Origin: Chromatiales bacterium (ex Bugula neritina AB1)
GTDB lineage: Bacteria > Pseudomonadota > Gammaproteobacteria > Granulosicoccales > Granulosicoccaceae
NCBI GenBank assembly: GCA_001730015.1
Contig: MDLA01000103.1
Coordinates: 124,001-188,000 of the forward strand
DNA length: 64,000 nt
Direction: 5' to 3'
Positions 1 to 64,000 of this stretch are shown piece by piece. The position numbers and the translations under genes are program-made. Numbering within the stretch: position 1 is the first letter of the stretch; the number at the start of each line of letters is the position of its first letter. The notes beneath the pieces are model-generated. The model saw only the letters and a program-made list of their open reading frames with translations. It was not told the DNA's origin and did not search any database.

Positions 1-562
1 ACAATACGATCCGACACAGGGCGCCAGTTTTGAAACTTATGCAGGTATTCGTGTGCGCGGCGCGATGCTTGATGAAATTCGACGATCAGACTGGACACCC
101 CGATCTGTTCATCGAAAGTCACGCGAAGCAGCAGAGGCACTGCGCAATATTGAGCAGGAAACCGGTCGCGATGCGGATGATACGGAAGTAGCATCCCGAC
201 TGGGTATATCGCTAAGTGCTTATCACCAGATACTCACTGAAAGTATGTCAGCTCATATCTTCAGTTTTGATCAGCCCGATGAGAATACCGGTGAAACCAT
301 TGCATTGCCGGAAAGCAAAGACATCGGTCCGTCCGAGAACATGCATCATGGCAGCTTCAAGGCGGCACTGGCCAACGCGATCAAAAACCTGCCAGAGCGC
401 GAAAGCCTTGTTATGTCGCTGTATTACGACGAAGATCTGAATCTGCGTGAAATCGGGGAGATACTGGGTGTTAGCGAGAGTCGTGTTTGCCAGATTCACG
501 GCCAGGCGCTGATTCGACTGAAAGCGCGTTTGTCAGACTGGACCGCACCGGAAACCGATTAG
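1..562 (+). CDS. fliA: RNA polymerase sigma-28 factor FliA (5' end missing)
   Basis: Alternative sigma factor of the FliA/WhiG group, which directs RNA polymerase to late flagellar and chemotaxis promoters. The window opens inside the gene. The frame is open from base 2, and its first residues (QYDPTQGASFETYAGIRV) belong to conserved region 2. Region 3 follows (MLDEIRRSDWTPRSVHRK), and region 4 ends the protein with a helix-turn-helix (LREIGEILGVSESRVCQIH) that reads the -35 element. About 187 codons are visible, so by comparison with the usual 235-250 residues roughly the first 50-60 are missing. FliA is normally the last gene of a flagellar operon or is followed by che genes. Here a tRNA gene follows at once. 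Family assignment is secure. Confidence 0.93.
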   Translation, partial: QYDPTQGASFETYAGIRVRGAMLDEIRRSDWTPRSVHRKSREAAEALRNIEQETGRDADDTEVASRLGISLSAYHQILTESMSAHIFSFDQPDENTGETIALPESKDIGPSENMHHGSFKAALANAIKNLPERESLVMSLYYDEDLNLREIGEILGVSESRVCQIHGQALIRLKARLSDWTAPETD

Positions 563-574
563 TTACAGTAAGGG

Positions 575-603
575 TTGACAAGCGCGGCATACAGCTATAT
601 ATT
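575..603 (+). promoter_or_regulatory. Sigma-70 promoter of the tRNA-Glu gene
   Basis: A consensus TTGACA (575-580) is followed after exactly 17 bases by TATATT (598-603). The predicted start near 610 lies about 20 bases before the tRNA. The discriminator just after the -10 is rich in G and C, as is usual for stable-RNA promoters under stringent control. It lies directly behind the fliA stop, so the tRNA does not depend on flagellar transcription. Confidence 0.75.
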
Positions 604-629
604 TCCGCGCTTGCCAAATGATTGTCTGT

Positions 630-705
630 GTCCCCTTCGTCTAGAGGCCTAGGACACCGCCCTTTCACGGCGGTAACAGGGGTTCGAATCCCCTAGGGGA
701 CGCCA
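630..705 (+). tRNA. tRNA-Glu (anticodon TTC)
   Basis: A complete 76-base cloverleaf. The acceptor stem GTCCCCT (630-636) pairs with AGGGGAC (695-701). The anticodon stem CCGCC/GGCGG (657-661/669-673) encloses the loop CTTTCAC with TTC at 664-666. The T arm carries GGTTCGAATCC, and CCA is encoded (703-705). It matches my recollection of the E. coli tRNA-Glu at almost every position. It stands alone rather than in an rRNA spacer. Confidence 0.97.
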
Positions 706-725
706 TTTGGCTAACGCATTCAAAA

Positions 726-751
726 GCTACTGAGAAATCAGTAGCTTTTTT
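726..751 (+). terminator. Rho-independent terminator after tRNA-Glu
   Basis: A perfect 8-bp stem, GCTACTGA (726-733) with TCAGTAGC (738-745), closes a GAAA tetraloop and is followed by six T. It ends the tRNA transcript. It may also limit read-through toward the convergent kinase gene. Confidence 0.9.
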
Positions 752-789
752 GCGTTATGGGGCTGGAAATTTACCTCAAGTTCGACGAG

Positions 790-2103
790 TTAAGCATCGA
801 GCTGCCGGACCGGTAAAGTAAGAGACAAACGCGCACCGACTCCGTCGGGCCTGTCTGTGATCACCAGTTCCCCGCCATGTTTTTGCGCGACACTGTGCGC
901 TATCGCTAGCCCCAGGCCGCTGCCCCCCAGTTGGCGGGAGCGGCTGCTGTCGAGGCGAACAAAAGGTTTTAAAGCGCGTTGCCGATCTTCAATCGGGATT
1001 CCCGGTCCTCGATCATCCACATGTATGGTCGCGGTTTCTCCGTCGCTATTTAATGAAACTTTTGCGTAGTCTCCGCCATATTTCAACGCGTTGCCAACGA
1101 GATTGTATATAGCGCGTTGTATTTGTGTTGCGTCGGCCTGAACGGGGGTTTCATCTGGCTGTACATCAACGGAGATATGGCTGTCCTTGGCGATAAACTG
1201 GTGCTTGTGGCAGGTGTCTTTGATCAGTTCCGAAAGCAACACCGATTTGAACGAAAGATCGGGCGCATTAATCTGCAAGCGTGCATAAGCGAGAACTTCG
1301 TTGATCATTTCGTTGAGCTCGTCCAGGGCCTGGTTCAGCTCGTGCCGGTTTTGATCGTCGATACCTTTGTCGCCGGCCAGTTCGAGCGCAAATCTCATGC
1401 GGGCCATCGGTCCGCGAAACTCGTGCGCAACCGCTTGCATCAGATTGCGCTGGTCGCTTGCCAAGGTGTTTTTTTCTGTAACGAGGCGCTGAATCCGGTC
1501 GGCCATGTCCTGCATCGAGGCCGCCAGCTTTCCGATTGCATCGTTTGCGTTGTCGACCGGTGATGCGTCCCAGTTACCTTTGCCGTACTCATTGGCGAGG
1601 CGTTGTAGTTTTTGCAGTCTTCTGGCTACTGGAAAAAGCGCGATTACGGTGGCGAGAATCCCGATTGCCAGAATGGCCAGTGCATTAATTGCGCTGTTAA
1701 GGGTGCGGCGTGCAGTGTCGCGCGGGACAATCTGCAGTACGAGCTGCTGCTCGTTGAACAGTATTTCGTAGAGCGGGCTGTCGTCCCACTCGTAAGACAA
1801 CACTCGAAGTTGCGCGAGCAGCTCGGTGCGGGTTTCAATGGGTGCAGCGTATTCTTCAGCAGAGTACCAGTCGATATCGTAGTAATCATCGTAACCGGTG
1901 GCTGAGACAATATCGTCCCATTGTCTTTCCGGTAGCGGGGCTAGTGACTGCTGCAATTCTATGCCGATTCGCTCAAGCCGTTTTGCAATTGCCGGGTCAT
2001 CTGCCCTGAGCAGCGGATTTTCAGACAACCACCACGAACTCGCTAGCGAAGCGGCCAAAGCGAGGAGCAGTACGGTTGCCAGAGTGAGAAATAATCTGTT
2101 CAC
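790..2103 (-). CDS. Sensor histidine kinase, RstB-like
   Basis: Membrane sensor kinase of a two-component system; it autophosphorylates on His and passes the phosphate to the regulator encoded just upstream. Domains in order: membrane segment at about 4-24, periplasmic sensor of about 110 residues rich in acidic and aromatic residues, second membrane segment at about 138-157, HAMP linker, and a dimerisation domain with the H box AVAHEFRGPMARMRF (phospho-acceptor H227). The ATPase domain follows with the N box NLVGNALKYG, the G1 box DRGPGIP and the G2 box GGSGLGLAI. The H box and overall size resemble RstB/envelope-stress kinases. The start is GTG, overlapping the regulator stop by four bases, so translation is coupled. 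The signal is unknown. Confidence 0.88.
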   Translation of the reverse strand: MNRLFLTLATVLLLALAASLASSWWLSENPLLRADDPAIAKRLERIGIELQQSLAPLPERQWDDIVSATGYDDYYDIDWYSAEEYAAPIETRTELLAQLRVLSYEWDDSPLYEILFNEQQLVLQIVPRDTARRTLNSAINALAILAIGILATVIALFPVARRLQKLQRLANEYGKGNWDASPVDNANDAIGKLAASMQDMADRIQRLVTEKNTLASDQRNLMQAVAHEFRGPMARMRFALELAGDKGIDDQNRHELNQALDELNEMINEVLAYARLQINAPDLSFKSVLLSELIKDTCHKHQFIAKDSHISVDVQPDETPVQADATQIQRAIYNLVGNALKYGGDYAKVSLNSDGETATIHVDDRGPGIPIEDRQRALKPFVRLDSSRSRQLGGSGLGLAIAHSVAQKHGGELVITDRPDGVGARLSLTLPVRQLDA

Positions 2104-2810
2104 AGCGAAAATAAATACCCTTTGCCGCGAATGCTTTTTATTAATCTGGGCTCTTTTGAATCGTCGTTGAGCTTTTTGCGCAGGCGTGAGATTCGAAGGT
2201 CGATGGTGCGATCGGTGCCATCGTGTTCAAGGCCGCGTAGTGCGCGGTTTATGTCGTCACGGCTGAGTATTTGCCCGGCATGGCTCGCCAGTAGCCACAG
2301 TAGTTCAAACTCGGCATCGGTCAGGCTAATCAGTTCACCGTGCTGTGTTGCTGTTCGATCAGTCTGGCTTATTGCAAAGTTACCGATGCTAATACGCCTA
2401 TCGGGGGCGGCAGGCGGTTCTTCGCTGGACCCGGCAGTGGAGTGGCGTCTGAGCAGGGCGCGTACTCTTGCCAGCAGTACCCGGGGCCGTACGGGTTTGG
2501 CCAGGTAGTCATCGGCTCCGGTTTCCAGTCCGGCGACTTCGTCTATGTCTTCACCTAGTGCAGTCAGCATCAGAATCGGGCCTTCGTAGTTGGGGCGTAC
2601 TTCGCGACATACAGATAGCCCATCTGTGCCGGGCAGCATCACATCCAGGATCACCAGGTCCGGGTTCTCTTCGATGATACGATTGACCGCGGTGTGTCCA
2701 TCCATTGCGGTGCTAACGGTAAATCCCTGGGATTCCAGGTATTGCTGGACCAGTCGATTCAGGGATTCGTCGTCGTCAACGAGCAGCACGGTATGGGTGG
2801 ATTTGGTCAT
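2100..2810 (-). CDS. OmpR-family response regulator, RstA-like
   Basis: DNA-binding response regulator paired with the kinase that follows it in the same minus-strand operon (four-base overlap). The receiver domain (about 5-120) shows the acidic pair D12/D13, the phospho-acceptor D56 in LVILDVMLPG and the conserved K105 in LAKPVRP. The C-terminal half is a winged helix of the OmpR type (ELLWLLASHAGQILSRDDI, then RTIDLRISRLRKKL and GKGYLF). The 236-residue length is typical. The gene is divergent from the secreted protease; the roughly 270-base region between them holds both promoters. The targets are not evident. Confidence 0.9.
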   Translation of the reverse strand: MTKSTHTVLLVDDDESLNRLVQQYLESQGFTVSTAMDGHTAVNRIIEENPDLVILDVMLPGTDGLSVCREVRPNYEGPILMLTALGEDIDEVAGLETGADDYLAKPVRPRVLLARVRALLRRHSTAGSSEEPPAAPDRRISIGNFAISQTDRTATQHGELISLTDAEFELLWLLASHAGQILSRDDINRALRGLEHDGTDRTIDLRISRLRKKLNDDSKEPRLIKSIRGKGYLFSL

Positions 2811-3081
2811 AGGCGGATATAGGTTTAAACAATTACCACTTGATGAAATGGCTGGGGATTGAAATGGCAGAGGGGTTGGAATAACACTGGATCGGCGAGA
2901 ATAGAGGAAGTTGGATGTTTGAAAGTATCAGTACTGTTGGCCTTTTGTAGTGCCTTTGTAGCAATGTGTGGCAGGGCGGTGCGCTAATCGCGTTTCTGTT
3001 TACAGTATCTGTACGAAAGCACAACGGAGATTGTGCCACATCGGACGTAAATTTGAGTTCCACATCAAACGAGGAACCTCA

Positions 3082-4335
3082 ATGAATTTACACGCTTATG
3101 TTGCAGCTAAGACCGTATTCCCGGTTGTTGTTTCTGCAGCGCTACTAACCCTTACTGCCTGTGGTGGACAGCAGGCAGAGGATGCACCGGACTCACTCGT
3201 TGTAGAGCAGGGGTCAGAGGCGCTTAGTGAACCAGTACGGGTTCCCGATCGCGTGCCGCTTGTGGTGGGTGGCACCGATGTCATGCATGGTCGCTACCCG
3301 TTTATGGCGGCGATTCTTGATAGTAATGCTGGAAATCCCTCCAATGGCCAGTTTTGCGGTGGCTCACTGATTGCCAGTCGCTGGATTCTGACGGCGGCTC
3401 ACTGTGTCGAGGATTCCAGGGCACGTGACGTCAGTGTTTTACTCGGTCAGCGCGACCTTCAAGGTCAGGGTGGAGAAGAAATCAGGGTGAGTCGCATTAT
3501 TTCGCATCCTGACTATCAGTCAAATGGATACCCGGATCTGGCACTGCTGGAGTTGCAAAGTGCCAGCGCGGCAGCACCGATTTCACTGGCTTCGCGGGGA
3601 AACAATGAGCCGGTCGCTGGCGAGAATGCTGTGGTTACCGGCTGGGGTCAGATTTCTGAAAACGGTCCGGCAACTAACGAGTTGCGAGAGGCTCGTGTGC
3701 CAGTCGTGGCGCATTCAGTCTGTAACCGTGCTTACGGCGGTCAGATTGTTGAAGACGCGATGGTTTGTGCGGGTGGAAAGACCGATTCCTGCTACGGAGA
3801 TAGTGGCGGGCCGTTATTCATTAGTCGACAGGATAAATTCGTACAGGCTGGTGTAGTAAGTTTTGGAGAACGATGCGGTCTGGAAAAGGTGCCGGGTGTC
3901 TATGCCCGGGTGTCGAGCTACTACGATTGGATAGCAGCCTATGCCGATGTGAACACTTCCGTTGGCAACCCTCCGCCAGTTGATAATCCTCCTCCGGTTG
4001 ATAACCCGCCACCAGTGGCCAGTACCGATTTTCTGTACAAAGGAAAGCTGCGTGGCTGGGGCGCGTACGCTAATGAGCCACGTGATCCGGAAACAATCAC
4101 ACTGGAGGCAGGGCAGCTACAGGCTACGCTAAAGGTACCGCGCAATCGCAGATTTATCTTGTTTCTAGACCGTTTTGATCCGGCTACGGGCGAGTGGGAG
4201 GAAGTCGCAGCGGTTAATTCGCGACGAGGCGAGGCCGTTCTCGATCACTACGCCACAGCGGGTGAATATGGCTTTACTGTGATGTCGTTGAGCCGTGGTG
4301 GTCGCTATGAGTTGAAGGCTGTTTTGTCTCAATAG
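3082..4335 (+). CDS. Secreted trypsin-like serine protease lipoprotein
   Basis: Extracytoplasmic S1-family peptidase. The start at 3082 is preceded by GAGGA and gives a lipoprotein signal with lipobox LTAC (C27); the in-frame extension upstream has no signal character. The mature enzyme seems to begin at VVGGTD (about 61), the usual activation site. The catalytic triad is H107 (TAAHC), D152 (DLALLEL) and S241 (GDSGGPL). D235, six residues before the serine, predicts trypsin-like cleavage after Arg or Lys. Several Cys pairs are conserved. A proline linker made of PPPVDN-type repeats (bases about 3964-4017) leads to a beta-rich C-terminal domain of about 100 residues that may bind surface or substrate. 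It is 417 residues long and stands alone. Confidence 0.88.
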   Translation: MNLHAYVAAKTVFPVVVSAALLTLTACGGQQAEDAPDSLVVEQGSEALSEPVRVPDRVPLVVGGTDVMHGRYPFMAAILDSNAGNPSNGQFCGGSLIASRWILTAAHCVEDSRARDVSVLLGQRDLQGQGGEEIRVSRIISHPDYQSNGYPDLALLELQSASAAAPISLASRGNNEPVAGENAVVTGWGQISENGPATNELREARVPVVAHSVCNRAYGGQIVEDAMVCAGGKTDSCYGDSGGPLFISRQDKFVQAGVVSFGERCGLEKVPGVYARVSSYYDWIAAYADVNTSVGNPPPVDNPPPVDNPPPVASTDFLYKGKLRGWGAYANEPRDPETITLEAGQLQATLKVPRNRRFILFLDRFDPATGEWEEVAAVNSRRGEAVLDHYATAGEYGFTVMSLSRGGRYELKAVLSQ

Positions 4336-4355
4336 CAATTAGTTAAATAAGCATG

Positions 4356-4387
4356 CTGATGTCACCGGGTAACGCCGGTGGCATCAG
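4356..4387. terminator. Hairpin between convergent genes (probable bidirectional terminator)
   Basis: A 13-bp stem with one G-U pair (4356-4368 with 4375-4387) and a six-base loop. It sits between the protease stop and the Lrp-type regulator stop. No long T run follows on either strand, so termination may be weak or factor-assisted. Confidence 0.5.
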
Positions 4388-4403
4388 GCTGATTCGGGTT
4401 CAC

Positions 4404-4865
4404 CTATAAAGGGAGCTCTGTTGTGTCTTTAATATCATCCATAACAAAGCTTGCAGAAATGTCTGATAACGGAACGCGGCTAATCAGTCTTTTGTAGAAG
4501 GTATCGTACGCCTTAACGTTCGTCAGTCGAACGCGCAGAATGTAGTCAAGGTCGCCACTCATTCGGTGTGCGCCAACAATTTCTGGAAGCTCACGCACGG
4601 CCGCAGCAAATTTTTCCAGCCATTCGGGTTCGTGTGCACTGGTTCGGACCAGGACAAAGGCCGTGAGCTCCAGACCGACCGCTTGCGGGTTTACCAGCGT
4701 CACCCTGCCGGAAATAATTTTGTTTTCTTCCATTTGCTTAATTCGCCGCCAGCAGGCGTTTCGCGAGAGATTCACCCTCGAGGCGACCTGCTCTACACTA
4801 GTAGAGGCGTCTTTTTGCAGATGGGTCAGTATCTGTCGATCTATTTTGTCAATTATTCCGTTCAT
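4404..4865 (-). CDS. Lrp/AsnC family transcriptional regulator
   Basis: Feast/famine regulator that binds DNA as an oligomer and senses amino acids or related small molecules. The N-terminal helix-turn-helix occupies about residues 5-50 (DKIDRQILTHLQKDA, then SRNACWRRIKQMEE). A RAM ligand and oligomerisation domain follows (about 70-145), with the typical HRMSGDLDYILRVR segment. The length, 153 residues, is standard. It is divergent from the small DUF6356-like gene and about 600 bases from the hydantoinase operon. It could control either one, but the sequence does not decide this. Confidence 0.9.
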   Translation of the reverse strand: MNGIIDKIDRQILTHLQKDASTSVEQVASRVNLSRNACWRRIKQMEENKIISGRVTLVNPQAVGLELTAFVLVRTSAHEPEWLEKFAAAVRELPEIVGAHRMSGDLDYILRVRLTNVKAYDTFYKRLISRVPLSDISASFVMDDIKDTTELPL

Positions 4866-4965
4866 AATGGGATATTATCCCAGGCAACCTGCTTTTAGGT
4901 GGGTTTTTTGAGATGTATTTTGCTCGCACTCAGTTACTATTGGCTCCTGATACAGGAGCAACTCA

Positions 4966-5199
4966 ATGAACGACAAATATCGCGAAGCCAGCTTTTTTCA
5001 ACGATTCAGTAATCACCCGGCAAGCGTTGGTGAATCGTATTTTGAACATATGCGGTTCGCCTGCTGGTTTTCCTTGCAGCTGCTTGTAGCCGGTGGTGCA
5101 GCGCTAGTTCATGCGATTATACCGCCATTGTTTGAACACACAGCCGGAAACCGGGTGCGAAGGCTGTTTAATACTATCGAAAAGCGCGATAGTCACTGA
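4966..5199 (+). CDS. Small membrane-associated protein, DUF6356-like
   Basis: A 77-residue protein with the pattern NHPASVGESYFEHM followed by a hydrophobic stretch (ACWFSLQLLVAGGAALVHAI) and a polar tail. This arrangement is what I recall for the DUF6356 family, widespread in proteobacteria and without known function. A GGAGC-type ribosome site lies before the ATG. It stands alone, divergent from the Lrp-type regulator. Confidence 0.7.
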   Translation: MNDKYREASFFQRFSNHPASVGESYFEHMRFACWFSLQLLVAGGAALVHAIIPPLFEHTAGNRVRRLFNTIEKRDSH

Positions 5200-5301
5200 T
5201 CAGACGGACACGATGGCGGCACAATTAGCAGATCGGATTGCTGTCGGGCACAATTAAACTGTCAGGGTGTACGATAAAGAAAATCAATTCACCTGATTAA
5301 T

Positions 5302-5320
5302 ATAAACAATTTGAGTTTAT
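5302..5320. promoter_or_regulatory. Inverted repeat upstream of hyuA (possible operator)
   Basis: ATAAAC (5302-5307), seven-base spacer, GTTTAT (5315-5320): a perfect AT-rich 6+6 palindrome in the 279-base non-coding stretch before the hydantoinase genes. A role as a regulator site is only suggested by its symmetry and position. Confidence 0.3.
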
Positions 5321-5478
5321 CTAGTGATACCTGCACCATGCTCGCTGCAAGGTCTGGCGTGAATCGTCAGGGCGACAGCCGGCTGTAAGGTGGTCGCTGG
5401 CAAAGCGGTTTAATTCTGGAAATTTTAGGATCTACAGAATCTGTCGAATCGAACAGATCATACAAAGGCAAATAGCAA

Positions 5479-7575
5479 GTGATAAATCAGTCCTCCGTGC
5501 GCATGGGTGTTGATATCGGTGGGACATTCACCGATGTGGTTCTGGAAGTGGGAACTGTACAATACTCGACCAAAGTGCTTACCACGTACAACGCACCTGA
5601 AGATGCAATTCTGGAAGCGATGCATCAGGCCTGTAGCAAAGCTGGTGTAACCGCAGCAGATATCGGGCAGATTATTCATGGTACAACGCTCGCGACCAAT
5701 GCACTGATTGAGCGGCGCGGTGCCAGAACGGCGCTCATCACCACGGCCGGATTTCGCGATGTTATAGAAATGCGCACGGAATCGAGGTTCGAGCAGTATG
5801 ACCTCAATCTGTGTTTGCCCGATCCGCTGCTGCCACGGCAGAATCGTTTTACGGTAGAAGAACGTATAGGTGCGAAGGGCGATATCCTCGTGGAAATCGA
5901 TCGCGCAGAAGTCGAGGCGGTTGCCGAATCGATAAAAAAAGCCGGCTACACCAGTGTGGCGGTCGGGTTAATTCATTCCTACCAGAACGATGAACACGAA
6001 AAAATTATCAGAGAGGTACTCGCAGAACGCCTGCCGGATGTGATGGTGTCACTATCGAGCGAAGTATCGCCGCAAATGCGGGAGTATGAGCGCTTTAACA
6101 CGGTTGTAGCCAATGCCTACATTAAACCTCTGATGAAAAGTTACCTCGGTCGGCTGGAAGGCAGGCTCAGCGAGCAGGGAGTGAGCTGCTCTATTTTTCT
6201 AATGCATTCCGGTGGTGGAATTATATCGATTGAAAGTGCCGCCGAGTTTCCAGTGCGCCTGGTTGAATCGGGTCCCGCTGGCGGAGCCGTGTTTGCCGCG
6301 CATATAGCCGCCCGTTACGGACTGGATAAAGTGCTGTCTTTCGATATGGGTGGAACCACTGCTAAAATCTGCCTGATAAAAAACCAGACCCCCAGGACTA
6401 GCCGAGTATTCGAGGTTGCACGTACCTACCGCTTCAAAAAAGGTTCGGGTATGCCTATATCGATACCGGTGATTGATATGGTCGAAATCGGTGCTGGTGG
6501 TGGATCTCAGGCCCATGTAGATGCAATGCGCCAGATACGTGTTGGACCGGAGAGCGCCGGCTCGGAACCTGGGCCCGCTTGTTACGGTAGGGGTGGAAGT
6601 AAACCTGCCGTCACTGATGCTGATTTACTGCTTGGTCGGCTCGACCCCGACAATTTTGCCGGTGGTTCTATAAAGCTCATTGCAGAGGAGTCTTCTCATG
6701 CTTTGACTGCTGAAGTGGGTCGGCCACTTGATATGGATATCACCACTGCTGCTTTCGGGCTTTCTGAAGTGGTTGATGAAAATATGGCCAATGCTGCGCG
6801 GGTTCACGCGGTGGAAAATGGCGAAGATCTCTCCGAATACACCATGATAGCCTTTGGCGGTGCCGCGCCACTACATGCTGCCCGTTTGTGTGAAAAACTG
6901 GGAGTTGAGCGATTGCTCGTGCCTGCCGGTGCAGGCGTTGGTTCGGCCATTGGTTTTTTGCGAGCCCCTTTCAGCTTTGAGGCAAATCGATCACTGTATA
7001 TGCGTCTGGACGATTTTCAGCCGGAGACAATTCAGGGGTTGCTGCAGGAGCTTGAAGCAGAGGCGACGGGTTTTGTTCGACGTTGCGATCCGAATGCGCC
7101 GATTACCTCGGAGTTTAAAGTCTATATGCGCTACAGCGGTCAGGGATGGGAGATACCCGTTATCATTTCCGCAGAACAGGCGCGTGAGCCAAACGCAGAG
7201 ACTTTTACACAACTGTTTGAGACGGACTACTCTGCACTGTTCGGCCGCACCGTTGATCGCATGGGAATTGAAATAACCGTGTGGGCGGTGAACGCCAGTA
7301 CCCCGCCTGCACAGGCTGTACCGATAGAAGCGTTGCCTGATGAATCCAGAGCCGAAGAAAACTCTAGGCGATCACTTTATGACCCGGCATTGGGGGCCAC
7401 GGTTCAGGCGGCAGTGGTACTCCGCGAATCGATGAAGCCGGGGTGTCGAGTTGATGGGCCGGCTATCATCACCGAAGATGAAACGACGATAATAGTATCG
7501 TCGAGCCGCACAGCCGTGGCGCAAATGGATGGCACCATAGATGTGATAGAAAAAGCAGCTGCCAGCAAGGCTTAG
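5479..7575 (+). CDS. hyuA: Hydantoinase/oxoprolinase family protein, subunit A
   Basis: ATP-dependent amidohydrolase subunit of the HyuA group (N-methylhydantoinase A, 5-oxoprolinase N-half, acetone carboxylase beta relatives). It opens cyclic amides such as hydantoins together with HyuB. Near the N-terminus MGVDIGGTFTDVV (from residue 9) is the actin-like phosphate-binding loop, HGTTLATNALIERRG (from 67) follows, and SFDMGGTTAKICLI is the second phosphate motif. The length of 698 residues is normal for the separate A subunit. The start is GTG at 5479; an ATG at 5503 directly before the motif is an alternative. hyuB begins nine bases after the stop. The true substrate within this family cannot be read from sequence. 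Confidence 0.9.
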   Translation: MINQSSVRMGVDIGGTFTDVVLEVGTVQYSTKVLTTYNAPEDAILEAMHQACSKAGVTAADIGQIIHGTTLATNALIERRGARTALITTAGFRDVIEMRTESRFEQYDLNLCLPDPLLPRQNRFTVEERIGAKGDILVEIDRAEVEAVAESIKKAGYTSVAVGLIHSYQNDEHEKIIREVLAERLPDVMVSLSSEVSPQMREYERFNTVVANAYIKPLMKSYLGRLEGRLSEQGVSCSIFLMHSGGGIISIESAAEFPVRLVESGPAGGAVFAAHIAARYGLDKVLSFDMGGTTAKICLIKNQTPRTSRVFEVARTYRFKKGSGMPISIPVIDMVEIGAGGGSQAHVDAMRQIRVGPESAGSEPGPACYGRGGSKPAVTDADLLLGRLDPDNFAGGSIKLIAEESSHALTAEVGRPLDMDITTAAFGLSEVVDENMANAARVHAVENGEDLSEYTMIAFGGAAPLHAARLCEKLGVERLLVPAGAGVGSAIGFLRAPFSFEANRSLYMRLDDFQPETIQGLLQELEAEATGFVRRCDPNAPITSEFKVYMRYSGQGWEIPVIISAEQAREPNAETFTQLFETDYSALFGRTVDRMGIEITVWAVNASTPPAQAVPIEALPDESRAEENSRRSLYDPALGATVQAAVVLRESMKPGCRVDGPAIITEDETTIIVSSSRTAVAQMDGTIDVIEKAAASKA

Positions 7576-7584
7576 GAGATCGAC

Positions 7585-9309
7585 ATGGTTAACAATGCAG
7601 GTGGCGCCAAAACGGATAACGTTGCACATCAGGTGATGTGGAATCGATTGATTTCGGTTGTCGAGGAACAGGCGCAGGCATTGGTGCGTACCGCTTTTTC
7701 TACTTCAGTACGTGAGGCCGGAGATCTGTCTGCCGGTGTGTATGATGTTGATTGTCGCATGCTTGCCCAGGCGGTTACGGGAACACCGGGGCACGTGAAC
7801 GCAATGGCTGATTCGGTCGGCCACTTTGTGCGTCGAATCGGGCGTGATAATATTTTTGAAGGCGATGTTTATATCACCAATGATCCCTGGGAAGGGACAG
7901 GCCATTTGCACGATATAACAGTCGTGACGCCATCCTTCTATAATGGCAGTCTGGTCGGTTTTTTTGCTTGTACTGCGCACATCGTTGATATCGGCGGTCG
8001 AGGTTTCGGAGCGGATGCTGCATCGATTTATGAGGAAGGGTTGTACCTGCCGGTTATGAAATTTGCAGAACGTGGCTCGGTTGATATGACTCTGGTGCAT
8101 ATCGTAAGGGGCAACGTGCGTGAACCGGATCAACTGATAGGCGACATCTACGCGCTGGCCACGTGTAACGAGATCGGGCATCGGCGTCTGTTTGAAATGA
8201 TGAGCGAATTCAACATAACAAACCTGGACGATATAGCCGGGTTTATTCTGGAAAATTCGCGCCGTGCAACCATCGAGCGCATTGCTGCATTGCCTCAGGC
8301 ATCAGCCAGTGGCGAGATGACTATAGACGGTTATGCCAGTCCTATCGATCTAAAAGTGAAAGTTGATATTCGTGAAGATCGTATCCTTTGCGACTTTGAC
8401 GGAACCTCGGGTGTAGATAAAAAAGGTATTAATGTCCCGCTGGTCTATACCAAGGCCTATGCGTGTTATGCGCTCAAATGCGCAATTGCACCGGAAATAC
8501 CGAATAACGCTGCTTCACTTGCACCATTCGAGATTTCAGCCCCGGAAAATACCATTGTAAATGCCTTGCATCCTGCGCCGGTCGCATTGCGACACGTTAT
8601 CGGCCATATGATACCTGATACAGTCTATGGCGCCCTGGACAAGATATTGCCGAATCTGGTCCCGGCTGAAGGGGCTGGTACATTATGCAATTTCCAGGTT
8701 TCTTTGCGTCCCCGTACTGACGAGGTCGCGCCGGATGACGCTGTCAGGGCCGAGGTGCTGACATTTAATTCCGGTGGCTCCGGCGCGCGACCGGGCTCTG
8801 ATGGTTTAAATGCCACCGCATTTCCCTCGGGGGTGATGACCATGCCGATCGAAGCGACGGAAAATACCGGCCCTATTGTTATCTGGCGTAAGGAGTTACG
8901 TCCGGACAGTGGCGGTGCCGGTAAGTATCGTGGTGGCCTGGGTCAGTATATGGAAGTGGGTGCCAATGAAGGCCATGAGTTTGATTTTCAGGCAATGTTT
9001 GATCGAGTAGACTACCCGGCACGCGGCAGGCAGGGCGGCATGAGCGGCGCTCCAACAACCATTGCTCAGGATGATCAAACGCCTATGAAAGGAAAAGGCA
9101 AGCAGTTTGTCCCGCATGGACGGCGTGTGATGCTCGCGTTTCCAGGCGGCGCTGGTTATGGCGATGCCAGCGAGCGAGATCCCGCACTGGTTCGTCGCGA
9201 TCTGGCGCGTGGTTACATATCGCGTGAAGTAGCCCGGCGTGACTACGGATTCAGTGATGCCGATATCACTGCAGTTCTTGATGCGGTTGAACGGGGTGAG
9301 GAGTTGTAG
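7585..9309 (+). CDS. hyuB: Hydantoinase/oxoprolinase family protein, subunit B
   Basis: Second subunit of the hydantoinase/oxoprolinase enzyme, forming a complex with the hyuA product. Family signatures are visible: the N-terminal RTAFSTSVREAGDLSAGVYD, then NDPWEGTGHLHDITVV and GGRGFGADAASIYEEGL. The C-terminus carries the glycine-rich LRPDSGGAGKYRGGLGQ and a terminal PGGAGYGD. 574 residues is usual. A good ribosome site (AGGAGA) lies before the ATG. hyuAB leads a run of genes that continues through an aminotransferase to an ABC transporter, suggesting uptake and hydrolysis of one class of cyclic nitrogen compound. Confidence 0.9.
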   Translation: MVNNAGGAKTDNVAHQVMWNRLISVVEEQAQALVRTAFSTSVREAGDLSAGVYDVDCRMLAQAVTGTPGHVNAMADSVGHFVRRIGRDNIFEGDVYITNDPWEGTGHLHDITVVTPSFYNGSLVGFFACTAHIVDIGGRGFGADAASIYEEGLYLPVMKFAERGSVDMTLVHIVRGNVREPDQLIGDIYALATCNEIGHRRLFEMMSEFNITNLDDIAGFILENSRRATIERIAALPQASASGEMTIDGYASPIDLKVKVDIREDRILCDFDGTSGVDKKGINVPLVYTKAYACYALKCAIAPEIPNNAASLAPFEISAPENTIVNALHPAPVALRHVIGHMIPDTVYGALDKILPNLVPAEGAGTLCNFQVSLRPRTDEVAPDDAVRAEVLTFNSGGSGARPGSDGLNATAFPSGVMTMPIEATENTGPIVIWRKELRPDSGGAGKYRGGLGQYMEVGANEGHEFDFQAMFDRVDYPARGRQGGMSGAPTTIAQDDQTPMKGKGKQFVPHGRRVMLAFPGGAGYGDASERDPALVRRDLARGYISREVARRDYGFSDADITAVLDAVERGEEL

Positions 9310-9387
9310 AGATCCGGTCCGGCACTTCAATAGTCATAAAATATATTCGGATAGGCTCATACTGGCGCAACGGAATTTAGATAATCA

Positions 9388-10608
9388 ATGAACTACGCAG
9401 CCTCTCGATTAAGCGCCGTTCGCCCGTCTGCCTCGATGGCAGTGAGCGGCCGCGCTAAAGCTCTGAAAGCGCAAGGCCACGATGTCATAGATCTAGGTCT
9501 TGGCGAACCAGACTTCGACACACCTTCGCATATTATAGAGGCGGCTTATCGAGCGGCGGTGGATGGTCAGACACGCTATACACCAACTGACGGGTCAGTC
9601 GCGCTGAAAGATGCAATTAGTTCAAAGTTCGAGCGAGAAAATGGATTGAGCTTCAGAGCTGACGAGATAATAGTGTCCAACGGTGCCAAGCAGGTAATAT
9701 TTGATGCACTGATGGCGACCCTTGAAGCTGGCGACGAAGTTATATTGTGTGCCCCTCACTTCGATACTTATCAGTCGATGTCACTTGTTCTGGCAGCGAA
9801 TCTGGTACTGATGCCGTGCGAAGCCAGTGCCGGTTTTAGAGTAACGCCGGAACAGCTGGACGCCTCTATATCCCATAAAACCCGTTGGCTTTTTTTGAAT
9901 CTGCCCTCGAATCCGGCCGGGGCCATGTACAGCAGGGAGCAGCTTGCTGAGCTCGGCGAAGTGATAGCCCGTTACCCCGATGTACTGGTGTTATCTGATG
10001 AAATCTATGAACATATTACCTTTGATAATCTGAAGTTCACTTCATTCCTTGCCGCATGCCCGCATTTGAAAGAACGCACCCTGACCGTTAATGGTGTGTC
10101 TAAGGCCTATGCCATGACCGGGTGGCGGATCGGCTATGGGTGTGGTCCTGCAGGCCTTATCTCGGCGATGACGAAAGTACAATCACAAATCAGTTCAGGT
10201 GCCAGTGCTATCTCGCAAGCGGCATCTGTGGCTGCATTGAACGGCCCGCAGGATGACGTACTGAGATTTCGCCAGGCGTTTCAACAGCGTCGCGATCTGG
10301 TTGTCAATGCGGTGGAAAAGATCTCCGGTTTGACGCTTGATCCACCGGGTGGTGCTTTTTACACGCTGATTGGTTGCGAGCGGTTTATAGGATCCAGGCG
10401 ACCGGATGGAGAAATCATTGATAACGATGTAGCGTTCGCGAACTATCTGCTGGACGATGCACTGGTCGCAGCAGTTCCGGGAAGTGCCTATAACCTGAGC
10501 CCGTTTGTCAGGCTTTCGACAGCATCGTCTGAGTCTCTACTGTCGCAGGCCATGCAGCGAATAGACGCGTCTGTGGCGAAATTGTTAACCCCTGAAACTG
10601 GTGAATAA
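9388..10608 (+). CDS. PLP-dependent class I aminotransferase (aspartate aminotransferase-like)
   Basis: Fold-type I aminotransferase of the aspartate/aromatic group, transferring an amino group from an amino acid to a 2-oxoacid. It shows LGLGEPDFDTP near the N-terminus, the SNGAKQ cofactor-phosphate region, NLPSNPAG, D204 in SDEIYEH (pyridine nitrogen contact), the Schiff-base lysine K239 in NGVSKAYAMTGWRIGY and a C-terminal substrate arginine in FVRLS. The length is 406 residues. It lies 78 bases after hyuB and would fit conversion of the amino acid released by hydantoin opening. It is not hisC- or tyrB-like enough to name. Confidence 0.85.
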   Translation: MNYAASRLSAVRPSASMAVSGRAKALKAQGHDVIDLGLGEPDFDTPSHIIEAAYRAAVDGQTRYTPTDGSVALKDAISSKFERENGLSFRADEIIVSNGAKQVIFDALMATLEAGDEVILCAPHFDTYQSMSLVLAANLVLMPCEASAGFRVTPEQLDASISHKTRWLFLNLPSNPAGAMYSREQLAELGEVIARYPDVLVLSDEIYEHITFDNLKFTSFLAACPHLKERTLTVNGVSKAYAMTGWRIGYGCGPAGLISAMTKVQSQISSGASAISQAASVAALNGPQDDVLRFRQAFQQRRDLVVNAVEKISGLTLDPPGGAFYTLIGCERFIGSRRPDGEIIDNDVAFANYLLDDALVAAVPGSAYNLSPFVRLSTASSESLLSQAMQRIDASVAKLLTPETGE

Positions 10609-10613
10609 CCCTG

Positions 10614-11451
10614 ATGAAAAAAATCGTACTGACCGGCGCGGGAGGCCGCCTCGGTTCCTACCTGCGCGAACCGCTTACAAAATTGTGTGACACGGTTGGT
10701 GTCATCCGATCTAATGGATAACCTGGGTGAGCTCTATCCGGGGGAAACTTATGTGAAGGCTGATCTGGAAAGCTTCGGTGAAATCACTCGCTTGCTGGAT
10801 GGCGCTGATATGGTTGTACATTTTGGTGCTATCGGTGATGAAGCCCCCTTCGATACTATTTTAGGCCCAAATATTATCGGTGCTTACAATATATGGGAGG
10901 CAGCCTATCAAAATGGTGTTCGCCGGGTGGTCTATGCCAGTTCGATCCATGCTGTCGGAATGCACTCAAAAATGGACTATATCGATAGCGATGTTCCTCA
11001 TAAGCCCGATACCTTTTATGGATTAGCCAAGTGCTTTGCCGAGGATCTCGCCAGTCTTTATTGGGACAAACGTAAAGTTGAATCCGTTTGCATGCGAATA
11101 TTATCTTGTGCTCAAGTGAGCAGTGCGCGCGCGCTCGGCAGCTGGCTTTCCTATGATGACCTAATTCAACTGGTTGAGCGATCGATCAATACGCCGACCA
11201 CCGGATTTACCGTTGTCTATGGTGTATCTGACAATGACCGTGCACCGGTGGATAATGCTCGAGCAAACTACCTTGGTTATAAACCGAAAGATAACGCCGA
11301 GCAGTTTGCGAAAGCTATGCTTGCAGATGAACCGCTTCAGGATCTCAATGATCCCGCGCATCACTGTCGCGGCGGGCCCTTTGCTTCAGTGCCATTGGGC
11401 GAAAGTGGTGTAGCATCAATGAACATTATCGACGATAAAAAAATCACGTAG
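10614..11451 (+). pseudogene. NAD-dependent epimerase/dehydratase, uronate dehydrogenase-like, frameshifted
   Basis: Short-chain/extended dehydrogenase similar to uronate dehydrogenases. Translation from the ATG at 10614 gives a proper Rossmann start (MKKIVLTGAGGRLGSYLRE), but this frame stops after about 35 codons. The rest of the protein continues in the +1 frame from about 10690, with SSDLMDNLGELYPGETYVKA, the Ser region YASSIHAVG, the catalytic YGLAK and the family segment VVYGVSDNDR. One extra G near 10695-10702 (in ggttggtgtc) explains the break: removing it joins the two halves smoothly. It is either a real recent pseudogene or a sequencing error. Its start follows the aminotransferase stop by five bases. 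Confidence 0.8.
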
Positions 11452-11613
11452 GTGATATTAGAGGGGTAATTAATTGTCGTTTAATGTCATTCTTACGGGT
11501 ACAGCGACTGCAGAATGTGTGGGATAATCAGGCCGCCCCAGGCGCATCGCAATGGCAGCTGAAGTGTTCTGGCAACCCGATTTTCACAGCCAATTCCTAC
11601 AGAGAGCAAGTTT

Positions 11614-12801
11614 ATGAAACAGAGAATTCTGAAATCCCTTGTTGCATTGAGCCTGACGGCGACAACAGGCAGCGTTTATGCGGCCGAAGTTAAGCTAGGC
11701 GTTTTTCTGGGTTTTACCGGGCCAATTGAATCATTGGTTGCCAATATGGGCCCTGCTGCAGAGCAGGCTATCAAGGAAGTCAGCGAATCCGGCAGATTTC
11801 TGGCTGGTACTACCGTATCTGCTGTGCGTGCTGATACCACCTGCATTGATTCCGCAGCGGCCACGGCGGCCATTGAGCGACTGATCACATCTGACAAGGT
11901 ATCCGGTGTGATTGGTGGTGACTGTTCCGGTGTCACAACCGCAGCACTTACCAATGTCGCTGTGCCGAATGGCATGGTGATGTTCTCACCATCAGCCACT
12001 TCACCAGCGCTGTCAACTGTTGAAGACGGCGGCCTGTTTTTCCGCACAGCACCTTCAGATGCGCGTCAGGGCGTGGTCATGACACAGGTTATTATGGACC
12101 GCGGAATAAAAGAAGTAGCGGTTACCTATACTAACAATGACTACGGCAAGGGTCTGGCAGATGCGTTCCAAACATCATTCGAAGCCGCCGGCGGCAGTGT
12201 AACAATATCTGCAGCTCATGAAGACGGAAAAGCTGATTACTCAGCAGAAGTTGGCGCACTGGCATCAGCTGGTGGTGAAGCGCTGGTTGTTGCCGGTTAT
12301 CTTGACCAGGGCGGCAAAGGTATTATTCAGGGCGCACTCGATACCGACGCATTTGAAACTTTCGTTCTTCCTGACGGCATGGTAGGGGATGCGTTGCCAG
12401 CGGCGATCGGTCCCGATTTGAACGGCTCGTTTGGTCAGGCACCGGGAACTGATAGTGAAGGTGCTGGCAAGCTCGTTGAAATGGCAGAAGGTTACGATGC
12501 CTCATCTCCTTTTGCTGCGGAAAGCTATGATGCAGCAGCACTGATTATGCTCGCGATGCAGGCAGCCGGTTCCAGTGATCCTGCTGACTACAAAGAAAAA
12601 ATCTTTGATGTTGCGAACGCACCCGGAGAGCAAATTCTTCCCGGTGAACTTGAGAAAGCGCTTAATATTCTAGGCGCTGGTGGTGAAATCGATTACGTTG
12701 GCGCGTCTAACGTTGAACTGATTGGCGCAGGTGAGAGCGCTGGTAATTATCGTGAAATAGAAATTAAAGACGGAGCATTGGCGACGGTTAAATACCGATA
12801 G
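11614..12801 (+). CDS. ABC transporter substrate-binding protein, LivK-like
   Basis: Periplasmic binding protein of the branched-chain amino acid (HAAT) type. The signal peptide MKQRILKSLVALSLTATTGS is cut at VYA/AEV (about 23/24). The mature part begins VKLGVFLGFTGPIESL, the usual start of this fold, and contains TNNDYGKGLADAF at the inter-domain region. It has 395 residues. The remaining transporter genes follow after a strong hairpin. Relatives carry leucine, amides, urea or aromatic compounds; together with hyuAB a hydantoin-like or amide ligand is plausible. Ligand identity is inference. Confidence 0.88.
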   Translation: MKQRILKSLVALSLTATTGSVYAAEVKLGVFLGFTGPIESLVANMGPAAEQAIKEVSESGRFLAGTTVSAVRADTTCIDSAAATAAIERLITSDKVSGVIGGDCSGVTTAALTNVAVPNGMVMFSPSATSPALSTVEDGGLFFRTAPSDARQGVVMTQVIMDRGIKEVAVTYTNNDYGKGLADAFQTSFEAAGGSVTISAAHEDGKADYSAEVGALASAGGEALVVAGYLDQGGKGIIQGALDTDAFETFVLPDGMVGDALPAAIGPDLNGSFGQAPGTDSEGAGKLVEMAEGYDASSPFAAESYDAAALIMLAMQAAGSSDPADYKEKIFDVANAPGEQILPGELEKALNILGAGGEIDYVGASNVELIGAGESAGNYREIEIKDGALATVKYR

Positions 12802-12814
12802 GTCAGTAAGACCC

Positions 12815-12848
12815 CGCAAAACGGCCCGAATTTTCGGGCCGTTTTGCG
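12815..12848 (+). terminator. 16-bp hairpin after the binding-protein gene
   Basis: A perfect 16-bp stem (12815-12830 with 12833-12848, core CGCAAAACGGCCCGAA) with a two-base tip. There is no separate T run beyond the stem, so it may act as a partial terminator or as a 3' stabiliser that raises the binding-protein mRNA above that of the downstream transporter genes. Confidence 0.65.
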
Positions 12849-12901
12849 TATCTGCCTCGAAAAACATTCCAGTGCGCGATTTATCAGGAATTTGAACCTT
12901 A

Positions 12902-13678
12902 ATGATAAAAGTTGAGCAGCTTACGAAGCTTTTCGGGGGATTTACAGCGGTGAATGGTGCTTCGCTTGAAATCGCGAAAGGATCCATAACCGGGCTTATC
13001 GGCCCTAACGGTGCCGGTAAGACAACCTTGTTTAATGTGGTTGCCGGTGTACATAAGCCAACTACGGGGAATGTATATCTGGATGGAGAAGATATTACCG
13101 GCTTGCCGCCGCACGAGCTATTCCATAAAGGTATGTTGCGTACCTTCCAGATTGCTCATGAATTCTCCACACTGACCGTTAGGGAGAATCTGATGATGGT
13201 GCCCGGCCATCAGGCCGGTGAATCTCTCTACGATGTCTGGTTCAAAGGAGCGCAGGTTCGAGCGCAGGAGAAACAGGTAGCAGAGAAAGCCGACGAGGTT
13301 ATCGATTTTCTGCAAATCAAACAGGTTGCAGATGAGCTGGCGGGAAATTTATCCGGTGGACAGAAAAAACTGCTGGAGCTCGGACGTACCATGATGGTAG
13401 ACGCGAAAGTAGTGTTTCTCGACGAAGTTGGAGCCGGTGTTAACCGGACGCTGCTTAACTCAATTGGCGATGCAATTGTCCGGCTTAATCGTGAACGAGG
13501 GTACACTTTCTGTGTTATCGAGCACGATATGGATTTCATTGGCAAGCTGTGTGATCCGGTAATCGTTATGGCCGAGGGTGCGGTGCTTGCTAAAGGCAGC
13601 CTTGATGAAATAAAGGCTAATGAACAGGTTATCGAGGCTTACCTTGGTCGCGGTTTAAAGAACAAGGCTGCATCATGA
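12902..13678 (+). CDS. ABC transporter ATP-binding protein, LivG-like
   Basis: One of the two ATPases of the branched-chain-amino-acid-type importer. Walker A GPNGAGKTT at 34-42, signature LSGGQKKLLELGR, Walker B VVFLDEVGAGV, and the switch histidine in VIEHDMDF. 258 residues. The Walker B region reads DEV where most LivG proteins have DEP; the catalytic glutamate is kept, so activity is expected. The stop overlaps the start of the next ATPase gene by four bases, showing coupled translation. Confidence 0.9.
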   Translation: MIKVEQLTKLFGGFTAVNGASLEIAKGSITGLIGPNGAGKTTLFNVVAGVHKPTTGNVYLDGEDITGLPPHELFHKGMLRTFQIAHEFSTLTVRENLMMVPGHQAGESLYDVWFKGAQVRAQEKQVAEKADEVIDFLQIKQVADELAGNLSGGQKKLLELGRTMMVDAKVVFLDEVGAGVNRTLLNSIGDAIVRLNRERGYTFCVIEHDMDFIGKLCDPVIVMAEGAVLAKGSLDEIKANEQVIEAYLGRGLKNKAAS

Positions 13679-14379
13679 GCTATCTTGTCGGCGAAGGGAT
13701 GACAGGCGGTTATGGCGGGGCTGATATTCTGCACGATTGCACTATTGCCGCTGAAAAAGGTGAGATTGCAGTAATTGTCGGTCCTAACGGCGCCGGTAAA
13801 TCGACGGCGATGAAAGCCATATTCGGAATGTTGAATATCCATACGGGCAGGGTGGTCCTCGATGGTGATGATATCACCGGGCTATCGCCACAGGATAGGG
13901 TCGGCAAAGGAATGGCGTTTGTTCCTCAAACCAATAATGTATTTCCTTCCATGTCCGTTGAAGAGAATCTGGAGATGGGTGCTTTTCTTCGTCGCGATGA
14001 TATCAATGCCACAATGGAACAGGTGTTCGAATTGTTCCCGATTCTTAGAGTTAAGCGCAATCAGAATGCCGGGGAATTGTCCGGCGGGCAGCGGCAGCAG
14101 GTCGCCGTTGGCAGAGCATTGATGACTCAGCCTAAATTACTCATGCTGGATGAACCTACTGCCGGTGTCTCTCCTATTGTGATGGACGAATTGTTCGATC
14201 GAATTATAGAAGTGGCCAGAAGTGGTATTTCTATTTTAATGGTCGAGCAAAACGCGCGGCAGGCGCTGAATATTGCCGACAAAGGTTACGTGCTGGTGCA
14301 GGGCAGGAATAGATATACCGATAGCGGAGAAGCATTGCTCAATGATCCGGAAGTTCGCAAGAGCTTTCTGGGAGGCTGA
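13675..14379 (+). CDS. ABC transporter ATP-binding protein, LivF-like
   Basis: Second ATPase of the same importer. Walker A GPNGAGKST at 36-44, Q loop in VPQTNNVFPSMSVEENL, signature LSGGQRQQVAVGRAL, Walker B LLMLDEPTAGVSP and switch region LMVEQNAR. 234 residues, normal for LivF. It overlaps livG-like by four bases, and its stop codon shares one base with the start of the permease gene. Confidence 0.92.
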   Translation: MSYLVGEGMTGGYGGADILHDCTIAAEKGEIAVIVGPNGAGKSTAMKAIFGMLNIHTGRVVLDGDDITGLSPQDRVGKGMAFVPQTNNVFPSMSVEENLEMGAFLRRDDINATMEQVFELFPILRVKRNQNAGELSGGQRQQVAVGRALMTQPKLLMLDEPTAGVSPIVMDELFDRIIEVARSGISILMVEQNARQALNIADKGYVLVQGRNRYTDSGEALLNDPEVRKSFLGG

Positions 14380-15395
14380 TGATGGAAAATTTCTTGAACG
14401 CCTTTGCGTTGATATCAAACTTTGTACTGGTACCCGCAATCGCCTACGGCAGTCAGCTTGCACTTGGCGCGCTGGGGGTCACTCTGGTTTTCGCCATCCT
14501 GCGTTTTTCGAATTTTGCTCACGGTGACACCATGGCTTTCGGCACCATGATTACTATTCTGGTGACGTGGTGGTTCCAGTCGATTGGTATCAGTCTCGGG
14601 CCACTGCCGACCGCTTTGTTGGCTTTGCCGTTTGGAATTGTTGCGTGCGCCGGCTACTTATTGCTGAGTGATCGGCTGGTGTATCGCTTTTATAGAAAGC
14701 AGCGCGCTGAGCCGGTGGTATATCTGATTGCCTCGGTTGGTTTGATGTTTGTGACCAATGGCCTGGTCCGCTTTATTATCGGCCCTGATGATCAGCGCTT
14801 TGCCGATGGCGAGCGTTTTATTATTCGTGCACGTGAATTCAAGCGCATAACGGGCTTATCTGAAGGTATAACGATAAAGGTAAGCCAGGGTATTACGGTT
14901 GTCACAATGATTCTCGTTGTGGTTGCCTTGTTCTGGTTCTTGAACAAAACACGGTCTGGAAAGGCAATGAGGGCCTATTCCGACAATGAAGATCTTGCCC
15001 TATTATCCGGAATAAACCCTGACAGAGTAGTTGCGATAACCTGGATTCTGGCGGCAGCGCTGGCTACTATTGCCGGTACGCTTTACGGGCTCGACAAATC
15101 CTATAAACCCTTTACCTATTTCCAGCTGTTGTTGCCAATATTTGCGGCAGCTATTGTCGGCGGGTTGGGAAATCCTGTGGGCGCGATTGCCGGTGGATTT
15201 GTGATCGCATTTTCAGAGATATTTGTTACCTACGCCTATAAAAAATTCGCATCTTATGTATTGCCGGATGAGTGGAGTACAGGGGGGTTGTTGCAACTGT
15301 TATCTACGGACTACAAGTTTGCAGTGAGCTTCATGATTCTGCTATTGGTGCTGCTATTCAGGCCAACCGGGATATTCAAGGGGACGGGGGTATGA
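14379..15395 (+). CDS. ABC transporter permease, LivH-like
   Basis: Inner-membrane channel subunit of the importer (BPD_transp_2 fold). Strongly hydrophobic with about eight membrane segments. The LivH-type features RFSNFAHGDTMAFG near the N-terminus and FAAAIVGGLGNPVGAIAGG near the C-terminus (the loop that contacts the ATPase) are present. 338 residues. The first ATG shares a base with the livF-like stop, and a second ATG follows directly. It overlaps the next permease gene by four bases. Confidence 0.9.
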   Translation: MMENFLNAFALISNFVLVPAIAYGSQLALGALGVTLVFAILRFSNFAHGDTMAFGTMITILVTWWFQSIGISLGPLPTALLALPFGIVACAGYLLLSDRLVYRFYRKQRAEPVVYLIASVGLMFVTNGLVRFIIGPDDQRFADGERFIIRAREFKRITGLSEGITIKVSQGITVVTMILVVVALFWFLNKTRSGKAMRAYSDNEDLALLSGINPDRVVAITWILAAALATIAGTLYGLDKSYKPFTYFQLLLPIFAAAIVGGLGNPVGAIAGGFVIAFSEIFVTYAYKKFASYVLPDEWSTGGLLQLLSTDYKFAVSFMILLLVLLFRPTGIFKGTGV

Positions 15396-16699
15396 AAAGC
15401 ATTTTTCGCCACGTATTTCTGTTTGCGATAATGGCGGGGCTGATCGTTCTGGTCGGGCAGATTCAAAGCTGGAATGTGGCACTTTCCATTTTAAATCTCT
15501 GTCTTATTTCAGCAATCATGGCACTTGGCGTAAATATGCAGTGGGGTTATGCCGGGCTTTTTAATGTTGGAGTGATGGGGTTTGCAGCACTTGGCGGGTT
15601 GGCGGCAATGCTGATCTCGATGCCGCCGGTGCATGAGGCGATTGCCGCTGGTGGCAAGGGCGTGCTGTTTAGCTTGCTTATACTTATTGCCATCATTGTT
15701 TTGTCGGTATTTATTTATCGCAAAATATCGTTTCCGCCGGTCCGTATGACGCTAGTGGTTATTATTGCGATTGTGGGCTTTTTCCTTATGCGTTCGGTAC
15801 TTGACCCGGCGACCGCTGCCATAGAAAAAGTCAGCCCGGCAGCGACAGGTTATCTCGGTGGATTCGGTTTGCCTATAATTATTGCCTGGCCTATAGGTGG
15901 CATTCTGGCCGGTGCTGTGGCCTGGCTCGTTGGGAAAATCACGCTCGGCCTGCGAACGGATTACCTGGCTATCGCGACGCTTGGGATATCAGAAATAATA
16001 GTGGCTGTGTTAAAGCATGAAGACTGGATGACACGTGGTGTAAAGAATGTTACCGGCCTGCCTCGCCCGGTTCCCTATGAAGTGAATCTGCAAAACGCCG
16101 ATTGGTTTTTATCGCTGGCCGGTCGCTTTGGCGCTGATCCGGTAACGTTCTCAAGTCTCTTCGTAAAGTTATGTTATGCCGCACTGTTCGCTGTTGTATT
16201 GTTGATCGTGCTTTATTTATCGGAGAAAGCGCTTCGCTCACCCTGGGGCCGCATGATGCGCGCAATTCGCGATAACGAAGTGTCAGCCAGCGCGATGGGA
16301 AAAAATATAAAAGCCCGGCACTTGCAGGTATTTATTCTTGGATCCATCGTGGTCGGTATTGCCGGGGCGATGCTCACAACGCTCGACGGGCAACTGACCC
16401 CTACTGCTTACCAGCCTTTGCGTTTTACATTTTTAATCTGGGTGATGGTAATTGTTGGAGGCTCCGGAAATAACTGGGGTGCTGTGCTGGGTGGTTTCGT
16501 TATCTGGTTCTTCTGGATCGAGGCTGAGCCACTGGGCTTGTGGCTGATGGATGTCCTGACGTCCGGAATGGATAGCGAAAGTGCGCTGCGGGCGCACCTG
16601 CTTGAATCTGCGGCGCATATGCGCCTGATGACGATGGGCCTGATTTTGTTGCTAACCCTGCGTTTCAGCCCTCGTGGTTTGCTTCCGGAGAGAAGCTAG
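15392..16699 (+). CDS. ABC transporter permease, LivM-like
   Basis: Second channel subunit. The start is set at the ATG that overlaps the livH-like stop (ATGA); a longer in-frame extension inside livH is not needed. 435 residues with about ten membrane segments. It carries LGVNMQWGYAGLFNVGVMGF near the N-terminus and the ATPase-contact region SPWGRMMRAIRDNEVSASAM followed by WVMVIVGGSGNNWGAVLGG. It completes a full five-component importer with the four genes before it. Confidence 0.9.
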   Translation: MKSIFRHVFLFAIMAGLIVLVGQIQSWNVALSILNLCLISAIMALGVNMQWGYAGLFNVGVMGFAALGGLAAMLISMPPVHEAIAAGGKGVLFSLLILIAIIVLSVFIYRKISFPPVRMTLVVIIAIVGFFLMRSVLDPATAAIEKVSPAATGYLGGFGLPIIIAWPIGGILAGAVAWLVGKITLGLRTDYLAIATLGISEIIVAVLKHEDWMTRGVKNVTGLPRPVPYEVNLQNADWFLSLAGRFGADPVTFSSLFVKLCYAALFAVVLLIVLYLSEKALRSPWGRMMRAIRDNEVSASAMGKNIKARHLQVFILGSIVVGIAGAMLTTLDGQLTPTAYQPLRFTFLIWVMVIVGGSGNNWGAVLGGFVIWFFWIEAEPLGLWLMDVLTSGMDSESALRAHLLESAAHMRLMTMGLILLLTLRFSPRGLLPERS

Positions 16700-16737
16700 G
16701 TCGATCTGCACGGGAAGGGCGCACACAAGGTATAGAC

Positions 16738-17652
16738 GTGGATAGCTATCAGCAGTTTGCTGAACCATTTGACGAGCCGATTGCGTATCGCAAACGAGTT
16801 CGCGATTATTATCTGGCACTGGGTTACCCCACACCCTATCGATGGGCGCATTACAGTAGTGTGCCCTTTGCTCCATTGCAGAAACGTCTGAATGAGTGCT
16901 CGATCGCAATCGTAACGACTGCTGCACCTTATAAGTCTGATGCAGGTGACCAGGGGCCGGGTGCGAATTATAACGGTGCTGCCAAGTTTTATTCGGTATA
17001 TCAAATGGAAAGCTCTGGCTCGCCGGATTTACGTATTTCGCATATTGCGTACGATCGTAAGCATACTGAAGCGACGGATTGCAACAGCTGGTTTCCATTG
17101 CGACAGCTGCATGCTATGGCAGACAGAGGTGAAATTGGTCAGGTTGCCCCGCGTTTTTTTGGTCTGCCGACCAATCGCAGTCATCGCACTACTCTGGAGG
17201 TCGATTGCGTCGAATTGCTTAAGCAGGTGCAGCAGGACTCAGTTGACGCCTGTGTACTAGTGCCGAATTGCCCGGTGTGCCATCAATCTGTTAGTCTGGC
17301 AGCGCGGTTTCTGGAGTGTGCCGGAATTTCGACGGTAGTGATGGGCTGTGCGCGTGACATTGTTGAATTTGTCGGAGTGCCTCGTTTGCTGTTCAGTGAT
17401 TTTCCGCTGGGGAATGCGGCGGGTAAGCCTCACGATATAGAATCGCAAAAGCAGACTCTGCAATTGGCTCTGCAACTGCTGGTTCAGGCACCGGCGGCGC
17501 GAACTACTGTGCAATCGCCTCAGCGTTGGAGTGATGACCCAGACTGGAAACTGGATTTTTACAATCTGGAGCGAATACCAGAGTCGGAGTTAATACGCTT
17601 GCGCCAGCAATTTGATGAACAGAAGCGAGCAGCGCGAGGGGTAACAGGTTGA
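16738..17652 (+). CDS. Glycine/sarcosine/betaine reductase B (GrdB)-like protein
   Basis: A 304-residue protein that I recognise as the proteobacterial branch of the GrdB/PrdB reductase family. Visible are ITTAAPYK-type SIAIVTTAAPY, DQGPGANYNGAAKFYSVY, LRISHIAYDRKHTEATD, and VLVPNCPVCHQS with the pair C178/C181. In clostridial enzymes the related subunit is a selenoprotein that reductively deaminates glycine, sarcosine or betaine. Here no TGA interrupts the frame, and whether this aerobic-type branch is a reductase is unproven. The start is GTG with AAGG seven bases upstream. It ends the hyu/liv cluster, 38 bases after livM-like. Cytoplasmic; no signal peptide. Confidence 0.7.
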   Translation: MDSYQQFAEPFDEPIAYRKRVRDYYLALGYPTPYRWAHYSSVPFAPLQKRLNECSIAIVTTAAPYKSDAGDQGPGANYNGAAKFYSVYQMESSGSPDLRISHIAYDRKHTEATDCNSWFPLRQLHAMADRGEIGQVAPRFFGLPTNRSHRTTLEVDCVELLKQVQQDSVDACVLVPNCPVCHQSVSLAARFLECAGISTVVMGCARDIVEFVGVPRLLFSDFPLGNAAGKPHDIESQKQTLQLALQLLVQAPAARTTVQSPQRWSDDPDWKLDFYNLERIPESELIRLRQQFDEQKRAARGVTG

Positions 17653-17677
17653 AGCAGGAGTGGTCCGGGCCTTGGTA

Positions 17678-18238
17678 TTACTCGTGTAAAGACAGTGCTG
17701 CATTTGCGAGAGTCTGTTTGTAGGCCACTTTGCACTGTGCTTCCAGAACACGGAATGGCGCATGGTAATTTGCCATTTTCCCCCGATGCATCTTGCATTG
17801 TGCATCCAGCCATTCCTGATTGTCACCACCCTCCCGAGCTGCCGCACAGGCCAGTCGGGCTTGTGCTCGATCAGCAAATACGCGACGCAGAGCTTCTCTG
17901 GCATTCAGGCATTGCTGGGTATCGTTTTCGGTCGCTTTCATATAGTTGTGGCCGGGCAGCGGCGCCGAGATATCGTAGCCGCAGTTCCTGGCCCGTTGTG
18001 CCAGCGAACCTTTAGTGAGATCGTAGTGAATTGCAGCGGCCTGACTGCATTTGTGCCAGGCAGAAGCATTGCAGTCGCCAGTGTTTTCAACCAGTTTTGC
18101 AAGATTGGTATGCCAATAGGCCCCGAGACGGGTGCACGATGAATCGGCATATGCGGAGGTCGGTATCGACCCGCACAGCACGAGCACAATAGCGCATAAC
18201 GAGCCAACAACAGGTAAACAGGACAGGATTCTGCTCAT
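17678..18238 (-). CDS. Secreted cysteine-rich protein of unknown function
   Basis: I do not recognise this 186-residue protein. It begins with a clear signal peptide (hydrophobic core SLCAIVLVLCGSIPTSAYA, cleavage likely after AYA) and the mature part has seven cysteines spread over about 155 residues, so it is probably a disulfide-bonded periplasmic or exported protein. The spacing of Cys and the Q/N/A-rich helices faintly recall LprI-like inhibitors, but this is not a firm match. It is convergent with the GrdB-like gene (25 bases apart) and lies downstream of the LysR regulator on the same strand. Confidence 0.6.
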   Translation of the reverse strand: MSRILSCLPVVGSLCAIVLVLCGSIPTSAYADSSCTRLGAYWHTNLAKLVENTGDCNASAWHKCSQAAAIHYDLTKGSLAQRARNCGYDISAPLPGHNYMKATENDTQQCLNAREALRRVFADRAQARLACAAAREGGDNQEWLDAQCKMHRGKMANYHAPFRVLEAQCKVAYKQTLANAALSLHE

Positions 18239-18401
18239 GCGAGTTACTAACGATCCGATGACGGGTTACTGGGTTGGTAACGGCGATCGTTTAGAAAACT
18301 TGTATGAGATACCGCCCAAAATTGAGTTGGGTAAATTGTGGTGTATGCTGCAATACGAGGTACATAGGATCAACATCGTTACCGTCAGTTTCCACGGTGT
18401 A

Positions 18402-19328
18402 TCACCGGGGTTTAGCTGTATTGTCGTCCCACGGTGGAACGGGCGTGAATTTGTCAATTAAAAAATCGATAAATGCTCGCACCCTGATGCTGAGGTGACG
18501 ACGATGAGGGTACACCGCAAGTATATTCGAACTGTCATGTGTATGTTCGGTTAAAAGGGGTACCAGTTCTCCGGAATCCAGTGAAGGTTGGGTTACGAAG
18601 GTAGCGAGCCTTGCAATTCCAATGCCTGCTTTTACAGCTTCATGAAGTGCTGATGCACTGTTGGTTCGGAAATTTCCGTCGATGCTGAGCACTTTTATAT
18701 CTGCGCCATCGTGAAACTGCCAATCGTTGAAATGATGGATCGACGAATGCGTCAGGCAGTTGTGATTTAACAGATCATCCGGATGCAATGGTGCGCCGAA
18801 CTTTTCGATATACGACGGTGCTGCGCAAATCACTCGTTTGTTGGTGGCGAGTTTGCGGCTGATCAGTGACTGATCGAGTACTTCTTCGCTAATCAGAATC
18901 GCCAGGTCTATGTGCTCGCTGATCAAATCTACCTGTCGTTCCGTTAGAGAAAGCTCCACGCGTAGTTCGGGGTGCAATGCCATAAACTCCGGCATGATCT
19001 TGCATAGCTGGGTACGTGCGAAGGCCGAGATGGCTGTCACATTGAGGGTGCCGGTCACCCGGCTTTGCAACGCGGTGACTTCCAACTCGGCCTGCTCGAT
19101 ATCCACCAGTATGCTACGGCAACTCTCCAGGAAGATACTGCCTTCATCGGTGAGTCTCAGGCTGCGGGTGGTGCGCTGGAATAATCGAACAGACAGTCGA
19201 TCTTCCAGTCGTGAAATCAACTTGCTGACCGCAGATGGTGTCAGATCAAGTTCACGAGCGGCCGCAGAGAAACTGCCAAGGGTAGCTACCCGCGAGAAAA
19301 CCACCATTTCGTTGTAACGATCTTGCAC
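18402..19328 (-). CDS. LysR-family transcriptional regulator
   Basis: 308-residue LTTR. The N-terminal winged helix reads MVVFSRVATLGSFSAAAREL followed by TPSAVSKLISRLEDRLSVRL, and a periplasmic-binding-like effector domain begins near residue 90. It resembles the subgroup near DsdC/AaeR-type regulators of small dehydrogenases. The usual LysR target would be divergent, but the plus strand next to it holds only a doubtful 59-codon frame (19448-19627), so the regulated gene may have been lost. See the finding on this region. Confidence 0.9.
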   Translation of the reverse strand: MQDRYNEMVVFSRVATLGSFSAAARELDLTPSAVSKLISRLEDRLSVRLFQRTTRSLRLTDEGSIFLESCRSILVDIEQAELEVTALQSRVTGTLNVTAISAFARTQLCKIMPEFMALHPELRVELSLTERQVDLISEHIDLAILISEEVLDQSLISRKLATNKRVICAAPSYIEKFGAPLHPDDLLNHNCLTHSSIHHFNDWQFHDGADIKVLSIDGNFRTNSASALHEAVKAGIGIARLATFVTQPSLDSGELVPLLTEHTHDSSNILAVYPHRRHLSIRVRAFIDFLIDKFTPVPPWDDNTAKPR

Positions 19329-19416
19329 AGGAATTCCGAATGTTGTTTTTGATGTGAATAGTATTCACAGGTATTGTTGGCGTGAATGGATTGTAACCAC
19401 ACGGCAATGTTATAAA

Positions 19417-19430
19417 CTGACAGCCGTCAG
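19417..19430. promoter_or_regulatory. Inverted repeat upstream of the LysR gene
   Basis: CTGAC (19417-19421), AGCC, GTCAG (19426-19430), lying between the LysR gene and the divergent small frame, next to a TATAAA (19411-19416). Position and symmetry suit a regulator site. Binding by this LysR protein is inference. Confidence 0.3.
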
Positions 19431-19447
19431 AGACGAAAGGACCCACA

Positions 19448-19627
19448 ATGATTTCAAAATCTCCCACTACCGCGCCGGTAGCCGGGCAGGGAACCGATCA
19501 ACTGGTGAACTCGACCAGGCGCCATGCCTTGTGTAGAAGATCACCGCTCAGAGTTGCCGGAATTTTTGTCGCTGAGTTTTTTACCGTGTATGCGCACGGC
19601 GCCAAGCGAGCAACATTTCGTGCCTGA
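19448..19627 (+). CDS. Doubtful 59-codon frame divergent from the LysR gene
   Basis: An ATG preceded by AAAGGA opens a 59-codon frame (begins MISKSPTTAPVAGQ, ends GAKRATFRA) in the 506-base region between the LysR gene and the RND pump gene. The composition (many Arg and Ala, few acidic residues) is not distinctive and I recognise no family. It has a suitable ribosome site, and a plus-strand terminator lies 134 bases after it, so something is probably transcribed here. It may be a leader peptide, a remnant of the former LysR target, or no gene at all. Confidence 0.25.
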   Translation: MISKSPTTAPVAGQGTDQLVNSTRRHALCRRSPLRVAGIFVAEFFTVYAHGAKRATFRA

Positions 19628-19760
19628 CACCGCAGTGTAAGTTGTTTTACCGGGCAATTGTGCATGTGCAGTTGTTTCAGGTAGTTGTTTCAGACCAATT
19701 GCTCCAGCTGTTTAGTATTATCAGTAGCTATGCTAGTAAATTAAGATATTCCTCCAGCCT

Positions 19761-19810
19761 CCTGTGGCAGCGTACAGAATACATCTGACTGCCACAGGCT
19801 TTTTAATTTT
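19761..19810 (+). terminator. Rho-independent terminator on the plus strand
   Basis: CCTGTGGCAG (19761-19770) pairs perfectly with CTGCCACAGG (19789-19798) and is followed by CTTTTTAATTTT. The T run is only on the plus strand, so it ends a plus-strand transcript, although no certain plus-strand gene lies just before it. The long 18-base loop is unusual. Confidence 0.65.
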
Positions 19811-19834
19811 CCCATATAAACCTTTAAAGCCACG

Positions 19835-22800
19835 CTAAGCGGGATGCGATGAGGTCCCGGCCAAGGTATGGTGCTCTGTTACCGGATTTCGTTGCAGGAT
19901 TTTGTCTCCTAAAACTAACAGGCACGGGGTGAGCAGCAACGTTAGAATAGTTGCAAATGCTAATCCGCCAGCGATTGCACTGGCCAGTTGCGTCCACCAC
20001 ATGGTTGATGGTGCGCCAAACTCAATAATGCGGCGAAACAGATCAATATTCAGCGACAGTACCATCGGCATGAGTCCGAGAATTGTGGTTATAGCAGTGA
20101 GGAATACCGGCCGAAGTCGCAATAGGCCTGTCCGCAATGCGGCATCGCGAGGAGAATGTCCATCGGTGCGGAATCTGTTATAGGTGTCTATCAGAACAAT
20201 ATTGTTGTTAACGACAATACCTGCCAGAGCGATAATACCCAGGCCGACCATCACAATGCCAAACGGCTGGGCAGTGATGATTAAGCCCAGGAGTACACCT
20301 GAGGTGGAAAAAACAATCGCACTGAGCACCACGATTGTTTGAAATATACTATTGAACTGAACAATCAGGCAAAGTGCCATAAGAAAAATAGCGGCGGCGA
20401 AAGCTTTGACCAAAAACAGCATGGTTTCCATTTGATCTTCGTTTTCACCAGTAAAATTTATGGTGATGTCCGGATCGACAGGGCCGTCGCTCAGGGCTTC
20501 CTGTAAGGCCTTAAGTTGATCCGTGGGTAGCCGGCCTTCTGCTACGTCTGATTGCACCGTTATTACGCGGCGTGTATTAACGCGGTTGACTGTGCCGGTT
20601 TTAGCCGCAGGCTCCAGCGTTACAAAGTTGGTAATGGGGATCATGCCGCTGGCGGTTGGCACCCGTAGTTGATCGAGCTGTTGCAGTTTGCGTTCACCAA
20701 GCGGGAAGCGCACGCGAATATCCAGCTCTTCATCTGAATCATCAGGGCGATACCCGGCAACCCGTATACCGTTGGTCACCATTTGCACCGCGTTGCCAAG
20801 CAGAGCAACATCGGCACCGTAGCGAGCGGCCTGTTCGCGATCGACTTTTAAACGCCATTCTATACCGGGTAGCGGCAGGTTGTTTTCGCTATCCACGAAG
20901 CCTCCTACTTCTTTCATAACCTGTTGCACATAGGCTGTGGCGGCCGGTAGCTTTTCAGATTTGCTGGAGCTGATCTCAATGTTGATCGGTTTTCCGGAGG
21001 CAGGGCCGTCTTCCTGCTCGCGAAATTCTATAACGACACCGGGTATATCATCGGTTAGTGTGCGCATCTCCTCCATAATGACCCGTGCCTTGCGGCGCGT
21101 ATTCCACTCTATGAATTCAAGCTGAATCACACCTATTACATCGGCAGACAGGCCCGGTTCGCCGGTCACGCCGCCCATTGATTTAGCGTATACAGATTTT
21201 ATTTCCTGCATTGGCAGCAGTCGCTCTTCCACGCTGCGAACAATGCGGTCTTTTTCGACCATTGATAAATCGCCGCGCGCGTGAATCTGAACCTGTGCAA
21301 TTTCGGGTTCCGTATTCGGGAAAAACACCACGCCATTGCCTAGAAATGCATAGAGAACATAGGAACCGATCAATATTGAAATTGCAGCGATAAGTGTCAA
21401 TGCGGGGACGCGCAACAGGGTGGAAAGAATGTGGCCATAAGTGCGGGTTAACGGGCTTAGTTTCTTTTGCGTTGTGTCTTGTGTACGCAGTCTGGTTTTG
21501 CTGCCACCAAAACTTCCGCCGAGTACTGGAATGAAAATCAAAGCCATACTGAGTGAAGCGAGCAGGCAGATGATCACTGTCATTGGCAGGAATTTCATGA
21601 ATTGACCGACCATTCCAGGCCAGAATACTACCGGAAAAAATACCGCAAGAGTTGTAGCGGTCGAAGCTGCTATAGGCCACGACATGCGCTGTGCGGCAGC
21701 TTTGTAAGCTTGTCGTCGGGTCATGCCGTCATTCAGGTTTCGATCGGCTAGTTCAATAACCACAATAGCGCCATCGACCAGCATACCGACAACCAGTATC
21801 AGGCTGAATAATACCACTACATTCAGGGTGAACCCGATACTGTTTAAAACCAGGATGCCTGCTAAAAATGAACCCGGAATAGCTAGTCCTACCAGTAGCG
21901 CCGAGCGCACGCCGAGTGCCGCGATGATGACGATCATAACCAGTATGACACCCGACAGTATATTATTTTGCAGATCACTGAGCATAGTGCGGATCTGTTT
22001 TGATTTATCCTGGTGGAAACCGACTTTTATAGAATCGGGCCAGAAAGCTTGCTGCTCGGTGACCAGGTCGCGGATCGCCTGGTTGGTTTCAATAATGTTA
22101 GCGCCGATACGTTTAGAAACTTCCAGTCCCAGCGCTGGCTGACCGTCCACTCGGGCAAATCCTTGCGGGTCTTTAAATGTGCGGCTCACAGAGGCGACGT
22201 CTGCAAAGGTGATTACCGTATCATCGGTTACTTTGACTGGCATCGTCAGGATATCCTGAATATCTTCAACAACACCTGGAACCTTCAGCACCATACGTCC
22301 GGCGCCGGTATCGATTGCGCCGGCGGCAACAAGTAAATTATTGTTGCTGATCAGTCCGAAGAGCTCATCGTAGCGTACCTGATAAGTTTCCATCACTGCC
22401 GGGTCGACAACGATCTCCAGCACCTCCTCACGCTCGCCTCCAATATTGACCTCGAGCACGCCGGCCTGTGCTTCGATTTTTTCTTTTAGATTGCGCGCTA
22501 TCTGCAGCAGACTGCGCTCTGGTACGGGGCCGGAAAGAGAAACCGTTAGCACCGGAAAAAGCGCTACATTGATTTCCTGTACGACTGGATCATCGGTATC
22601 GCCCGGCAGCTTTGATTTCGCTATATCGACTTTCTCACGCACATCTGCAAGTGCGACACCTGGATCGAAGCCAGCATCGAATTCCAGCATGACAGAGCCA
22701 TGCCCTTCAGAGGCGGTACTGGTAATTTCCTTAACGCCGGGGATACTCTGCAGCTCGGTTTCCATCGGGCGTATCAGCAGGCGTTCACTGTCTTCCGGTG

Positions 22801-22966
22801 AAATGCCTTCATGACTCATTGACACATAGATGATCGGAATCGCAACGTCAGGTTCCGCTTCCTTGGGAATAGATAAATACGAAAGTACGCCGCTGAAAAG
22901 GAAAAAAATCAATATAAGCAGAACTGCTCGATTGCGCCCGAATGCCGCCTCTATTATTGCGTTCAT
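19835..22966 (-). CDS. RND efflux pump inner-membrane transporter (AcrB/MexB superfamily)
   Basis: Proton-driven RND transporter that exports substrates through an outer-membrane channel with the adaptor encoded just upstream. 1043 residues, the usual size, with a first membrane helix at about 12-32, two large periplasmic loops and two blocks of membrane helices. FFPNTEPEIAQVQIHARGDL marks the start of the second periplasmic loop. In the TM4 relay, where AcrB has two adjacent aspartates, this protein reads GMLVDGAIVVIE, so only one Asp is present. It starts one base after the adaptor stop. No outer-membrane factor is adjacent, so a shared TolC is expected. Substrate unknown. Confidence 0.9.
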   Translation of the reverse strand: MNAIIEAAFGRNRAVLLILIFFLFSGVLSYLSIPKEAEPDVAIPIIYVSMSHEGISPEDSERLLIRPMETELQSIPGVKEITSTASEGHGSVMLEFDAGFDPGVALADVREKVDIAKSKLPGDTDDPVVQEINVALFPVLTVSLSGPVPERSLLQIARNLKEKIEAQAGVLEVNIGGEREEVLEIVVDPAVMETYQVRYDELFGLISNNNLLVAAGAIDTGAGRMVLKVPGVVEDIQDILTMPVKVTDDTVITFADVASVSRTFKDPQGFARVDGQPALGLEVSKRIGANIIETNQAIRDLVTEQQAFWPDSIKVGFHQDKSKQIRTMLSDLQNNILSGVILVMIVIIAALGVRSALLVGLAIPGSFLAGILVLNSIGFTLNVVVLFSLILVVGMLVDGAIVVIELADRNLNDGMTRRQAYKAAAQRMSWPIAASTATTLAVFFPVVFWPGMVGQFMKFLPMTVIICLLASLSMALIFIPVLGGSFGGSKTRLRTQDTTQKKLSPLTRTYGHILSTLLRVPALTLIAAISILIGSYVLYAFLGNGVVFFPNTEPEIAQVQIHARGDLSMVEKDRIVRSVEERLLPMQEIKSVYAKSMGGVTGEPGLSADVIGVIQLEFIEWNTRRKARVIMEEMRTLTDDIPGVVIEFREQEDGPASGKPINIEISSSKSEKLPAATAYVQQVMKEVGGFVDSENNLPLPGIEWRLKVDREQAARYGADVALLGNAVQMVTNGIRVAGYRPDDSDEELDIRVRFPLGERKLQQLDQLRVPTASGMIPITNFVTLEPAAKTGTVNRVNTRRVITVQSDVAEGRLPTDQLKALQEALSDGPVDPDITINFTGENEDQMETMLFLVKAFAAAIFLMALCLIVQFNSIFQTIVVLSAIVFSTSGVLLGLIITAQPFGIVMVGLGIIALAGIVVNNNIVLIDTYNRFRTDGHSPRDAALRTGLLRLRPVFLTAITTILGLMPMVLSLNIDLFRRIIEFGAPSTMWWTQLASAIAGGLAFATILTLLLTPCLLVLGDKILQRNPVTEHHTLAGTSSHPA

Positions 22967-22967
22967 A

Positions 22968-24044
22968 CTAGTGCACTTTATTCATGGATTCTTCGACGGC
23001 CTGCACTTTTTCCCCGGCGCTGACAAATCCCTGACCCAGAGTGATCACCGTGATATCGTCCGGTATGCCGGTCACCCATGCACCCCGGCTTTGGGTTTTA
23101 ACTACTTCAACAGTATGGAAAACCACTTCGCTATTTTCATTGACGGCCTTGATTCCCAGAGTGCCATCTTCGTCGAGCGCTAGAATCGCGGGTGACACCA
23201 GATGGGCCTGCAGGGTTTCAACGGGAATTCGGATTTCTGCACTGACACCGGTCAGGGCCTGCCCGGGTGGATCAGTGATGAGTACCTCTATGCGAAAACT
23301 ACGTGATGCAGGGTCTGCCATGGAAGCTATGTAGTGTACGTCACCGGTTAATATTTCTCCGGTAATCAACTCAACTGAGGATTCCGTTCCGATTCGAACA
23401 TCCGTGATATTCTGTTGCGGTACGTTACCGGTTATGAGTAACTGGCTGTTGTCGACCAGAGTGGCGATTTGCGTACCACGGTCTACAAAGTCACCTGTTT
23501 CAATGTCGATATCCTCGATTATCCCGTCGATTGAAGCGATCAGCTTTGTGTAGGAAATTTCAAGCTCTGCAGCTTTTAGCTGGGCGCGCGACGCTTCAAG
23601 TTTTGCTGCCGAAGATTCCAGATTGTATTTTGATTGCAGCCCCTGTTTCTGGAGCTTCCTCGCTGCTTCGTATTCGTTGGTGGCTTGTACCGTGCTTGCT
23701 CTGGCGACAGCGAGCAATGCCTCTCGGTTATCTATAGATAGCCTGGCGATTACATCTCCCTGTTTAACCCGCTGACCTTTACGGACGTTGAGCGCTTCCA
23801 CACGACCGTCTGTTTCCGCTTTCAAGTGCATTATCTTAAGTGGTTCAGCCTGCCCCTGCACGATCACTTCGCGCGTTATGAACTGCGAAGACTGGCGACG
23901 CGTCTGAACCTTCATTGCGGTGATTTCGCGCGCTACTGTCGGTGTGGTTTTCTCGGGGGGCTTTCCGGAGCCGGGCTGACCGCTCAGCATCCACAAAAAA
24001 AGAGTGATGACCGCGCCAAGCGCTATTAACATCGATTTATTCAT
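22968..24044 (-). CDS. RND efflux periplasmic adaptor (membrane fusion protein)
   Basis: HlyD/AcrA-type adaptor linking the RND transporter to the outer-membrane channel. An N-terminal membrane anchor (about 5-19, ALGAVITLFLWMLSG) is followed by a lipoyl half (LKAETDGRVEALNVRKGQRV), an alpha-helical hairpin rich in Ala/Lys/Glu, the second lipoyl half (IDGIIEDIDIETGDFVDRGT) and beta-barrel domains. 358 residues. First gene of the two-gene minus-strand operon. Confidence 0.9.
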   Translation of the reverse strand: MNKSMLIALGAVITLFLWMLSGQPGSGKPPEKTTPTVAREITAMKVQTRRQSSQFITREVIVQGQAEPLKIMHLKAETDGRVEALNVRKGQRVKQGDVIARLSIDNREALLAVARASTVQATNEYEAARKLQKQGLQSKYNLESSAAKLEASRAQLKAAELEISYTKLIASIDGIIEDIDIETGDFVDRGTQIATLVDNSQLLITGNVPQQNITDVRIGTESSVELITGEILTGDVHYIASMADPASRSFRIEVLITDPPGQALTGVSAEIRIPVETLQAHLVSPAILALDEDGTLGIKAVNENSEVVFHTVEVVKTQSRGAWVTGIPDDITVITLGQGFVSAGEKVQAVEESMNKVH

Positions 24045-24555
24045 TGTTGCTTATCCATAACCGTGACTGCATAGGGAGCCAGGTGGCTACTGGCATTACG
24101 TTGTATCTGCACGGCAGTGGTGGGTTGCATTAACACCTGAAAACATCATTAGCGGTAGTTGTCGCGTCTCGGCAGTGTTGACAAACCGGTAATGCCCTCG
24201 TGTTTTTGCTTATCAGTATTGAAATGAAGCTGGATGTCAGGATCCGGTTAGTCGCGGTTATAATTTGATCACCGGTCGCAGTTAGTGCCCGTCCATAAAC
24301 CGGGGTGTAGCGAGGGTCACTCAGGTGCATGAGATTTCATCTATCACATTAGGGCGTTTAGTCATTCTAAATAACTACATGTAATCGGTGAAAGATCGCG
24401 TGACCTGAGGGATCCGCAGTAGCGCTGGTTTATGGATGGACACTAGTTATTAAGATAGTGTGGTTAACGGAACATGCAAGGGGGTTGCGTTCGTTTTAAC
24501 ACTGGTCATCTATTGCGTCCAATGCATCTAACAGAGGTTTAAATTTGGGGCTCAC
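24045..24555. other. 511-base intergenic region between pump and lipoprotein hydrolase
   Basis: No convincing gene on either strand. It must carry the promoter of the pump operon (minus) and of the hydrolase (plus). A short palindrome, TTTAG-tcatt-CTAAA (24357-24371), could be a regulator site. A TTGACA at 24178-24183 has no good -10 partner at 16-18 bases. Nothing else stands out. Confidence 0.4.
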
Positions 24556-25413
24556 CTGATTAACTACCTAGCCAGATTTTTATCCCACACGGCGCTGGTT
24601 ATACTGCTGATGGCAGCCGTATCGTCCTGTGTTATTCCAGCTCACATCCAGGTGGACGGCAAAGCCAGGCGCCTTGGCTTTGAACGGGCTGAAGTAGGTG
24701 GAAATTTGTTCCGGCATGTTGTTTATAAAACACCGATGTCCAATCGGGATGCGCCGCTGCACGTCTATATCGAGGGCGACGGGATTTCATGGCGGTCGCG
24801 ATATGTTATCTCAAATGATCCGACTCCCCGTGACCCTCTGATGCTTCAAATGATGGCGCTGGATAGCAGCGATTCCCTGTATGTGGGGCGTCCGTGCTAT
24901 TTTGGCTATGCTCGTGACACAAATTGCCATTCAGATTACTGGACCTATGCCCGTTATTCTGACGAAGTGGTCAGCAGCATGGAGCGGGTTATCGCAAGTC
25001 AGGCCGATGGATATTCCTCGCTGGTCTTGATTGGCCACAGCGGCGGTGCGGCGTTGGCTCTGCTGCTCGCCGAGCGCCTGCGGAACGTGACGGCTGTGGT
25101 CACTGTGGCCGGTAACCTTGATGTCGCTGCATGGACCAGCCACCATCGTTATACCCCGCTATATCAATCGATCGACCCGGCATTGCAGCCCCCGTTGGCG
25201 GCGCATATCAGGCAGTTGCATTTGCTCGGGGGGCAGGATGAAGTGATTCCACCCAGGCTTGTAGGGGCCTGGCTATCGAAGCAGGTTTCTGCAGAGGTGT
25301 GGCGATTTGATCAATACACCCATTCCTGTTGCTGGGTAGATGAATGGCCTCAGGTGTTGCAGTGGATTGATTCGGCAGAAATCGAAAATCGGCAGAGAAT
25401 CAGGATGATCTGA
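24556..25413 (+). CDS. Lipoprotein alpha/beta hydrolase with a non-canonical start codon
   Basis: Predicted outer- or inner-membrane lipoprotein with an alpha/beta-hydrolase fold. It contains the nucleophile elbow LIGHSGGAAL, a preceding YIEGDGISW region, DPTPRDPL and a late His in QYTHSCCWVDEW. The first ATG (24610) would give MAAVSSC, too short for a signal peptide. The same frame is open back to 24532 and reads LINYLARFLSHTALVILLMA followed by AVSSC, a textbook lipoprotein signal. There is no ATG, GTG or TTG in that stretch; CTG at 24556 is placed five bases after GGGG (24547-24550), and ATT at 24559 is the alternative. Family is likely; substrate unknown. Confidence 0.65.
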   Translation: MINYLARFLSHTALVILLMAAVSSCVIPAHIQVDGKARRLGFERAEVGGNLFRHVVYKTPMSNRDAPLHVYIEGDGISWRSRYVISNDPTPRDPLMLQMMALDSSDSLYVGRPCYFGYARDTNCHSDYWTYARYSDEVVSSMERVIASQADGYSSLVLIGHSGGAALALLLAERLRNVTAVVTVAGNLDVAAWTSHHRYTPLYQSIDPALQPPLAAHIRQLHLLGGQDEVIPPRLVGAWLSKQVSAEVWRFDQYTHSCCWVDEWPQVLQWIDSAEIENRQRIRMI

Positions 25414-25466
25414 CTCAACTCAGGCAGATTCGTAAATCAGATTCTGCTGAGTTAATAGTGGCCACG

Positions 25467-26207
25467 CTAATCCAGACCCGCATCGATCAGCAGTTTAGGG
25501 TAATTGCTGAAGACGCCATCGACACCTTGTGCAAACAGCACTTGTGCATCTTCTATCGTGTTGACGGTATAACAATAAACTCCCAGTCCCGCACGGTGAA
25601 ACTCATCGATAGTCGATTTTTCCAGTAGAGTGTTGTCCTGCAGGTGTAGATTGATCGCGCTGACTTCTTCAGTCAGTTGTTGCCAGTCGGGTGGGGCTAC
25701 CAGGAAGAGAGAGGCTCGTGGTATGAATTCGATTTTCTCTGCGGCGCGAAGCAAAGCAGCATGGCTGAAACTTGAAATCACCATGTTGGGCAATGTGTGT
25801 CGACGGTGCAGTACCGCAGCGATCTGGTCAGTAGTGGGAATCTCCCAGCCGCTGCATGGCTTGATCTCGAGGTTGATCCCAAGATTCAGCGACTCACACA
25901 GGTTAAGGCAGTCATCGAGTGTGGCAATGCGCTCTCCGCGGTAGCGTTTGCTGAACCAGCTTCCGGTGTCCAGTTGCGCAAGTTCTGCCATACTCAGTTC
26001 AATTACCAGGCCTTGGCCATCGGTGCATCGATCAAGGTCGTCATCATGATGCAGTACAGGAATACCATCACTCGAAACATTTACATCGACTTCGATCCAC
26101 TCGGCACCTTCGGCTGCAGCAAGTTCGATCGCGGCAATGGTGTTCTCGGGTGCATTGCCACTAGCGCCTCGGTGAGCAGTAATTCGTGGCATAGACTTCT
26201 GCTTCAT
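25467..26207 (-). CDS. Glycerophosphodiester phosphodiesterase
   Basis: Cytoplasmic GDPD (UgpQ-like) that hydrolyses glycerophosphodiesters to glycerol-3-phosphate and an alcohol. It has the catalytic ITAHRGASGNAPENT, WIEVDVNVSSDGIPVLHHDD and the metal-binding NLEIKP, plus GVYCYTVNT and GVDGVFSNYP at the C-terminus. 246 residues from the ATG at 26207. A GTG at 26258 would add 17 residues but falls inside a perfect palindrome, so the ATG is preferred. Divergent from the MocR-type regulator. Confidence 0.9.
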   Translation of the reverse strand: MKQKSMPRITAHRGASGNAPENTIAAIELAAAEGAEWIEVDVNVSSDGIPVLHHDDDLDRCTDGQGLVIELSMAELAQLDTGSWFSKRYRGERIATLDDCLNLCESLNLGINLEIKPCSGWEIPTTDQIAAVLHRRHTLPNMVISSFSHAALLRAAEKIEFIPRASLFLVAPPDWQQLTEEVSAINLHLQDNTLLEKSTIDEFHRAGLGVYCYTVNTIEDAQVLFAQGVDGVFSNYPKLLIDAGLD

Positions 26208-26240
26208 TGTTCCGGAACCCCTTAGAAGTTGAGTCGGTAA

Positions 26241-26258
26241 GTGTCGCGGATGCGACAC
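26241..26258. promoter_or_regulatory. Palindrome between GDPD and MocR genes (possible operator)
   Basis: GTGTCGC (26241-26247), GGAT, GCGACAC (26252-26258): a perfect 7+7 inverted repeat, followed by a further half copy (cgacac). It lies 59 bases before the MocR gene and 34 bases before the GDPD start. MocR/GntR proteins often control their own divergent promoter region, so an autoregulatory operator is plausible. Confidence 0.4.
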
Positions 26259-26316
26259 GACACTGATATGCTAGCGGATTTGAAATTATACGTCCCATTA
26301 GCAGGAGACAACAAAT

Positions 26317-27831
26317 TTGACTGGTGAGTCCGACAATCTCCGAAAGTCCAGCCAGCCTATGTGGCGGCAGCTCATTCGGCTGTCGAATGATTCCGGATCG
26401 AGCTTGCAGAGTCAGCTCAGACGAGCGCTGGTTACGGCTATACTGGATGGGCACATTCCGCATCATCGGCCGTTGCCATCCTCCAGAGAACTGGCGAGGC
26501 AGCTCGGCGTCGCCCGTAACACAGTAGTACACGCTTATCAGCACCTGATGGATGAGGGCTACCTGATTGCCGAGGAGCGTCGCGGTTATTTTGTAAATAC
26601 CGATCTTGTTAACAGCCGGATTTCCCGAGCGCCCAAACCGGTAGACAGCAACGCGGATCGACCGGACTGGCAGAGTCGCTTCCTGACGCGACCGTCGCTA
26701 CAGAGAAATCTAGAACCTTCTTTGCGTGACTGGCGTGGTTTTGAATATGCGTTTACTGCCGGGCAGACAGATCCCGCCTTGTTCCCGATCAATGAGTGGC
26801 GGGAATGCTGTCGACAATCGCTGGCGGTTCAGGCGATCACCGACTGGATGCCGGATTCAGTAGACAACGACGACCCGCTGTTACTTGAGCAAATCCAGAA
26901 CCGCCTGTTGCCGCCGCGTGGTCTGTGGGTGGGAACCGAGCAGATCCTGGTCACCATGGGGGCGCAGAACGCTTTGTACCTGTTGGCCAGGTTGCTCGTG
27001 AATACGGGTGACAAGGTGGGTTTTGAAGACCCGGGGTATCCGGACGCGCGCAATATTCTGGAGCTCAGGAATTGCCAGATGGTGCCATTGGCTATCGATG
27101 ATGAGGGCCTGATCGTCGATAACCGCATCAATGAATGCAATATCGTTTACTGCACACCGAGTCATCAGTCACCTACCACCGCAACTATGTCGCTTGCGCG
27201 TCGGCAGGATCTGCTGCAGCGTGCCGGTCGACACGACATGCTCATTATTGAAGATGACTACGAAAGCGAGCTGAATTTTGCCGGTGCGCCGACTCCGGCG
27301 TTGAAAAGCCTCGATGGAAATGATCGAGTTATCTATGTCGGCAGTTTATCTAAAACGCTGGCGCCGGGGCTTCGCCTTGGCTATATGGTGGGTCCCAGGG
27401 AACTGATTGATGAGGCGCGGGCTCTGCGACGTCTGATGCTGCGTCATCCCCCATCGAATAATCAAAACGCCGTGGCACACTTTCTGGCGCTAGGGCATCA
27501 CGATTCGCTGGTGCATCGGCTGTCGTCGAGCTACAAGCAGCGTTGGGAGGCAATGGATGCGGCGCTAAAAGAATTTCTCCCGGAGTCGAGTATGGCTCCG
27601 GCATTCGGTGGTAGCGCATTCTGGGTTAAATTGCCGCACGGTGTAGCAGCTGATGAGGTAGCACGTGTTGCCAGTGAAAACGGTATACTGGTGGTTTCCG
27701 GTGATACCTATTTTTTGGAACCTGCGGCTGATAAAGCGTTCCTTCGTCTGGGGTTTTCTTCAATCCCTGCTGAAAAAATAGGTCCGGGCATCGAAAAACT
27801 CAGCGGCTTGATAAACAATCTGGCGCGTTGA
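26317..27831 (+). CDS. MocR-family regulator (GntR helix-turn-helix fused to aminotransferase)
   Basis: PLP-dependent transcriptional regulator related to GabR and PdxR. Residues about 15-95 form the GntR winged helix (LPSSRELARQLGVARNTVVH, then YQHLMDEGYL). The rest is a fold-type I aminotransferase domain with EDDYESELNF and the PLP lysine K346 in GSLSKTLAPGLRLGY. 504 residues. The start is TTG at 26317, eleven bases after AGGAG. It precedes a beta-hydroxyacid dehydrogenase and the polyamine-type transporter and may control them, as MocR proteins often govern amine and amino-acid catabolism. Confidence 0.9.
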   Translation: MTGESDNLRKSSQPMWRQLIRLSNDSGSSLQSQLRRALVTAILDGHIPHHRPLPSSRELARQLGVARNTVVHAYQHLMDEGYLIAEERRGYFVNTDLVNSRISRAPKPVDSNADRPDWQSRFLTRPSLQRNLEPSLRDWRGFEYAFTAGQTDPALFPINEWRECCRQSLAVQAITDWMPDSVDNDDPLLLEQIQNRLLPPRGLWVGTEQILVTMGAQNALYLLARLLVNTGDKVGFEDPGYPDARNILELRNCQMVPLAIDDEGLIVDNRINECNIVYCTPSHQSPTTATMSLARRQDLLQRAGRHDMLIIEDDYESELNFAGAPTPALKSLDGNDRVIYVGSLSKTLAPGLRLGYMVGPRELIDEARALRRLMLRHPPSNNQNAVAHFLALGHHDSLVHRLSSSYKQRWEAMDAALKEFLPESSMAPAFGGSAFWVKLPHGVAADEVARVASENGILVVSGDTYFLEPAADKAFLRLGFSSIPAEKIGPGIEKLSGLINNLAR

Positions 27832-27923
27832 AAAATAGTAGTTCCTAAATAGCTGTTCCCGAAAATAACGCTTGGCCGCTTATAACGCTGCAGCGTAGCG
27901 TCGGACATTTAACTGGAGAATTC

Positions 27924-28799
27924 ATGAGTAAAAAAGTCGCTTTTGTTGGATTGGGCGTAATGGGCTACCCGATGGCCGGACACCTCTCCACAGCCGGTCA
28001 CCAGGTCTCTGTTTATAATCGGACCGTTGCAAAGTCGGATCAATGGGCAGCAGAGCATGGAGGCACCGCCCTGGCGACACCGCGGGAAGCCGCCGCTGGT
28101 GCCGAGTTCGTAATGATATGCGTCGGAAACGACAATGATCTGCGCTCTGTGGTTTACGGTGACGATGGCGTTCTCGCCGGGATGAAAGCAGGCTCATCAT
28201 TAGTTGATCACACCACGGCGTCAGCGGAAGTTGCCCGTGAGTTGCATGCGCACTGCAAAGAGTTGGGTATTGCGTTTATCGATGCTCCAGTGTCGGGCGG
28301 CCAGGCCGGTGCCGAGAACGGTGCGCTGGCAATTATGTGTGGCGGGGAACAGGACGCCTACAATGCGGCAGAGCCGATTCTTGCTGCTTACGGAAAAAAT
28401 GTCGCTCTGATCGGTGAGCCCGGTGCAGGGCAACTGACCAAAATGGTAAACCAGATCTGTATTGCCGGACTGGTTCAGGCGTTGTCGGAAGGCGTCAATT
28501 TCGCGCAGTCTGCGGGTCTGGATGTAGAAAAGGTTATGGGTGTGGTCGGAGGCGGTGCTGCAGCGTCATGGCAGCTGTCTAATCGCTACGAAACCATGGC
28601 CCGGGATGAATTTGAGTTTGGTTTTGCGGTTGACTGGATGAGAAAGGATTTGTCAATTGTGATAGACGAAGCGCGACGCAATGGGGCTTCAGTTCCGGTT
28701 ACCGCCATGGTGGATCAATACTATGCCGATGTTCAGAAAATGGGCGGTAATCGGTGGGATACTTCCAGCCTGATTGCGCGATTGAAGAAATTCTCTTAA
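27924..28799 (+). CDS. NAD(P)-dependent beta-hydroxyacid dehydrogenase
   Basis: Member of the 3-hydroxyisobutyrate/tartronate-semialdehyde/6-phosphogluconate dehydrogenase superfamily. Rossmann GLGVMGYPMAGHL (9-21), substrate-binding DAPVSGGQAGAENG (120-133) and the catalytic lysine K173 with N177 in GQLTKMVNQ. 291 residues, as usual. Whether it acts on tartronate semialdehyde, succinate semialdehyde or another hydroxyacid cannot be told. It lies between the MocR regulator and the transporter, all on the plus strand. Confidence 0.88.
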   Translation: MSKKVAFVGLGVMGYPMAGHLSTAGHQVSVYNRTVAKSDQWAAEHGGTALATPREAAAGAEFVMICVGNDNDLRSVVYGDDGVLAGMKAGSSLVDHTTASAEVARELHAHCKELGIAFIDAPVSGGQAGAENGALAIMCGGEQDAYNAAEPILAAYGKNVALIGEPGAGQLTKMVNQICIAGLVQALSEGVNFAQSAGLDVEKVMGVVGGGAAASWQLSNRYETMARDEFEFGFAVDWMRKDLSIVIDEARRNGASVPVTAMVDQYYADVQKMGGNRWDTSSLIARLKKFS

Positions 28800-28968
28800 T
28801 TACCACGGAGTGGAAACGCCGTGGCTTTCATCAGAACGACGGGCAAATCACCAATAAAGTGGCTGTTGGTTGCACGAGAGAACCCGCTGCGTCAAACTAA
28901 CGGAAAGCTACATGATGTGTAACATTTTAGTTACGCTGCGGATCCGCTAAGTATATCGTTGGAAATAA

Positions 28969-30054
28969 ATGTCTAACAATCCACTCGTTAGATTTCAAAA
29001 CGTTCAGAAAAGCTACGACGGAAAAATCCTTGTTGTGAAGGATTTAAATCTCGACGTAGAAACAGGTGAGTTTCTCACCATGCTGGGGCCATCCGGTTCC
29101 GGCAAAACAACCTGTCTGATGATGCTCGCCGGATTCGAACCGGCAACGCATGGCGAGATATACCTCGACGATCAACCGATTAACAACGTGCCGCCGCATA
29201 AGCGCGGTATTGGTATGGTGTTTCAAAACTACGCCCTGTTTCCGCACATGACCGTAGCTGAAAACCTGGCATTTCCTCTTGAAGTACGCAGTATGTCTGT
29301 TTCGGAACGCAAGGATCGAGTAAAGCGAGCGCTCGATATGGTGCAGCTGGGTGAGTTCGGCAATCGCCGACCGGCACAGCTATCCGGTGGCCAGCAGCAG
29401 CGTGTAGCGGTCGCCAGAGCGCTGGTCTTTGACCCTGCTCTGGTACTGATGGATGAACCATTGGGCGCTCTCGACAAAAATCTGCGTGAACAGATGCAGT
29501 ATGAGATCAAGCACATTCACGAAAACCTCGGTGTTACCGTGGTTTATGTGACCCACGATCAATCCGAAGCACTGACGATGTCAAACCGTATTGCGGTATT
29601 CAACGACGGTGTTATTCAGCAGCTGGCGGCGCCCGACGAGCTCTACGAACGGCCGGAAAATGCCTTTGTTGCGCAGTTTATTGGCGAGAACAACAAGCTC
29701 TCCGGAACGGTGACAGAGATCGATGGTGACAGCTGCGTGGTTAAAATAAACGAAGAATCTTTTGTGTATGCCAAAGCGGTAAACGTGTCGAAGCGTGGTG
29801 AGCAATCGACGTTGTCACTGCGGCCGGAGCGTGTGGTTATTTCACCTAAATCCGATGAAGTTCAAAACATGTTCGAAGCCCGGGTGCTGGAACTGATCTA
29901 TCTCGGCGATCACATCCGTACCCGCATAGCGTTGCTGGGTCGTGAAGATTTTATAGTCAAAGTGCCGAATTCAGCCAACCATGCTTTTTTGCAGGAAGGC
30001 GAGTTGGTAACGGTAGGTTGGCTGCAGGAAGATTGTAGAGCACTGGATGCGTAG
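28969..30054 (+). CDS. ABC transporter ATP-binding protein, PotA-like
   Basis: ATPase of a spermidine/putrescine-type (MOI/POPT) importer. Walker A GPSGSGKTT at 40-48, Q loop VFQNYALFPHMTVAEN, signature LSGGQQQRVAVARALV, Walker B LVLMDEPLGALD, switch VVYVTHDQSEAL. The C-terminal TOBE regulatory domain (about 235-355) is present. 361 residues. First of four transporter genes that run directly into the sarcosine oxidase genes. Confidence 0.92.
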   Translation: MSNNPLVRFQNVQKSYDGKILVVKDLNLDVETGEFLTMLGPSGSGKTTCLMMLAGFEPATHGEIYLDDQPINNVPPHKRGIGMVFQNYALFPHMTVAENLAFPLEVRSMSVSERKDRVKRALDMVQLGEFGNRRPAQLSGGQQQRVAVARALVFDPALVLMDEPLGALDKNLREQMQYEIKHIHENLGVTVVYVTHDQSEALTMSNRIAVFNDGVIQQLAAPDELYERPENAFVAQFIGENNKLSGTVTEIDGDSCVVKINEESFVYAKAVNVSKRGEQSTLSLRPERVVISPKSDEVQNMFEARVLELIYLGDHIRTRIALLGREDFIVKVPNSANHAFLQEGELVTVGWLQEDCRALDA

Positions 30055-30076
30055 GCTTGCTTTAAAAAGCAGCAGA

Positions 30077-30101
30077 TTATCAGCGTGTGTTCGGCTGATA
30101 A
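30077..30101 (+). other. Hairpin between PotA-like and PotD-like genes
   Basis: TTATCAGC (30077-30084) pairs with GCTGATAA (30094-30101) around a nine-base loop. No T run follows. It lies in the 175-base spacer before the binding-protein gene and may affect mRNA processing or bind a regulator. Confidence 0.35.
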
Positions 30102-30229
30102 CAGCAAGGTTAGAAGAACGTTCTATGACCACAGGTTATCTCTCGCTAGATTTTTCAAGATATTACCTGAACGGTTTTACGTGTTTCCGGTTTTACCGGT
30201 CATTATTTTATAAACGAGGATTTTACGCG

Positions 30230-31312
30230 ATGAAAAAAGTTACCGCTTTACTCGCAGCCGGTCTTACCGCCGCTGTCGGAGTGGCCAGTGCCGCTGATAC
30301 TATTACTGTTGTTTCCTGGGGTGGTGCCTACACTAAATCCCAGATTGAGGCTTATCACAAGCCGTGGATGGCAGCGACTGGCAACTCAGTTATTTCAGAA
30401 GATTACAACGGCGGTTTGTCTGAGGTAAAAGCTCAGGTTGAAGCCGGCAATGTAAAATGGGATTTGGTTGATGTCGAGTTATCTGATGCCGTTCGTGGTT
30501 GCGATGAAGGCCTTCTCGAAGAATTGAGCATCGACGACATGCCTGCTGGTGCAGATGGCACCGCAGCGAAAGATGATTTCCTGCCGGGTACCTACACCGA
30601 GTGTGCAATCGCCAGCATCGTGTGGTCCACCATCTACGCCTATGATTCAACAAAGATCACTGGTGACACTCCAACGACAATTGCTGATTTTTTCGACACC
30701 GAAAAATTTCCTGGCAAACGCGGCATTCGCAAGAATCCAAAAGCGAATCTGGAAATGGCCCTGATGGCTGACGGCGTTGCTGCCGGTGAAGTCTACGAAG
30801 TGCTCGGTACTGAAGAAGGTATCGATCGCGCACTGGCAAAGCTCGACAGCATCAAAGATGATGTTGTCTGGTGGGAAGCCGGTGCACAGCCTCCGCAGCT
30901 GCTTGCCGATGGCGAAGTCGTTATGACTACTGCGTACAATGGCCGTATTTTCAACGCCGTTGCTTCAGAGAAAAAGCCGTTTGAAATTGTATGGGATGGC
31001 CAGGTATGGGATCTCGATTTGTGGGTTATGCCCAAAGGTGCTCCAAACAAAGAAGCAGCGATGGACTTCCTGAAATATTCCACTGGCACTGAAGCACTGG
31101 CTGCTCAGGCAAGCTGGATTTCCTATGGTCCGGCTCGTAAATCGTCTTCAGCACTGGTTGGCTCTTTCCACAATCAGCCTGATTTGAAAATGGACGTTCA
31201 TATGCCGACAGCTCCGGCTAACCTGACCAATGCCCTCCAGAATGACTTTGAATTCTGGGCAGACAACCAGGATCAGCTGAATGAGCAGTTCAACGCCTGG
31301 CTTGCCAAGTAA
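30230..31312 (+). CDS. ABC transporter substrate-binding protein, PotD-like
   Basis: Periplasmic receptor of the polyamine-type importer. The ATG at 30230 follows AACGAGGA by nine bases and gives a clean signal peptide (MKKVTALLAAGLTAAVGVAS, cut after SAA-type VASA, about residue 21). The in-frame extension to 30047 is spurious. The mature protein begins ADTITVVSWGGAYTKSQ, typical of this family, and contains DLVDVELSDAVRGCDEG. 360 residues. Because sarcosine oxidase genes follow, an N-methylated amine or betaine-like ligand is as likely as a polyamine. Confidence 0.88.
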   Translation: MKKVTALLAAGLTAAVGVASAADTITVVSWGGAYTKSQIEAYHKPWMAATGNSVISEDYNGGLSEVKAQVEAGNVKWDLVDVELSDAVRGCDEGLLEELSIDDMPAGADGTAAKDDFLPGTYTECAIASIVWSTIYAYDSTKITGDTPTTIADFFDTEKFPGKRGIRKNPKANLEMALMADGVAAGEVYEVLGTEEGIDRALAKLDSIKDDVVWWEAGAQPPQLLADGEVVMTTAYNGRIFNAVASEKKPFEIVWDGQVWDLDLWVMPKGAPNKEAAMDFLKYSTGTEALAAQASWISYGPARKSSSALVGSFHNQPDLKMDVHMPTAPANLTNALQNDFEFWADNQDQLNEQFNAWLAK

Positions 31313-31333
31313 TTTGCCAGGCTGATTAGTCAG

Positions 31334-31359
31334 TCGCTCCGGGGCGTGCTCCGGAGCGA
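31334..31359 (+). terminator. GC-rich hairpin after the PotD-like gene
   Basis: TCGCTCCGG (31334-31342) pairs perfectly with CCGGAGCGA (31351-31359). No T run. It probably serves as a 3' stabiliser or partial terminator for the binding-protein message before the permease genes. Confidence 0.5.
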
Positions 31360-31384
31360 TCCTTCCGCTTAAGCGACACCGTGC

Positions 31385-32629
31385 ATGACAACTGTTACTG
31401 CTGAAACCATTGACGACACGCTGCTGAAAAAGCGTCTCGACAAAGCCATGTTTAGAAGCCGCCTGCGTGCTTTCTTGCTGGTGTCACCGTTGTTACTGTT
31501 TTTACTGATTACTTTTATAGCGCCAATTGGCTATTTTCTTATCCTGGGTTTTTACGACAATACCTTTTCTAAAATTATGCCGGGCACCACGCAGGCGCTG
31601 AAAAATTGGGATTCAAACTCAGAACCGACCGAAGAGATGTTTGCAGTGCTGGTTGCAGACATGGTCGTTGCTCGTAAAGAAAAAACCATTGGAAAAGTTG
31701 CCACGCGTGTAAACCGTGAAAAACCGGGCACGCGTTCGCTGTTTACCTCTTCTGCCCGCAAAGCCGCCAGGCTGGAGCCGCCGTTCAGGGAGAGCCTGCC
31801 GAAAGTTAAAAAAGCCTGGAATGATATAGCCGTCTGGCAGGCAATGAAAACCGCTTCGCGTACGTTTACTCCGGGCTATTATGCTGCCGCGCTTGATTTA
31901 AAACTCAACAGTGATGGTTCTATAACTCGGCAGGATGAAAAGCGCCGTATCCACATGACGCTCCTGTTGCGGACGTTGCAGATATCTTCGCTGGTGACAT
32001 TATTCTGCCTGGCTCTGGGATACCCGATTGCCTACCTGCTGGCTACACTGCCGGCGCGAACGTCTAATCTATTGCTGATTCTGGTCTTGCTTCCTTTCTG
32101 GACATCAATCCTGGTTCGTACCACTGCATGGATCGCCATGCTGCAGTCGCAGGGTGTGGTTAATGATCTGCTGGTGTTTTTTGGAGTGACCGATGACGGT
32201 AGTCGCTACTCGCTTATCTATAACAAGCTCGGCACCCTGATAGCAATGACCCATATATTGTTGCCTTTTATGGTTTTGCCGCTGTACTCGGTGATGAAAG
32301 GGATCCCGCCAAGTTATGTGCGTGCAGCAAAAAGTCTGGGAGCAAATAACTGGACAGCGTTCTGGCGCGTTTATGCGCCACAGACAATACCCGGGATAGG
32401 CGCAGGCGCCATATTAGTGTTTATCGTTGCGATTGGTTATTACATTACCCCGGCACTGGTTGGCGGGCAGGATGGCACGATGATCTCTAACACCATTGAT
32501 GATCATATGCGCAAATCACTAAACTGGAGTCTGGCGTCCGCGCTGGGTGGCGTACTGATGGTTGTGGTGCTGACTCTCTATTGGCTCTATGACCGTGTAG
32601 TCGGAATAGACAACATGAAACTCGGATAA
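31385..32629 (+). CDS. ABC transporter permease, PotB-like, with large insertion
   Basis: Inner-membrane permease of the importer. The first membrane helix lies at about 28-50. About 150 hydrophilic residues (roughly 55-195) separate it from the remaining five helices, which begin near residue 197 (LLLRTLQISSLVTLFCLALG). The EAA-loop equivalent is YVRAAKSLGANNWTAFWRVY. Standard PotB has about 280 residues; this one has 414, the excess being the loop after helix 1, predicted periplasmic. I recall similarly extended permeases in other proteobacteria, so it is a subfamily trait rather than an artefact. Confidence 0.88.
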   Translation: MTTVTAETIDDTLLKKRLDKAMFRSRLRAFLLVSPLLLFLLITFIAPIGYFLILGFYDNTFSKIMPGTTQALKNWDSNSEPTEEMFAVLVADMVVARKEKTIGKVATRVNREKPGTRSLFTSSARKAARLEPPFRESLPKVKKAWNDIAVWQAMKTASRTFTPGYYAAALDLKLNSDGSITRQDEKRRIHMTLLLRTLQISSLVTLFCLALGYPIAYLLATLPARTSNLLLILVLLPFWTSILVRTTAWIAMLQSQGVVNDLLVFFGVTDDGSRYSLIYNKLGTLIAMTHILLPFMVLPLYSVMKGIPPSYVRAAKSLGANNWTAFWRVYAPQTIPGIGAGAILVFIVAIGYYITPALVGGQDGTMISNTIDDHMRKSLNWSLASALGGVLMVVVLTLYWLYDRVVGIDNMKLG

Positions 32630-32632
32630 ACT

Positions 32633-33538
32633 ATGGCTCTTCCAGCTTATGCAGGGTGGGGTGAGCGCCTTTGGTACTACACATTCAGGTTTTTGTGTTT
32701 CCTGATATTTGTATTTCTGATTTCCCCGATTCTTATCGTTTTACCTCTCAGTTTTAACGTCGAACCGTATTTTTCTTTTACCCCCGGCATGCTAACGGGT
32801 GATCCCGAAGCTTATTCGTTGCGTTGGTACCGGGATATTCTAATTAATGGCATGGCGAACCCGGAAGCTACGACCGGCTGGTGGAGCGACGTCTGGAATA
32901 ATGCGCAGTGGGTGCGATCCATGCGCAACAGTTTTTTTATCGGAATTTTTGCCACAATTATTGCCACCAGCCTGGGGACTCTTGCCGCGGTGGGTTTAAG
33001 CCGGGCGGAGATGCCATTTAAAAAAGTAATAATGGCGTTCCTGATTTCACCGATGATCGTACCCCTGGTAATTACGGCGGCTGGAACGTTCAAGGCGTTC
33101 AGTTACTTCGGTTTGGCCTATACGCATATCGGCGTTATTCTGGCCCACGCTATTCTTGGTATTCCATTTGTGATAATCACTGTCACAGCGACGCTGGTAG
33201 GTTTTGATCAAAGTCTGGTTCGCGCTGCCTACAGTATGGGCGCTTCACCACTGAGAACCTTTTTCAAGGTGCAGATGCCACTGATTCTTCCTGGTGTGAT
33301 ATCCGGGGCTCTGTTTGCTTTTGTTACCTCATTTGACGAAGTAGTGGTGGTTATCGCCATGGGTTCTGTTGAGCAACGTACTATTCCCCGGCAGATGTTT
33401 TCAGGAATTCGCGAGCAGATTTCTCCGACGATTCTGGCAGTAGCGACTATATTGGTTATCTTATCGATAGCTTTGCTCGCAACCCTGGAACTGATACGTC
33501 GACGCGGTGAGCGCTTACGCGGTGTGACGCCGACATAG
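32633..33538 (+). CDS. ABC transporter permease, PotC-like
   Basis: Second permease of the importer, three bases after the first. 301 residues, about six membrane helices, with the EAA-type segment VRAAYSMGASPLRTFFKVQM and the preceding SFFIGIFATIIATSLGTLAA. The C-terminus is basic (RRRGERLRG). It completes the PotABCD-like set. Confidence 0.9.
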   Translation: MALPAYAGWGERLWYYTFRFLCFLIFVFLISPILIVLPLSFNVEPYFSFTPGMLTGDPEAYSLRWYRDILINGMANPEATTGWWSDVWNNAQWVRSMRNSFFIGIFATIIATSLGTLAAVGLSRAEMPFKKVIMAFLISPMIVPLVITAAGTFKAFSYFGLAYTHIGVILAHAILGIPFVIITVTATLVGFDQSLVRAAYSMGASPLRTFFKVQMPLILPGVISGALFAFVTSFDEVVVVIAMGSVEQRTIPRQMFSGIREQISPTILAVATILVILSIALLATLELIRRRGERLRGVTPT

Positions 33539-33914
33539 GAGCTTGTCTGAATATGAAGATCTACTGCGGACGCGATCTTTTGGCCAGATATTCCGATCAA
33601 TTTCGTTAAATTATGAATAACTATTCACCTCAATCGATCGAAATATCTGACTCAAAACCTCACGCCCTCGCTAAGACCCTCATTCCCGGACGGCTTTTCA
33701 GGAGCTTTTTAGCCCCGACTGGGCGGTAAAACGCCCCGCCAAAGCGCCACTAAACTGCGGTTAGTCGTTTTTGGAACACCGTTGGCGAGCAAATTTCACG
33801 ACGATGCAGCACATCCGCGCAACGCTGTTACCAGAGCGAACGCGAGAGTAGAAATTTTGCCATGCAGAATTGCATTCTGTGGTGTATCAACAACTCCCGG
33901 TACGATTTAGCATT
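33539..33914. other. 376-base intergenic region before soxB
   Basis: No gene is seen. It has a small hairpin GGGCG-gtaaaa-CGCCC (33721-33736) and a weak terminator-like element, ACTAA-actgcgg-TTAGT followed by CG and five T (33749-33772), which could end the transporter transcript. I looked for a glycine riboswitch, given the sarcosine genes, and found no recognisable tandem aptamer. Confidence 0.4.
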
Positions 33915-35159
33915 ATGAAAGCTTATTCACTGTTTTCTCTGGCGCGCAATGCGATGTCCTACCATCGCAACTGGCAGCGCGCCTGGCGCAGCCCGGACCC
34001 CAAAAAGCACTATGACGTTGTGATAATCGGTGGTGGCGGCCACGGTTTGGCAACCGCATATTATCTGGCGACACAGTGCGGCATCACGAATGTGGCGGTG
34101 CTGGAAAAAGGCTGGCTGGGTGGCGGCAATACCGGTCGAAATACCACCATTGTGCGTTCGAATTATTTGCTCGATGCATCTGCTGGTATGTACGAACACG
34201 CGGTCAAATTATGGGAAGGCCTGAGTCAGGAGCTTAATTACAACGTGATGTTTTCACAGCGAGGACTACTGCACCTGGCCCACAGTGTTCACGATATGCA
34301 GGAGATCGGCAGGCGCGGCAACGCCATCTATCTGAATGGAATCGATTCGGAGTTTCTGACACCTGCCCAGGTAAAGGAAATGCTTCCAATCATAAATCTT
34401 GATTGCCACTATCCAGTGATGGGCGGCTTGCTACAGCGCCGTGGTGGTACAGCCCGCCACGATGCAGTCGCATGGGGCTATGCTCGCGGTGCTGATTCTG
34501 CCGGAGTGGATATCATTCAGAACTGTGAGGTAACCGGCTTGCGAATCGAGAATAATCAGGTGGTCGGCGTTGAAACGTCTCGCGGTACTATCGGCGCCGG
34601 AAAAGTTGGTTCAGTGGCAGCCGGTCACAGCAGTGTCATAGCGGAGATGGCGGGATTTAAATTGCCGATAGAATGTTATCCACTACAGGCACTGGTCTCT
34701 GAGCCGATCAAACCGATTATTGATTGTGTCGTGATGTCTAATGGCATTCATGTGTATGTCAGCCAATCGGATAAAGGCGAGCTCGTTGTGGGTTCAGGGT
34801 CAGATGCATATAACTCGTATTCGCAGCGTGGCAGCTTTGACCTGATAGAGCATACGGTTGGGCCGTTGTGCGAGCTGTTCCCGATATTTTCCCGTTTGCG
34901 CATGCTGCGACAGTGGGCCGGTATCGTTGATGTAACCGTTGATCGCTCACCTATATTGTCTAAAACTCCAGTGAAAAATCTGTATTTCAATTGCGGCTGG
35001 GGTACTGGCGGTTTTAAGGCGACGCCGGGAAGCGGGCACGCATTTGCTCATTCTATAGCCGCCGGTGAGATGAATTCAATTGCCGCTCCATTTTCTATTG
35101 ATCGCTTTAACTCAGGCGCACTGATTGACGAAGGCGCGGCGGCGGCGGTTGCACATTAG
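33915..35159 (+). CDS. soxB: Sarcosine oxidase beta subunit
   Basis: Flavin subunit of heterotetrameric sarcosine oxidase, which oxidatively demethylates sarcosine to glycine, formaldehyde or methylene-tetrahydrofolate, and peroxide. FAD-binding [12 protein letters not shown] (39-50), then [21 protein letters not shown]182 in [17 protein letters not shown] corresponds to the histidine that carries covalent FMN in the family. 414 residues from the ATG at 33915, whose following [20 protein letters not shown] is the usual N-terminus; a longer in-frame extension is spurious. First gene of soxBDAG. Confidence 0.95.
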
Positions 35160-35233
35160 CCCGGGTCGTTGCAAACCTTAAATTCTAAAAGAAAAGTGAT
35201 TGTTGTTTTTACTATGAGCAAGTCGAACCAGCC

Positions 35234-35524
35234 ATGTTTATAATTTCCTGCCCTTACTGTGGTGAGCGTGATCAAACGGAATTCAGCTGCCACGGCGAAG
35301 CACACATTGCTCGGCCACTGGATACAGATACATTAAGTGATGAGCAATGGGGAGACTACGTCTTTTTCCGACAAAACCCGAAAGGAATGCACCGGGAACG
35401 CTGGGTACATGTGCACGGCTGCAGGCGTTGGTTCAATGCGCTGCGTAGTACCGTGACCGATGAGATTTTCGCCACCTATAAAGTAGGTGATGAACAACCG
35501 CCGCTGCCGGAGAATCCATCGTGA
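35234..35524 (+). CDS. soxD: Sarcosine oxidase delta subunit
   Basis: Small zinc-binding subunit of the heterotetramer. 96 residues. The zinc ligands known for the family (C6, C9, H59, C63) are all at exactly those positions: SCPYCGERD at the N-terminus and WVHVHGCRRWF in the middle. The stop overlaps the soxA start by four bases. Confidence 0.95.
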   Translation: MFIISCPYCGERDQTEFSCHGEAHIARPLDTDTLSDEQWGDYVFFRQNPKGMHRERWVHVHGCRRWFNALRSTVTDEIFATYKVGDEQPPLPENPS

Positions 35525-38500
35525 GTCAGCTGTGCCGTTTACCTGATGGTGGCCGTATAGATCGTAGTAAACCATTGAGCTTTACGTTTGATGGTAAGTC
35601 CTATATTGGTTTCCAGGGCGATACCCTGGCCTCAGCGCTGCTTGCCAATGGTGTGAAGCTATTAGGTAGAAGCTTCAAGTATCACCGACCTCGTGGCTTG
35701 ATAGCCGCTGGGTCAGAAGAGCCCAACGCGCTTGTGCAACTTGAGAAAGGCGCTTATACCGAACCCAATACACGCGCTACCTGCATCGAACTCTATGGTG
35801 GGTTGGTAGCCACATCACAAAATCGCTGGCCGAGTCTTGCGTTTGATGTAGGCGCTGTTAATTCGGCGGTTGCGCGCTTTTTACCGGCCGGGTTCTACTA
35901 TAAAACATTCATGTGGCCTGCCTCCATGTGGCTGACCTATGAAAAATTTATCCGTAAAGCGGCGGGTCTGGGCGTGAGCCCGAAAGAATCGGACCCCGAC
36001 AACTATCACAGCCGTTATGCAACGTGTGATGTACTTGTGATTGGCGGCGGACCGGCGGGTTTGGCAGCTGCATCCGCTGCGGCCGCATCCGATGCACGCG
36101 TTATGCTGGTCGATGAGCAAGCAGAGTTTGGCGGGTCAACTCTCGGGGCATCTGCGGTACCGGAAGTCGCCGCATGGGTGGCAACCTGTACAGCCGCCCT
36201 GACAGCGAATGAAAATGTGACTTTGCTGCCTCGAACCACCGTTACCGGTTACTTCGATTATAACTACCTGACAGCAATCGAGAAGGTGACTGATCACCTC
36301 GGGCCGGGTAAAGGTGGTAGTGCTCCACGGCAGCGTTTCTGGAAAATACGCGCTAAACGGGTGGTGATTGCAGCCGGTTCTATTGAAAGGCCGCTGGTGT
36401 TTGCTGACAACGATCGGCCCGGCGTGATGCTCGCGAATGCCGTTAGTAGCTACATCAATCGCTATGGTGTTTTACCGGACAACAATATTGTTGTGTTTAC
36501 CAATAATGACAGTGCTTATCGAACCGCGCTTGATGCGGCACAACACGGTGCGACTGTCACGCTGGTAGATACTCGAGCTGAAGTTGCAGCGCATTTAACC
36601 ACCGCGCTCAAAGAGCATTCGGTAACGCATTTTACCGGGCATGCGATATCGTCAGTGCAGGGGGCAAAGGGTGTAACAGCGGTGCGGGTTATGCCGCTGA
36701 GCGCAGATGGAAAGAGCCTCCACGGACAGGCATGGGAAATTGATTGTGGTGTGGTTGCCAATTCGGGTGGCTGGACGCCTTCGGTGCATATGTTCAGTCA
36801 GAGCGGCGGCAAACTGCACTACGATGAAGCAATTGAAGGGTTTGTGCCCGATGCGGCTAGTGGCAAGCGAATAAACCCAAATAGTTCAGCGGGTGCCTGC
36901 AACGGTAGTTTCTCGACGCGTAAATGCATGAGCGAAGGCGCACAAGCGGGCAGGGATGCTGCCTCAGAGTGCGGTTTTGCGGTTGTGGAAGTGGAAATAC
37001 CCGACTTTGCAGGCTTACAGATTGATGAGGGTATGGGGCATATCGCCGCACTGTGGCTAGTACCAACGGTACACCCGGTTGGTGAAGGGCCAGCAAAGCA
37101 TTTTCATGATTTCCAGAACGACGTCACTGCCGCCGATATTCAGCTGGCTGCTCGGGAGGGGTATGTTTCGGTAGAGCATCTGAAGCGTTATACCACTACT
37201 GGAATGGCGACAGACCAGGGCAAGACATCGAACCTCAATGCGCTGGCCATAATGGCAGAAATCCGAGGTGCACAGATACCGGAAGTAGGCACCACCACGT
37301 TCCGACCTCCGTTTACGCCACTGACGTTCGGTGCGATCGGCGGGCAGGAGTCGAAAGAGCTGTTTCTGCAGGAGCGTCATACGCCGATGCATCAATGCCA
37401 TGTGCAGAACAACGCGGTGTTTGAAGATGTTGGTGATTGGAAGCGCCCGTGGTATTACCCTCGAAAAGGCGAAGACATGCGCGCGGCGGTGCAGCGTGAA
37501 TCACTGGCAGTTCGTACCGATGTCGGCATGCTCGACGCTTCTACACTTGGCAAGATCGATATCCAGGGGGCAGACGCAGCAGAACTTCTGGAAATGGTGT
37601 ACACCAACAACTGGAAAAAACTCGCTGTGGGCAGCTGTCGCTATGGTCTGATGTTAAACGAGCATGGGATGATCTTCGACGACGGCGTAACAACCCGGCT
37701 GGGTGAAAATCATTATCACATGACGACAACAACCGGTGGTGCTGCACGTGTGCTTAACTGGCTTGAAGAGTGGCTGCAGACCGAATGGCCTGAGAAAAAT
37801 GTCTATTGCACCAGTGTTACTGAGCAATGGGCAGTTGTCGCATTGAATGGTCCGAAGGCGCGTGAGCTGCTCGCCACTGTAAGTGATATAGATCTGGCAA
37901 ATGAGGCCTTTCCTTTTATGACCATGCGCGAAGGGCATGTGGCTGGAATTCCTGCCTGGGTTTATAGAATCAGTTTTACCGGTGAACTGTCCTATGAAAT
38001 CAATGTGCCGGCGCGCTACGGTCGTCAATTGTGGCAGACGCTGGAGCAAGCCGGGAAGCCGTATAATCTGTGTGCCTATGGCACGGAAACTATGCATGTC
38101 GTTAGAGCGGAAAAAGGCTTTATTATTGTTGGGCAGGATACAGACGGTACTGTTACCCCGGCGGACATGGACATGAGCTGGATCGTATCCAAAACCAAGG
38201 ATGACTTCCTCGGCAAGCGTTCGTTTATGCGTAGTGATACCGCGCGCGATGATCGGCAGCAATTTGTAGGCTTGCTCACAACGGACCCGAGTGTGGTGTT
38301 GATGGAGGGCGCACATATTGTCGAAGAGATCAAAGAAGCGCCGCCGATGACGACAATAGGCCGGGTGACATCTAGCTATATGAGCCCTAATCTGGGGCGT
38401 TCGATTGCGCTGGGAATGCTTAAAAACGGATTAAGCCGCAAAGGTGACACTGTTCAATTGCGATTAATGAGTGGCGATGTCGTTGAAGCACTTGTTACTG

Positions 38501-38544
38501 ATCCGGTCTTTATAGATAGTGAAGGAGTGCGCGCTCGTGGCTGA
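35521..38544 (+). CDS. soxA: Sarcosine oxidase alpha subunit
   Basis: Large subunit binding NAD and tetrahydrofolate. 1007 residues, the usual size. The N-terminal ferredoxin-like part (SFTFDGKSYIGFQGDTLASA) leads to a Rossmann domain with VLVIGGGPAGLAAASAAAAS (from about residue 170). A second flavoprotein-like region and, in the last 380 residues, an aminomethyltransferase (GcvT-like) domain follow, the latter with VGMLDASTLGKIDIQG and GELSYEINVP. It couples amine oxidation to one-carbon capture on folate. The start is GTG inside the soxD stop; it overlaps soxG by eight bases. Confidence 0.95.
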   Translation: MSQLCRLPDGGRIDRSKPLSFTFDGKSYIGFQGDTLASALLANGVKLLGRSFKYHRPRGLIAAGSEEPNALVQLEKGAYTEPNTRATCIELYGGLVATSQNRWPSLAFDVGAVNSAVARFLPAGFYYKTFMWPASMWLTYEKFIRKAAGLGVSPKESDPDNYHSRYATCDVLVIGGGPAGLAAASAAAASDARVMLVDEQAEFGGSTLGASAVPEVAAWVATCTAALTANENVTLLPRTTVTGYFDYNYLTAIEKVTDHLGPGKGGSAPRQRFWKIRAKRVVIAAGSIERPLVFADNDRPGVMLANAVSSYINRYGVLPDNNIVVFTNNDSAYRTALDAAQHGATVTLVDTRAEVAAHLTTALKEHSVTHFTGHAISSVQGAKGVTAVRVMPLSADGKSLHGQAWEIDCGVVANSGGWTPSVHMFSQSGGKLHYDEAIEGFVPDAASGKRINPNSSAGACNGSFSTRKCMSEGAQAGRDAASECGFAVVEVEIPDFAGLQIDEGMGHIAALWLVPTVHPVGEGPAKHFHDFQNDVTAADIQLAAREGYVSVEHLKRYTTTGMATDQGKTSNLNALAIMAEIRGAQIPEVGTTTFRPPFTPLTFGAIGGQESKELFLQERHTPMHQCHVQNNAVFEDVGDWKRPWYYPRKGEDMRAAVQRESLAVRTDVGMLDASTLGKIDIQGADAAELLEMVYTNNWKKLAVGSCRYGLMLNEHGMIFDDGVTTRLGENHYHMTTTTGGAARVLNWLEEWLQTEWPEKNVYCTSVTEQWAVVALNGPKARELLATVSDIDLANEAFPFMTMREGHVAGIPAWVYRISFTGELSYEINVPARYGRQLWQTLEQAGKPYNLCAYGTETMHVVRAEKGFIIVGQDTDGTVTPADMDMSWIVSKTKDDFLGKRSFMRSDTARDDRQQFVGLLTTDPSVVLMEGAHIVEEIKEAPPMTTIGRVTSSYMSPNLGRSIALGMLKNGLSRKGDTVQLRLMSGDVVEALVTDPVFIDSEGVRARG

Positions 38545-39118
38545 TCAACTGGATTTGCAAACCGCAATGGCTACGCCGTTATCGGGTCAGTCATTTAGTT
38601 CAAACGGGGTGACCCTCAGCGAGAGCCCTGCGATTGATAAAATAATACTGCGCGCTGATTTTGACGAGCCATCAATAGAGTCACAACTGAGCAGCGTGCT
38701 TGGTCAATCACCGGCACTTGTGGCAAATACCTTCAGCAACAGTTCCGGTAACAATACTGTGTACTGGCTGGGTCCGGATGAGCGTCTTGTTTACCTGCAT
38801 CAGCAAAGCGCAGCCGAGCTGGTTGATGCACTGCGCGCTGCAATGCCTGCCGGAAAAGGTGCTGTCGTTGACGTGAGTGACTACTATACGGTGATACAGC
38901 TCAGCGGAGAAAATGCCCGTTCGGTGCTTGCGAGCGGAACCCCGTTTGATGTTCATCCGCGTGTGTTCAGTGCGGGGCAATGCGCGCAAACCCGATACGG
39001 GAGCGCCACCGTGCTCCTGTCGGTTATAGATGACTCGCCAACATTTGATGTGCAGGTGCGCTGGAGTTTCGCGCAGTATCTGTGGTCCTATATGGCGAAG
39101 GTTTCCGGCTACTGTTGA
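38537..39118 (+). CDS. soxG: Sarcosine oxidase gamma subunit
   Basis: Fourth subunit of the tetramer, resembling a GcvT fragment. 193 residues if it starts at GTG 38537, which lies nine bases after AAGGAG; a GTG at 38519 would add six residues but lies before that ribosome site. It contains YWLGPDERLVYL and VDVSDYYTVIQLSGENARSV followed by LASGTPFDVHP, family hallmarks. Last gene of the sox operon; glyA, folD or purU, often nearby, are absent. Confidence 0.93.
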   Translation: MADQLDLQTAMATPLSGQSFSSNGVTLSESPAIDKIILRADFDEPSIESQLSSVLGQSPALVANTFSNSSGNNTVYWLGPDERLVYLHQQSAAELVDALRAAMPAGKGAVVDVSDYYTVIQLSGENARSVLASGTPFDVHPRVFSAGQCAQTRYGSATVLLSVIDDSPTFDVQVRWSFAQYLWSYMAKVSGYC

Positions 39119-39160
39119 GCGACTTTTGCGTTTATCAGGGCGCTGTGAAAGGTTCGGTCT

Positions 39161-39544
39161 GTGGTATTCGTTCGTCGTGCGTTGAATCGCAGAGTGCGAC
39201 TGAAAATTCTGATCGCTGCAGCACTGTGTGGTGTTTTAATTGTTGCTGCTGAACGATCTACAGATAATCACTGTGGTAATGAGCAGCGTGACTGGGCTAA
39301 TCTGAGTTTCCCTAAAGGTGACTATTGCTCAGTGCCAGCGTGGTTGCCTTTTGCCAGCTGGTACGAGCGGATGAACAAGCCAATCTGCAAGGTCCACGAC
39401 AACAATCGCGGGATTAACCGCAGAATCAGTGCGCGTGAAGCGGATTGGCGTTTTTTGTGTAATCATCTCAAGCGCAGCGGGATGCCCTGGGGTATTCGAC
39501 ACATTAGTGCGGTACTGAGCTATATTAGCGTGCGCCTGAAATAG
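39161..39544 (+). CDS. Small exported protein with a phospholipase A2-like motif
   Basis: A 127-residue protein with a basic start, one hydrophobic segment (about 14-30, signal peptide or anchor), and a compact Cys-containing domain. The segment C76-K-V-H79-D80, followed fifteen residues later by D95xxF98xC100, resembles the CxxHD...DxxF core of prokaryotic phospholipase A2, where His and Asp form the catalytic dyad. Four cysteines lie in the mature part (C38, C56, C76, C100). The match is motif-level only and I cannot name a family. The stop abuts the 175-bp inverted-repeat element. The start has only a weak ribosome site. Confidence 0.5.
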   Translation: MVFVRRALNRRVRLKILIAAALCGVLIVAAERSTDNHCGNEQRDWANLSFPKGDYCSVPAWLPFASWYERMNKPICKVHDNNRGINRRISAREADWRFLCNHLKRSGMPWGIRHISAVLSYISVRLK

Positions 39545-39719
39545 CCCGCATTATTCACGGGATTGACGGGATCTCACTTGATCTTTGATTCCACAGAGAA
39601 TTTTTTCTCTTGCAAATATCAGTAAGTATTCGACGCGAGAAGAAAATTTACTGTGAAAACCCTTGCTGAGTATAAATAAGCTCTACGCGATACCTTCGCC
39701 ACCCCATGAATAATGCGAG
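39545..39719 (-). mobile_element. 175-bp element with terminal inverted repeats, copy 1
   Basis: Bounded by CCCGCATTATTCACGG (39545-39560) and CCATGAATAATGCGAG (39704-39719), which are inverted copies of each other at 14 of 16 bases. The whole 175 bases match, in opposite orientation, a second 175-base copy at 54606-54780. There is no coding capacity, so it looks like a MITE or a short interspersed repeat. It begins at the base after the stop codon of the PLA2-motif gene. No clear target duplication. Confidence 0.75.
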
Positions 39720-39744
39720 CTAGTGGGCCGTTGGCGGGTAAAGA

Positions 39745-39981
39745 TCAGTGTTTGTCGCGTTGCAGCGCCGGATCGAGCTTTACTTTGAGTTTGGTATCAA
39801 CAACCTGAAGGGAATCGCCATCAATTATTTTTTTTCGTTTTCTGGTTTCGACTTTGCCGTTTAGTCTGACTAGTCCTTCACTGATCAGAGCCTTGGCCTC
39901 ACCGCCACAACTGGCGAGCCCTTCGAACTTGATCAACTTGTAGAGGTCGACTGGTTGCTTTTTTAGTAAAACGATTCGCAT
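39745..39981 (-). CDS. S4-domain RNA-binding protein, YbcJ-like
   Basis: Small RNA-binding protein of 78 residues made almost wholly of an S4 domain: PVDLYKLIKFEGLASCGGEA, then KALISEGLVRLNGKVETRKR and KKIIDGDSLQVV. YbcJ in E. coli has the same build and an unclear link to ribosome metabolism. The start is taken at MRIVLLKK (39981), which aligns with homologues; an in-frame extension to 40041 is possible. The C-terminal Lys/Asp-rich tail is variable. Confidence 0.8.
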   Translation of the reverse strand: MRIVLLKKQPVDLYKLIKFEGLASCGGEAKALISEGLVRLNGKVETRKRKKIIDGDSLQVVDTKLKVKLDPALQRDKH

Positions 39982-40191
39982 GGATAAAAGTATACCCATA
40001 GCGGCTGAAAAAGTACTAATCGGCTGCGGGGTTACAATCACAATTTACAATATTTAATCCGCGAATCCGGGGGTTATCGGTGGTGAAATTTCTTTCACTT
40101 CACTGGTCGCTTTGTTGTCCGTTGGCTAGTGGTGTATGTTAAGCGTTCGAGTTGTAAGCGAACTTTGACCAGATTCACCAGGAAACCGACA

Positions 40192-41028
40192 ATGAACAAG
40201 GGCTCATGCCTGTGCGGTGAAGTGCAGTACGAATTGCTGGGAGAGCCGGAAAACATGGCACATTGCCATTGCTCAATCTGCCGGAAAATCCATGGAACCC
40301 CGTTTGCCACCTACTTGCAGACAAGTGGTGTGAAATGGCTCTCAGGCGAGTGTTCCATCGCAACATATGAATCTTCTCCGGGGTTTGAGCGGTGCTTCTG
40401 TGGCAAGTGTGGTTCTGTGTTACCTGAATCTATAGATAATATTGTGTTTGTGCCCGCCGGCGCACTTGATGGCGAGGTGACAGCAAGACCGACCAAGCAC
40501 ATCTTTGCTTCATCCAGAGCACACTGGCACGATATCACCGATAATCTGCCTCGCTACGACTCCTACGGGGCTGATGCACCTCCGGGTATAGAGCAGCAGG
40601 ATCGCAGCGGCAGATGCGGCGATAAAGTGGGTGGCAGTTGTCAGTGTGGTGCCGTTGCCTACCAGTATCAGAACAATGCGAAACTAATGATGTACTGCCA
40701 TTGCAGCCGCTGCCGGAAAGTTAAAGGTGCAGCGCATGCTGCCAATGTGTTTGTGCTACCTGAAGATTTCCAGTGGCTACAGGGTGAAGATAATATTGTT
40801 GTGTATGATCATCCGGGAGCAGAGAGATTCGGCAATAGTTTTTGTCGAACGTGCGGCTCGTCGGTCCCACGCAAAGCTGTTAGTTCCCCGATGGTGAATA
40901 TCCCCGCAGGTTCAATTGATGATGCGCCCGGTATCGACAGCAAGGGACATATTTACACCAATTCTAAATCCAACTGGTTCGATATCACAGATGGTCGCGA
41001 TCAATTCGAGGAAATGCCGCCAGCTTAA
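40192..41028 (+). CDS. GFA-family protein with two tandem zinc-binding domains
   Basis: Protein of the glutathione-dependent formaldehyde-activating (GFA/CENP-V) family, cysteine-rich zinc proteins. It is a tandem duplication. Domain 1 has GSCLCGEVQYE (C6, C8), AHCHCSICRK (C25, C27, C30) and FCGKCGSVLPE. Domain 2, starting near residue 144, has GSCQCGAVAYQ, YCHCSRCRK and FCRTCGSSVP. Most relatives have one domain of 120-150 residues; this has 278. The start is the ATG after AGGAAA; a longer frame upstream is spurious. Formaldehyde chemistry would fit the neighbouring sarcosine oxidase, but most members have no proven activity. Confidence 0.85.
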   Translation: MNKGSCLCGEVQYELLGEPENMAHCHCSICRKIHGTPFATYLQTSGVKWLSGECSIATYESSPGFERCFCGKCGSVLPESIDNIVFVPAGALDGEVTARPTKHIFASSRAHWHDITDNLPRYDSYGADAPPGIEQQDRSGRCGDKVGGSCQCGAVAYQYQNNAKLMMYCHCSRCRKVKGAAHAANVFVLPEDFQWLQGEDNIVVYDHPGAERFGNSFCRTCGSSVPRKAVSSPMVNIPAGSIDDAPGIDSKGHIYTNSKSNWFDITDGRDQFEEMPPA

Positions 41029-41073
41029 AGTATTTTAAAGTTCGGCTAGTTAAGATGCTGGTCCGTTAAACAA

Positions 41074-41096
41074 AACGGGCACCGTGTGTGCCCGTT
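41074..41096 (-). terminator. Hairpin after the thioredoxin-like gene
   Basis: A perfect 9-bp stem (41074-41082 with 41088-41096) with a five-base loop between the convergent GFA and thioredoxin-like genes. Read on the minus strand it is followed by a T-rich stretch (TTGTTT), so it mainly ends the minus-strand transcript. Confidence 0.65.
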
Positions 41097-41125
41097 GTAT
41101 GCTTTCCAGTGATTTAAAATACCGG

Positions 41126-41524
41126 TTATAGTGCCGCTTTTAGAATTGGCTCAATAGCAGTAACTGTCGTTTGTGCAATTACTCGTGCTACTTCTTTTCC
41201 ATCCTTGAATGTAACCAGTGTTGAGCGCCTGGGTATGTTCAAGTCAGCGACAATTAAATCACCTTTGAAAGTGTCCCAGTCAACTTTAAACCAGGTTATA
41301 GCTTCGTAATCGGCATTGCTGTCTATTAGTGCACTCACGGTGCGCTCTTGAGTTCGACAGGTGCCTCACCACGGGGCGTAAAAATCGAGCAAAAATGGCT
41401 TACCACTCTCGAGGGCCTGCTCGTAGGCCTCCTGAGTAAATTCCACTTGCTTCGCACCATCGGCGTGTACTGCACCGGTGACTAGCGCGATAGCTGGAAT
41501 AGCCAGGAACTGGCGTCTTTTCAT
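41126..41524 (-). CDS. Thioredoxin-fold protein with in-frame TGA at the active-site Cys (candidate selenoprotein)
   Basis: The start at 41524 has a strong AGGAGG ribosome site (complement of 41535-41540) and begins with a twin-arginine-like signal, MKRRQFLAIPAIALVTGAVH, cut near HA/DG. The mature domain is a thioredoxin fold, with LLDFYAPW at its active site. The next codon, 53, is TGA (41366-41368), then GTC-RTQE. Homologues of this motif read APWCGTCR, so the TGA replaces the first Cys of CxxC, giving UxxC. After the TGA the frame is intact to a normal end (cis-Pro region NIPRRSTLVTFKDGKEVARV), 132 residues in all. A small hairpin with GU in its loop lies 23-35 bases after the TGA. Selenocysteine is the best reading; a one-base nonsense mutation is the alternative. 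It follows the ferredoxin reductase gene by 105 bases. Confidence 0.75.
41331..41343 (-). promoter_or_regulatory. Possible SECIS hairpin inside the thioredoxin-like gene
   Basis: On the minus strand, GCAC-CGTGA-GTGC forms a hairpin whose loop contains GU and begins 27 bases after the TGA. Two further pairs (AG with CT) extend it past a single C/A mismatch. Bacterial SECIS elements are short stem-loops at about this distance with a G or GU in the loop. The stem is short, so the assignment is tentative. Confidence 0.35.
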
Positions 41525-41629
41525 CGGGAGAATGCCTCCTGCTATGTGAGTTGAGATTGAACGCTACCTCTGCCTGAGACAACTGTTAAAGGTAAAGGTT
41601 CCGGGATTATACAACCTATCGCATGATGC

Positions 41630-42439
41630 TTATCCTACAAATGCCTTTTCCATCACGAAACTGCCGGGTCGACTATTTGAACCTTCAACTAAACCGGCTT
41701 TTTCGCACAGGGCTTTCAAGTCTCTGTTCAGTCCCAGTGAACCGCAAATCATGACCCGGTCGACATCGGGTTTCAGTGCGGGAACGTTCAGATCGGTGAA
41801 AATCTGGCCACTTTCGATTAAGTGGGTAATACGTCCGCGCGGAGTGAAATTCTCCTGTGTGATAGAAGGGTAGTATCTGACTTTACCGGCAGCGTCGTCG
41901 CCGACCAGCGGGTCCTCCGGCAGATTTCTGATCAGATCCTGGCTGTACCCGAGTTCTTCGATTTGTCTGCAGGTATGAGTGAGGATAATTTCATCGAATC
42001 GGCCGTACAGCTCCGGGTCGCGAATGAGCGAGGCAAACGGTGCGACACCAGTGCCGGTCGCGATCATGTACAGTCGTTTACCGGGCAGTAATGCATCCAG
42101 AACCAGGCTGCCGACGGGTTTTGTTTGAACAATAATCCGGTCGCCCACCTTGATGTGTTTCAATTTTGAAGTTAGCGGACCGTTTTTCACTTTGATCGAA
42201 TAAAACTCGAGCTCCTCGTCCCACGAAGGGCTGGCGATTGAATAGGCGCGCTGCAACGGTTTGGTATCGTCGTTGGCGGGCAAACCGATCATGGTGAATT
42301 CTCCGGACCTGAAGCGCAGATTGTCCGGGCGGGTTACGCGAAACGAGAACAATCGATCATTCCAGTGCTTAATGGCAGTGACCGTTTGCGTATCAGGTGC
42401 TTTTGGAGCAGTAGCTTTGTTACTGGTAGTGTTGTTCAT
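41630..42439 (-). CDS. fpr: Ferredoxin--NADP reductase
   Basis: Flavoenzyme exchanging electrons between NADPH and ferredoxin or flavodoxin. FAD-binding RAYSIASP, the phosphate/NADP loop TGTGVAPFASLIRD, ILTHTCRQIEELGY, the CGSLGLNRDLK region and the family C-terminus MEKAFVG are all present. 269 residues; the first ten or so are a low-complexity extension. Subclass I bacterial Fpr, cytoplasmic. It is divergent from larA and lies upstream of the candidate selenoprotein on the same strand. Confidence 0.9.
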   Translation of the reverse strand: MNNTTSNKATAPKAPDTQTVTAIKHWNDRLFSFRVTRPDNLRFRSGEFTMIGLPANDDTKPLQRAYSIASPSWDEELEFYSIKVKNGPLTSKLKHIKVGDRIIVQTKPVGSLVLDALLPGKRLYMIATGTGVAPFASLIRDPELYGRFDEIILTHTCRQIEELGYSQDLIRNLPEDPLVGDDAAGKVRYYPSITQENFTPRGRITHLIESGQIFTDLNVPALKPDVDRVMICGSLGLNRDLKALCEKAGLVEGSNSRPGSFVMEKAFVG

Positions 42440-42702
42440 TTACCTACGTCGCATAAACCGTGAATTCAGGTTGTTCATTAGACCAATATTGCATAGCTAT
42501 GGCCATTCAAGAGGAGATAAAAGGAAGAATTCGTGGTGTGAATTAAAAATAGTTGAAATGGTGGTATGCCAGGGTTTGATTGCAGTCTTTACTTCGTTAT
42601 TTTCTGTGTTGGAGAGAACATTATTCAAGGCCTCGAATAAATATTGAATAGTTTGGCATGGTGTAAACTGGCAAACGGTGAACACAGGAAAAAACGAGTC
42701 TG

Positions 42703-43992
42703 ATGAAAATTGATCTGGCGTTTGGTCATAACGGGTTGACAGTCGATCTCCCTCCCGCCGCAAAAGCGACAGTAATAAGAAAGCCCGAGCAGGTGATTAA
42801 CGCTGAAGCACAACAGATTATAAATGACGCACTCGCCAATCCGATTGGCTGTAAAACTCTGCCCGAGGTCGCCCATGGGCTGAAAACGGCTTGCATCCTG
42901 ATTTGCGATATCACACGCCCCGTCCCGAATCGGCTGTTTTTGCGCCCTTTGATTGAGCAGCTGACTAGTGCCGGTATGCTGCTCGACGGTATCACTGTGC
43001 TGGTGGCAACCGGACTGCACAGGCCAAACCTCGACGATGAACTGGCAGAGCTCATCGGTGACCCCTGGGTTGCCGAGCATGTGCGTGTCGAGAATCATTA
43101 TGCACGTGATGAAGCGGGCTGTGTTCATCTTGGTACCACGAAAAAGCACTCGGTGCCTGTCGGTCTGAATCGCTTGCTGGTCGATGCTGATATAAAAATT
43201 GCGACTGGTCTGGTAGAGCCTCATTTTATGGCCGGCTATTCCGGCGGTCGAAAAGTAATTGCCCCGGGAGTTGCTCATCACCAGACCATACGCACTTTTC
43301 ACAGCGCGCGCTTTATGGAAAGCCCTTACGCTACATCGTGCAACCTCGACGAAAATCCTCTGCATGAAACACAGCTGGAAATTATAGAAATGCTGGATGG
43401 GCCGGTATTGGGTCTCAATACCGTGCTTGATGAACACCGCAATCTGGTGTTTACCTCTTTCGGTGAGATAGTCGCCAGTCATATGAAGGCAGTCAGCTTT
43501 GCACGTGACAGCTGCGAAGTAACTGTAGAGCGGAAATACAAAACGCTGTTATCGTCATCGGCTGGTTATCCGCTGGATAAAACGTACTATCAAACCGTAA
43601 AAGGGATGGTAACGCCGTTGGATATTCTGGACAAAGGCGGTGATCTGATCATCGTCTCCGAGTGCTCGGAAGGCTTTGGTTCAGAGGAATTCTGTGAGGC
43701 GCAAAAGCGGCTGGTCTCGTTAGGTCCGGAGGCGTTTCTGCAAACGCTGCTGGCAAAGTCTTTGGCGGAAGTAGACGAATGGCAGACGGAAATGCAGTTA
43801 AAGCCGATGCGGGTTGGACGGATAAAACTCTATGCGCCGAATTTGGGTAATGATGCCGCTGCCATCACCGGTGTTGAAATGATCGACGATATCACAGCAG
43901 CTATATCGGAAAGCCTTAGCCGCCACCGGGACAATGAAATAGCTGTTATTCCAGAGGGCCCATACGTTGTACCCTTTGTGGCTGTCAGCTGA
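42703..43992 (+). CDS. larA: Lactate racemase-type nickel enzyme LarA
   Basis: Racemase or epimerase of 2-hydroxyacids that uses the nickel-pincer nucleotide cofactor. All four key residues of the Lactobacillus enzyme are present in the expected places: H106 (ATGLHRP), H174 (EPHF), K184 (GGRK, which anchors the cofactor) and H200 (RTFHS). 429 residues. Cytoplasmic. The accessory genes larC, larE and larB follow in one overlapping run, so the cofactor can be made locally. Substrates in the family include lactate, malate and other hydroxyacids; which one applies here is unknown. Confidence 0.9.
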   Translation: MKIDLAFGHNGLTVDLPPAAKATVIRKPEQVINAEAQQIINDALANPIGCKTLPEVAHGLKTACILICDITRPVPNRLFLRPLIEQLTSAGMLLDGITVLVATGLHRPNLDDELAELIGDPWVAEHVRVENHYARDEAGCVHLGTTKKHSVPVGLNRLLVDADIKIATGLVEPHFMAGYSGGRKVIAPGVAHHQTIRTFHSARFMESPYATSCNLDENPLHETQLEIIEMLDGPVLGLNTVLDEHRNLVFTSFGEIVASHMKAVSFARDSCEVTVERKYKTLLSSSAGYPLDKTYYQTVKGMVTPLDILDKGGDLIIVSECSEGFGSEEFCEAQKRLVSLGPEAFLQTLLAKSLAEVDEWQTEMQLKPMRVGRIKLYAPNLGNDAAAITGVEMIDDITAAISESLSRHRDNEIAVIPEGPYVVPFVAVS

Positions 43993-44001
43993 GTATTGTT
44001 T

Positions 44002-45210
44002 ATGTCCAGGGTACAGCCGGCTCGCATTGATCTGAACCCGCTTGGCGGTATCGCCGGCGACATGTTTGCCGCTGCTTTGTTTGATGCTTTTCCCGATCAA
44101 TTTGCACACTTTCAAAATGATCTTGAACAACTCGGTATTGATGGCCTTGGTGCCGAGCGGCAGGTCAGGCAGTCAAAAGGTATGCGTGCCGGGTACTTCA
44201 GGGTAATTCAGAATACCGGGCTGGAGCCACCGCGTACCCTGAGCGAGGTCGAAAATTTTCTACGCTCAAAAGCACTTGACTCAGAAGTTTTAGGGACAGC
44301 CAGCGGAATTTATAGATTACTGGCGCAGGCGGAAGCGGCAGTGCATGGCAAAACGCTACACACAATACATTTTCACGAGGTATCTGACTGGGACTCCATG
44401 GTCGATATACTGGCTGCCGCCGGAATAATAGCGCGCCTCGGCTGTTGCCATTGGCGTATAGGGCCGTTGCCGCTGGGTGGTGGCACCGTTAATACAGAAC
44501 ACGGAGCTATTATGATGCCGGCTCCGGCAACAACAGAGTTATTGCACGGCTACCAATGGATCGACGACGGTATTGCAGGTGAGCGGGTTACACCAACCGG
44601 TGCCGCTATTGTCGCCTACCTTAAGCCGTTACCACTGCAAACCGGGGGGGCGCCAATGCAATTGCTTGTCAGTGGGACGGGCTGCGGCAGTCGTGAGCTC
44701 GCGGACAGGGCAAATATACTTCGCGCTACAGCCTATGGTCATCCCGATGGTGCATCGCGCACCTTACAACAGGATCAGGTTCTGCAACTGGCGTTTGAAA
44801 TTGATGATATGACCGGCGAAGAGCTTGCCAGTGCGATGGATCGCGTGCGGGCTCATTGCGCTGTGCTCGATGTTAGCAGCCTGACAATGGCGGGTAAAAA
44901 AAACCGCACAGCGACAGGAATCCGAGTGCTGGCACAGCCGGGTTCGCTGCATGAACTGATCGAATTATGTTTTGCTGAAACGAGCACGCTGGGGGTACGT
45001 TACACGCTGCTGGATCGCTATATAGTGCAAAGAAGCCAGCACGAAATTGATGGTCTAAGGGTAAAAGTCGCACAGCGACCGGACGGCACACTTACGGCAA
45101 AAATAGAAAGCGATCAGTTGTCAGAAAATTCGCTGGCGGCACGGCGCAGGCTTGCAATGGGCACAGAGGCGAAACTTCTGAAACAACAAGGCAGGCAGCG
45201 TGATGATTGA
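44002..45210 (+). CDS. larC: Nickel insertion protein LarC
   Basis: CTP-dependent cyclometallase that inserts nickel into the pincer cofactor (DUF111 family). N-terminal ARIDLNPLGGIAGDMFAAAL, HFHEVSDWDSMVDILAAA and GTVNTEHGAIMMPAPATTEL are hallmarks. C-terminal: LQLAFEIDDMTGEELASAMD. 402 residues as one continuous frame; in some lactobacilli the gene needs a programmed frameshift, which is not the case here. The ATG at 44002 is preferred to a TTG two codons earlier. It overlaps larE. Confidence 0.92.
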   Translation: MSRVQPARIDLNPLGGIAGDMFAAALFDAFPDQFAHFQNDLEQLGIDGLGAERQVRQSKGMRAGYFRVIQNTGLEPPRTLSEVENFLRSKALDSEVLGTASGIYRLLAQAEAAVHGKTLHTIHFHEVSDWDSMVDILAAAGIIARLGCCHWRIGPLPLGGGTVNTEHGAIMMPAPATTELLHGYQWIDDGIAGERVTPTGAAIVAYLKPLPLQTGGAPMQLLVSGTGCGSRELADRANILRATAYGHPDGASRTLQQDQVLQLAFEIDDMTGEELASAMDRVRAHCAVLDVSSLTMAGKKNRTATGIRVLAQPGSLHELIELCFAETSTLGVRYTLLDRYIVQRSQHEIDGLRVKVAQRPDGTLTAKIESDQLSENSLAARRRLAMGTEAKLLKQQGRQRDD

Positions 45211-46042
45211 GTCGGCTGCACAATCCGGATACACTAGGCTTTCTGAGCTGCTGGTAGCACGGCAGGGTGTTTTGCGAATTGCATTAAGCGGAGGTATAGA
45301 TAGTCTGACCCTGATGACACTGGCGGCAGAAATCAGAGCATGGCCGACAATAGCTATGCATGCCGTCTCACCGGCTGTTCCTGCAGAGGCAACAGAGCGG
45401 TGCAGGGAGCTGGCCTCGCGCTTCAATTGGTCGTTGGTTGAACTGAATGCCGATGAATTTTCCAATCCGCAGTATGTTAGTAATCCGGTCAATCGCTGTT
45501 ATTACTGCAAGTCGAGTCTGTTTGACCGCATTATAGAGGGCGTCACGGCCGGCTGTGACGATATTGGAACACTTGCCACGGGCACGAATGCCGACGATCT
45601 TGGTGATTACAGGCCTGGTTTGCAGGCAGCTAGCGAGCGCAATGTCTGGCAGCCTTATGTAGAAGCCAATATAAATAAGGCCGCCATTCGTTGCCTGGCC
45701 AGAGAGCTGAATCTGGGAGCACTTGCCGAGCTACCGGCACAGCCCTGCCTGTCCAGTCGCGTTGCAACCGGTATAGCCATAGATGCTCGTGACTTGCGAT
45801 TTATACATCAGGTTGAAAAGGCGGTAGCTGCCAGTACTGAGGCAGGAGATATACGTTGTCGAGTTACTGATACCGGAATAGTGGTGCAGCTACCCGCCGG
45901 CAGTTCGGGGCTTGTTGATAGTGACAAACGTGCTGATATTGCCATATTAGTTCAGAAAATGTGCGCGCAACATAATCGCCGGTTCAAGGGAATTGAGCCG
46001 TATCGTATGGGTAGTGCTTTTTTGCGAGACTGCAATGACTGA
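45203..46042 (+). CDS. larE: ATP-dependent sulfur transferase LarE
   Basis: Pyridinium biscarboxylate sulfurtransferase that adds the two thiocarboxylates of the nickel-pincer cofactor. PP-loop ALSGGIDSLTL (28-38) binds ATP. C182 (QPCLSSRVATG) matches the sulfur-donating Cys of the sacrificial Lactobacillus enzyme. C99 and C102 (NRCYYCKSSLF) add a CxxC, the three-Cys set seen in LarE enzymes that hold a 4Fe-4S cluster and act catalytically. 279 residues from the ATG; a GTG directly before it is possible. It overlaps larC by eight bases and larB by eight. Confidence 0.9.
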   Translation: MIESAAQSGYTRLSELLVARQGVLRIALSGGIDSLTLMTLAAEIRAWPTIAMHAVSPAVPAEATERCRELASRFNWSLVELNADEFSNPQYVSNPVNRCYYCKSSLFDRIIEGVTAGCDDIGTLATGTNADDLGDYRPGLQAASERNVWQPYVEANINKAAIRCLARELNLGALAELPAQPCLSSRVATGIAIDARDLRFIHQVEKAVAASTEAGDIRCRVTDTGIVVQLPAGSSGLVDSDKRADIAILVQKMCAQHNRRFKGIEPYRMGSAFLRDCND

Positions 46043-46706
46043 TGTAGAGTTTGACTGGCAGCGGGAATCCAGAACGGGCATAGGTGAGGCTGTTCTGTGC
46101 CAGGGCAAGAGTGTTGAACAATTGAAATCTATATTATCTGTAGCGCAAGACAGATCAGCCTCACTGCTATTGACCAGAATAAAACCCGATGCCGCAGAGC
46201 AGTTAATTGCACTCGGCCACAGCAATCTTTGCTGGCATCGAACCTCTTCTACTGCGGTGTTGGATAACGGACTACCCGAATTGGTCGACTCGCCCTGTCT
46301 GATCGTAACAGCTGGTACGTCGGATATGCCGGTCGCTGAAGAGGCAAGCGTCACCTTAAGGTATTACGGTCTGAAAGTGGAAATCCTGGCCGATTGCGGT
46401 GTGGCCGGTTTGTGGCGAATCACAGACAAACTGGAAAAGTTGCGGCGGGCACCGGTGATAATCGCTATTGCCGGTATGGAAGGCGCCTTGTTTTCTGTGC
46501 TCGCTGGACTGGTGCCGGGTCTGATTATCGCGGTGCCGGCGTCTACGGGTTACGGGGTAGGAGAATACGGAAAAGCCGCGCTGAGCAGTGCGTTAACGAC
46601 TTGTGCGCCTGGAGTCGTCACAGTGAACATAGACAACGGGTTCGGTGCAGCCTGTGCGATGCTGAAGCTGTTGCGGCATAGTCACTACGCACACAATCAA
46701 CAGTAA
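46035..46706 (+). CDS. larB: NaAD carboxylase/hydrolase LarB
   Basis: First enzyme of the nickel-pincer pathway: it carboxylates nicotinic acid adenine dinucleotide and cleaves off AMP. The C-terminal PurE-like domain is evident: VTAGTSDMPVAEEASVTLRY, ADCGVAGLWR, VIIAIAGMEGALFSVLAGLV, VPASTGYGVGE and VNIDNGFGAACAMLKLL. 223 residues from MTDVEFDW at 46035, which overlaps the larE stop; the longer in-frame extension is spurious. Last gene of the lar operon. Confidence 0.92.
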   Translation: MTDVEFDWQRESRTGIGEAVLCQGKSVEQLKSILSVAQDRSASLLLTRIKPDAAEQLIALGHSNLCWHRTSSTAVLDNGLPELVDSPCLIVTAGTSDMPVAEEASVTLRYYGLKVEILADCGVAGLWRITDKLEKLRRAPVIIAIAGMEGALFSVLAGLVPGLIIAVPASTGYGVGEYGKAALSSALTTCAPGVVTVNIDNGFGAACAMLKLLRHSHYAHNQQ

Positions 46707-46860
46707 AATTTGTGCCTGGTGAAATTTACTTAATTGTTTCAGCTTTATCGCGGTGCAAAGTGCTGGAAGGTAGCTTCATTCTTTTCATATGCGACCGTAT
46801 TCTCGCTTTAAAAATTTTCAGCGCCTTTGCTGTAAAGTCTCGGGGCTGCTACGCCGATGG

Positions 46861-46882
46861 TGCGCCAGAGCGCATTTTTTTT
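46861..46882 (+). terminator. Rho-independent terminator of the lar operon
   Basis: TGCGC (46861-46865), loop CAGA, GCGCA (46870-46874), followed by eight T. It lies 154 bases after the larB stop and is the best-formed plus-strand terminator in this part of the window. Confidence 0.75.
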
Positions 46883-46994
46883 AAGTTTCTTCCCGGGAAT
46901 TTCGTCGGGTGAAATGGTATGCCGTGTCGCCTGGAAGCAGCGCTGGTAAGCAATGGGCGGGTATAATCGGCTTTCAATTCTTCGGGGTTATAAT

Positions 46995-47405
46995 ATGGTA
47001 ACTGGTATTAGAGTGATTTCGCAGCGACGCAGGCCTGGGTTGCTAAAGCGATCTGCCCTTGCAGTTAGTGCCGGCATTGTCGGGCTGAGTTTTTTTCTTG
47101 CGGGCCCACCGTCGGTAGTTGCACAAGATAAGTTATCTAAAAATCTATTGATTAAACTCGCTCGCGAGCAGTCTGAGGTTCTTTGTAACTCTGTGCAATT
47201 TACCCAATGTATGAAGTTTACAAATGCTATCTGTATGGACTTGTCGAACAGGGCTGTGGAAGAGTGTCTGGGTTCATTGCCTGATACAATAGATGTAAAA
47301 AAACTCGACAACGAGCAACTGGAAGCTTGCCCGATTGTTGTATACGAGGAAGCCGGATATCATGAAAGCCGAGCCAAAGTCTGCATGCAACAAGTGTTGA
47401 AATAA
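46995..47405 (+). CDS. Secreted small cysteine-containing protein of unknown function
   Basis: A 136-residue protein. The basic start (MVTGIRVISQRRRPGLLKRS) precedes a hydrophobic core (ALAVSAGIVGLSFFLAGPPS) and a cleavage-like VVA/QD, so it is exported. The mature part of about 100 residues has six cysteines (CNSVQFTQC, CMDL, ECL, ACP, VCM), enough for three disulfides. I do not recognise it. A TATAAT at 46962-46967 could be its -10. It stands alone between the lar operon and a convergent sulfatase. Confidence 0.6.
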   Translation: MVTGIRVISQRRRPGLLKRSALAVSAGIVGLSFFLAGPPSVVAQDKLSKNLLIKLAREQSEVLCNSVQFTQCMKFTNAICMDLSNRAVEECLGSLPDTIDVKKLDNEQLEACPIVVYEEAGYHESRAKVCMQQVLK

Positions 47406-47427
47406 ACGCAGCCGAAAATTCGTTCCG

Positions 47428-47458
47428 ATAACCGATTACCGTAATGGTAATCGGTTAT
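47428..47458. terminator. 13-bp hairpin between convergent genes
   Basis: A perfect stem (47428-47440 with 47446-47458) with the loop GTAAT. It overlaps the sulfatase stop codon and follows the small secreted protein gene by 22 bases. No T run; probably a bidirectional transcription end or stabiliser. Confidence 0.55.
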
Positions 47459-49581
47459 GGTGACAAGTAAAAGTTGTACCATTGCTGTTCCTGCCCGCTT
47501 AGCTTCCCGGAAGGAAAACCTTTTCGAAACAAGGTTTGCGTCCAGCCACTCAAATCATTTCGCATTCGTCTTGCAATATCGGGGTGCCGTCGCAGCAGGT
47601 TTTCAGTTTCATGATTGCCGGCCAGATTAAACAGATATTCCCGATCGCCAGCCGCCAGATATTTCCACTGACCTTTGCGCACTGCTGCCTGATTCCAGAA
47701 GCGCCAGTACAACGCTCGTTCTTCAAGACCGTATTGCTCTCCGGTCAGGTGTGGCAGCAGATTCCGGCCATCCAGTTCCGCCTGTACTCCGACGCCTGCG
47801 GCGGCGAGGCTCGTCGCTGCCATATCTAGTGTGGATACAGCGTTGTCGTACACCGTGTCTGTTGGAAGCTTACCCGGCCAGGTAACGATATAGGGGACGC
47901 GTATACCTCCTTCGGAGAGCATGCCTTTTTCTCCAACCCAGGGGTCATTCAGTGAGCCGTCCCAGGCACCGCCGTTGTCTTCAATGGGCAAGTCGAGTTT
48001 ATGCAGCCCGAGTGGTGCTCCATTGTCACTGATGAAAAATATAAGCGTATTGTCGGTTAGCCCGTTTGCCTGCAGATTCGCCCGCAGACGTCCTACACCG
48101 TCATCTATAGCTGACATCATTGCCAATGCAGTGCGGCGTCGTTGCAGTGCAACATTTTCATGGCGAGACAAGTATTTTTCTGTGGCTGCCAGTGGTACGT
48201 GTGGCGCGAAATAAGAAACATACAGAAAAAAGGGCTCCTGCTTGTGGCGTTCTATAAATGCCAGGCTGGCTTCAGTGGCAACATCCAGTCGGTAGCCGCT
48301 GTTTTTCCGGTACGTTACCGGTATTGTTCTGCCGGTCATGTCGAAGTTGGTCCACCAGATATTGTCATAGCCGAAATAGACATCATCAAAACCGCGAGCG
48401 TGTGGAAAAAAGGGGGTTCGTTGTTCCCGAGTGAGACTACTATGGTCATAGTCAGTAGAATTCTGGTCTATTTCCAGGTGCCACTTGCCCACCATGCCAG
48501 TGGCGTAACCGGCATCCTGCAGACGATTGCCTATGGTAAGTTGCGACAACGGCATCGGTGTGTAGCTGTTGTCGTCAAGTCCGAAGCTTTGCTGGTACTG
48601 CCCCGTTAGTAAGCCTGCGCGAGATGGTGTGCACTGTGGTGCGGTAACGTAACCAGCTGTCATGCGGACACCATCGGCAGCCAGTTTATCAATGTGTGGC
48701 GTTTTTATATCGGTCAGAACGCCGTTTGCGCCGAGATCTGCGTAACCTTGATCGTCAGTAAACACAACAATTATATTTGCGCGTTCATCGAGGTCGCGAT
48801 TTTGTCTTTGCTTGTTGCCTGGTGGAACTCCCACACTTGAATCTGCTTCAAGTAGAACAAGTTGCTCGTGAGCACGGGTAAACCATAAACGCGACTCAAA
48901 GTTATCCAGTGGCCAGCGCAGATTGAACAGCTCAATGGTCAGACCGGTATGACGCTGTTGCAGCTGATGAAAATAATGTTCAGCGCGGGTATTGTTGCCG
49001 AGCATTTTCTGCGCAATGCCCCGACTGTAGAGCGCGGTATCGATATAGGTTGAATTTGGATAGTTGGTGATTAGCTGATCCAGCAGTTCGTCTGCCGCGC
49101 TATAGTGGTGCTTGTCCTTGAGAATAATATAGATTTTCAAGTACGCGGCGTCATCAGACAGATAGTCTGCGTTCCCCTGTGCAATCAATTCATTCAGACT
49201 TTGCAGGGCGACTGGCCAGTCGCCGGCTTCACGCTCGTTGAGCGCCCGCAGAAATAGATCGATTGATTGCCCTCCACCGAATTTAATTGCTTCCTGCAGA
49301 GCCACAGCTTTGATCATTGCGTGAGTTTTTTGCATGCCCACCGGACGGTGGTGCAAATAGCGCCGATAGGCATCTGCCGCTGCGGGATAGCGACCATCCG
49401 CTTCGAAGCGCTTTGCCTGCTCGAACAGTTCGCCTGCTGCTGCCGGATTTATTGTTTTTCCGGTTTGGTTGTCCTGATTGTTGCTACCGCCGCAGCCGGT
49501 TATCAGGCTGGCTAGAATAGCTATACACAGGAAAAGCAAAGTGCGGATTTTCTGGGATGGAAAATAAGTAGTCACTGGCAA
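47455..49581 (-). CDS. Lipoprotein with TPR-like N-terminal half fused to a sulfatase
   Basis: Type I sulfatase, hydrolysing sulfate esters, in a lipoprotein with an unusual N-terminal module. Lipobox LITGC (C30). Residues about 45-240 form tetratricopeptide-like helical repeats (ELFEQAKRFEADGRYPAAAD, then ALYSRGIAQKMLGNNTRAEH). The sulfatase domain starts near 268 with ANIIVVFTDDQGYADLG (metal-binding D276, D277). The motif C317-T-P-S-R-A-G-L-L-T-G holds the Cys matured to formylglycine. 708 residues; plain sulfatases have 450-550. The C-terminal TLFRKGFPSGKLSGQEQQWY is unremarkable. Probably cell-surface or periplasmic and acting on sulfated polysaccharide. No anaerobic or formylglycine-generating maturase is nearby. 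Confidence 0.88.
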   Translation of the reverse strand: MPVTTYFPSQKIRTLLFLCIAILASLITGCGGSNNQDNQTGKTINPAAAGELFEQAKRFEADGRYPAAADAYRRYLHHRPVGMQKTHAMIKAVALQEAIKFGGGQSIDLFLRALNEREAGDWPVALQSLNELIAQGNADYLSDDAAYLKIYIILKDKHHYSAADELLDQLITNYPNSTYIDTALYSRGIAQKMLGNNTRAEHYFHQLQQRHTGLTIELFNLRWPLDNFESRLWFTRAHEQLVLLEADSSVGVPPGNKQRQNRDLDERANIIVVFTDDQGYADLGANGVLTDIKTPHIDKLAADGVRMTAGYVTAPQCTPSRAGLLTGQYQQSFGLDDNSYTPMPLSQLTIGNRLQDAGYATGMVGKWHLEIDQNSTDYDHSSLTREQRTPFFPHARGFDDVYFGYDNIWWTNFDMTGRTIPVTYRKNSGYRLDVATEASLAFIERHKQEPFFLYVSYFAPHVPLAATEKYLSRHENVALQRRRTALAMMSAIDDGVGRLRANLQANGLTDNTLIFFISDNGAPLGLHKLDLPIEDNGGAWDGSLNDPWVGEKGMLSEGGIRVPYIVTWPGKLPTDTVYDNAVSTLDMAATSLAAAGVGVQAELDGRNLLPHLTGEQYGLEERALYWRFWNQAAVRKGQWKYLAAGDREYLFNLAGNHETENLLRRHPDIARRMRNDLSGWTQTLFRKGFPSGKLSGQEQQWYNFYLSP

Positions 49582-49840
49582 TTCTTGTTCTGCTATTTTA
49601 CTTCGGATTTGTGATCAATCCAGTCAAGCCGGGTCTTGAGTGTGCAATGTGGTTTACCGATGGATCGTTTTCTCGCAAATGCCACTGGCTGGTTACGCAC
49701 ATTGAAAATCACAGCAATATAATCTTAGCGACGGTTTTATACAGAGCTTGAAATCCGGTGTCCGCGGCGATCTATGGACCCGGCGGGTGGCGTAAATTGT
49801 TCGAGTTGTGCTGACTTAATAAGGGGGATAGAGAACCTTG

Positions 49841-52800
49841 TCACGGTTCGAAGTAGACACTGCGGTGGTCGTTGCGCTTTTTCAGCACCCGTGAAAAAGC
49901 AGCCAGATAAGGGCTGGTTCTGGCATTCTCGCCGTTGATGGTGTCGACCTGCATTTTACTGTGCGTGGTCGCAATGTGAACGCAGGGTGATAATATCAGT
50001 TCAAGCGCATTGTCGGTCGCATCCATAAAGAGGTGAATCCGGCGTCCGAGGTTTTCAATAACCAGTGTTAGTTCGCCACGATAAAAACCCAGATAGTTGT
50101 GTACGCGCCGCTGAGGTAATTCGGGCCAGTCGAGACCCAGCCCACATGGAGAGATCGGATCGACTGCATTGCACCAGAAGTATTCTGCCGCTGCTTCTTT
50201 TTGCAGCAGGCGATTATAAGCGCGTTGTGAAATAAACTGTGGTCCGCTCAATTGCCTGAAAAATAATCCCTGTAGCACCTCGCCGGATAACTCCATGATA
50301 CGCAATGATCGAAACAAGCTGCGCCATCGCAGGTTTCCTCCTTCGCGATTGGCGATTTCACGGCAGATAAATCCGTAGCGATCAAGCAACAGATGTACGC
50401 GTTGGCGACAGTCTTCCAGTTCTGTGAGCGGGTCTGTTCCGGCCTCGATAGCCGGGGTTAATTGCCAGTACCCTGGCCATTGTGCGCTTGCTGCCCGCGC
50501 TCGTCTTCTGGCGCCACTGACCGACCGGGTTGACGTAGAGTTGCCTGCAGCCAATTTGAAATTTTTGATCATACCCTGACGCAGTGGCAGCAGGCTGTCT
50601 GCAGTAATGGCGCTATTCCATACAGCATTCCACCATCGTGTATTAATAGCATCTGCGTTGTTATCGGAAGAGGTTGCACGTAGCTGGCTGGCTATCTGCT
50701 GGAAACTATAGCGTGCGTTACGGTCGGTGAACAGGTCTGAAAGACTCGAGTCTACTGGGTTCGATTGATCCTGTTCCCGCAGTAAATTGATATCTTCCGG
50801 ATAGCACAACATGATTTGCTGTTTGCCGGTGCCAAGCCAGGTCAATTGCTGCTCGCTAAATACTTTGTCGAGCTGATACCCGGTAAAACCTTTTAGTCTT
50901 GCGGCGAAGTAGTCATTCAGAAGGGCGGTTATATGGGTACGGTAACCGCGTACGCGTTCAAATGCGTCAATCAGGGTCTGCTCTTCACAAGGCGCATTAA
51001 ACTGGTGCCAGTTTGCCAGTACAGGTGCGAGGCTTTTGGCGGGCAGGGTTTCAAAGTCAGGGCGGCGTGCCGCACGCTGCCAGCGCAGCAGGATGTCGAA
51101 ATTCTCTGCATCACAGTAGTGAATGGCGTCACTGCCTTCCAGCAGTTCTCCACGGATATAGTCTCCTTCGTTGAAGTAATTGTCCGGGAGTTGTGGAATG
51201 ACAGCTTCTATTTCGGCGCGAGTTAGCGGGCCATAGAATGACAAAATTTCGTTTACGACTGTCTGGTGTGTGCGTTGATCTTCTATTGCAGGGAGTTTGC
51301 TGGTTGCTGCTTTCCAGCTTGCTGAATCTGCCAGACCACACCCCATCAGGTGTGCGGCGTCTTCGAGGTGGCATACCCAGCGTCGTTTACCGAGTATTAT
51401 CTCACACAATAAAGGATCGTTGCTTGCGGGTGCATCGTGCCATTGATCCCACCAGTGGCTGTGTTCCAGCAGCACTCGCTCCTTTACCCATTCTGTCCAT
51501 TCGTCTGCGTCACGCGGGGTATAGTCCGCATGGCTGCGCTGCCGTTTTGCGATAAACTGTAAGACAATGTCAGTCTCTATTTTCGGACGCAAGTTACTGT
51601 CACGGGCGGCAGTTTTGATAATATCCTCAGATAGCGCGCTGACTTGCGCCTGCTCTGGTGTATCGTCCGCATACATATAGCGATTGATCTGATCGAACGA
51701 CAAATTAGCTGCAAAAGGCGTCGGTCCGGCGGTTTGTACAAAGCTCCATTCACATACTCCATCGGCAATTTCAATGAGTTTCGATTTTAATTCGGGTAAT
51801 TCAAATTCATCATTGAGGCAGGTGCGCCAAGCTTCCAGCATAACCGGGAAATTGTCAAGATGCAGAGTTGCAGCCATCAGTTTTTTCGCCTGCAGTCGGC
51901 TCATCCACAGTGGTAACCGCTGATTGAACCGCTGGCGGGGTAGCAGTAAAAAGCGGCCAGCGCACTCGCGAAAGCGGGCACCGAAAAATCCTGACCCCTC
52001 TAATGAACTGCGCAGATGCTGATCAATATTGGCCGGGGATACCAGGGCCAGTATTTCTGTGGGGTCGGCATCTTGTTTGATCTGCAGAACGATTGCGTCG
52101 TTGTCTGCGTGTATTTCTATAGATTCGTTGTAGCGTTTTTTCCATGCACTTTGCAGAGCCAGTGCCCAGGGATGGTTTAACCGGCCGCCCCAGTGCGTAT
52201 GTAAAACCAGTTGTCGCTGGTTGTCAGGTCCTCGGTAGCCGCCTGGCCCGGCGTTGATCAGTTCAATTAGTATATGGTGGCGGTGCGGTAAATCGCAGCC
52301 GCTGATTTCTCGCTGGCGCAGAAGGTAATCGATAAGATTTTCCGTGGCCAGATCGTCAAATGCCAGCTGGGTTGTCAGATGCTGCCTCAGCGACTGCACT
52401 TCACGTTTCTGCAGCCAGCGGTTGGCGCTTTCTAGAAAATCACCAATGCGAGAGGCATAGTGAGCACTTCGGTTATTTCTTTCGGCGCGCCAGAATGGTG
52501 GGGCGAGCCCGGATTTGGCCTGAGTGACAAATACATCGTTGTGGGTGATTTGCTTTACCTGCCAGTTCTGTGTGCCCAGTGAGAATGTATCGCCGGTTCT
52601 GGCTTCCCAGACGAATTCTTCATCAAGCTCACCGATCTTGCTGCCGCTGTCAGCATGGCGTATTTGATAATAGCCCCGATCAGGGATGCTGCCACCTGAA
52701 TTATAGAGTGCAAACAGCGCACTCTTTTTTGCTTCTATAGTGCCATCCAGACGATTATAAATAATGCGTGCCTGAAGTTCACGCACACGTGCGCCGGCAT

Positions 52801-54160
52801 AGCGTCCGGCCAATAGATCGAGAACCAGATCAAAATGATCTCGTGGCAGATGCCGGTACGGTGTGGATCCGGTTAGCAGCTGGTATAGTGCATCAGCCTG
52901 CCAGACTTCACTGGCGCACATTGATACAATGATCTGCGCCAGAATATCCAGTGCCCCGGTCATGGGTTTTAGTGGTTCAAGGTCACGTGCTTGTGTTGCC
53001 GCAGACAGCGCAGCGGCTTCTATAAAATCGGCTGAGTGTATCGGGTAAAGTGCGCCACGGCTGATTTCGCCAACGCCGTGACCGGCGCGCCCGATACGTT
53101 GCAACGTGGCGGCAATTCCGGGTGGTGACTGCATCAGTACAACCTGGTCAAGGCTGCCGATGTCGATGCCCATCTCCAGTGAGCTGGTGGCAACAATAGC
53201 TCGCAGTTCCTGGTTCTTCAGCCGCCGTTCGACCTCTGCGCGAATATCCCTGGCCAGTGAACCATGGTGTGCATAGGCCAACAGCACCGGTGATTGCTCG
53301 TTGATTTTCAGCGTGATTTTTTCTGCCATGGCGCGGCTATTGGTGAAAAATAGAGTGCTTCGGTTCGCCAGTGCCAGCTCACGAAAACGCAGGGCCAGTG
53401 GATCCCAGACCGACTCGCCGTTCTCACTGGCGTGCCTGACTTCAACGGGGTAGTGAATACTCAGTGAGATCTCTTTTTCAGAAGGCGGGTTGACTATGGT
53501 CACCTGTCGCGGGCTTCCATCTGGTGCGTAGCCGCCTACGTAGCGTGCAACGTCGTCAAGCGGATTCACCGTGGCAGACAGTGCAATGCGTTGCAGTGAG
53601 CCGGTGAGATCCAGCAAGCGCTCTGCCGAGGTCATCAGAGAGACGCCGCGGCGGTTGTCGATTATTGAGTGCACCTCGTCAAGAATTAGCGTCTGGACGG
53701 TCTGTAGTGCCTGTCTTCCGCGCAGCGTCGTCAGCATCAATGACAAGCTCTCTGGCGTGGTGATAAGTATATCGGGCGGCTTTCGCAACATACGCTGGCG
53801 ATCGCTCTGCGATGTGTCGCCGGAACGGGTCTGCACGCTGATTTTCGGAAAATCTCCTGCCTCGCGAAGTTCGGTGAGGGGACCGAGTAGATTGCGCTGG
53901 ATATCATTGTTCAGCGCCTTCAGGGGGGAGATATACACCACTCGAGTCTCGCCCGGAATCCAGTCTGTGCTGGCAAATCTATCCAGAGACCACAGAAAAG
54001 CTGTCAGTGTTTTTCCGGATCCTGTCGGCGCGGTGATCAGCGTATGGCTGCCACTGGCGATCACAGGCCAGGCGGCCTGCTGCACGTTGGTTGGAGCATC
54101 GAATTTGCCGTCGAACCATTGCCGGATTGAAGGATGAAATGCGGCGAGCGCTTTGCTCAT
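49841..54160 (-). CDS. lhr: Lhr-type large ATP-dependent helicase
   Basis: Superfamily 2 DNA/RNA helicase (Lhr, large helicase-related), a 3'-5' translocase with a role in DNA repair. N-terminal RecA domains: Walker A ITAPTGSGKT (about 42-51), DEVH box at 161-164, LSATVNPLDDVARYVGG, and motif VI QRIGRAGHGVG. The long C-terminal half contains the winged-helix and Lhr-specific domains. 1439 residues, close to the roughly 1500 of full-length Lhr; it is not the short Lhr-like form. Single gene, with its promoter in the 54161-54400 region. Confidence 0.93.
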   Translation of the reverse strand: MSKALAAFHPSIRQWFDGKFDAPTNVQQAAWPVIASGSHTLITAPTGSGKTLTAFLWSLDRFASTDWIPGETRVVYISPLKALNNDIQRNLLGPLTELREAGDFPKISVQTRSGDTSQSDRQRMLRKPPDILITTPESLSLMLTTLRGRQALQTVQTLILDEVHSIIDNRRGVSLMTSAERLLDLTGSLQRIALSATVNPLDDVARYVGGYAPDGSPRQVTIVNPPSEKEISLSIHYPVEVRHASENGESVWDPLALRFRELALANRSTLFFTNSRAMAEKITLKINEQSPVLLAYAHHGSLARDIRAEVERRLKNQELRAIVATSSLEMGIDIGSLDQVVLMQSPPGIAATLQRIGRAGHGVGEISRGALYPIHSADFIEAAALSAATQARDLEPLKPMTGALDILAQIIVSMCASEVWQADALYQLLTGSTPYRHLPRDHFDLVLDLLAGRYAGARVRELQARIIYNRLDGTIEAKKSALFALYNSGGSIPDRGYYQIRHADSGSKIGELDEEFVWEARTGDTFSLGTQNWQVKQITHNDVFVTQAKSGLAPPFWRAERNNRSAHYASRIGDFLESANRWLQKREVQSLRQHLTTQLAFDDLATENLIDYLLRQREISGCDLPHRHHILIELINAGPGGYRGPDNQRQLVLHTHWGGRLNHPWALALQSAWKKRYNESIEIHADNDAIVLQIKQDADPTEILALVSPANIDQHLRSSLEGSGFFGARFRECAGRFLLLPRQRFNQRLPLWMSRLQAKKLMAATLHLDNFPVMLEAWRTCLNDEFELPELKSKLIEIADGVCEWSFVQTAGPTPFAANLSFDQINRYMYADDTPEQAQVSALSEDIIKTAARDSNLRPKIETDIVLQFIAKRQRSHADYTPRDADEWTEWVKERVLLEHSHWWDQWHDAPASNDPLLCEIILGKRRWVCHLEDAAHLMGCGLADSASWKAATSKLPAIEDQRTHQTVVNEILSFYGPLTRAEIEAVIPQLPDNYFNEGDYIRGELLEGSDAIHYCDAENFDILLRWQRAARRPDFETLPAKSLAPVLANWHQFNAPCEEQTLIDAFERVRGYRTHITALLNDYFAARLKGFTGYQLDKVFSEQQLTWLGTGKQQIMLCYPEDINLLREQDQSNPVDSSLSDLFTDRNARYSFQQIASQLRATSSDNNADAINTRWWNAVWNSAITADSLLPLRQGMIKNFKLAAGNSTSTRSVSGARRRARAASAQWPGYWQLTPAIEAGTDPLTELEDCRQRVHLLLDRYGFICREIANREGGNLRWRSLFRSLRIMELSGEVLQGLFFRQLSGPQFISQRAYNRLLQKEAAAEYFWCNAVDPISPCGLGLDWPELPQRRVHNYLGFYRGELTLVIENLGRRIHLFMDATDNALELILSPCVHIATTHSKMQVDTINGENARTSPYLAAFSRVLKKRNDHRSVYFEP

Positions 54161-54401
54161 TGATTGAATGCCCGGTTTACTCGTGAAATTGGCGAGTGGT
54201 TAGCCTGGTGCCATAGTACGATCAGCACAGTGGCGTGACAACGCGAGCGAATTGTCTAAACTCGTTTCCGGTGCCTTATTATTTGCCGGCGACGCAGATG
54301 CTATGCCTGTGATGGGCGACGCGGAAGGCTTGTAGAATGAGAGCAAAGAAGAGGCAGATGCCTGTATGTGAACGAAATACAAAGCTTTTTGTTACGAGAA
54401 T

Positions 54402-54464
54402 GGTTGCCTGGTAGTTGAAAACGCATTCGACCAGGCAACCCTGAAAGCGCTTCAGGCGTTTTTT
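54402..54464 (+). ncRNA. Candidate small RNA 3' part: two hairpins and a terminator
   Basis: GGTTGCCTGGT (54402-54412) pairs perfectly with ACCAGGCAACC (54430-54440). Directly next to it, CCTGAA-agcgc-TTCAGG (54440-54456) is followed by CG and six T. Such a structured element with an intrinsic terminator and no upstream gene on its strand looks like the 3' end of a small RNA. The 5' end is not fixed; a TAGAAT at 54333-54338 could be its -10, giving about 120 nucleotides. It could instead be a terminator of an unseen transcript. Confidence 0.45.
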
Positions 54465-54605
54465 GCTCGCTGGATGGAGGACATTTGGCAGTAGGCCGAG
54501 CCCTGCGGTGAAGCGTGAGGGAGTTGTAGTTAAGCATTAAGCGGCGGAAAAACTAATCATATCCGTTCGATTGACTATCAGGGTGAATTGACGCTTGCCT
54601 GTTAC

Positions 54606-54780
54606 CCCGCATTATTCATGGCGTGGCGAGGATATCGCGTAGTTCTTACTTATTCACGGCAAGGGGTTTCACAGTGGATTTTCTTCTCGCATCGAATACT
54701 TGCTGATATCGGCAGGAGAAAAAATTCTCTGTGGAATCAAAGGTCAGGAGAGATTCCGTCAATCCCGTGAATAATGCGGG
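54606..54780 (+). mobile_element. 175-bp element with terminal inverted repeats, copy 2
   Basis: Ends are CCCGCATTATTCATGG (54606-54621) and CCGTGAATAATGCGGG (54765-54780), inverted copies at 15 of 16 bases. It is the same length as copy 1 and nearly collinear with its reverse complement; shared inner blocks include TATCGCGTAG, TTTTCTTCTCGC, GAGAAAAAATTCTCTGTGG and CGTCAATCCCGTGAATAATG. An inner GAGAA/TTCTC hairpin is also shared. No open frame of note. Confidence 0.75.
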
Positions 54781-55027
54781 TTTAGCAGGCTTCGTTTTTT
54801 GTGCAGCAGGGTGCTGAATGAGATTGAATGGTTATACTGAAATTCCGGTAACCGGTTATTTATGTTAAAAAGGGTCGGGAGTAGGAAACTTGTCCCGTAG
54901 TTTTGAGAAGTTAACGCACAAATAGTTTCGAAAAAACCGGATTGGCAAATGTTTTTGTTCATCTGGTCGTAGAAGTGAAGGCTCACAGATCGTGAGCTCG
55001 GTTTTGATTTACAACGGACGTTGAGCT

Positions 55028-55708
55028 ATGCGTATTAGTAAGGGCCTTGGTAATTTATTCGCTCTGAATTTTGACGGGGCGGTGGCTAATGTGGGTCTGC
55101 TGGTTTTAAACCGGCTGAATTCCGTGTTGGAGCACCACAATCATGCAGCTATCGATCTGCCGTGTTTGGATCGTCTGTGGGGGTTATCCCTTGTTGAGCT
55201 GATTCAGCGAGCCGCGAATTGTCCGGCAGCTGATGCCGCTCATATGGCTGATCGATACCTTAGTGCAGGAGAGCCATCTGGTGTACCGCGGTGCGATGAA
55301 ACGATTCAGGAGATCGTGAGTTATCTTACGGTGCGCCCTGCGCAACTAGCGTGTATCAGTTTGTACCTGCCACACGTAGCGGGTCTTATCGGTCAACTTC
55401 CCGTAGAAAGCTGCTTTGACTACATCGACAACTCCAACGACAGCCGTGAATCACAGATAAATCGGCTATTGCAGCAAACTGAATCGACAAATATCTGGTT
55501 AATCTCGGATCGAGTGGCTGATATAAAAATTGGCCGTGAGTTGGGTATTGGCACCGTTGCTGTAACCTGGGGGCACGATGATGAATGGGATATGGCTGTG
55601 CACAGCCCTGATTACATTATTGAAGATATAGCTGAAGTTATGGGGTTTATTTCAACGCAGATGATGGATTTGCCGGCGAGCTGCCCGAGAGCGCAGCGTT
55701 GCCAGTAG
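55028..55708 (+). CDS. HAD-like protein, probably without phosphatase activity
   Basis: A 226-residue protein laid out like a phosphoglycolate-phosphatase-type HAD hydrolase but with altered catalytic motifs. Motif I, normally hhhDxDGT, reads FALNFDGAVAN: the nucleophile Asp is Asn14 and the usual Thr is Ala. The late motif, ISDRVADIKIGRELGIGTVA, keeps an Asp and the typical following VTWGHDD. A helical cap of about 70 residues lies between. Likely a pseudo-enzyme or binding protein. The GNAT gene starts 28 bases after it and may be co-transcribed. Confidence 0.6.
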   Translation: MRISKGLGNLFALNFDGAVANVGLLVLNRLNSVLEHHNHAAIDLPCLDRLWGLSLVELIQRAANCPAADAAHMADRYLSAGEPSGVPRCDETIQEIVSYLTVRPAQLACISLYLPHVAGLIGQLPVESCFDYIDNSNDSRESQINRLLQQTESTNIWLISDRVADIKIGRELGIGTVAVTWGHDDEWDMAVHSPDYIIEDIAEVMGFISTQMMDLPASCPRAQRCQ

Positions 55709-55736
55709 TCAGTAGAGTCTGGAGTTAGGGGTGAAA

Positions 55737-56171
55737 ATGTCTGGCGCTAGTGACTTTGAAGTCTATGAGACAAGCAGCCCGGACGATCCGGTTATAGATC
55801 AGATTGCAGCGGGGCTGATCGAATACAATTTGCAATTTGTCGGCCGCAGCAAGCGCCACTACACCGTTGCAGTCAAGGATAGTGCCGGTGGCCTGATTGG
55901 TGGTGCGGAATGTGTATCAGCCTGGCAATGGATGATGGTCGAAAATGTCTACGTTGTAGAGCAGCATCGTAAAAATGGTGTTGGTACCCGACTTATGTCT
56001 ATGGTGGAATCGGAAGCTCGTAACAGACAATGCACAGGCATTTGTCTGGACACATTTACCTTTCAGGCTCGCGGGTTTTACGAAAAACTGGGTTATGAAA
56101 TATTCGGTGAGCTACCTGATTTTCCTGCTGGTGTGCATCGCTATTACCTGCGAAAACTCCTGGCGCAGTAG
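55737..56171 (+). CDS. GNAT-family N-acetyltransferase
   Basis: Acetyl-CoA-dependent transferase of about 144 residues. Motif A, VENVYVVEQHRKNGVGTRLM, contains the CoA pyrophosphate loop (RKNGVG). FTFQARGFYEKLGYEIFGEL is the usual C-terminal part. The ATG at 55737 follows AGGGG by five bases; a GTG two codons earlier is less well placed. Substrate unknown. Confidence 0.85.
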   Translation: MSGASDFEVYETSSPDDPVIDQIAAGLIEYNLQFVGRSKRHYTVAVKDSAGGLIGGAECVSAWQWMMVENVYVVEQHRKNGVGTRLMSMVESEARNRQCTGICLDTFTFQARGFYEKLGYEIFGELPDFPAGVHRYYLRKLLAQ

Positions 56172-56193
56172 TGCTGTTGCTAATGACCCGGGG

Positions 56194-57927
56194 CTATTGC
56201 ACGCAGCCATAATGCGCGGATGATACTAGCCTTGTATATTTATCCATCACTGAGCCTGGTTTAACCTTTGGTTTGTGAAAGGCGTTTTGCAAAGTGTGTA
56301 ACCTTTTCTCTATTTCGGCATTGCTCAGATCAACATCAAGCGTGCGTGCCGTTGGGTTTATAATAATGGTATCGCCGTTTTCTACTATCGCAAGCGGGCC
56401 ACCGTTTGATGCCTCTGGACTAATATGGCCGATCAGTATGCCGTGAGATACGCCGGAGAAGCGACCGTCGGTGATGAGCGCGACGTCTTTCCCGAGACCA
56501 CGGCCTTGCAACTGAGCGGTTAAGTGAATCATCTCGGGCATACCGGGCGCACCAACTGGCCCGACATTACGTACAACCACAACATCCCCGGCAACGATAT
56601 TGCCAGTTTGAATCGCAACCATTGCATCTGATTCGCTATTGAATACACGGGCAGGCCCACGAAATTCGTTATTGTGCAGAACCTTGCCGCCGAGTTTCAG
56701 CAGGCAGCTTTCGGTGGCCAGGTTTCCGGTTAAAACAGATATATGGTTATTACGTTGCGCTAGCGGTTTGGTAACCGGTAGAACTATATTCTGTTCTTTC
56801 AAATCGCTGAGCCTTGCCGTGTTCTGTAGATTCTCAGCCACTGTCTGACCGGTGGCGGTCATAACATCACCGTGCAGAAAACCGTTTTCAAGTAGTTCTT
56901 TCATCACAATTGGTGTCCCTCCAATCTGATGTAGCGACGCCATGGCGTAGGGGCCGTGAGGCTGCAGGTTGGCAATGAGCGGGACGCGCTCCCCAATTGC
57001 CTGTATAGATTCTATGGTCAGTGGAACTTCCGCCTCACGGGCTGTGGCTAATATATGCAGGAAGAAATTTGTCGAGCCGCCCATCGCATAGGCGACCGTA
57101 ATGGCGTTCTCGAATGCCTTCAGTGTCATGATGTCACGTGGGCGAATAGAATTTTTTATAAGATGAAAAAGCGCATCGATACTACGGTTAACCTGATATA
57201 TAACATCTTCGTGAATATCACTGCCAGCTGTGTAGTCTGCCGGATGTGAAGCGCCTTTGGGAAGCATCATTCCTATGGCTTCGGTAATGGTGCTCATCGT
57301 GTTTGCGGTAAACATCGCGCCGCAAGTGCCACTACCCGGCATCACGGATGTTTCCAGCTGAATGAGCTCGGCCTCAGTTAGTAAACCGGCCTGCTGTGCG
57401 GCGCTCCCTTCGAGGTAATCGAGAATAGTCAGGTTGTTGCCTTTGTCTGCCCATTTGCCGAAGCTGACACTTCCCGGTGAGCTGGTGCCGGGGTAGATAA
57501 CAAGCCCGGGTGCGTTGGTACGAGCCAGTGGCATCATTGCCGCAGCGCCGGTTTTATCGCAACCGGAAATGACGATCATTGCATTTGCGTGATGTGCGTA
57601 GTGACCGGTTTCGAAGCAGTCGGCCATTAAATCGCGGGATACCAGACTGTATCCGGCATTTGGTGTTCCCTGCGTCAGAGCATCTGATACTGCCGGCGCC
57701 CCTACCAGCAACCCTTGAGCGCCCCGTTCTTCTAATGTGTGGATCAGTAAGTCGGCGATGCGTTTTACGCGGTTGTTGCAGCGATGAGCATTGGTATAGG
57801 GGCTGGCAATAGTTACTACAGCATGGCGGGGCCCGACGCTGGCCGGGTCGAACCCAGCAGCACGCAGTTCTACTTTACGTAGTCCGTTGCTGGTATCGTT
57901 CCAGTAGCTGGTTATTTTATCTGTCAT
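56194..57927 (-). CDS. IlvD/Edd-family dehydratase (probable sugar-acid dehydratase)
   Basis: Fe-S dehydratase converting a dihydroxy-acid or aldonate to its 2-oxo-3-deoxy form. The three cluster cysteines of the family appear: C50 (AHRCNN), C123 (SGCDKTG) and C202 ([13 protein letters not shown]). FAHHANAM-type [12 protein letters not shown] and [20 protein letters not shown] near the C-terminus also fit. 577 residues. Sitting in a sugar catabolism operon with a kinase and a GatZ-like protein, it is more likely an aldonate dehydratase than the isoleucine-valine pathway enzyme. Last gene of the minus-strand operon, 43 bases after the GatZ-like gene. Confidence 0.85.
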
Positions 57928-57970
57928 GAGGTGGATCCGTTCGGTTTCTGATTAGCCGGCGCCGGGAATA

Positions 57971-59242
57971 TTACGTGACTAGCCCGCATGCCTTGTAGTA
58001 CCGGTGTATGCACAGTGAGATGTGATCAGAGCTGAGCTGCCCGGGTGTAGCATTCAGTGAACCGAACTGCCGGGCAGAGAAAAATTGCGAAATCAGTGTC
58101 TCCGGTATTTTCGTTTGACTGAGATTTGTGAACAATTTTTCCAGCGCGGCTTTAACACCCTGATCTGACCAGTAATAACGTATGCGATCACTATAGCTAT
58201 AGTGACGGAGGTGTTTAACCAGATTGGCTTCGCCCTGATAATAGGGTGTCCAGTGAGCGGAGTGGTTGTCCATGGCGTGATCAATAGTAGCTATAATCTT
58301 TGAACTATTCTGCTTGGTCAGTAAGTGATTTTCTATATTTGCAAGAGCAAATACAGCTTCGCGCATTCTAAAGGTGAGCTCCGGACCTACTTTCAGGAAG
58401 AAAAAATGCTGTGCAACCAACTCTGCGAGTGCTTCGGTAGGCTGGTAGTCTGTTGAGTGTGCTTCGAACGTCATATTTCCGATGTCTTCCAAGGCCGTTG
58501 ATAAGGCTTTGGCTTTGTCTGGTTCAAAACGATGTATAGCGGTGTGGCTGAAGTCGACTCCAGGCTGAGTCACGACGGATAAAATTCGAGGCCACACATG
58601 ATTGAGGCCTGCCAGTTCAAATGCTTCCCGATGAGTATCTATTGTTTCAGATAGCCGGTCTACACTGGTGACGGTCAGATCGTCCATGGCATCTGTTTCG
58701 CCGCCGGGTATGGGGACTTCAGTGCCGATGATATAAAAAAGCTCTTCGGGATGTGGCGAATGGCTCTCCGCTATTTTACAAAGTCGGGCAGCACGTTCTG
58801 CCACCAGAGCAAATGAGGGAGTTGGCTCCCCTCCGCACGCCATCGATGCATCAAGATGAATCTTGCGAAACCCTGCATTGGCGTATTCCCTGACAAGTAT
58901 TTCGGCATTTGCCATGGCCGCTTCAGCCGGGAGGTGACGCCAGGGATTCGGGCCGAGATGATCGCCTCCTAGAATATAATGTTCAGACGGAACGCCGTAC
59001 TCTGCGGCCAGTGTTTTTATCCAGACAGCGAAATCAGCGGCGTTCATGCCCGTGTAGCCACCCTCCTGATTGACCTGATTGCAAGTGGCTTCAATTACTG
59101 CAGGCACTTGATGTTTGCGGGTGAACTGAAAAACTGATCGCAGTACGTGTTCATTTGCCGTGCAAAAACAGGGTAGCCCGATCGCTTCTCCGGCGCGATT
59201 GCGGTTAATCAGTGAGGTAATGTCAGTCATATCAGTGCTCAC
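57971..59242 (-). CDS. GatZ/KbaZ-like protein (tagatose-phosphate metabolism)
   Basis: Member of the D-tagatose-1,6-bisphosphate aldolase non-catalytic subunit family (GatZ/KbaZ). Typical are GLPCFCTANEHVLRSV, IEATCNQVNQEGGYTGM, HYILGGDHLGPNPWRHLPAE, FRKIHLDASMACGGEPTPSF and YIIGTEVPIPGGETD. 423 residues. A separate catalytic GatY/KbaY aldolase is absent. In Agrobacterium a GatZ-like protein next to a tagatose kinase works instead as a tagatose-6-phosphate 4-epimerase, and the same gene pair occurs here. The GTG start overlaps the kinase stop by eleven bases; an ATG at 59230 is the alternative. Confidence 0.88.
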   Translation of the reverse strand: MSTDMTDITSLINRNRAGEAIGLPCFCTANEHVLRSVFQFTRKHQVPAVIEATCNQVNQEGGYTGMNAADFAVWIKTLAAEYGVPSEHYILGGDHLGPNPWRHLPAEAAMANAEILVREYANAGFRKIHLDASMACGGEPTPSFALVAERAARLCKIAESHSPHPEELFYIIGTEVPIPGGETDAMDDLTVTSVDRLSETIDTHREAFELAGLNHVWPRILSVVTQPGVDFSHTAIHRFEPDKAKALSTALEDIGNMTFEAHSTDYQPTEALAELVAQHFFFLKVGPELTFRMREAVFALANIENHLLTKQNSSKIIATIDHAMDNHSAHWTPYYQGEANLVKHLRHYSYSDRIRYYWSDQGVKAALEKLFTNLSQTKIPETLISQFFSARQFGSLNATPGQLSSDHISLCIHRYYKACGLVT

Positions 59243-60215
59243 TTAAGTTTTGTATTTTGCCGGAAGATAGTGTTTTGGCGGGGTTGCTCTCCATAAAAGA
59301 CTCAATAACAGGTAGATTGCTATTGCCTTCCATAGGTCCTCTTTCAGTAACAGCGAGTGCCCCGGCAGCATTTGCGTAGCGGGCGCTTTTCTCAAGTGAT
59401 TCTCCCTTCGCTATCATCGCAAGGAAGGTTCCGCAGAAGCAGTCACCTGCTCCGGTAGGATCAACTTCATCTACTGTGTGGCCTGGGAGTTCTAAAGGGT
59501 CCTTATTGTTACTGTAGATCCTCGATCCTTGCTCACCACGTGTCAGAGCGATGATTTTAGTTCCCTTTTTCAGTAGATTTGTAATGACTTCTTGCGGCGA
59601 TTCTCCGGGATATAAATACGACAGATCGCTTTCACTCGGAAACAGGTAGCTGCTTTTCGAGATGAGCCCGGCCAGAGTTGCTTTTACGTCCGGGTTGCTC
59701 ATTAGCTCCGGGCGGGCATTCGGGTCGCAGCTTAATTCTCCGCCTCTGCTGATGACTTCAGCTGCAGTTTGCTCTATAGCTGCACGTAAATTCGGGTTGC
59801 CGAGAGATGATCCCGAGATGTGCATAAGCAATGGTCCCGGTGGTAGTGTAGAGCTAGTATCTTTCAGCGCATCTGCTGCGGTATTGTTCAGGTGAAAAAT
59901 AAATGTTCGACTGCCGTCGTTGTAGTAGGAGACAAATGCGACGCCGGTGGTTTTATTGTCAAATCTGGCGATCCCAGATGTGTTTACCCCGTTGGATTGC
60001 AGGCGCTCAATAAGCGCATTACCGAAATTGTCTGCCCCCAGTCCGCCAAAAATCTGAGTGACTGCACCTACACGGGCTGCCTGATCGATGCAAATAGCCG
60101 GAGCGCCGCTCGGATAAGGCCCAGAGTATTCGGCGAGCGTATGCAGCTCGCAGCCCTTTTGATGGGATACAAATTCCACGAGTAACTCGCCAACAGCGAT
60201 AATGGTGGGTTGCAT
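59232..60215 (-). CDS. PfkB-family sugar kinase (possible tagatose or 2-keto-3-deoxy-sugar kinase)
   Basis: Ribokinase-fold carbohydrate kinase. N-terminal IIAVGELLVEFVSHQKG, EYSGPYPSGAPAICIDQAAR, GGLGADNFG, and the C-terminal signature DEVDPTGAGDCFCGTFLAMI, whose second Asp is the catalytic base. 327 residues from MQPTIIAV (60215), preceded by AGGAAA; a 33-residue in-frame extension is spurious. First gene of the minus-strand operon; its promoter region faces lacI and holds one of the two palindromes. The paired GatZ-like gene makes tagatose the leading guess. Confidence 0.88.
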   Translation of the reverse strand: MQPTIIAVGELLVEFVSHQKGCELHTLAEYSGPYPSGAPAICIDQAARVGAVTQIFGGLGADNFGNALIERLQSNGVNTSGIARFDNKTTGVAFVSYYNDGSRTFIFHLNNTAADALKDTSSTLPPGPLLMHISGSSLGNPNLRAAIEQTAAEVISRGGELSCDPNARPELMSNPDVKATLAGLISKSSYLFPSESDLSYLYPGESPQEVITNLLKKGTKIIALTRGEQGSRIYSNNKDPLELPGHTVDEVDPTGAGDCFCGTFLAMIAKGESLEKSARYANAAGALAVTERGPMEGNSNLPVIESFMESNPAKTLSSGKIQNLSEH

Positions 60216-60598
60216 GGGTTTCCTGTATGAATGCTGAGGTGGACGGTAAATAGTTGACCCTGGTGTTGCATAAAATTCCGGCCCGGAACCGCTGCGCTGC
60301 TTCCATAGCAGCATCTAAGGCGCTGTACTCGTTTTTCCTGAATATCACTTAAAATGACCAGGCTCAATCCAGCAAAAACTCCGTGCAGCACTTTTTATAC
60401 TGCTCTAAAAGCTCCTGGACGCGATATTTTATGCAGCATCAGGGTTGAGAACGCCGGTAACAGCTATCGATGGTGGAAAATATTTTACACGTGTAAATAA
60501 ATGATTTAAAGTCTCTGTGATCTGACCATTTGATTTCTGGCGCTTGCACAATGTGAGCATCTGGTCGCAGCTAACGTAAGGAAAATCATACTCGGTTT
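60216..60598. other. 383-base divergent promoter region of the sugar locus
   Basis: Lies between the kinase operon (minus) and the LacI-type regulator (plus). Apart from the palindrome at 60484-60497, I see no gene or RNA. AAGGAA at about 60579 is the probable ribosome site for the regulator, though it lies farther from the ATG than usual. Confidence 0.5.
60484..60497. promoter_or_regulatory. LacI-type operator, copy 1
   Basis: TTTACACGTGTAAA, a perfect 14-base palindrome with the central CG typical of LacI/GalR operators, flanked by AT-rich bases. It is identical to a second copy at 61742-61755 (surrounding TTTTACACGTGTAAATAAA also conserved). It lies 102 bases before the regulator start and 269 before the kinase start. 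Confidence 0.8.
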
Positions 60599-61660
60599 AT
60601 GAGGGTGCTAAAACAGAAAAAGCCGAAGATTCGCACCATGGAGGCGCTGTCCGCCAGTATCGGAGTATCGCGTCCAACGCTTTCGAAGTTTTTTCAGAAT
60701 GCTGATTCCGTACGTGCGACCACGCGAGTTCGCATAGAGCAGGCGCTTGACACTGTAGATTATGTGCCGAATTTTTTTGCCACAAAAATGAATCGGCAAT
60801 CAACGCGAATCATCGGTGTTGTCGTTCCCTATCTTAATGACTTATTTTTCACTTCACTGATACAGTCAATTGAAGTCGGCGCTTTGAAGCGCGGTTATAC
60901 CGTTATTATTCAGAGTGCACACGGTGATCCGGAGCTTGAAGTCAAAGCGTTTGAAAACCTGATGTCTATGAGTGCAGATGGCGCTATTGCCGCACCTATA
61001 GGGCGAGCCAGTTCCCTGAGTACTTTTGCTCGTTTGAAGGAGGAACTGCCGGTTGTTTTTATTGATTCCCGCTTCCCTGATGACTTCAATGATGTTGATT
61101 TTGTAGGAACAAACAACCATCAGAGTATTTCACTGATGGTTGGTTATCTGCATCGAACCGGTGCTGCACCTGTATTTCTCGGGATGCCGCGTATTAATAC
61201 CAACAGCCTGGAACGAGAGCGTGCGTATATTAAAAGTGCAGAAGAACTTGGCTTTGAACCTCAGTTTGTTCCGGTTCATAGTTCTGAACCAGTGTGGAAT
61301 TTTGAAGAGTTCGCTTTTAGAATAATGGACGATCACTTCGGCCGGGGTGATTTTGTAAGTAGCACTATATTGTGTGCAAATGATCGGCTCGCCATTGGAG
61401 TGATTCGAGCAGCGAACCGGCATCATCTGTTACCACGGAGAGAAGGAAATCTATCATCGAATTTTCGTGTAGCCGGCCATGATGATCATCCCCTGTCTGC
61501 CTACGTGTCTCCTGCACTCACCACCGTCTCTCGCAATACGGTCGCAATGGGCGAGGCGGCGGTTGAGCAGATTCTTGATCAGATTGAAAACGGCAGGAGA
61601 GGTAACAAAGGAGTAGTAAGAACATTCGATGCGGAACTGCGCCTGAGAGAATCCGCATGA
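60599..61660 (+). CDS. LacI-family transcriptional regulator
   Basis: 353-residue regulator. The N-terminal helix-turn-helix is TMEALSASIGVSRPTLSKFF, with the hinge helix near DTVDYVPNFFATKMNRQSTR. A periplasmic-binding-like effector domain follows from about 67 (IIGVVVPYLNDLFFTSLIQS). It probably binds the identical palindromes at 60484 and 61742 and so controls the kinase-gatZ-dehydratase operon and the transporter together with itself. The sugar inducer is unknown. The start could be ATG 60599 or GTG 60605. Confidence 0.9.
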   Translation: MRVLKQKKPKIRTMEALSASIGVSRPTLSKFFQNADSVRATTRVRIEQALDTVDYVPNFFATKMNRQSTRIIGVVVPYLNDLFFTSLIQSIEVGALKRGYTVIIQSAHGDPELEVKAFENLMSMSADGAIAAPIGRASSLSTFARLKEELPVVFIDSRFPDDFNDVDFVGTNNHQSISLMVGYLHRTGAAPVFLGMPRINTNSLERERAYIKSAEELGFEPQFVPVHSSEPVWNFEEFAFRIMDDHFGRGDFVSSTILCANDRLAIGVIRAANRHHLLPRREGNLSSNFRVAGHDDHPLSAYVSPALTTVSRNTVAMGEAAVEQILDQIENGRRGNKGVVRTFDAELRLRESA

Positions 61661-61741
61661 ATTTTTCAGCTGTTGGCGCGTGTTGGGAGATGAACCCTCT
61701 GACCGGAAAAGACCGCGACAGAGTAATTTTATAAACTGTTT

Positions 61742-61755
61742 TTTACACGTGTAAA
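61742..61755. promoter_or_regulatory. LacI-type operator, copy 2
   Basis: The same 14-base palindrome TTTACACGTGTAAA, located 14 bases before the ATG of the binding-protein gene, so bound repressor would block its transcription start or early elongation. Confidence 0.8.
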
Positions 61756-61769
61756 TAAAAGAGGAAACC

Positions 61770-63092
61770 ATGATTAGTAAATTGAAACTGACGGCTATGG
61801 GTGTGATGGCCGGCTTATCAGCTTCCTTCGGCGCAACTGCCGAGGAAATTACCATTGCTACGGTAAATAACTCCGACATGATCACCATGCAGGAGTTGGC
61901 GCCACAATGGGAAGAGTCAACTGGCAACAAGATCAACTGGGTTGTTCTTGAAGAAAATGTACTTCGCCAGCGTACTACCACAGATATTGCTACTGGCGGT
62001 GGTTCTTTCGATATCATGTTTATTGGTGCCTACGAGACGCCAATCTGGGGTGCAAAAGGATGGTTGACACCGCTGGACGATTTCGCCAACGACGCTGACT
62101 ATGATTTTGAAGATATATTCGAGCTAGTACGCAATGGTCTGTCTGCAGACGGCAGTGTTTATGCGGTGCCTCTGTATTCTGAAACATCGTTCACTTTCTA
62201 TCGTAAAGATGTTTTTGAAAAAGCTGGTATTGCCAAGCCGACAGAGCAGATCACTTACGATGAGTTCGCGGAAATCGTCGCTAAAGTCCACGATCCGGAC
62301 AATGGCGTCTACGGCACATGTCAGCGTGGTAAAGCCGGCTGGGGTGAGAATATGGCTTTTGTTGGTACACTGGCTAATGCATTCGGCGCACGCTGGTTCG
62401 ATATGGACTGGAAGCCACAGCTTGATAGTGCAGAGTGGAACAATGCGATTACCTATTATGTAGATCTAATGAACAATTACGGTCCTCCGGGCGCTTCAGC
62501 AAATGGTCACAACGAAAACCGTGCCCTGTTCAAAGACGGTAAATGTGCAACGTGGGTTGATGCAACATCAGCTGCGGGTGATGTCTATAATCCTGATACG
62601 TCAAGTGTTGCAGACAAGACCGACTTCTTCCAGGCACCCAAGCAGGTTACTGATAAAGGTACTGGCTGGTTCTGGTCATGGGCACTTGCAATACCAAAGA
62701 GCTCTACAAAAACAGATGTTGCCAAAGACTTCCTGAAGTGGGCTACGTCCAAAGAGTATTTCACTACAGTGGGTGAGACCAAAGGCTGGGTATCTGTTCC
62801 TAGTGGAACTCGTAAATCTGTTCACGAGAACCCGAAGTATCTGGAAGCAGCACCCTTTGGTGAAACTGCCAAAAACGCTATTCTGTCAGTAAACCCGGCA
62901 GATCCGACTCGCGATCCGGTTCCTTACACTGGCGTGCAGTTTGTAGCTATCCCTGAGTTCCAGGGTATTGGTAACTACGTTGGTCAGCAGGTGGCTGCGG
63001 CACTGGCCGGCCAGATGTCAGTAGAAGATGCTCTGGCAAACAGCCAGAAGTTTGCGACTCGCGAGATGTCTAAAGCGGGTTACATCAAGTAG
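61770..63092 (+). CDS. Sugar/polyol ABC transporter substrate-binding protein
   Basis: Periplasmic receptor of the CUT1 family, close in layout to sorbitol/mannitol-binding SmoE. Signal peptide (LTAMGVMAGLSASFGATA, cut before EEITIA). The mature start EEITIATVNNSDMITMQELA, FDIMFIGAYETPIWGAKGWL, PLYSETSFTFYRKDVFEKAG and AGWGENMAFVGTLANAFGAR follow the family pattern. 440 residues, ribosome site AGAGGAAA. The permease gene follows after 154 bases. Confidence 0.9.
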   Translation: MISKLKLTAMGVMAGLSASFGATAEEITIATVNNSDMITMQELAPQWEESTGNKINWVVLEENVLRQRTTTDIATGGGSFDIMFIGAYETPIWGAKGWLTPLDDFANDADYDFEDIFELVRNGLSADGSVYAVPLYSETSFTFYRKDVFEKAGIAKPTEQITYDEFAEIVAKVHDPDNGVYGTCQRGKAGWGENMAFVGTLANAFGARWFDMDWKPQLDSAEWNNAITYYVDLMNNYGPPGASANGHNENRALFKDGKCATWVDATSAAGDVYNPDTSSVADKTDFFQAPKQVTDKGTGWFWSWALAIPKSSTKTDVAKDFLKWATSKEYFTTVGETKGWVSVPSGTRKSVHENPKYLEAAPFGETAKNAILSVNPADPTRDPVPYTGVQFVAIPEFQGIGNYVGQQVAAALAGQMSVEDALANSQKFATREMSKAGYIK

Positions 63093-63108
63093 TAAGATCC
63101 TTATCCGA

Positions 63109-63147
63109 TCGGGTCGGAGTCCGGACTGGTTGCCGGTGCTTCGACCC
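63109..63147 (+). other. Hairpin after the binding-protein gene
   Basis: CGGGTCG (63109-63115) pairs with CGACCCG (63141-63147); the loop contains a smaller palindrome AGTCCGGACT. No T run follows. As with the other two binding-protein genes in the window, it lies between the receptor gene and the permease gene and may set their expression ratio. Confidence 0.4.
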
Positions 63148-63246
63148 GTTTCGGTTCAAGTAGAAAATATATAAATACTACGGTGAAAATCACCATAGAT
63201 ATTCGCGTTTTACGCTGATACTCAATTCGCTGAGAGGGCGAGCCGT

Positions 63247-64000
63247 TTGGCAACCAAAGCTTCCAGATCTGCTGCGCGTTTAATGATCTCCCCGGCCGTG
63301 ATTTTGCTGTTGGGGTGGATGCTCGTGCCGCTATGCATGACGCTCTATTTCTCCTTCTTGCGCTATAACCTGTTGCAACCCGGTAGTGGTAACCCGTTCG
63401 TGGGTTGGGAAAACTACTATTGGTTTGTAACTGATCCGAGTTTCAAGTCTGCGTTGATCAATACCTTGGTGCTGGTCGGCGGGGTGCTCACTATCACAAC
63501 ACTTGGCGGTATAGGATTTGCGCTGTTGCTGGACCGCCCTATGTTCGGGCAGGGCATTATTCGAATTATGGTGATTGCCCCGTTTTTTGTAATGCCGACC
63601 GTATCCGGGTTGATCTGGAAGAATATGTTTATGAATCCGGTAAATGGCATATTCGGTCATTTTGCCAAGGCGCTGGGAGTGCCGCCCATCGACTTTTTCG
63701 GGCAGATTCCACTGGCGTCGATTATCATGATAGTTTCATGGATGTGGTTACCTTTTGCGACACTGATCCTTTTAACCGCGTTGCAGTCATTAGATCAGGA
63801 ACAACTGGAGGCAGCCGAAATGGATGGGGCCAACTGGCTCAATCGTTTCCGGTTTATGATGCTACCCCACCTGGCGCGTGCCATAACTGTTGTCATTCTA
63901 ATTCAAACCATATTCCTGCTGTCGATCTTTGCTGAGATTCTTGTCACCACCAACGGTGGGCCGGGTACAGCAACCACAAACCTGACCTATCTCATCTATG
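63247..64000 (+). CDS. Sugar ABC transporter permease (3' end beyond the window)
   Basis: First permease of the CUT1 importer (SmoF/MalF type). The start is TTG at 63247, eight bases after GAGAGGG; the frame is open to the window end, giving 251 codons. It begins LATKASRSAARLMISPAVIL, has about five membrane helices so far, and carries the ATPase-contact EAA motif EAAEMDGANWLNRFRFMMLP. The expected family length is 290-310 residues, so about 40-60 are missing. A second permease and an ATPase should follow outside the window. Confidence 0.9.
   Translation, partial: MATKASRSAARLMISPAVILLLGWMLVPLCMTLYFSFLRYNLLQPGSGNPFVGWENYYWFVTDPSFKSALINTLVLVGGVLTITTLGGIGFALLLDRPMFGQGIIRIMVIAPFFVMPTVSGLIWKNMFMNPVNGIFGHFAKALGVPPIDFFGQIPLASIIMIVSWMWLPFATLILLTALQSLDQEQLEAAEMDGANWLNRFRFMMLPHLARAITVVILIQTIFLLSIFAEILVTTNGGPGTATTNLTYLIY

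Follow-up and report, generated by a model that had tools for sequence, protein, structure and literature searches.

Selenoproteins with a thioredoxin fold and selenocysteine (Sec) as the first residue of a UxxC motif have been described before. UxxC thioredoxins (PF00085) stand among the experimentally verified selenoproteins in Table 1 of PMC13188914, and Table 2 of PMC2398784 gives 321 GOS sequences for the marine 'Trx-like 1' selenoproteins. The same table gives 235 GOS sequences for PrdB selenoproteins, and the PrdB-like kind is established in PMC13188914 too. A CcdA orthologue that reduces a periplasmic thioredoxin is known from SoxV/SoxW (Appia-Ayme and Berks, 2002, from its title in PMC10451225).

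The gene analyzed here comes from an uncultured bacterium and lies in a 64,000-nt stretch of DNA, called the window below. As in the UxxC and Trx-like 1 proteins, Sec would be the first residue of UxxC on a thioredoxin fold, but the subfamily of the window gene carries a signal of twin-arginine-like type, lacks the cis-proline and is accompanied by a CcdA-type partner gene. It resembles SoxV/SoxW in its pairing with CcdA, and differs in the putative Sec in the active site of part of the family. The CcdA-type protein matches the middle part of DsbD (PRK00293, NF001419; 42.2 bits) and the thioredoxin weakly matches the DsbD C-terminal part (23.3 bits); however, two separate genes are present here and the scores are far under the 330-bit family cut-off. 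Matches to TsoB (NF045694), a rhodanese/DsbD fusion-like selenoprotein, are likewise weak for the thioredoxin (29.3 bits, cut-off 805) and for the CcdA-type proteins (22.1 bits; 36.1 for the own copy), and the window system again differs in consisting of two separate genes. The closest solved fold is an Edwardsiella thioredoxin-like protein (5zf2, 5zpv; 35% identity over 102 columns for 5zf2), which also has Ser for the cis-proline but is a Cys form, and whose reported role in infection has no bearing on the window gene. Judged by these features, this is probably a new Sec/Cys subfamily, CcdA-linked and predicted to be exported. Our literature search found no paper tying a selenoprotein and a thioredoxin to Granulosicoccus, or selenocysteine to Granulosicoccaceae. 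Since UxxC thioredoxins and PrdB-like selenoproteins are already known, the surprise is moderate.

The features of the locus are given below. Homologues with TGA at codon 53 are called Sec forms and those with TGT or TGC Cys forms.

41630..42439, minus strand: ferredoxin-NADP reductase-like gene, upstream neighbour, 105 bases away on the same strand; functional link doubtful
41535..41540, minus strand: Shine-Dalgarno AGGAGG ahead of the ATG, read from the sequence
41126..41524, minus strand: putative Sec-containing, probably exported thioredoxin CDS, 132 residues, stop TAA, Pfam PF00085 match
41462..41524, minus strand: N-terminal signal, RRxFL, twin-arginine-like, VHA at its end; RRx-hydrophobic-hydrophobic in 41/41 homologues
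41366..41368, minus strand: UGA codon 53, candidate selenocysteine, first of U-G-T-C; TGA in 25 and TGT/TGC in 16 of 41 full-length homologues
41357..41359, minus strand: Cys56, second active-site residue; Cys in 25/25 Sec and 16/16 Cys forms
41328..41346, minus strand: candidate SECIS-type hairpin, apical loop CGUGA at 41335-41339, 26 nt past the UGA
41222..41224, minus strand: Ser101, at the thioredoxin cis-proline position; column placed by alignment with 2yj7
41074..41096, minus strand: terminator-like hairpin 3' of the gene, 9 pairs, fits the consensus in both directions

The minus-strand frame from 41524 to 41126 is uninterrupted but for the TGA at codon 53, and translates as MKRRQFLAIPAIALVTGAVHADGAKQ...DFYAPW-TGA-GTCRTQERTVSAL..., ending at TAA. 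A sequence-only reading had described this frame as a candidate selenoprotein gene; its coordinates and the place of the TGA were correct, as were the strong Shine-Dalgarno sequence, the terminator-like hairpin and the intactness of both halves (no lesion besides the TGA in the own copy). It had also expected automatic annotation to cut the gene, and plain ORF calling does so: only the 70-residue 3' part appears in the ORF list. Ordinary annotation truncates such a gene at the 'stop'.

With the TGA read as a residue, the frame scored 50.2 bits against Pfam PF00085 (Thioredoxin; cut-off 23.5). The score on the TrxA equivalog TIGR01068 was 47.6 bits, under its cut-off of 96.8, and no NCBIfam family matched the thioredoxin at its own cut-off. 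An AlphaFold model with Cys at position 53, built with 16 sequences, showed the thioredoxin fold with confidence (mean pLDDT 86.4), and in it U53-GT-C56 opens a long helix (54-69). What had been taken for a cis-Pro region has no proline: the residue there is Ser101, and among the 41 full-length homologues the column holds S in 39, G or A in two, and P in none. The cis-proline of thioredoxins keeps metal off the active-site thiolates. Its replacement by Ser makes metal binding by this thioredoxin a possibility.

To collect homologues, 48 genomes of the order were searched with stops read through, together with named genome contigs, and codon 53 was extracted. Forty-two distinct places were found, 41 of them full-length genes; the other (L138), a fragment with an in-frame TAG, was left out of the 41-gene counts and the tree, and its genome G023 was counted as thioredoxin-less. 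Codon 53 is TGA in 25 full-length homologues, TGT in 11 and TGC in 5, so that relatives do alternate between TGA and Cys codons. The order accounts for 23 of the TGA genes, spread over 17 of its 48 searched genomes; the other two are on named chromosomes (L063, L064). In a wider search of 369 genomes of the class, an even sample of a larger group, six had a match at E≤1e-20, and TGA was found only in that of the own genome. The gene L022 from the window's genus (G014) is identical to L051 from a Granulosicoccaceae record. A tandem pair of Sec thioredoxin genes, each with TGA and hairpin, was seen at L031:1501-2509 (G012:C44).

If the TGA were a nonsense mutation or a sequencing error, the gene would be a pseudogene. 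This would account for a single in-frame stop and nothing more; the identical TGA recurs in 25 distinct genes, the most divergent sharing 42% identity with the window gene, in independent assemblies including those of other species. The own gene and its nearest relative differ by 46 synonymous and 24 non-synonymous codons; at the base level, 25 of the 156 positions preceding the TGA differ and 64 of the ~237 following it. We give the pseudogene explanation virtually no chance. The above-chance signal at the TGA is confirmed as conservation, as judged from the homologous codons. On a tree built with the hairpin columns removed, the Sec label changes four times, yet a single Sec clade was not rejected (p-AU 0.235), and separate origins of the Sec forms were not retained as a conclusion.

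The 7.44-Mb assembly of the own genome (207 contigs, 98.61% complete, 5.14% estimated contamination) contains all four sel genes that the sequence-only reading proposed to look for: tRNA-Sec (selC; 74.5 bits, anticodon tca), selA (584 bits), selB (297.8 bits; 380.2 with the neighbour piece) and selD (239.4 bits). The selD match (G000:C158:34950-35873, L183) is within a 764-residue open frame, which makes a fusion of SelD with a further domain probable. Contamination of 5.14% could in principle have brought machinery and gene together from different organisms, but the relatives repeat the combination. Taking Sec machinery as selA or tRNA-Sec at ≥60 bits, 16 of the 48 order genomes have both the machinery and a TGA thioredoxin, one has the thioredoxin alone (G003), three have the machinery alone (G016, G022, G041) and 28 have neither (Fisher p 7e-9, uncorrected for kinship). 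The 60-bit cut-off for tRNA-Sec is our own, set in the gap between 49.5 and 63.3 bits; at Rfam's own cut-off 20 of the 48 genomes are counted, doubtful matches among them. Neither tRNA-Sec nor selA was detected in G003 (listed completeness 84%), and selA was not detected in G011 (TGA thioredoxin, listed completeness 94%). In G041, where the thioredoxin is a Cys form, the machinery is accompanied by a reductase-like gene with TGA (see below). A Sec-containing formate dehydrogenase was considered as the reason for the machinery and set aside: no in-frame stop was seen in any TIGR01591 match listed for the 48 genomes. By the same matches, the subfamily sits in a family of bacteria whose formate dehydrogenase shows no sign of being a selenoprotein.

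The residue inserted at UGA cannot be read from the open frame alone, and the codon might be translated by another route, either through general reassignment or through another tRNA reading it as Trp or Cys. TGA terminates 15 of the 40 non-overlapping ORFs of ≥200 codons in the window and also serves as the final stop in six of the 25 Sec thioredoxin genes; UGA is therefore not generally reassigned. In addition, tRNA-Sec and selA track the TGA trait, and the conserved loop described below is missing from the Cys forms. We consider translation by another route very improbable. The selenoprotein reading is supported by the comparative data, and we put the probability that UGA53 is a selenocysteine codon at about 0.95.

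The bSECIS shape given in PMC13188914 has a G in the first two loop positions, a spacing of 16-37 nt, a loop of 3-9 nt and a stem of 4-16 bp. The hairpin in the window gene agrees with this shape (CGUGA loop, 26-nt spacing); base 23 after the TGA is where its 4-bp core begins, with two further pairs beyond a C-A mismatch. The small GU-loop hairpin first noticed at this place is present, and it is conserved in the Sec forms, but its folding energy is unremarkable. The 45-nt segment folds at -7.7 kcal/mol (z +0.41; ~20% of synonymous shuffles fold equally well) and a 24-nt segment at -6.1 kcal/mol (z -1.68). The 45-nt value includes a separate small helix; the hairpin by itself has -6.1 kcal/mol, against a bSECIS limit of -7.5. 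We did not use the hairpin energy of this gene as evidence. Covariation was also set aside as weak: only one of the seven pairs is altered on both sides, and one pair is mismatched in 15 of 23 distinct rows including the window.

The conservation of the hairpin bases is more telling. The loop position reads CGTGA in 19 and CGTGC in 6 of the 25 Sec genes, and neither is found in the 16 Cys genes. Over codons 60-65, pairs of Sec forms with the same residue use the same codon in 1328 of 1531 cases (0.867), compared with 164 of 413 (0.397) for the Cys forms. Elsewhere in the Sec genes synonymous sharing is 0.615 (codons 57-59), 0.532 (66-69), 0.442 (25-52) and 0.372 (70-131), and a 6-codon scan across the gene has its maximum at codons 59-64 (0.90). 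ACC (codon 62) and GTG (codon 63) are unchanged in all 25 Sec forms, as are the residues Arg61, Thr62, Val63, Ala65 and Leu66; the Cys forms differ at 62-65. In 27-nt windows the hairpin is the predicted fold in 25/25 Sec genes; in 45-nt windows three of the 25 (L131, L039, L134) give another fold.

Searching the 48 genomes with a covariance model of the hairpin gave 23 matches at E<1e-8, and each of them was one of the TGA thioredoxins used to build the model. These matches are true by construction and show just the lack of other strong places: with stricter filters, the next best in the 48 genomes had E 0.005, and the next in the own genome E 0.208. A weak match (22.3 bits, E 0.025) was seen at L038:1687-1737 (G041:C54), in a Cys-form thioredoxin of a genome with Sec machinery, and may be left over from a Sec codon since lost.

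The same loop occurs in a second gene of the own genome. A gene resembling proline/glycine reductase B (TIGR04483, 83.5 bits, cut-off 300) is located between selB and selA on the plus strand (L181:4169-5335, G000:C200). It has an in-frame TGA in a UPNC motif and, from its sequence, is a probable second selenoprotein. Its hairpin is strong (z -3.83), with a CGUGA loop 17 nt after the UGA. Across the order, 22 of 39 reductase B-like matches have one TGA and come from the same 17 genomes as selA; the other 17 are weaker and have no stop. At 17 nt after the UGA, 18 of the 22 TGA genes have CGTGA and four have CGTGT; in every gene except L236 and L238, which adopt another fold, these bases are predicted to form the apical loop (20 genes). 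The loop was present in 0 of the 8 Cys-form genes looked at (of the 17). The CGUG loop lies in the same reading frame in the thioredoxin and the reductase B-like gene, which are unrelated to each other, and so gives independent support for the signal; this suggests that SelB of this lineage may read CGUG. The shared loop also offers a way to ask how a coding-region RNA signal constrains the protein.

A paralogue of the L181 gene (G000:C197:4683-5837, L238; 36% identical) has TGA in UPFC and CGUGU at the loop place, and is by its sequence a probable third selenoprotein. Another reductase B-like gene lies in the window itself (16882-17583, plus strand; G000:C103:140882-141583), without an in-frame stop and 33% identical to the selA-side protein.

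The sequence-only reading had proposed a redox unit with the ferredoxin-NADP reductase. In this explanation the selenoprotein would be partnered with the gene immediately upstream on the same strand, and such a neighbour was found in 11 of 33 loci. These are mostly loci that also share GFA-domain and lar-type neighbours, so the arrangement may be synteny, and the RRx-hydrophobic signal of all homologues points outside the cytoplasm. No ferredoxin-NADP reductase gene was found in loci where a CcdA-type gene adjoins the thioredoxin. We regard the reductase as an unlikely partner.

A CcdA-type gene was present in 30 of the 32 order genomes with a full-length thioredoxin (not matched in G009 and G017) and in none of the 16 without. 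In the Cys-form order genomes it adjoins the thioredoxin in 14 of 15; the two are on separate contigs in G031. Of 44 loci, 19 have a CcdA/DsbD_TM gene and the thioredoxin within one retrieved stretch, and Sec forms account for five of these (L063, L064, L135, L140, L141); some of the 44 loci repeat a single place, two had been retrieved only for their CcdA gene, and short contigs are among them as well. The own CcdA-type gene (C80:25639-26346) is on a contig apart from the thioredoxin, and its product is 64% identical to P0002, which scored 51.2 bits on DsbD_TM. Since the reductase occurs in 11/33 loci and is absent beside CcdA-adjoining thioredoxins, a CcdA/DsbD-type membrane protein is the more likely partner on genomic context. 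The own CcdA-type gene adjoins a class GN sortase (203.5 bits) and a marine proteobacterial sortase target (684 bits) at L199:5134-8711 (G000:C80).

With CcdA as the preferred partner, we infer the following scheme. SelB and tRNA-Sec would decode UGA53, steered by the CGUG-loop hairpin 26 nt downstream, to give a small exported thioredoxin-fold reductase with the active site Sec-Gly-Thr-Cys. The conserved RRx-hydrophobic-hydrophobic signal suggests twin-arginine export, most likely to the periplasm, where the protein would reduce oxidised cysteines or peroxides. Sec53 would attack the oxidised substrate first and Cys56 would resolve the product; a CcdA/DsbD-type membrane electron carrier, whose gene lies at another place in the own genome, would return electrons and keep the thioredoxin reduced. 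We lean towards this periplasmic, CcdA-fed role. A broader proposal is more tentative, and we hold it at somewhat below even odds: that Granulosicoccaceae possess a dedicated selenium-based periplasmic reducing line from CcdA to a Tat-exported Sec thioredoxin lacking cis-proline, and that their SelB reads a lineage-wide CGUG loop of unrelated genes, fixing Thr-Val-Ser/Arg behind the active site.

These data add a Sec/Cys thioredoxin subfamily with clear bounds and a predicted electron donor that can be tested; its close Sec/Cys pairs provide a way to ask what Sec gains an exported thioredoxin. Elsewhere in the window, the plus strand carries a lactate-racemase-like gene (42703-43992; Lar_N, LarA_C), followed at 43996-46706 by ORFs that resemble the nickel-pincer cofactor genes larC/larE/larB.
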